Origin: a virus
DNA: 20,782 nucleotides
Reading direction: 5' to 3' (one strand)
Virus record (IMG/VR): IMGVR_UViG_3300032194_000117
Coordinates: 1-20,782 of that record
Shown here: piece after piece, positions 1 to 20,782 of the stretch
Numbering within the stretch: the first letter of the stretch is position 1
Layout of the letters: each line of letters opens with the position of its first letter
Program-made: the position numbers and the translations under genes
Notes under the pieces: model-generated
Database searches by the model: none
What the model was told of the DNA's origin: nothing
The model's input: the letters and a program-made list of their open reading frames with translations, nothing else

Positions 1-1002
1 CTGGGGCAGGTTCCAGTCAGTGAGAAGACCCAGAAGCCGAGCGTGGATCGGGTCACTATGCAGCAGTACGTGGCGGAGCACTCGGTTATTCGCACGTACT
101 TGAAGTGGAAGAAGGTTGAGAAGCGGCGCCAGATGGTGGAAACCTTGATCAATCATTTGCAGCCGGATGGTTATATCCGTGCCAGCTATATGCAGGCCGG
201 GGCTGACACTTTCAGGATGAGTTGCAGGAATCCCAATCTGCAACAGGTGCCCAGAGATCCGAGGTTCAGGATCTGTGTTCAGGCTCCAGCTGGTTGGAAG
301 ATGGTGGTGGCGGATTTCGCGCAGATGGAGTTGCGCTTGGCTGCGGCAGAAGCACAGGATGAACTAATGATTGGAGCCTTCCAAGACGGGTTGGACCTGC
401 ATACGCTGACTGCGATGGAGATCTACGACGTGCCCGAGGAGGCTGTCACCAAGGAGCAGCGTCAGATCGCCAAGTCGGCCAACTTTGGACTTCTATATGG
501 ATCGGGCGCAAAGGGCCTCAGGCAATACGCCGCTGGGATGGGCATCGAAATGGATCTGGATGAAGCATCGGAAGTCCGCCAGAAGTTCCACGCTGCTTAT
601 GCGGGCATCAACTCATGGCAGCGTCGAGCTGCTCATGCGGCTGACACGACTAAGGGAGTTGGTCAGGTCCGGGTGCGCGTTTCGAACCTCCGGCGGTTTC
701 TTCCGGGCGACCACAACAAACTCACCACGCGCTGTAACACGCCGATACAAGCTGCTGGCGCGGCGGTTCTCAAGCGGACCCTGGGGATGCTCTGGCCGTT
801 ACTGTTCCAGGCCGGTGAGGATGAAGTTCGGCTGTCCGGGGTCGTGCATGACGAAATCATCCTCGTCGCTCGTGAAGATGTAGCCGAGAAATGGGCTGAA
901 ATTCTTCAAACCACTATGGAAAAGGCCGAGGCAGAGTGGCTAGGAGACGTTCCAGCACTGGCAGAAGCTCATGTCGGAAGCAGTTGGCTCGACGCCAAGT
1001 AA
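1..1002 (+). CDS. polA: DNA polymerase family A, C-terminal polymerase domain (5' end outside window)
   Basis: Template-directed DNA synthesis for phage replication. The frame is open to the left edge, so the gene starts upstream and the GTG at 43 is internal. Seen in order: an RMSCRNPNLQQVP segment that matches the RxSxxxPNLQNIP block; motif A, ADFAQMELRLA, with the first metal-binding Asp at 313-315; motif B, RQIAKSANFGLLYG, with the conserved Arg, Lys, Phe and Tyr at the usual spacing; and motif C, VVHDEIIL, with the second catalytic Asp at 850-852. The O-helix residue equivalent to E. coli Phe762 is Phe. About 333 residues are visible, covering palm, fingers and the end of the domain. Whether a 3'-5' exonuclease domain lies upstream cannot be seen. 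The stop overlaps the next gene by 32 bases, which suggests one operon. Confidence 0.97.
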   Translation: MGQVPVSEKTQKPSVDRVTMQQYVAEHSVIRTYLKWKKVEKRRQMVETLINHLQPDGYIRASYMQAGADTFRMSCRNPNLQQVPRDPRFRICVQAPAGWKMVVADFAQMELRLAAAEAQDELMIGAFQDGLDLHTLTAMEIYDVPEEAVTKEQRQIAKSANFGLLYGSGAKGLRQYAAGMGIEMDLDEASEVRQKFHAAYAGINSWQRRAAHAADTTKGVGQVRVRVSNLRRFLPGDHNKLTTRCNTPIQAAGAAVLKRTLGMLWPLLFQAGEDEVRLSGVVHDEIILVAREDVAEKWAEILQTTMEKAEAEWLGDVPALAEAHVGSSWLDAK

Positions 1003-1183
1003 CCCAATCAAGCTCACCCAATATCGAGTGACGCTTTATCCGAAACACGGGGCGACCGAGAACATCTATATGGAAGCCCCGGATGTTTATACGGCCCAGC
1101 AGTACACCCGGCGGGTCTACCCCGACCACCGGATCCTGGCGATTAAGCGTGTGGTTGATCTAGTCGAAGAGCGGGTCCAATGA
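971..1183 (+). CDS. Small protein of unknown function, 70 aa
   Basis: Function not recognised. The ATG lies inside the end of the polymerase gene (32-base overlap), and its stop shares an ATGA with the next start at 1180, so it sits in a translationally coupled string. No membrane segment is seen. The sequence reads as beta-strand (QYRVTLYPKHG), strand (NIYMEAP), helix (VYTAQQYTRRVYP) and strand (HRILAIKRVV), a compact alpha/beta fold. The pattern A-x-x-(Y/F)-x(4)-Y-P-x-x-R also occurs in the product of the 1992-2303 gene, so the two may be distant relatives. Real coding is supported by gene packing. The minus-strand frames across it look like shadows. Confidence 0.8.
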   Translation: MSEAVGSTPSNPIKLTQYRVTLYPKHGATENIYMEAPDVYTAQQYTRRVYPDHRILAIKRVVDLVEERVQ

Positions 1184-1383
1184 GTCGCACCGGCAGGGAG
1201 ATGATGCTGGAGTGGCTGTATAAGGAGATTCGGCTGGCGAAGACGGCGGATCTACAGCGGGCTGCGGCTTTCCTGCAGTGGGCACGGGGCATCCGTAAAG
1301 GGTGCTCCAAGCAGAGGGGTGGGGCTCGGGTGGCCCAGGCCAATGCGTGGCGGAAAGGCGTGGATCGGGATGTGCGCTGGTAG
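1180..1383 (+). CDS. Small basic protein of unknown function, 67 aa
   Basis: Function not recognised. It starts in an ATGA overlap with the previous stop. The product is Arg/Lys-rich, with a predicted amphipathic helix over the first 35 residues (EWLYKEIRLAKTADLQRAAA) and a basic C-terminal half (RKGCSKQRGG, ANAWRKG). No signal peptide or metal motif is evident. The net positive charge would suit nucleic-acid contact, but this is only an inference. Two minus-strand open frames overlap it, but they lack coupling to neighbours and run against the direction of the block. About 49 bases of non-coding sequence follow. Confidence 0.7.
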   Translation: MSRTGREMMLEWLYKEIRLAKTADLQRAAAFLQWARGIRKGCSKQRGGARVAQANAWRKGVDRDVRW

Positions 1384-1432
1384 GTCTACTGTGTCTCAGT
1401 ATGCTATTGTGTAGGAGACTAGAGAACCAGCG

Positions 1433-1705
1433 ATGCCCCTGAAGCACGGGTCGAAAATTTATTGCCAGCTTCTTCTGGACACCAATCGCTACAAGCTGGC
1501 TGAGAAGTTGGCAAAGGAGCGCGGTGTGCGTGTGACTGGGATGCTTCGGGAGTTTGTGTACTCGGCACTGTCTCAGATCCAGCCTCAGGATTACGACAGT
1601 GCGAAAGCAGCTGATGAGGAGGTGTGGAAAGAGTCAGTCCAACGGCGGGTAGAGGGCAGATTGCGCTCCAAGCAAGACAAAAAGGAGTCAGCAGAAGACG
1701 CATAA
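1433..1705 (+). CDS. Possible ribbon-helix-helix-type small protein, 90 aa
   Basis: Not firmly recognised. Residues about 7-45 read as a beta-strand (KIYCQLLLD), a helix (NRYKLAEKLAKERG), a turn and a second helix (VTGMLREFVYSAL). This is the layout of CopG/Arc-type ribbon-helix-helix DNA-binding domains. The C-terminal half is charged and helical (KESVQRRVEGRLRSKQDKK). If the fold is right, the protein would dimerise and bind operator DNA through the strand, making it a candidate regulator of the early region. A Shine-Dalgarno-like TAGGAG lies around 1411-1416, rather far (about 16 bases) from the ATG; a weaker AGAG is nearer. The gene is separated from both neighbours by short non-coding gaps. 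A nucleoid- or ssDNA-binding role is an alternative. Confidence 0.7.
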   Translation: MPLKHGSKIYCQLLLDTNRYKLAEKLAKERGVRVTGMLREFVYSALSQIQPQDYDSAKAADEEVWKESVQRRVEGRLRSKQDKKESAEDA

Positions 1706-1721
1706 GACTCAGTCGCAGTGG

Positions 1722-1750
1722 TCAATAGTCTGGCTCACTTGCGGTAAAAT
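1722..1750 (+). promoter_or_regulatory. Weak candidate sigma70-type promoter
   Basis: TCAATA (1722-1727), a 17-base spacer, then TAAAAT (1745-1750). The -10 box matches 5 of 6 consensus bases and the -35 box only 3 of 6. It lies in one of the few plus-strand gaps (1706-1782) and would start a transcript about 25 bases before the ATG at 1783. The box match alone is weak evidence. Confidence 0.25.
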
Positions 1751-1782
1751 CACTAGGATTACACAGTAAATTTTTAATTGAG

Positions 1783-1992
1783 ATGACTCGCTACGTCGTC
1801 ATGGTCGGAGATCGCTGGCTCACAGCGATGTACGGCGGTGACAAAGGCATTGAAGTGACGCGCATCAAGGAAGATGCGTCGAGCTGGCCCAACTATGAAA
1901 AAGCTCTTATGGCTGCTCGTGCTGTGGCGAACTGGACCGACAGCCCAGTGGCCATTCACAGCGTTACTGAACCCGTTTATCCCCGCAACTGA
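1783..1992 (+). CDS. Small protein of unknown function, 69 aa
   Basis: Function not recognised. The product begins with a hydrophobic strand (MTRYVVMVGDRWL). A charged segment (GIEVTRIKED), an alanine-rich helix (NYEKALMAARAVANWT) and a final strand (PVAIHSV) follow, consistent with a small soluble alpha/beta domain. There is no membrane span or catalytic motif. The gene follows a 77-base gap with AT-rich sequence just before the ATG and no strong Shine-Dalgarno; GAG directly abuts the start. Its TGA shares one base with the next ATG (TGATG), so the downstream gene is probably co-translated. The overlapping minus-strand frame is treated as a shadow. Confidence 0.75.
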   Translation: MTRYVVMVGDRWLTAMYGGDKGIEVTRIKEDASSWPNYEKALMAARAVANWTDSPVAIHSVTEPVYPRN

Positions 1993-2303
1993 TGAATAAC
2001 GCAGTGCTCCAGTGGAAGGACGACTTTGAGAAGTCGCAGCGGCTGGGGGAAGGTCGGTCTCGCACCAGTGCAGAAAGGTCCGAGCTGTTCGAGTTGATGA
2101 TCTGGATCGGTGGTCAGGGGGCCATGCGGGACTTGATTCGGGCGGAGTCGCTCCAGCAGGCGATTGAGTTTGCCAAGAATCGTTATCCGAATTGCCGGGT
2201 GGATGTGCCGCCTAAAGCGGCCAAAAAACCTAAGCTGGCTCGTTCGCACACCAGTCCCAGCCTGGTGGAGAAGCGACGCAAGAAATCTGCCGAAGGTAAA
2301 TGA
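1992..2303 (+). CDS. Small protein with basic tail, unknown function, 103 aa
   Basis: Function not recognised. It starts by TGATG coupling to the previous gene and ends in an ATGA overlap with the next. The N-terminal half is mixed and helical. The middle (AESLQQAIEFAKNRYPNCRV) matches the A-x(2)-(Y/F)-x(4)-YP-x-x-R pattern of the 971-1183 product. The C-terminal 30 residues are strongly basic (PPKAAKKPKLARS, VEKRRKKSAEGK) and probably disordered, a composition that suits nucleic-acid or acidic-partner binding. No membrane segment or catalytic motif is seen. Position at the end of the early string suggests an accessory early protein rather than a virion component. Confidence 0.78.
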   Translation: MNNAVLQWKDDFEKSQRLGEGRSRTSAERSELFELMIWIGGQGAMRDLIRAESLQQAIEFAKNRYPNCRVDVPPKAAKKPKLARSHTSPSLVEKRRKKSAEGK

Positions 2304-2467
2304 CGCCTCCTCCCAAGATCAACTTCACCAAGGCCGCTGTCGACACGGCACGGGCTGACTACCTCGATGAGCTGTTCTTTAAGGATGGCCGTGATCAGCT
2401 CAGCCATCCTCTGCACGGCACCTACACCGGGCTGTACCAGAAGTACACCCTGCAGAAACTAGGCTGA
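2300..2467 (+). CDS. Very small conserved-looking protein, 55 aa
   Basis: A short frame that standard length filters miss. The ATG lies in an ATGA overlap with the upstream stop (2300-2303) and the frame ends TGA at 2465-2467. The product has an N-terminal helix ending DYLDELFFKDGRD and a C-terminal block SHPLHGTYTGLYQKYTLQK. The D-G-R...H-P-x-H-G-T-Y-T-G-L arrangement resembles short hypothetical proteins I recall from cyanophage genomes; this is from memory and no search was run. The His/Asp/Tyr density could mean metal binding, but nothing proves it. It is the last plus-strand gene before the convergent late operon and overlaps the minus-strand gene at 2459 by 9 bases. Confidence 0.8.
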   Translation: MTPPPKINFTKAAVDTARADYLDELFFKDGRDQLSHPLHGTYTGLYQKYTLQKLG

Positions 2468-2680
2468 ATCTCGGTCTAGTCCGTACAAGCCACTTAGGTT
2501 GTCCGCTGCTTCGTGGATAGCCCAAGTGGCTTTTGTTCTCTCCAGCTGGTGGAGGGTGTTGAGGATTAGCGCGGCTTCCAGCAAACCTCGGTAGTCGCCG
2601 GAGTTAAAGCGTTCCACTAACCATTGATCGGTGGCGGCTTTGTGGAAGCAGGATTCGGTGGAGTGTTCCAGGGGGCGCAT
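2459..2680 (-). CDS. Small protein of unknown function, 73 aa, last gene of late operon
   Basis: Function not recognised. The ATG (2678-2680) lies 4 bases after the lysin stop (2685-2687), so it is probably translated from the same message. The product is mostly helical (QWLVERFNSGDYRGLLEAAL, QLERTKATWAIHEAADN), soluble and mildly acidic, with no membrane span. It ends 9 bases inside the convergent plus-strand gene. A candidate plus-strand terminator (2487-2532) lies inside its coding sequence, so this stretch may do two jobs. Its position directly after the lysin does not identify a role: it lacks the membrane anchor or lipobox expected of a spanin. Confidence 0.65.
   Translation of the reverse strand: MRPLEHSTESCFHKAATDQWLVERFNSGDYRGLLEAALILNTLHQLERTKATWAIHEAADNLSGLYGLDRDSA
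2487..2536 (+). terminator. Candidate rho-independent terminator for early operon
   Basis: A perfect 9-base inverted repeat, AAGCCACTT (2487-2495) with AAGTGGCTT (2524-2532), is followed by TTGTT. It lies about 20 bases after the last plus-strand stop. The 28-base loop is long but contains a possible inner stem (TCCGC with GTGGA, one G-U pair). The T-tract is short, so termination strength is uncertain. It lies wholly within the opposing 73-aa gene. Confidence 0.4.
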
Positions 2681-2684
2681 GGCG

Positions 2685-3809
2685 TCATGGGCGAATTTTC
2701 ATGTACCAGCCCGTGTCTGGTCCGTCCACGAGCCACCTCGGTAACCAGTTTTTACGGGAGTACGCAACTCCGGCGCCGCCTTTGTGGCTGACATACCCAC
2801 CTGCGACAAGGTTCGCCTCGCCGTAAGGATCATTGTGGATGAAGTGGGTTGGGGTGAAACCGCGTATCACTGTCCAATGGCCGCTGCCGCTTGGGTTATT
2901 GACGGGGCCGCGATGGAGCCAGCCAACAGCAACAGGATGACCGTTTGAGATTTCCTCCACCAACATGTCGGCGGTGCCGTCCATCTCAAACTCGGCCTTC
3001 AGTCCCAGTGAGTGCAGGGCAGCCTTTTGGGCTTGAGGGTTGGTGCTATCCCCAAAGCGGGCGCGGATCTTGTTGTACTCGTAGTCGCCCGAGATCTTGC
3101 CGTAATAGCGGGCCACCATCGCGCAGCTGGAGCTAAAGCACTGGCGGTAACCTTGCGGGCCGTCATCTGCTCCAAGCTGATATTCGTAGGGAACGCGCAG
3201 GATTTTTTCGTGGGGTTTGATCGCTGGTTCAGCTCCAGCGTGCTGGTTCATCAGCTTGATTAGTTTCTCGGCGTAGGCGGGGTCGGTCGCATAGCTCTCT
3301 TTCACTAACCACTTCGCCGCCTCTTCACGGGTGCTGCAGTTATTGCAGCCCTTGTATTTCTTGTAGTCCCTGTACCAGCGATCGACGAGATAGATAACGC
3401 AGGAGGCAAGATCGGGAAAGTCAATAAAGCTGTCAGTAATCGTTATCCATTGGTTGTTGATGAACTCTTGGGTTTTGGTGGCGGTGCCATCGCCCTTGAG
3501 ACCGAAGAAATTATTGCGGCCAGAGACGTGTTTGCCGTAGCCGGATTCCAGTGCCCATTGGGCAGCGACAAGTTCTGGGAATTTTGCGCCAGCAACTCGG
3601 GCGGCTTCGAGTACACCTTCCCAGCTGTTGGGGAAGTTGGTCTGTTTGCCGGCCACGCTCCAAGTCTTGAACCAGCCCTGGTCACGCCCAAGGATGTGGG
3701 GGTTGGCTTTGGTGATGGCCTCTTCCAGCTCATTCACTGCCGCCATTTGATGGGGCAATGCCTTGTAGTAGCGGAAGAGGTCAGCTAGGCGGATCTTGTT
3801 TTGCGCCAT
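2685..3809 (-). CDS. Endolysin: glucosaminidase plus C39-like cysteine peptidase, 374 aa
   Basis: Peptidoglycan-degrading lysin for host lysis or cell-wall passage. Residues about 60-190 form a LytG/FlgJ-type glucosaminidase domain: VLEAARVAG, then QWALESGYGKH with the catalytic Glu88, then NNFFGLKGDG. Residues about 204-374 form a C39-family papain-like domain. YRQCFSSSCAMVARYYG aligns with the CGPASLAMV-type motif and places the catalytic Cys at 224 after Gln223. His310 (GSGHWTVIRGF) and Asp326 (IHNDPYGE) complete the triad. Such a domain could cut peptide cross-links, though its substrate is inferred. There is no signal peptide, so export would need a holin; small membrane proteins are encoded just upstream. 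The start overlaps the previous frame by 29 bases. Confidence 0.93.
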   Translation of the reverse strand: MAQNKIRLADLFRYYKALPHQMAAVNELEEAITKANPHILGRDQGWFKTWSVAGKQTNFPNSWEGVLEAARVAGAKFPELVAAQWALESGYGKHVSGRNNFFGLKGDGTATKTQEFINNQWITITDSFIDFPDLASCVIYLVDRWYRDYKKYKGCNNCSTREEAAKWLVKESYATDPAYAEKLIKLMNQHAGAEPAIKPHEKILRVPYEYQLGADDGPQGYRQCFSSSCAMVARYYGKISGDYEYNKIRARFGDSTNPQAQKAALHSLGLKAEFEMDGTADMLVEEISNGHPVAVGWLHRGPVNNPSGSGHWTVIRGFTPTHFIHNDPYGEANLVAGGYVSHKGGAGVAYSRKNWLPRWLVDGPDTGWYMKIRP

Positions 3810-3999
3810 CAGACCAGGGAGCGTGAATACTGAAACCTCCGTCAGCGTGTTCTCTCACCACAGGTTTGAGTGCTTCGGGCTGTGCTTGGTGCCAGTCCTC
3901 GATGGTGCGATCTAGTCGGGGTTTGAGTGTGGCGTTGAACTTGTAATCGCGTGCCCACTGCCGCATGTGATCGCGCCAGCCTCTATCGCCAAATCGCAC
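3781..3999 (-). CDS. Small protein, 72 aa; may be the -1 frame extension of the preceding membrane protein
   Basis: Function not recognised. The only conventional start is GTG at 3997-3999, without a clear Shine-Dalgarno. The well-formed sequence appears to begin earlier: the frame is open upstream and reads GADVTWLV before RFGDRGWRDHMRQWARDYKF. No ATG, GTG or TTG precedes it in frame. This frame is exactly -1 relative to the 46-aa gene upstream, which ends in the slippery heptamer CCCAAAG, so a frameshift fusion of 126 aa is possible. The product is rich in Trp, Arg and Asp, with a proline-rich acidic tail. It overlaps the lysin start by 29 bases. It could be a lysis accessory protein, but this is only inferred from position. 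Confidence 0.6.
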   Translation of the reverse strand: MRFGDRGWRDHMRQWARDYKFNATLKPRLDRTIEDWHQAQPEALKPVVREHADGGFSIHAPWSDGAKQDPPS

Positions 4000-4019
4000 C
4001 AGCCAAGTGACGTCGGCGC

Positions 4020-4160
4020 CTACTGCTTTGGGAAGGCGGTCTTCAGCAGTTTGAGGGCAAGCTGGACCCAGCTGTTTTCGCGGATGGGGAGCAGGGCGAT
4101 AACTTCGCTGCCACAGGCGACAAGCAAAGCAATGATTGCAAAGGCGGTGGCTTGGTCCAT
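4020..4160 (-). CDS. Small one-helix membrane protein, 46 aa, holin-like candidate
   Basis: A short frame below usual length cut-offs, starting ATG at 4158-4160 and ending TAG at 4020-4022. Residues about 5-25 form one hydrophobic helix (TAFAIIALLVACGSEVIALL). An amphipathic tail, RENSWVQLALKLLKTAFPKQ, follows. This layout (one span, then an S/A-S-E-V-I and E-N-S-x-x-Q-L tail) resembles small membrane proteins near lysins in phages, so it is a holin or antiholin candidate. The gene lies two frames upstream of the lysin. Its last codons, TTC CCA AAG CAG TAG, contain a -1 slippery heptamer that could extend it into the 72-aa frame. It starts 6 bases from a divergent small open frame. Confidence 0.7.
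   Translation of the reverse strand: MDQATAFAIIALLVACGSEVIALLPIRENSWVQLALKLLKTAFPKQ
4026..4032 (-). promoter_or_regulatory. Candidate -1 ribosomal frameshift site CCCAAAG
   Basis: On the minus strand the frame reads C CCA AAG then CAG TAG, so the heptamer fits X XXY YYZ and lies one codon before the stop. After a -1 slip the reading continues GCA GTA GGC into the open 72-aa frame, giving a 126-residue product. Six bases downstream, GCGCC (4015-4019) can pair with GGTGC (3996-4000), with one G-U pair and a 14-base loop, as a weak stimulatory stem. No experimental support is available. Confidence 0.45.
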
Positions 4161-4166
4161 ACGAAA

Positions 4167-4295
4167 ATGGAGTCTTACAAAAGTTTAGCTGTACTAGATA
4201 AGAAGGGCCAGCGTTTAAGTGTTTCTCCGGCTACCTTTCAAATAGCCACTGCTGGGTATGGACCATCAGATCAAAGATGGCGAATACTTAAATAA
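4167..4295 (+). CDS. Possible small leader frame before the HNH gene, 42 aa
   Basis: An ATG at 4167-4169 opens a 42-codon frame ending TAA at 4293-4295, overlapping the HNH start by 38 bases in a different frame. The product (MESYKSLAVLDKKGQRLSVS at its N-terminus) is plausible for a small soluble protein with no membrane span. There is no Shine-Dalgarno and no recognisable family. If real, it could deliver ribosomes to the HNH start, which also lacks a good ribosome-binding site. Equally it may be chance, or the remnant of a longer N-terminal region now out of frame. Confidence 0.3.
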   Translation: MESYKSLAVLDKKGQRLSVSPATFQIATAGYGPSDQRWRILK

Positions 4296-4584
4296 AAAAG
4301 AGGCCAAGTTAAGGTTTAGGCAAGAAATTATTTGGCGGTGGCGTAATCGGTGCGCTTACTGCAACAGTGATTTAGGACGATCAGCCACACTGGACCATGT
4401 ACTAGCTAAGAGCAAGGGCGGGCATACTCATCCCAAGAATTTGATTCCCGCCTGCCTGTCGTGCAATGTCAGAAAGGCAAGCCGTGAGTGGCGGGAGTGG
4501 TTTAGGGAGCAGGACTTCTGGGATCAGCGACTGGAGATTGAGATTGAGGAGTGGATTGATCCAGCTACAGCGGAGGCTGCGTAG
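4258..4584 (+). CDS. HNH endonuclease, 108 aa
   Basis: Metal-dependent DNA endonuclease of the HNH superfamily. Residues 32-35 (CAYC) and 66-69 (CLSC) form a zinc-binding pair of CxxC motifs. Between them lie ATLDHVLAKSKGG (Asp46-His47, the first H of the motif) and HPKNLIPACLSCNVRKA (Asn61, then Asn70). The compact size with no extra domain fits free-standing phage HNH proteins. It is read on the plus strand inside the minus-strand late operon, between the lysin block and the small-gene block, and its end overlaps the convergent 61-aa gene by 20 bases. The frame is closed upstream by a TAG at 4243-4245. A mobile or homing role is likely for such an isolated insertion; a packaging role, common when HNH genes sit beside terminase, is not supported here. 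Confidence 0.9.
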   Translation: MDHQIKDGEYLNKKEAKLRFRQEIIWRWRNRCAYCNSDLGRSATLDHVLAKSKGGHTHPKNLIPACLSCNVRKASREWREWFREQDFWDQRLEIEIEEWIDPATAEAA

Positions 4585-4750
4585 GGTCCCAGCCCATACC
4601 CTCTAGGTACATGCGGGCGATGTACTCATCTTCTGCGTAGCGGCAGATGCTGTCCTTGCAGGCCCGGTAGTAGATCTCGTTGCGCTCGTTCTCCAGTTGC
4701 TCCAAGGAGTAGCCGCCTTCAAAATGCGTCGCGTGGACGATGGTTGTCAC
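4565..4750 (-). CDS. Small acidic protein of unknown function, 61 aa
   Basis: Function not recognised. A longer frame runs to 4888, but its extra 46 residues are the antisense-like, Arg/Pro-rich shadow of the overlapping upstream gene. The start chosen is GTG at 4748-4750, which overlaps the previous stop (TGA 4747-4749) and gives a typical coupled pair. The resulting product reads TTIVHATHFEGGYSLEQLEN and continues with an acidic helix (ICRYAEDEYIARMYLEGMGW) to PTQPPL. It is soluble, with two Cys (positions about 36 and 40) but no metal motif. It is probably translated with the membrane/coiled-coil protein just upstream. Confidence 0.65.
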   Translation of the reverse strand: MTTIVHATHFEGGYSLEQLENERNEIYYRACKDSICRYAEDEYIARMYLEGMGWDPTQPPL

Positions 4751-4944
4751 AGTTTTGTTTCGAGGTTGCGGAGTCGGCGCTCGTGGTCGTCGAGACGTTC
4801 TTTGTGATCGCTGCGAAGCGCAGTGATCTGTTCCAGCACTAAACCTAAACGGGCTTCCATGATCCCGGCGCGTTTGTCGATACGCCACAACGCACCAACC
4901 CCGGCAGAAATGATTACCGTGGCAATTCCAGAGAAAAAGTCCAC
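4747..4944 (-). CDS. Membrane-anchored coiled-coil protein, 65 aa, holin/XhlA-like candidate
   Basis: Starts GTG at 4942-4944. Residues about 2-22 form a hydrophobic helix (FFSGIATVIISAGVGALWRI). From residue 24 on, a charged heptad-type coiled coil (MEARLGLVLEQITALRSDHK, then ERLDDHERRLRNLETKL) continues to the end. One N-terminal span plus a short coiled coil is the layout of XhlA-type lysis accessory proteins and of some small holins or spanin-like anchors. The orientation differs from XhlA, whose span is C-terminal, so that name is not adopted. It lies upstream of the lysin region and is a second candidate for membrane disruption, with the 46-aa protein. The stop overlaps the following GTG. 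Confidence 0.75.
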   Translation of the reverse strand: MDFFSGIATVIISAGVGALWRIDKRAGIMEARLGLVLEQITALRSDHKERLDDHERRLRNLETKL

Positions 4945-4966
4945 GGCGGTGGAGCTGACCTTCTGC

Positions 4967-5110
4967 TCAGTCTATCGAAGGCGGGCGCCATGGATCTGGC
5001 TGTCCGCGCAGGATTACAACAGCCCGGCGGTAGTAATCGCAGTCAGTCTTGCCAGCTTTTTCTAAGCCCTCTTTTACTTTTCTCCACAGCTTTAACTTTT
5101 CGGCGTCCAT
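4967..5110 (-). CDS. Very small protein of unknown function, 47 aa
   Basis: A short frame missed by length filters: ATG at 5108-5110, TGA at 4967-4969. The product begins MDAEKLKLWRKVKEGLEKAG with a strongly amphipathic helix, continues DYYRRAVVILRGQPDPW, and ends in a proline-rich tail. The L-W-R-K-V-x(3)-L-E-x-A-G-K-T-D...YYRRAV...G-Q-P-D-P pattern resembles short hypothetical proteins that I recall from cyanophage genomes (memory only). No enzymatic motif is seen. It lies 30 bases after the 44-aa gene and 22 bases before the membrane/coiled-coil gene, in the same direction. Confidence 0.75.
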   Translation of the reverse strand: MDAEKLKLWRKVKEGLEKAGKTDCDYYRRAVVILRGQPDPWRPPSID

Positions 5111-5140
5111 TTACTTAGCAGACGAAACACTGCCTATAAC

Positions 5141-5275
5141 CTAACGACCCTGACCGCGTGTTTTCTTGCGTCCGTGACTAGGTACACTGTGCTGACCTTG
5201 ACCTTGGCGCGTCTTTTTGGGCTTGCCGGGCTTGTGATCAACTCGCCCCAAGGCGGTTCTTGACCTCGCTGCCAT
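5141..5275 (-). CDS. Very small, highly basic protein, 44 aa
   Basis: ATG at 5273-5275 shares its A with the upstream fibre stop (TGATG), and TAG lies at 5141-5143. About one third of residues are Lys, Arg or His and there are almost no acidic residues. Two similar blocks occur: KPGKPKKTRQGQGQ and HGRKKTRGQGR, each with K-K-T-R-(x)-G-Q-G. No membrane span or catalytic residues are present. Basic, glycine-rich proteins of this size occur in cyanophage structural regions as I recall, but their role is not known to me. Binding to DNA, RNA or the acidic interior of a virion is a reasonable inference. Minimal length and coupling argue that it is real. Confidence 0.8.
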   Translation of the reverse strand: MAARSRTALGRVDHKPGKPKKTRQGQGQHSVPSHGRKKTRGQGR

Positions 5276-6189
5276 CAACCTGCCTCTTTATAGATTTTGA
5301 CGACGGTGTAGAGCTCGTCTTCACCCATATCAGTAGCAATACCAAATCCATTAGTGTTTTTAGTGACATTGCACTTGTGTTGGACTTCATAGGTGCGCGT
5401 GCCCGACGAAACTGTGATGCGGGCATTGCCAACCGCATACGTTTGCGAGGGATAAGACGAATTAACAGACGCCGCTTGCGAAATACCGTTGCCTGCAATG
5501 CCAGTATGTGAGGCAACAGTTGCGTTTGCCGTGATGTCGTACAGACGCGCTTGATGCCTGCTGCAATCAAACGCAGGTGCAGAAAACTCGATGGTATAAG
5601 TGCCAACGCCAAGCGTAAATTGATTAGAGGAAACAGTGACAATGCCGTCGGCATCAAAAATTGTTGTGTTCAAATCGCGTGTCTGCCACGCTCCTGACGT
5701 AAAACTCCCTCCGTCAACTGTTGTAGCTTTCAAATCGCAAATGACTGCCATACTTGCGAAAAGCCAAGGCGTCTGCCACGTCGGAGCGCTGCCGGTTCCA
5801 TTGCTAGTGATTGTTTGACCTGCAGTGCCGTAATTTGCGCCACTTAGACCGAATGCACCAGCAGAGCTAAAACGCAAGCGTTCAACGCTGTTGCTTGTAA
5901 AAGTTGGGGTGTTTGCAGTCGGTAGATAAAGACCGTTTGCGGGCTTTGTAGTGCCTGTGACTTCAAGCGAAGTTAGTTTGTAATTGGTTGCGAGTTCGCC
6001 CCAAACGGCGCCGGTATACTTCTTCCAACGTCCGGCGCTAGCATCCCACTGCACTGCATTGGTTGGGATGTTGGTGGCAGTTGTGCTCTGAAATTGTGTG
6101 GCTACGTCTTCGTCCCGATCTTTGACCTCAGAGACAAAGTCCGTATAAGTCGAGCTGAGCTGCGGATCGTTCCAGTTGGCGTTCGCCAT
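5275..6189 (-). CDS. Tail fibre / virion structural protein with C1q-like C-terminal domain, 304 aa
   Basis: Probable host-contact fibre. The N-terminal 30 residues (NWNDPQLSSTYTDFVSEVKD) are the likely attachment part. A W-D-x-S-A-G-R-W-K-K-Y-T-G repeat-type segment follows at about 49-62. The middle (about 75-140) has the beta-rich L-Y-L-P-T-A-N-T-P-T-F pattern. Residues about 150-304 form a beta-sandwich: V-D-G-G-S-F-T-S-G-A-W-x-T-R-D-L-N-T, then the long strand FTLGVGTYTIEFSAPAFDC and RHQARLYDITANATVASH. This fits the C1q/TNF-like trimerising heads of phage fibres. The gene begins 2 bases after the J stop and its own stop overlaps the 44-aa gene. Host receptor unknown. Confidence 0.85.
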   Translation of the reverse strand: MANANWNDPQLSSTYTDFVSEVKDRDEDVATQFQSTTATNIPTNAVQWDASAGRWKKYTGAVWGELATNYKLTSLEVTGTTKPANGLYLPTANTPTFTSNSVERLRFSSAGAFGLSGANYGTAGQTITSNGTGSAPTWQTPWLFASMAVICDLKATTVDGGSFTSGAWQTRDLNTTIFDADGIVTVSSNQFTLGVGTYTIEFSAPAFDCSRHQARLYDITANATVASHTGIAGNGISQAASVNSSYPSQTYAVGNARITVSSGTRTYEVQHKCNVTKNTNGFGIATDMGEDELYTVVKIYKEAG

Positions 6190-6191
6190 GC

Positions 6192-9100
6192 CTAGCTGCC
6201 TCTAACAATGTAGCCGAAATTCCCGCTCACTCTAGTCCCATTGGTATCGAAGAGAAGCACCTTGAAGCTGCTGGTGGTGATCGAATCAACAGTGGCGATT
6301 GCGGCAGTCGTACCAGTAGGAGTCACGGTCACGCTGTCAATGTTGCTAAACGTGCCGATGATGTTCACCGTGGTTCCGCCCGGATCAGCACTGTTTGCGG
6401 TTGCCTCGCCACTCTCACTCTTCAGTTTTCTGTCAACGCGGAGGTTTAGGTGAGTGACTTTTATGCTGTCGTTGTTGCCGCTACCGCTAAAGGCGTAGTT
6501 AATTTTAACGTAGCGAAAATCATTGGCATACTGTGTACTCACACCGCTGTAATCAGTCCAAGGATCTCCCGCTAATTCTTTGACACTTAAAGTTGGCGTC
6601 ACGACAGTAGATCCGCTTAAGGTTTGATATTCCAGGACGAAAGTGGCAGAACCACTGACAACAGAGCCGATGTCAAATTCCTCTTCGTAGCTGCTACCTG
6701 AATTGACAGAAGGCAGCGTGTACAGATCGAAGCCTGCAGTGACCTGATCTTGCAGCGTGCTGTATCCGTTGCCGGTGAAGTGAGTTTGCCAAGTCTGCGT
6801 TGTATCAATCATTGGGTACAGCGCCCCATCCGAAAGTACGGCTTGGGTCAAAGTGCCACCAAGGCTGCTATCCGCGTCGTAAAACACGGTGTAATCCGGG
6901 GGCGCGTCTACCTGAACTTGAACACTACCCGGCGTGCCTAGGTTGCCTGCGGAGTCGATGCCGACCACCCAGTAAGTTTTTAGGCCTGCAGTGGTTTCAA
7001 GAACTGTGGTGAACTCACCGTTTTTGCTGCCGATAATAGTGGCACTGCTAAACGATGAACCTCTGCGAATTTGATAACTGCTGAGAGGCAGTGTTTGAGT
7101 GCAGTCGTTCCAAGACAGCAGAACGTTGCTGTCGACGACTGTCGGCACAATGCTGGGCTGAGTGGGGTCGACAATGGTCGAGTCAGTAAAGGAGGCAAAG
7201 CCGATATTCCCCTTGATGTCAACAGCGGCGACAAAAAATCGGCGGGTTTGACCCCAGTCGACAGGGAGCAGGAAGCTGGTTCCCTGCACTGTGCCCAAGA
7301 TTGGCAGATCCTCGAAGTCTTCGGCTTCGTCTGCAGTGGTGCCGTAGCGAATCTGGTATGCAGAAGTTGCCAGTGTGCCGTTGACCTCAGACCAGTTCAA
7401 CCGGAGGTCCGGTCCAACAATGGTTCCTGTAAGCGATGACGGAGCTTCAGGGCCGCTGATGCTGGCTGACGTACTGGTGGAGTTGACCGAGTACACGCCA
7501 GACGTATCAAGCGCCTTGATAGTCCAAGTTGTCGTACCCGCAGGGACTTGGCCGATCTTGGCCTGCGTTGTGCTGAACACACCGATTTTTGTGCCGCTGC
7601 CCCAGGTAGCGTTTTGCCAGATCTCGTAGCCCTGCAGATCCAGCTCGTTGTTGGCTGTCCAGGTCAGCGTCACACCGATGTCAGGGTCAACAGTTGCTGT
7701 GAACCCGGTGACGTTGGCTGGTGGTGCGGTTTTGCCTTGCGCTTCAAAGGTTGCAGTGGCCGGGGCGTTTGATTCCAGGCCTGCACCAGTGACGGCATAG
7801 ACCTCGATGTCAAACTCACCTGGTGAGATATTCAAGATGTCGTAACTGGTGCCAGTGGCTGTAACTGACGTGAAGTTGTCGTCATCTTTGGCGTAGTTGA
7901 CCCGGTACTCTGTAGCCCGATTGACGCTCTCCCAAGAAACAATGACCTTAGCCAGAACTTGATTTTGGAACGTGTATAACGTTTCGGTAACGGTCAGGCC
8001 GGTAGGTGTAGCCGGGGCATCGTCCAAAGCCGTGACATCACGGCTCTGCAAAGCCTGCTCCCGTTCGATGTAGTCGTATTTGCTTGAGTTGTAGGCGAGA
8101 GCGGCGATTTCATAGTTCACGCCATCCTTCTCAGCAATAGAGATGACGCGCCAGGTCGAGGATTGAACGCTGCTGGTTTCCCACAGCCATACGCTGTTTG
8201 CGTTTGGAACAGTGCTCAATGCGCTGGATAGCGTGATAACCCCTCCGGTCTGCGTGCTGACAGGGTTTTTCTCTACCGTGCCGTCAGGCATAACGACGGA
8301 TAGATCGCCACCAGAAGCGGGTAAGCCTGCGTAGTCGTCAACTGTGATTGTGGTTGTGGTTGCAGAGGTAATGCGTCCAGCAAAACGTCCACCCGCTCGG
8401 ACAGGATCACTGACAGCAATTACGTCGCCAGGGCGTACAACAACGCCAGCGTCAGCACTTGTAGTAAAGCCAATCGTCTCTGCTTCTTCGGTGTTTGTGA
8501 AGAGAAACCATTCACCGACGCGGCGGGCTTGGCTTTGGCTGGTGCAACCGACTGCCTCGACTTCTTCAGAGACAATGCCGATGCGGTTGATTGCTGCAGC
8601 ATCCTCAACTTGCTCGAAGGCAACGTCGCGGGTTTCAAGGTCTAGGTATTTGACCAGTACAACGCTAGGTTTAGTCTTTTGACTTGCGCTGCTATAGCTA
8701 AATCCGTCCTCACTGACGTTGGCCAGCGTGAACAGGTAAACGGGATCCTGTGGGGCGTCCTGCGAAATTGTTAGTGTTCCAGTTGCCCAGTACGGCATGA
8801 CTCGAAAAATCGAGCACATATTTCCAATTACGTTGTAAACCTGCTCCTGCGCTTGGATGTTGAGGTTGCAGGAAAAACGTGGCTCATAACCGCCTCTGCC
8901 GTCAGGCAGACCATGCTTGCCGGTTACAGGGTCGTAATCATTAGTTGTGCCAGATCGACCGTCAGTCAGATAAGTGTTTAGAGCGCTGCAGTAAACACTG
9001 GCGCTATAAAACGCATACTTATCTAGCAAAGTGGTGTTTAATTCATTGCCCGTGCCACCGCGATAGTCAGTCAACAAATCCCACAGACACCACGCAGGAT

Positions 9101-10409
9101 CTGAACACCAAACCTTTGTACCGGAAAAGACGCCTGACCATGTGCCGCTGTAAATTAGGGCTCCTGTTTCATTGTCGACTGTGGCATTATTGGGAATACT
9201 TATTTTGCGACCACGTAGGCGATAAGCACGGGTGGGAATTGAACTGAATTCTTCGGCAGACAGTCGGATTGCTGCGTATGCCGTGTGGGGATAACGCAGA
9301 CGAGTGTCGATGATACTGATGTAGCTCAACCAAGAAAAGGCGTTGACGCGCTTTGAACTTGTACTGTCCTTACTTAACCGCGATACGCGAACATCAACAG
9401 GAAAATTGCGGCCTTGCAGATTGATCTCGTAGTCCCGAAGGTACACATCCGGTGTGCGACCTTTTATCGTGTCTCGAATAACTGTTTCAAAAGCTCCGCC
9501 AGCCTCTGCGATCGAGATTTCGAGCTCGATGCGTGCCCCAAGAATGTCACCGTTATCCGCAAGAGTCTGTAATGCCGGGACACTGACAGTCACCCGCACT
9601 GCGTCAGTGTTGGGGTTGGTTAAGGTCCTTGTGACCGGAACTCCATATTCAACCTTGGTGTTGACACTGGTCTCGGACTCAACTTGATCAAAACCTAAAA
9701 CTGTTGTTTGATCAGCCGTACCAAGGCGTGTGGTTACTTCAGTGCTCTTGAAGTTAAAATCTTCTAGTGGTGCGACGCCTACTTCGCCGGTTGTTAATTC
9801 TGACGTTGTGGCATCGGCTACAAATGTCGTTGAGGTTACTTCTCGAATAGTGACGGTGGAAGTTACTGCCTCCCCGGAACCAATAACCAAAACAATTTTG
9901 TCCTTGTTGTTGTATCCATGAGTGGTAGTTGTGGTTACAACAATTTCGTCGGCAAGACCAGTAATAGATGCGTCTCCGCTCGTTGCCTCGCCGTTGAGGT
10001 TAGTGACTGTAAAACTACTGGAACCAGTGACTTCTTGAATAACGTAAATATCAGTGGCGGCGTCACCTGTAGTGAATGTCAGTAATACTTCATCCTGTTC
10101 CTTAAATTGATGCGCGACGCCGCCTACAGTGGTGACTGTGATGATCTCGTCGGTGCTGGTATAGGTTGCAGATAATGTCCCGCGTGAAAACTGTTGGCTG
10201 TAAGTACCAGCCAATACGGTTGCTTGACTCCGCAGAATCGCAGTGTTATTGACAAAAATGTCTTTTAATTGCTCTGCGGCTAGTTGGCCGGAGTTGGTGA
10301 TGCTTTGACGCAGAGGTGTTGCTAGTCCAGCGACTTCACCTTCGCCCCATACGTCCAAAAAGCGGACATAGGAATTGTTGTTCAGATTATCGCGTACCTC
10401 GATCGGCAT
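6192..10409 (-). CDS. J: Tail tip / host-specificity protein (lambda gpJ family), 1405 aa
   Basis: Central tail-tip protein that makes the hub and distal fibre and decides host range. The N-terminus (about 1-65, VRFLDVWGEGEVAGL, LKDIFVNNTAI) matches the start of gpJ proteins. Residues about 70-210 hold an extra beta-rich insertion with two similar units (VAHQFKEQDEVLLTF and THGYNNKDKIVLVI). Residues about 220-790 are the gpJ core. Four fibronectin type III-like domains follow at about 795-890, 893-988, 989-1082 and 1083-1168 (W-E-S/W-T-A/W-S-E/W-N-D cores, each ending near a Y/F-x-V-x-A/G-x-D-x-x-G turn). A beta-sandwich tail (about 1170-1405) closes the protein. The start shares one base with the gpI stop and has an AGGAGG ribosome-binding site 8 bases upstream. 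It is longer than lambda J (about 1130 aa). Confidence 0.95.
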   Translation of the reverse strand: MPIEVRDNLNNNSYVRFLDVWGEGEVAGLATPLRQSITNSGQLAAEQLKDIFVNNTAILRSQATVLAGTYSQQFSRGTLSATYTSTDEIITVTTVGGVAHQFKEQDEVLLTFTTGDAATDIYVIQEVTGSSSFTVTNLNGEATSGDASITGLADEIVVTTTTTHGYNNKDKIVLVIGSGEAVTSTVTIREVTSTTFVADATTSELTTGEVGVAPLEDFNFKSTEVTTRLGTADQTTVLGFDQVESETSVNTKVEYGVPVTRTLTNPNTDAVRVTVSVPALQTLADNGDILGARIELEISIAEAGGAFETVIRDTIKGRTPDVYLRDYEINLQGRNFPVDVRVSRLSKDSTSSKRVNAFSWLSYISIIDTRLRYPHTAYAAIRLSAEEFSSIPTRAYRLRGRKISIPNNATVDNETGALIYSGTWSGVFSGTKVWCSDPAWCLWDLLTDYRGGTGNELNTTLLDKYAFYSASVYCSALNTYLTDGRSGTTNDYDPVTGKHGLPDGRGGYEPRFSCNLNIQAQEQVYNVIGNMCSIFRVMPYWATGTLTISQDAPQDPVYLFTLANVSEDGFSYSSASQKTKPSVVLVKYLDLETRDVAFEQVEDAAAINRIGIVSEEVEAVGCTSQSQARRVGEWFLFTNTEEAETIGFTTSADAGVVVRPGDVIAVSDPVRAGGRFAGRITSATTTTITVDDYAGLPASGGDLSVVMPDGTVEKNPVSTQTGGVITLSSALSTVPNANSVWLWETSSVQSSTWRVISIAEKDGVNYEIAALAYNSSKYDYIEREQALQSRDVTALDDAPATPTGLTVTETLYTFQNQVLAKVIVSWESVNRATEYRVNYAKDDDNFTSVTATGTSYDILNISPGEFDIEVYAVTGAGLESNAPATATFEAQGKTAPPANVTGFTATVDPDIGVTLTWTANNELDLQGYEIWQNATWGSGTKIGVFSTTQAKIGQVPAGTTTWTIKALDTSGVYSVNSTSTSASISGPEAPSSLTGTIVGPDLRLNWSEVNGTLATSAYQIRYGTTADEAEDFEDLPILGTVQGTSFLLPVDWGQTRRFFVAAVDIKGNIGFASFTDSTIVDPTQPSIVPTVVDSNVLLSWNDCTQTLPLSSYQIRRGSSFSSATIIGSKNGEFTTVLETTAGLKTYWVVGIDSAGNLGTPGSVQVQVDAPPDYTVFYDADSSLGGTLTQAVLSDGALYPMIDTTQTWQTHFTGNGYSTLQDQVTAGFDLYTLPSVNSGSSYEEEFDIGSVVSGSATFVLEYQTLSGSTVVTPTLSVKELAGDPWTDYSGVSTQYANDFRYVKINYAFSGSGNNDSIKVTHLNLRVDRKLKSESGEATANSADPGGTTVNIIGTFSNIDSVTVTPTGTTAAIATVDSITTSSFKVLLFDTNGTRVSGNFGYIVRGS

Positions 10410-11002
10410 TATTTCTTCCTCCTGTCAACGTCGATGCCTGCCGAAGCAACGATAGAGCCGACGACCGTTTCACCGTAAATCAAACTGATTGGTAGACCTT
10501 GCCTTGAGACGTTCTGGATGCCGCTAAAGCTGTAGGACTCGCGGGGGTCTTTGGAGCCGTCTAGATCAGTTTGACCTGTTCCGAGCTGCGGGGTTGGGGT
10601 TAGAAGCTGTGCAACACCGCCCAGCACTAACGAACTGCCGACCGTAGCAAAGAGTGAAACTGCAATGGGACCAAGAAACGTACCAGCGCCAGCGATGGCC
10701 AGCGCGATCAACGCCGCACCCAAAACAATCTTTCCGATGGCTTGGAACGTTTTACCCGCACCACCAACAACAGGAATAATCTTGATTTCTTGCTGTCCTG
10801 CTGGTGCGTGTAATTCGTCTGTCGAGATATTCCAGTCGCCTACAAGTACCTTGTAATGCTTGTCACCCATGTGTTGCCGTAACTCTGGCCAGTTGGCGAC
10901 TAAAAACCGCACAGTTTCAGCCGCACTAGCCACATCGGCGTAGAGCACCCGCTTGCCGATGAACTTCGCCAGGCTGCCGTAGAGCTTAATCCTGCGAAGC
11001 AT
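10409..11002 (-). CDS. I: Tail assembly protein (lambda gpI family), 197 aa
   Basis: Assembly factor for the tail tip. In lambda, gpI is needed for tail initiation but is not found in the finished virion. The N-terminal part (MLRRIKLYGSLAKFIGKR, AAETVRFLVANWPELRQH) matches the ubiquitin-like beginning of this family, followed by KIIPVVGGAGK. Residues about 88-135 are a hydrophobic Gly/Ala-rich stretch with two possible spans (IVLGAALIALAIAGAGTFLG, SLFATVGSSLVLGGVAQLL). The end, SRQGLPISLIYGETVVGSIVASAGID, is the family signature. Order J-I-K-L upstream agrees with lambda. An AGGAGG sits 7 bases before the ATG. Its final codons AGG AGG AAG AAA supply the ribosome-binding site for J. Confidence 0.93.
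   Translation of the reverse strand: MLRRIKLYGSLAKFIGKRVLYADVASAAETVRFLVANWPELRQHMGDKHYKVLVGDWNISTDELHAPAGQQEIKIIPVVGGAGKTFQAIGKIVLGAALIALAIAGAGTFLGPIAVSLFATVGSSLVLGGVAQLLTPTPQLGTGQTDLDGSKDPRESYSFSGIQNVSRQGLPISLIYGETVVGSIVASAGIDVDRRKK
10418..10423 (-). promoter_or_regulatory. Strong ribosome-binding site of J
   Basis: AGGAGG on the minus strand, 8 bases before the J ATG (10407-10409). It is encoded by the two Arg codons near the end of gpI. Together with the shared base of TAA and ATG it supports both coupling and strong independent initiation of J. Confidence 0.85.
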
Positions 11003-11690
11003 GGCGCAACCTCCTACCCGTTGATTTTAGTAGCAGCTGCCCGTACAGGTCACGGCTGCTAAGCCTTCCGCGTACATGATGCAGCACCATTTGGGGCTCC
11101 ACCAGCACACCGACGTGGTTGAGTTTGCCCTTGAAATCAAACAGCAACGCATCGCCGACTTCAAGCGGTTCATCCTCAGCTAGCTCGCGGAAGCCTGCCT
11201 CAGCCCACAACTCGTCAAACATCGGAGACTCGTCAAACTCTTCTGGTGTTGCCGGTCTTTTCCAATCAGGTAGGTCGATTCCCTGTGTGCCGTACCAGTC
11301 CCGAACTAATGTCCAGCAGTCAGTGACGTTCCAAATCCAAGGGCGGCCAATCAACGGGGATTTATAACCGCTTGGCTCACAACTGCCCCAGGTTTCAAGC
11401 TGCGGGTTCACGATTTCCCAACGCAAACCGCTTGCCTCGCAGGCAGTCAGGTCAGCTTGGCTTGGGCTTGGCGGTATATTTGGGTGGCTGTGAACAACGG
11501 CGATGACCTCGCCAGCATCCTCTGCTTTTGCCCAGTCAGCTGGATCAATAATGAACAGCTCGTGCGGATCCTGGGATAGGTTGCGGCAACGCCAATAACG
11601 CTCCAAGCCCTTTTCAATAATCAGCAGCCCGCAACTCTCTTTGGGCGTTTCCTCTACGGCGTGGGCTAAAGCGTCATCGCGCCAGCTCAT
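10986..11690 (-). CDS. K: Tail tip peptidase: JAMM/MPN plus NlpC/P60 domains (lambda gpK family), 234 aa
   Basis: Tail-tip assembly protein with two hydrolase folds. Residues 1-100 are the JAB/MPN (Mov34) domain: Glu18 (PKESCGLLI), His67-Ser-His69-Pro, and Ser77-x-x-Asp80 complete the JAMM zinc motif E...HxHx(7)Sx(2)D. Residues about 115-225 are NlpC/P60: the Cys125 motif DCWTLVRDWY, His192 in KLNHVGVLV, and a further His at 204/205. The NlpC/P60 domain could cut peptidoglycan during DNA injection, while the role of the JAMM domain in phages is not established. All listed active-site residues are intact. It starts in an ATGA overlap with L and overlaps the I start by 17 bases. Confidence 0.95.
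   Translation of the reverse strand: MSWRDDALAHAVEETPKESCGLLIIEKGLERYWRCRNLSQDPHELFIIDPADWAKAEDAGEVIAVVHSHPNIPPSPSQADLTACEASGLRWEIVNPQLETWGSCEPSGYKSPLIGRPWIWNVTDCWTLVRDWYGTQGIDLPDWKRPATPEEFDESPMFDELWAEAGFRELAEDEPLEVGDALLFDFKGKLNHVGVLVEPQMVLHHVRGRLSSRDLYGQLLLKSTGRRLRHASQD
11010..11015 (-). promoter_or_regulatory. Strong ribosome-binding site of I
   Basis: AGGAGG on the minus strand with a 7-base spacer to the ATG at 11000-11002. It fixes the I start, which lies 17 bases inside the end of K. Confidence 0.8.
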
Positions 11691-13198
11691 CGGTACAATC
11701 CGACGCCGGGGAATGAACCGTAGGGCAAGCCTGCTTGGGGCTGAACAATATAGGTTTCTGGTGCGTCAAAGGTGTAAGTTGCTGGGCTGCGGGTAGCACG
11801 TTCATAGACACCAAAGGAAACTATTTCGCCATCAGCGATCGCCTGAGCTTTGTTCAATCGGATGTAGTCTGTTCCTTTGGCTTTTACACGGGTATCTGCG
11901 TAGATTAAGTCGCCAACAACCCTATCATACAGTCCGATGCCTGTTGTATAAGAAACATCTAGTTGCTTGCTGGATTCTGTGTAAATCGCCTCGTCTACGT
12001 CGCCTATATAACCAGCTTCGACATAACCTGGATCCACATAAGCGCTAGGGTAGACAAGTGTCCAAACCTCAAGATTGTCGTCGATTGTTAGGTAGACCAG
12101 CCGTAAACTTGCATTCACTTTTTCGACTCGCGTGCCAGATGGCACCATGCTGCCTGTGACCAACATGCCGGGCACAATCCCTGCGGTGACAGGGTTGCTG
12201 ACCATTTTGATTGCCAAACCGGACTTAACAATCGTCCCTGTCAGATTGACCGTAGTGCTGGCAGTGGCATTAGCGGAAAGCGTTAGTTGTGTTGCACTTT
12301 TGCCTGTAATTGTTGTGCCGTCGGGGATGCCGATACCCTTAAACAGCAAACCTGCAGAAGTGTCAATTCGTGCCAGCTCGTCGGCTTGGCCGGAATCAAC
12401 GTTGAATAAGTTGCTGCCGTTTGTGATGTCGCCAGTCAGTTCGACATAACCAAAGCGTTTCTGGCAGCTGCTTAGGCGCTTGCTGCATTGATCCAGGGAT
12501 GGATCGGTTGTAACGCTGTCGTCTGTTTTGTAGTAGATGTCGCCGGTATAAGGGCAATCGACTTGGGTGTACTCAAACGAGCTAGTAGAAGAGTTGTATG
12601 AGCGGTATTTCCACTGGCAGACATTTTGAATTGTCTGGCGCTTAGGAACCCGTGTGCCCTGCAGGTCAAATGCTGCTGCTAACTCGTACTCAATGACGTC
12701 GCGGTTTTCTGCTGTCTTTTGATCGACGTAATAAATCTCTTGAGGGAATTCAGCCGTAGGGTCGGGTGTGCCATACGGGTTAGTACCGCTGGCAATGTAG
12801 CCAGGATCGACGTAATCCGGATCCACATAATCAATACCGCCCCAGTTCAGATCGTCCAGATACCGCGCCATCGTTCTGATGCGCGTGACCTTGGCACCCT
12901 CTAATCCATAAGCGAGGGTCTGTAGCAACGTGGTGATCGTGCCAAGCAGATTGCTGATACGGATTTTTGGGCGGGGAATTTGACCCTTGCCCGTGTACTC
13001 AAACCCCTCTGCCTCAATGGGCATCGGGGTATAAGCGTCCCCGTTCCAGTAGACATCGCCGTTGTCGAAGGCGTTGACGCCTGCGTGGAAGCGATAAATA
13101 CTGCTGACCCCGTGCTGAGCAACATTCAGTTCCAGCACGAACAGCTCGATGATCGCGCTTGGATTGACCTTCTGAAGCTCAGATACGGGGACAGCCAT
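11687..13198 (-). CDS. L: Minor tail protein (lambda gpL family) with enlarged C-terminal region, 503 aa
   Basis: Tail-tip ring protein. Residues 1-115 match the gpL start (ELQKVNPSAIIELFVLEL, YWNGDAYTPMPIEAEGF, IPRPKIRISN). Cysteines 194, 215, 238 and 245 (NVCQW, DCPYTG, DQCSKRL, SSCQKRFG) match the region that binds a 4Fe-4S cluster in lambda gpL. The last two spacings (22 and 6 residues) equal those I recall for lambda; the first is 20 here against about 8. From 251 to about 485 there is a beta-rich insertion, so the protein is about twice the length of lambda gpL (232 aa). The end LPYGSFPGVGLYR is typical. Repeated Y-V-D-P-x-Y-V units occur at about 124-134 and again in the insertion. An AGGAG lies 5 bases before the ATG. 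Confidence 0.92.
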   Translation of the reverse strand: MAVPVSELQKVNPSAIIELFVLELNVAQHGVSSIYRFHAGVNAFDNGDVYWNGDAYTPMPIEAEGFEYTGKGQIPRPKIRISNLLGTITTLLQTLAYGLEGAKVTRIRTMARYLDDLNWGGIDYVDPDYVDPGYIASGTNPYGTPDPTAEFPQEIYYVDQKTAENRDVIEYELAAAFDLQGTRVPKRQTIQNVCQWKYRSYNSSTSSFEYTQVDCPYTGDIYYKTDDSVTTDPSLDQCSKRLSSCQKRFGYVELTGDITNGSNLFNVDSGQADELARIDTSAGLLFKGIGIPDGTTITGKSATQLTLSANATASTTVNLTGTIVKSGLAIKMVSNPVTAGIVPGMLVTGSMVPSGTRVEKVNASLRLVYLTIDDNLEVWTLVYPSAYVDPGYVEAGYIGDVDEAIYTESSKQLDVSYTTGIGLYDRVVGDLIYADTRVKAKGTDYIRLNKAQAIADGEIVSFGVYERATRSPATYTFDAPETYIVQPQAGLPYGSFPGVGLYR

Positions 13199-13206
13199 GG
13201 CGGCTC

Positions 13207-13674
13207 CTAGCTACCGGGAGTTGGCGGCCAATCAACGTTCCAGGGGAACTCTGCCTGTTCAGGCACCATCCGCAAGGTTTCGCGGTACAGCGCCCAAGCG
13301 GCTTTACCGTCAGCATCAAACGGAGAGTCAGCTAGTTGCGTCCAATCGGATTGAGCCAGCAGGTCGTTGCGTTGGTAGCGGATGGCCTCAGATTGTGATG
13401 CCGTGCGCTGGGCAATCTCTTCTGCAGTTGCCGGAGTGCTGCTCCATTCTTCAACCCATGACCCGTCTTGCAGCACAGCAGTGCGGCTGAAGTTGACGGT
13501 GTGATCTGGGGCGGGCTGCTCAGTAGGGGTGACCGGGTAAACGTCGAAGCCTGCAGCAACCTCGTCAGTGATAACCGCCGGAAAGCTGACGTTCGACACG
13601 GATCGTCGTAAGTCCGTCAACGTGTACGGATAACGGTCAACACTGCCGTCATCGTTGAGCTTGACGTAAAACAT
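13207..13674 (-). CDS. Tail fibre assembly chaperone-like protein, 155 aa
   Basis: Probably helps fold or attach the fibre encoded just upstream. The C-terminal half matches the phage tail assembly chaperone pattern (family Phage_tail_APC, by memory): RYQRNDLLAQSDWTQLADSP, DADGKAAWALYRETLRMVP, and FPWNVDWPPTPG. The N-terminal half (MFYVKLNDDGSVDRYPYTL, then FDVYPVTPTEQPAPDH and LQDGSWVEEW) resembles the start of many fibre assembly or tip-attachment proteins. It starts in a TGATG overlap with the 85-aa gene and ends 8 bases before L. Proteins of this type often lie directly after fibre genes, which fits here. An alternative reading is a minor virion component. Confidence 0.82.
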   Translation of the reverse strand: MFYVKLNDDGSVDRYPYTLTDLRRSVSNVSFPAVITDEVAAGFDVYPVTPTEQPAPDHTVNFSRTAVLQDGSWVEEWSSTPATAEEIAQRTASQSEAIRYQRNDLLAQSDWTQLADSPFDADGKAAWALYRETLRMVPEQAEFPWNVDWPPTPGS

Positions 13675-13931
13675 CAGGAAGCCTCCAGTTCGGCAATCTG
13701 CTCGGCAATCACATCACGAATGATAATTGCCTTGAGTTGCTCGGTCTCGGAAGATGCCAGCAAGTCCTGCAGCCTGGCTTTGAACTCAGCGATGGCAGGG
13801 TTGTCTGCGTATTCAGCATCAATTTTTGCGATAGCTCGCGTGTAGTTGTCGATGTTAATTTGATAGTTAAGTACCTCGTCTTGGCGCTGATCAAGGGCGC
13901 TTTGAAGAATTTGATGCTTAGTTTGCGTCAT
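13674..13931 (-). CDS. Coiled-coil small protein of unknown function, 85 aa
   Basis: Function not recognised. The product is almost entirely helical and heptad-like (ILQSALDQRQDEVLNYQINI, then DLLASSETEQLKAIIIRDVI), with no membrane span and few aromatic residues. It is coupled at both ends: ATGA with the propeller gene and TGATG with the chaperone gene. Small helical proteins in this position can be fibre chaperones or fibre stalk adaptors, so a role in assembling the neighbouring fibre or propeller is a fair inference. I recall similar small proteins (N-Y-Q-I-N-I-D-N-Y) near cyanophage fibre genes, without having searched. Confidence 0.78.
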   Translation of the reverse strand: MTQTKHQILQSALDQRQDEVLNYQINIDNYTRAIAKIDAEYADNPAIAEFKARLQDLLASSETEQLKAIIIRDVIAEQIAELEAS

Positions 13932-14980
13932 GATGAAAAATCAGCTCCGTTACAGATGTTAGTTGGGAGAGTTGAAGGGTTTGAAAATTTAGCTCCAAAA
14001 CCCGAAGTCGACCAAGCATAGACAGTAACAAAAGGGCTTGTGGAGTGAGCGCAGCATAGAGCGTCGCTATTTTTTGAAAAAACAGCTTCGTAAACAAGAC
14101 CTGTGGGTGCAGTAGCCGGGTTAGAGTATTTTGAACCAAAACCAGTGCTATTTGACCAAGCCCAAGCGTCTATATATGGCGAACCTTCACTCCCGATAGC
14201 GACAGCAGAATCGTCTTTAGCAAAGGCACAAGATCTAACTCTCCCCGATGGCCCTGTGGCGGGACTTGAGTATTTTGCACCGAATCCAGTTGCGTCACTC
14301 CAGTTCCAGGCATTTGCAGTGGTATTAAAGACTCCACCTAAAATGGCAGTGCCGGCGGCATTTATATCTAGAGCGATCGTCGTGGTAGCAGGCTGCGTTG
14401 CTGGATCTGAGTATTTTGTACCAAATCCACTTACGTCGCTCCATGCGTAAGCGTGCATGGAGGACCCTCCAACTCCTCCTGTAATTACGGCATTTCCGCT
14501 AGGTGTAAACTTGACTGCGTACATCTGGGATGTCGGTAAGGTAGACGGGTTTGAGTATTTTGTCCCGAATCCTGACGACCACTCATACGCTTGTATATAG
14601 GGAGAACTATTAGTTGCAAACGCAATAGCATTTCCTGATGGCGAGAATGCAACCTCTTCGCAAGTCCCTGGCAGTGCTGTTGAAGGGTTACTGTATCTTG
14701 TTCCGAAACCAGATGAAGACCATGGGTACGCGGCACAATAAGGACTGCTTGCGGTTGATACTGCAATGTCATTAACAGAAGGCGAAAAAGCAACACTTTT
14801 ACCATTATTACTTGGCTGTGATGCAGGGTTTGAGTATTTTGTTCCGAAGCCAGAAGTTGACCAAGGGTAGACATGCACAAACGGGATTGAGGTATCTGCA
14901 AGGGCTAGGTATTCAGTTGCAGGTGGAGCACCACCGCCTGTATTTCCAGAAGATGCCTGTATAAGTTTTGTACCAAGCAT
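13928..14980 (-). CDS. Seven-repeat beta-propeller virion protein, putative receptor-binding, 350 aa
   Basis: A predicted closed beta-propeller. Seven repeats of 46-48 residues each contain Y/W-x-W-S-x(1-3)-G-F-G-x-K/R-Y/F-S-x-P, with the conserved Trp at 40, 87, 134, 180, 227, 275 and 323. They alternate with V-A-F-S-P-S-G-N-A-I-A type strands, as in WD40-like folds. The chain starts mid-blade (EYLALADTSIPFVHVYPW) and ends with the missing first strand (CNGADFSS), a typical circular closure. An N-terminal leader (about 1-22, Gly/Pro-rich) may attach to the virion. The start chosen is ATG 14978-14980 in a TAATG overlap with the fibre stop; a longer frame to 15031 adds 17 residues lying over the fibre gene. 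Ligand binding is inferred from position among fibre genes. Confidence 0.9.
   Translation of the reverse strand: MLGTKLIQASSGNTGGGAPPATEYLALADTSIPFVHVYPWSTSGFGTKYSNPASQPSNNGKSVAFSPSVNDIAVSTASSPYCAAYPWSSSGFGTRYSNPSTALPGTCEEVAFSPSGNAIAFATNSSPYIQAYEWSSGFGTKYSNPSTLPTSQMYAVKFTPSGNAVITGGVGGSSMHAYAWSDVSGFGTKYSDPATQPATTTIALDINAAGTAILGGVFNTTANAWNWSDATGFGAKYSSPATGPSGRVRSCAFAKDDSAVAIGSEGSPYIDAWAWSNSTGFGSKYSNPATAPTGLVYEAVFSKNSDALCCAHSTSPFVTVYAWSTSGFGAKFSNPSTLPTNICNGADFSS
13990..14870. repeat. Seven tandem coding repeats of about 140 bases (propeller blades)
   Basis: On the plus strand, GAGTATTTTG followed by (A/T/C)(A/C)CC(A/G)AA recurs with 138-144-base spacing, for example near 14129, 14270, 14408, 14549 and 14831, with more diverged copies near 13984 and 14692. 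These encode the S-x-G-F-G-x-K-Y-S-N-P units. The copies are diverged at third positions, so they are not recent identical duplicates. Confidence 0.85.
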
Positions 14981-16017
14981 TAGGCGTAGCTCCCGACATA
15001 AGCACCGTACAAGGTGGTGCTGATTTTCCAAAACACAACCGTGTCTTTTGCAGTCAGCGTTGGGGCGCTGTTGCCGGAAGATGTGACCCAGGTCATCGTT
15101 GGGAATGTCACGGTATAAGTCGAACCATTCTCAATGTGAACGACGAGCGTTTGACCGGCTTGCAAAGAATCCGTAAACGTAGGGTTGCCTGTCAGCACGC
15201 TGCTTTGAATTGAACCGTTTGCCGGATCCAGTGCGATTGAACCTGTCGTACCAAGGGTAAAAACAGTCTCCTTGATTTCCTTGAAGGTCTGCTCGCCGGT
15301 GAAGCTGTTGGCGTTCGCTGTGTTCAGGTCAACGGTGATGGTGCCGCTTGAAGTGATCGGGCTGCCAGTGATTGTGATGCTGCCACTGCTGGAAGCTGCA
15401 ACGCTGGTGACCGTTCCACCGCCTGCAGGAATTGCCCAAGTTCCAGCGGCTGTCAGAAAATAGGTGGCACCCAGACTTGAGTTACCAGGAACCAGGCCCG
15501 CGTTAGAGCTGGTTGTAGAGAAAAGCGGGAGGGTTACGTCATTACCTGTGGAGCTTGCAAGCAGACGAGTAGATGCCGTATAGCTCAGGTCTGTGCCCGT
15601 GCCCCCGGCAGGCGCCGCCCATGTACCATCAGCACGCAAGAAATTAGTCGTGCCGCCGCCAGACAGATTGACAAGACCCGGCGCCGTTGAAGTAAACAGC
15701 GGGAGAGTTACGTCAGTACCAGTGCTGGATTCGAGTAGTCGGGTCGCTGCGGTGTAACTAAGATCTGTGCCCCCGCCGCCGCCAGATGCGGTAAGCGTTC
15801 CAGCGGAAAGCGTTAAGCCGCTGCCGATAGTGATCTCCTCAACCGCACCAGTGCTAGCGGTAGACCTGCCCAGCAACTTGGCGGTCGCCATTGTCAGGCC
15901 GCTCGTGGTGACGGCGCCGGATTCCAACTTGTCGTTGTTCAAGTTGGTGAAGTTGGCGTCCATCTCCGTGTGAGTTAGGGCGCTGCCCTTACCTGCACGA
16001 GTGACAATGGTGGCCAT
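14980..16017 (-). CDS. Tail fibre protein with internal repeats, 345 aa
   Basis: Probable trimeric fibre. The N-terminus (TRAGKGSALTHTEMDANFTN, then LNNDKLESG) is the usual fibre start that attaches to the tail. The body is Ser/Thr/Gly-rich and repetitive: D-L-S-Y-T-A-x-T-R-L-L-x-S-S-T-G-x-D-V-T-L-P-L-F occurs twice with a 58-residue period, and each copy is followed by an L-R-A-D-G-T-W-A-A-P-A-G or similar F-L-T-A-A-G-T-W-A-I-P-A-G unit. The C-terminal 90 residues (SIALDPANGSIQSSVLTG, QTLVVHIENGSTYTVTFPTM, VVFWKISTTLYGAYVGSYA) form a common beta-rich fibre head. An AGGAG lies 8 bases before the ATG. It opens a four-gene cassette between M and L and is coupled to the propeller gene. Its receptor is not known. 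Confidence 0.9.
   Translation of the reverse strand: MATIVTRAGKGSALTHTEMDANFTNLNNDKLESGAVTTSGLTMATAKLLGRSTASTGAVEEITIGSGLTLSAGTLTASGGGGGTDLSYTAATRLLESSTGTDVTLPLFTSTAPGLVNLSGGGTTNFLRADGTWAAPAGGTGTDLSYTASTRLLASSTGNDVTLPLFSTTSSNAGLVPGNSSLGATYFLTAAGTWAIPAGGGTVTSVAASSSGSITITGSPITSSGTITVDLNTANANSFTGEQTFKEIKETVFTLGTTGSIALDPANGSIQSSVLTGNPTFTDSLQAGQTLVVHIENGSTYTVTFPTMTWVTSSGNSAPTLTAKDTVVFWKISTTLYGAYVGSYA
15525..15790. repeat. Direct repeat inside fibre gene, 174-base period
   Basis: GCGGGAG(G/A)GTTACGTCA appears at about 15525 and again at about 15699 on the plus strand, each followed by related sequence encoding the DLSYTA...DVTLPLF unit. The 174-base offset is exactly 58 codons. Copies are close but not identical. 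Confidence 0.75.
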
Positions 16018-16025
16018 GAGTCAAT

Positions 16026-16030
16026 CTCCT
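16026..16030 (-). promoter_or_regulatory. Ribosome-binding site of fibre gene
   Basis: AGGAG on the minus strand, 8 bases before the ATG at 16015-16017, in the 24-base gap after M. It gives the inserted cassette its own strong initiation site instead of relying on coupling to M. Confidence 0.7.
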
Positions 16031-16041
16031 ATGTGGGTAGT

Positions 16042-16383
16042 TTAAGGCTCGAAGACCTGCCGGAAAGTCATTGAAATTCGACTGCGGAGAGGGCTAAACA
16101 TCTCACGACTCCAGCTGGAGCACACCCACTTGTAGGAAGTGCCTGTATCAGGCGGGGTCCAGTCAAAGCTAGCCGAGTCGAGGGCGCGGGCATCCAAGAA
16201 AGCCTCGATGACATCCGCGTCGTCGTCAGCGACGTTGAACTCCAGGTCCCACTGCTTAGGGTTTTGGTTGAGACCGAAGCTGAGGCGCTGCTCGTAGCCG
16301 TCGCCAAATCTGACGTTGCGGATGGCAGGCTCAGATCTTTTGGTGGCTGAGTAGGTCGGCTTGTAGTCGGGGAAGGTAGCCAT
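16042..16383 (-). CDS. M: Minor tail protein (lambda gpM family), 113 aa
   Basis: Tail-tip component that joins the tape-measure complex to the tail tube in lambda-type tails. The start (ATFPDYKPTYSATKRSEPAI), the following VRFGDGYEQRLSFGLN and KQWDLEFNV are the gpM signature, with the typical closing W-V-C-S-S-W and S-M-T-F-R-Q-V-F. Length is near the family norm (lambda M is about 109 aa). Its ATG shares one base with the tape measure stop (TGATG), and it is followed by a 24-base gap and the fibre cassette, whereas in lambda M is followed directly by L. Confidence 0.95.
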   Translation of the reverse strand: MATFPDYKPTYSATKRSEPAIRNVRFGDGYEQRLSFGLNQNPKQWDLEFNVADDDADVIEAFLDARALDSASFDWTPPDTGTSYKWVCSSWSREMFSPLRSRISMTFRQVFEP

Positions 16384-19300
16384 CAGGCAAGCAAGCCTCC
16401 AGGTCGTTTCTGCTTGATCAGTTCCTGCTTGACCGCAAGGCCAATAGCTTCACCAAGTTTATTGGCTTGTCCAGAATCGCCTTCTGCTTTGCTGCCGCTG
16501 GCATCGACGTTCACCACGATGTTGGCGTCACCCATGCCCATCTTGTTGTTGGGGACAATCGTGCCGCTGCGCCCTGGAACAAATAGCTCGGGACCGCGCT
16601 CGCCAACCACGTAGGGAGATCCGGCAGAGACGGGACCTCCGTTAGCTCTGTATTGAAGAGCGGAAGCGTTGAACTGAGCAACTGCATTACCGGAAGCACC
16701 GCCACCGCCACCCCCGGGGAACAGCTGCAGCACGCTATTTAGAATTGTCATTTGAATCCACTTGGCAATGATTTGGGCTGCCATATCTAAGAAGTAGTCC
16801 GCTAAGTTTTGGAAGAAGCTGGCAAGAGCTTCTTGAGCCGTCATTGCTCCAGAAATGATGCCCTTGAAGGAATCGGCAAAGGCAATGCCGATAGCATCAG
16901 CTGCGGAAACAATCTGATTTACAGGATTAATTAGTGCGTTTAGTTCACCTTTTACACCGGCAATAGCTGTCTGGAGTTGTTCGCGGTTTGTTGGTCCCTG
17001 CCCAGGGCCTTCAGCGGCTTCACCCTTAATAACCGCCCGCCGTCTTTCAAGCAAATCTAATTGTTCTTTGAGCTTGTTTACAGCAACTCCACGAGCCTCA
17101 GCTTCCGTAATTGTTGCTTCAGTAAGAAGTATTTGCTGCTCAACAATTTTAATCTGCTGATCTGTGTATGCCAGTTGTTCAGCAACTAACTTCTCGAAGT
17201 TAGCGATACGTTCGGCTTCTGCCGGAAGTATCCCTTCAGTAACAAGCCGTAGATACGTTTTGGCGTACTGCTGTTCCAGTTCACGGTTACGCCGAAGCTC
17301 CGTAAACGGTGTGGCGGCTTCTCGTAGTGCGTCGGCTTGGGCAAGAGACTTATCCAGTACCAGTTGGTCGCGCTGAGTTCTAACTATGGCTTCGTTTAGA
17401 TCCAGTTCATCCCGAAGTAGCGCAAGTTTGAGGTCATACAACTGGATGACCTGTTGTGTTGTTCCATTTTTACTTGCTTCCTGCAGTGCAAGGGTGCGCT
17501 CGACCTCCAGGGCTGCTTCCCTTTGGTTGCCTATAAGCTGGTGAAGGTTTAGCTGCTCAGTTAAAGCTGCTTTTTCGCCTGCGCGGAATTTCTCGGCTTC
17601 TATCTGGAAAAGCAATATACGTTCTGATTGTTGGTACAAAGCTGCTTCGGCAGACAAAGCAGCCTTTTCACGCATTTCAGCGTTTTGAGCAATTTCTAGG
17701 TTTATTTGTTTTATTTGTGCATCATATTCTAGCTGCGCTTTTTTATTCATCGCGGTTTCACGTTCTTTATCGGCAATTTTTCCAATAAAGCTGTTCTTAA
17801 TTTCAAGCAGTCTGTTGTTATACTTCTGTAGAGCAACGTCTTTTGCAGCTGCGATGTAACGTGCCCCGTCTTTTTCAAGAGTTAGGCCGACAAGAGATAG
17901 CTGTTTGCCTGCAAGATCTACTTGCTTTTGTAGCTCTTGTGTTTGGGCAGCCGCAAGTTGCGCGGCAGTGGGATCTACGTTCAGACCGGGAGCTGTTTGT
18001 GGCTGGAATTGCGTCTGCAGCCTTTGTAGACCTGCTCTACCCCGCTGATCCATAGACATATACTTAAGAGTCTCAGATATGGAACCTCTGGTTAGCTTTG
18101 TGGAGCTACCCCCGTAAGCACGATTAAATTCCGCAATAAGGGCACTTTCAAACTTTTTACGTTGGGCTGGATCCTGCGGAACTAGATCCGCTGCAGCTGC
18201 TTGTGCTCGCCTAGCGTTATTACCTATTGCCACAACCTCGGCAAGCCAGCTAAGGAAGGCAGCGAGTGGGCCGGCAACAGCTGCTTGCGTCTGAATAGCA
18301 AGCTCAGCCATAGCCTTGTTGAGTTTGTCGCTTGCCGCCCCGGCGTTTTGGAGATTTTTGACTCCTTGAACACCGATCTTTTTAATAATCTCGTCTTGAA
18401 TAATTCCGGCAGCTTCGTAGACACGCCCTGCTTCAATAAGTTTTTCAATGTACTTTTCTTGGCTCTTACTGGCGAGTAAACCTTTTTCTGCTAGCTCTTT
18501 GAAAGACTCTATCGGGTAGCGTAACGCTTTACCCGTATCCATAACTCCTTGGACGTACTGGTCAATCACAGTACCCAAGGCACTTGTGGCCACAGACAGC
18601 AGGGGGCTACCTGGAATAAAACCACCAGCTGCGCCACCTAAAACGGCGCCGGGGCCGCCGCCAAACAGCAACGGAAACGCGCCGCCGATGGCAACGTTTT
18701 CAGCCACTTGACGCCGACGCTTTTTCGCTTCTCCCCGTCCTGCTAGGCGACGATCAAAATCATCCAAGGCAGCTTTGTTAGCTCGAGTTCTAGCCTTGTA
18801 AACTTCATCAATACCGTCTAGTTCGGCGTTTATAGCTTGTCTAATAGTATCTAAGCGTAAATCTTCAAATGCTTTTTCTTCCTTGAAACGAAATTCATAA
18901 GCCTCCTGTATCTGCTCTTCCTCTATACCGAAAGGACCACTGCCGCCTTTTTCCATTTGACCTAGGGCTTTATGTAACTGTGTAAGATCCTCAAGCTGTA
19001 AATTTACTTGTTGAATTTGTTGCTTAAACTCTTTAGCGTTATGCTCAGCTAATTCAATCTGTTTAGCTGTAATTCCGAACGGATTAGCAGCCCTGCCCTC
19101 CATTTGACCAAGAGCCTGGTGGAGTGCGTCCATTTCTTTATTAAATCTGCGCAGCTTTTCTTCTGCAGTATCAATACCAAGCGCACGGGACCAGTCCGTA
19201 GGCTGCTGTGCAATTCGCGCTATAGACTCATCTACTGCTGTAAATTCGTCTGCAACAGTTTTGGTGTATTCTTTACGGCGTTGGAATAGATTGTACCTGT

Positions 19301-20252
19301 CGGTTGCACGCTTTTCCACCGATGCCGGACGTAATCCACGAGCTTCTCTAAGTAGATCGTTCTGACGCTCCAGCTCGGCATTGAGTAATTTTTGCCCTTG
19401 TGTAACTGTGTTTGCAGCTCGACGGGCTTCGTCGGATTCAGCATTGACGGTTCTTATGCGTTCTTGTCCTTTAGAAATAAGTGCTTCGTACTGTTCAACA
19501 GTGCCTTGAGTAGCTCTGATAAGGCGTTGCAGCTCGCTGGCACCTCTGGATGCGTCTGCGGCTAAATTTTGTAGCGCCGTAGATGCACTTGTATCTACGT
19601 CGTACAGTGCTTCGGATAACTGACCTTCAACTACAGCTGCAAGTGCTGTAAGGGCAACTGCAGCTGCCCCAGACGTACCTTCAAGCGTTCCTATATTATT
19701 TACAAAGGTACGAATACCCTCTGATGAATCTAAAAATTGCTGGAAAGCATACTGAAGTTTGTTTGCAGTCTGCGCAGTAGCCTGCGCAGTGTCATCCATA
19801 ACTGAGAAACCAGGTACAATGCCTCTAGCAATCTCATGACCTACATCAACGAGTAAATTATTTACTTGGGCCAGAGTGGTTTTTAGTGTATCCCCTGCAG
19901 CTGCAAACTCATCTATTTTTCGAGCCGCTCCAGAGAAATTTGCAGCCGATTGTCCTGTCGCTGTAGCAACACCTTTTAATGCTTCATTTAGTCCGCCTAA
20001 AGCTGCCCCAGAAACGCCTAAAGTCCCTACACCTTCTACTACTCTTGCAAACGCTTTTTCAACCGTGTTTGCACGATTAACTACTGTACTTAGACCTTTT
20101 TCTAGGCGTGTTAGTCCCTGTTTAGGGACAAAAGCCTCTCCGATGTTTTTAACACCTTTAAGTTTGTCAAACTCTGTTGTTAAACGTTTTAGAGCCTGCT
20201 CAGCTGCACGGGTGTCGGCGTTTACCTTGATATTGGCGTTGTAGTCAGCCAC
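16383..20252 (-). CDS. H: Tape measure protein, 1289 aa
   Basis: Sets tail length and passes into the host envelope at infection. The N-terminus (ADYNANIKVNADTRAAEQAL) is a typical tape-measure start. Long helical, Gln/Glu/Lys/Ala-rich stretches dominate about 240-510 and 820-1080. A Gly-rich hydrophobic patch (about 517-560, VAIGGAFPLLFGGGPGAVLG, AAGGFIPGSPLL) may insert in the membrane, followed by a helical ALRYPIESFKELAEKGLLAS region. The C-terminus (NGGPVSAGSPYVVGERGPEL, FVPGRSGTIVPN) is the common tape-measure ending. Residues about 375-440 contain a duplicated L-H-x-A-L-G-Q-M-E unit. By the usual 1.5 angstrom per residue the tail would be roughly 190 nm (inference). The start is GTG 20250-20252 with AGGA about 9 bases upstream. 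Confidence 0.95.
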   Translation of the reverse strand: MADYNANIKVNADTRAAEQALKRLTTEFDKLKGVKNIGEAFVPKQGLTRLEKGLSTVVNRANTVEKAFARVVEGVGTLGVSGAALGGLNEALKGVATATGQSAANFSGAARKIDEFAAAGDTLKTTLAQVNNLLVDVGHEIARGIVPGFSVMDDTAQATAQTANKLQYAFQQFLDSSEGIRTFVNNIGTLEGTSGAAAVALTALAAVVEGQLSEALYDVDTSASTALQNLAADASRGASELQRLIRATQGTVEQYEALISKGQERIRTVNAESDEARRAANTVTQGQKLLNAELERQNDLLREARGLRPASVEKRATDRYNLFQRRKEYTKTVADEFTAVDESIARIAQQPTDWSRALGIDTAEEKLRRFNKEMDALHQALGQMEGRAANPFGITAKQIELAEHNAKEFKQQIQQVNLQLEDLTQLHKALGQMEKGGSGPFGIEEEQIQEAYEFRFKEEKAFEDLRLDTIRQAINAELDGIDEVYKARTRANKAALDDFDRRLAGRGEAKKRRRQVAENVAIGGAFPLLFGGGPGAVLGGAAGGFIPGSPLLSVATSALGTVIDQYVQGVMDTGKALRYPIESFKELAEKGLLASKSQEKYIEKLIEAGRVYEAAGIIQDEIIKKIGVQGVKNLQNAGAASDKLNKAMAELAIQTQAAVAGPLAAFLSWLAEVVAIGNNARRAQAAAADLVPQDPAQRKKFESALIAEFNRAYGGSSTKLTRGSISETLKYMSMDQRGRAGLQRLQTQFQPQTAPGLNVDPTAAQLAAAQTQELQKQVDLAGKQLSLVGLTLEKDGARYIAAAKDVALQKYNNRLLEIKNSFIGKIADKERETAMNKKAQLEYDAQIKQINLEIAQNAEMREKAALSAEAALYQQSERILLFQIEAEKFRAGEKAALTEQLNLHQLIGNQREAALEVERTLALQEASKNGTTQQVIQLYDLKLALLRDELDLNEAIVRTQRDQLVLDKSLAQADALREAATPFTELRRNRELEQQYAKTYLRLVTEGILPAEAERIANFEKLVAEQLAYTDQQIKIVEQQILLTEATITEAEARGVAVNKLKEQLDLLERRRAVIKGEAAEGPGQGPTNREQLQTAIAGVKGELNALINPVNQIVSAADAIGIAFADSFKGIISGAMTAQEALASFFQNLADYFLDMAAQIIAKWIQMTILNSVLQLFPGGGGGGASGNAVAQFNASALQYRANGGPVSAGSPYVVGERGPELFVPGRSGTIVPNNKMGMGDANIVVNVDASGSKAEGDSGQANKLGEAIGLAVKQELIKQKRPGGLLA

Positions 20253-20266
20253 CGACCAATTTCCTA

Positions 20267-20285
20267 GCGTAGAACCAGTCTACGC
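20267..20285 (-). promoter_or_regulatory. Perfect hairpin upstream of the tape measure ribosome-binding site
   Basis: GCGTAGA (7 bases) pairs perfectly with TCTACGC around a 5-base loop (20267-20273 with 20279-20285). It lies between the T-tract of the terminator-like hairpin and the tape measure AGGA. It has no T-tract itself. It could protect or process the message, act on initiation, or bind a regulator. Confidence 0.6.
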
Positions 20286-20288
20286 AGT

Positions 20289-20314
20289 AAAAAGCCGCCG
20301 GGGTTAGCGGCGGC
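20289..20314 (-). terminator. Terminator-like hairpin between the T frame and the tape measure
   Basis: On the minus strand GCCGCCG (20308-20314) and CGGCGGC (20294-20300) form a perfect, all-GC 7-base stem around CTAACCC, followed by TTTTT (20289-20293). The TAA stop of the frameshift T frame lies in the loop. This is a textbook intrinsic terminator, yet it sits inside what is otherwise a continuous tail operon, so read-through or regulated attenuation is expected. Confidence 0.75.
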
Positions 20315-20782
20315 GTTTGGCCTTGTCGATCTCCTTCTGCTGGTCCTCGTTGAGGATCTGGAAGTAGGCGCTCCAGCCGATAAGTTCTTCGGCGGTCATC
20401 CGGTTGCGTACTTCGCTAAGGGTTAGGCCCAGCTCCTTGGCAACGCCAAACTGGAGCATGAGCCAGCTGTCCTTGCGGAGTTCCGCGCTCAGGCTTTTGG
20501 GTCAATGGGCTCGGCGTCATCGGTAAGAACCGCAAGCATCAATGCTTGGAGATCCTTGTCCTTGACTTCGTTTTTGAGAACGTCGATTTCGCCAGCGCTG
20601 AAGAGTTTGGTGCCGTTTTCGTCTAAGGCCTTTGCCAGCAGTAACTGAAGAGCAAAGGCGTTGGCGTCGTCAGATTTGGCTTGGCGTTGAGCGCGTTCAC
20701 GCTCAGCGGCAGTCAGTGGCGTGACCCACATCTCGAAGTCGGTGCCGTCGGACAAGGTGACGACTTTCTTTGCAGGTTCCAG
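20304..20782 (-). CDS. GT: Tail assembly chaperone GT fusion made by -1 frameshift (5' end outside window)
   Basis: Extended chaperone in lambda-type tails. The 0 frame of G slips -1 at CCCAAAA (20495-20501) and continues for 63 residues to TAA at 20304-20306. The arithmetic closes: 479 bases plus one re-read base is 160 codons, giving 159 visible residues and a stop. The T part (SLSAELRKDSWLMLQFGVAK, then ELGLTLSEVRNRMTAEELIG and WSAYFQILNE) is well formed and matches the usual T-type E-E-L-x-x-W-x-A-Y-F pattern. In lambda the T domain binds the tail-tube protein and G binds the tape measure, which recruits tube subunits. The tape measure gene lies directly downstream, as expected. Confidence 0.85.
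20489..20782 (-). CDS. G: Tail assembly chaperone G (unshifted product; 5' end outside window)
   Basis: The non-shifted partner of GT. It reads from beyond the right edge to TGA at 20489-20491. The TTG at 20753-20755 is not needed as a start, since the frame stays open to 20782 (LEPAKKVVTLSDGTDFEMW). The visible 97 residues start with strands and contain WVTPLTAAERERAQRQAK and a helical region (NAFALQLLLAKALDENG), ending DAEPIDPKA. The pattern fits phage tail assembly chaperones placed immediately upstream of the tape measure. It coats the tape measure before tube polymerisation. The acidic and then Pro-Lys end carries the slippery codons. Confidence 0.85.
   Translation of the reverse strand: MEPAKKVVTLSDGTDFEMWVTPLTAAERERAQRQAKSDDANAFALQLLLAKALDENGTKLFSAGEIDVLKNEVKDKDLQALMLAVLTDDAEPIDPKA
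20495..20501 (-). promoter_or_regulatory. -1 ribosomal frameshift site CCCAAAA
   Basis: Reads C CCA AAA in the G frame, two codons before its TGA. After an 8-base spacer, GCGG (20483-20486) and CCGC (20475-20478) can form a small stem with loop AACT, extendable by an A-T pair. This is a good fit to X XXY YYZ and the shifted frame is a coherent T domain. Confidence 0.85.

Follow-up and report, generated by a model that had tools for sequence, protein, structure and literature searches.

On the minus strand of the window (the whole stretch of viral DNA analysed here, 20,782 nucleotides), a small membrane-protein ORF runs into an overlapping open frame, here called the tail, which in turn terminates within the start of an endolysin gene (Table 1). 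The membrane ORF, read from 4160 to 4020, has the sequence MDQATAFAIIALLVACGSEVIALLPIRENSWVQLALKLLKTAFPKQ, and its 3′ end is TTC CCA AAG CAG TAG. The CCCAAAG in this ending fits X XXY YYZ in the phase of the zero frame, and a ribosome slipping back one base would continue from 4026 with GCA GTA GGC GCC GAC ... to a stop at 3783–3781, giving a fusion of 126 amino acids, join(4160..4026, 4026..3781). A first-pass annotation of the sequence had pointed to this arrangement, and our coordinates agree with it for the heptamer (4032–4026, one codon ahead of the stop), for the 81 open residues of the −1 frame (4026 to 3781), and for a GTG, 27 nt into that frame, as its first conventional start; the first 60 nt of the frame contain no ATG. 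The same annotation likened the site to that of the G/GT-type tail-chaperone genes in the window (C CCA AAA GCC TGA, 20501–20489, minus strand), and the two indeed have identical geometry, the heptamer being followed by one codon and then the stop. Just upstream of the lysis region an HNH-endonuclease-like ORF (4258–4584, plus strand) was recognised by eye on the opposite strand.

Table 1 Features of the membrane-protein locus in the window.
Feature	Coordinates	Strand	Basis
Zero-frame ORF, 46-aa single-TM holin-like protein, phrog_22542	4020..4160	−	Hydropathy, alignment, conservation
C CCA AAG slippery heptamer, in phase with the TM ORF	4026..4032	−	X XXY YYZ in 217 tail-bearing relatives, five variants
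Zero-frame stop TAG, with the heptamer and one sense codon (CAG) upstream	4020..4022	−	Spacing kept in 212/217
−1-frame tail, 81 aa and stop, AVGADVTWLVRFGDRGW...HAPWSDGAKQDPPS	3781..4026	−	pN/pS 0.22, no ATG near the junction
Endolysin, glucosaminidase and C39-like peptidase	2685..3809	−	Overlaps the tail end by 29 nt

In tblastn searches the tail matched two phages, KBS-S-2A and S-CBS1, and the membrane protein matched S-CBS3. In all three genomes the membrane ORF ends in A AAA AAG, one codon and a stop; a tail homologue occupies the −1 frame, and the junction lacks an ATG. After four scans of IMG/VR and a single scan of GTDB genomes, the collection comprised 329 loci with 244 distinct junctions. 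A membrane ORF of the 46-aa type is conserved in nearly all loci retrieved, and the endolysin is the next gene in most of them. The first-pass annotation had named, as evidence that would refute its reading, homologues in which the tail frame has its own ATG and ribosome-binding site and the heptamer is not conserved; the opposite is seen in 217 of the 244 distinct junctions, at which a slippery heptamer precedes a tail in the −1 frame. This heptamer is A AAA AAG in 166 cases and C CCA AAG in 46, the rest being G GGA AAG, C CCA AAA and A AAA AAC; of about 220 homologues that bear the tail, 217 have it at nearly the same position. Exactly one sense codon separates it from the stop in 212 of the 217 (AAAAAAG, 165; CCCAAAG, 42; GGGAAAG, 2; CCCAAAA, 2; AAAAAAC, 1); the remaining five comprise four CCCAAAG three codons before the stop and one AAAAAAG directly before it.

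The layout recurs in over 200 related viruses whose hosts are cyanobacteria of marine and fresh waters, and is common to S-CBS1, S-CBS3, KBS-S-2A, S-EIVl and T7-like cyanophages. In S-EIVl (L330, KJ410740), which has G GGA AAG in the same layout, the membrane gene is unannotated, and the tail has been given an internal start though it is apparently read in the −1 frame from the heptamer. In the T7-like phages WH11-B, 7B11-B and S-B28 the stop comes immediately after A AAA AAG, and the −1 tail has a GSFGEDGWSISLTSPW-like end; their TM gene is situated between tail-fibre-side genes and the small terminase, in the region of T7 holin 17.5, and no endolysin follows the tail. A related membrane protein, encoded immediately ahead of the small terminase, is present in P60 and S-CBP42, where the frameshift is lacking. 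None of the deposited annotations examined joins both frames: that of KBS-S-2A has no gene for the tail, and those of S-CBS1 and S-CBS3 have tail ORFs with internal starts, by which part of the domain is lost.

The heptamer is far more frequent at these junctions than in the background of the same loci, where X XXY YYZ (Y = A or T) occurs at 0.16% of codon positions in long ORFs and at 1 of 172 gene ends with the same spacing. After clustering of the tails at 82% identity into 76 clusters, which are only roughly independent, the probability, given the amino acids, that synonymous codon choice would produce the heptamer in every cluster was about 10^-46 for the 46 A-type clusters and about 10^-27 for the 30 C/G-type clusters. 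AAAAAAG, CCCAAAG, GGGAAAG, CCCAAAA and AAAAAAC replace one another among relatives with X XXY YYZ always kept, and the preceding codon varies (GCA, GGA, CAA, TCA, ACA, GAA, CCA, CGA) with the required third base retained. Some RNA polymerases slip on A runs, and the runs of six or seven A in most relatives could suggest that the fusion is created by transcriptional rather than ribosomal slippage. However, C CCA AAG stands at 46 junctions and G GGA AAG at others, both with just three A and no long run, and slippage of the polymerase would not require that the codon phase of X XXY YYZ be kept; we therefore regard this explanation as exceedingly improbable.

The tail itself is conserved as a protein. 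Its pN/pS of 0.22 over 502 pairs (by a crude count method) indicates that it is under purifying selection, and its F/W/QP/APW motifs are conserved. An ATG at the junction is absent from all −1 frames of the first set of 129 distinct tails, nearly all of which also lack any ATG, GTG or TTG upstream of the slip, the exceptions being rare far-upstream TTG or GTG codons. The residues upstream of the first GTG in the window are conserved among relatives. These residues also bear on the idea that the tail is a separate protein, translated from a non-standard codon by re-initiation or coupling at the stop of the TM gene, for which one could cite the overlap of stop and tail and the presence of CTGA at the junction in many loci and of GTGA in L229. 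Against such an origin we count the conserved upstream residues; moreover, the codon that the tail frame has at the junction is inconstant (CTG, CTA, GTA and others), the GTA of the window is no initiator, and it is the heptamer, not needed for re-initiation, that forms the constant part. We judge re-initiation to be very unlikely.

The few junctions outside the 217 act as natural controls. Tail-less relatives mostly have no heptamer: those with the endolysin directly after the membrane gene read AAG AAA (L154), CGC AAA (L147–L150), AAG CAG (L156), or CCT, CCC or CCG followed by AAG (L191, L193, L217, L218, L228, L237 and L242). Within the FPK subfamily, all 48 relatives with the tail use CCA for the Pro, against 9 of the 17 without it (Fisher p = 5e-6), and the nine that retain CCA are mostly one related group. 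In S-CBS2, S-CRES1, S-CRES2 and S-CRES3 the tail domain is encoded by an independent gene that immediately follows the membrane gene; this gene has its own start, and its product begins with a different segment that looks amphipathic. A profile comparison of these separate proteins, aligned with podovirus tails, connected them to the tail family (93%, E = 3.5e-7). Synonymous choice and natural losses thus agree that the site is kept beyond coding needs. Given the conservation of the heptamer, the selection on the tail and the joint loss of tail and heptamer, the membrane gene almost certainly contains a conserved programmed −1 ribosomal frameshift. Sequencing error, assembly artefact or a decaying pseudogene might be invoked on account of 454-type errors at homopolymers and an in-frame fusion through an indel in L066, but this explanation is refuted by conservation, with hundreds of contigs and cultured phages, non-homopolymer sites and purifying selection all against it, and we assign it practically no probability.

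Three loci may be evolutionary intermediates. In L229 the heptamer is gone and a GTG overlaps the stop, in L235 CCCAAAG is retained and the tail has apparently decayed, and L066 has its in-frame fusion, unless this is an assembly error.

The first-pass annotation also described a weak stem downstream of the site, which did not hold up: the RNA downstream in the window shows no extra structure relative to shuffled sequence (z = 0.31). Across the 76 clusters, the RNA right after the site has a mean z of −1.2, with 26% of clusters below −2, and upstream values are −0.5 to 0.2. This mean suggests that stimulatory stem-loops may exist only in some lineages, where they may promote the slip; in the window this is not demonstrable. 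In dnaX a Shine-Dalgarno stimulator is spaced about 10 nt from the slip site. We looked for a similar element upstream of the slip and rejected it, as there was no peak about 10 nt upstream.

The short form has one TM segment at about residues 6–24, with an amphipathic basic helix after it; in the window the best 19-aa hydropathy is 2.46, starting from residue 6. An S-E motif is invariant and an N-S motif nearly so. In the alignment, K/R residues follow the TM segment and no positive charge precedes it. From this distribution the positive-inside rule places the C terminus of the short form, and with it the tail of the long form, in the cytoplasm, a topology that is predicted from sequence. In an AlphaFold2 model of the tail (mean pLDDT 79), a helix of 33 residues and two short strands lie ahead of APW. 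Searches of Pfam, PDB and BFVD returned no match for the family or fold of the tail, and only weak hits were obtained to phrog_3316, a family with no assigned function. The PHROG of the membrane protein, phrog_22542, likewise carries none. With one TM helix, a charged hydrophilic C terminus and a gene beside the endolysin, the short form has traits like those of class III holins; its 46 aa fall below the quoted holin size range of 49–210 aa (PMC12843271).

A TM segment followed by an 80-aa, partly helical domain, encoded beside the endolysin in phages of a Gram-negative host, could alternatively make the long form an inner-membrane spanin rather than a regulator of a holin. The charge pattern around the TM segment speaks against this, in that it predicts the tail to be inside the cell, as does the lipobox-like LVAC of the window, which is unconserved (AAAS in most relatives). 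We consider an inner-membrane spanin unlikely. A lipoprotein or u-spanin derived from LVAC was rejected as well: in most relatives Ala or some other residue stands in place of the Cys at residue 16 of the window protein, and since the lipobox cysteine is not conserved the protein is not an o- or u-spanin.

The best reading of these comparisons is that the locus is a lysis gene from which two products are made. Most ribosomes would translate the 46-aa membrane protein and halt at TAG, and a fraction would shift by one base into the −1 frame at C CCA AAG (in most relatives, at A AAA AAG) to yield the 126-aa form, which would consist of the shared TM part and the conserved 81-aa tail. The short form would be a small class III-like holin, and the long form would co-assemble with it and either modulate its triggering in the manner of an antiholin or tie it to the lysis machinery; the frameshift rate would fix the ratio of short to long form. 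We think it probable, with some reserve, that the short form has holin activity. The antiholin-like role of the long form is put forward tentatively, and with equal caution we suggest that a wide range of cyanophages could time lysis through the frameshift-fixed ratio of a holin to its C-extended, antiholin-like partner.

A different emphasis is suggested by the tail stop, which in many loci lies 4–32 nt past the endolysin start, and by the tail-less loci L147 and L154, in which the TM stop directly overlaps the endolysin ATG. The frameshift could be real and yet serve mainly to ferry ribosomes to the endolysin start by translational coupling, with the tail protein secondary. This is rather unlikely as the main function, because the tail is conserved as a protein and is a separate gene elsewhere, and no endolysin follows it in the T7-like cyanophages. 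Since many loci have the tail stop a short distance beyond the endolysin start, coupling of endolysin translation is a possible additional role of a frameshift that would yield two lysis proteins.

Conserved frameshifts of tailed phages are well known in tail-chaperone and capsid genes (PMC10885494, PMC7881722). Lambda-type G/GT resembles the present case in that ribosomes shift by −1 on X XXY YYZ shortly ahead of the stop of the first ORF and give a minor, C-extended product, but G/GT is a virion-assembly gene whereas the gene described here is a small membrane gene beside the endolysin, and there is no apparent homology between them. T7 gp10A/10B capsid and dnaX tau/gamma, the latter with the slip site A AAA AAG, similarly use a slippery site to make two proteins with a common N terminus; here, unlike in those systems, the common part is one TM segment only, to which the shift would append a new soluble domain. 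In lambda, S105 and S107 are two membrane proteins from one gene with opposed roles as holin and antiholin. They are alike in this to the pair proposed here, but they arise from two start codons and differ at the N terminus, whereas the difference here is at the C terminus and is made by a predicted frameshift. The T7 gp17.5 holin and class III holins share with the short form the small size, the single TM segment, the basic C terminus and the position in the lysis cassette, and in T7-like cyanophages the membrane protein is encoded close to, or immediately ahead of, the small terminase; the likeness to gp17.5 rests on size, TM segment, charge and position, no holin family being matched by sequence.

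Frameshifting itself is thus well known. The open-access papers searched contained no report of a frameshift of this kind in a phage holin or lysis gene, nor of a conserved one in a gene at the holin position, which is weak evidence because most subscription papers lie outside that set, and the papers on KBS2A and S-LBS1 mention no frameshift. We know of no opposed pair made from one gene via a frameshift in any phage lysis cassette. If the interpretation is correct, hundreds of viruses contain a protein domain that has gone unannotated, and siphoviruses and podoviruses of a globally important host share a conserved −1 frameshift in a membrane gene of the lysis cassette. It would also correct the annotation of KBS-S-2A, S-EIVl, S-CBS1 and S-CBS3 and offer a simple, testable model for the tuning of cyanophage lysis, a little-understood process.

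Two further resemblances were noted. Free-standing cyanomyovirus proteins (L339, L341–L343 and L346), mostly T4-GC 410, have a C-terminal GVFGDEGWSI that resembles GSFGEDGWSI of the podovirus tail. We considered the T4-GC 410 proteins as possible in-frame fusions and rejected the idea, there being no evident TM homology and a probability of 1.5% in the profile comparison, which does not support kinship of the cyanomyovirus proteins to the siphovirus tail. In the Microviridae genome MH572431 (L334), an unannotated homologue of the small membrane protein, MEIIMANPELFLAAALAISEIIALTPLKSNSIFQLLFNILKRKEGS, is encoded at about 1489–1629, between the scaffolding and replication genes of this single-stranded DNA microvirus, and is a candidate lysis gene in an unrelated class of virus.
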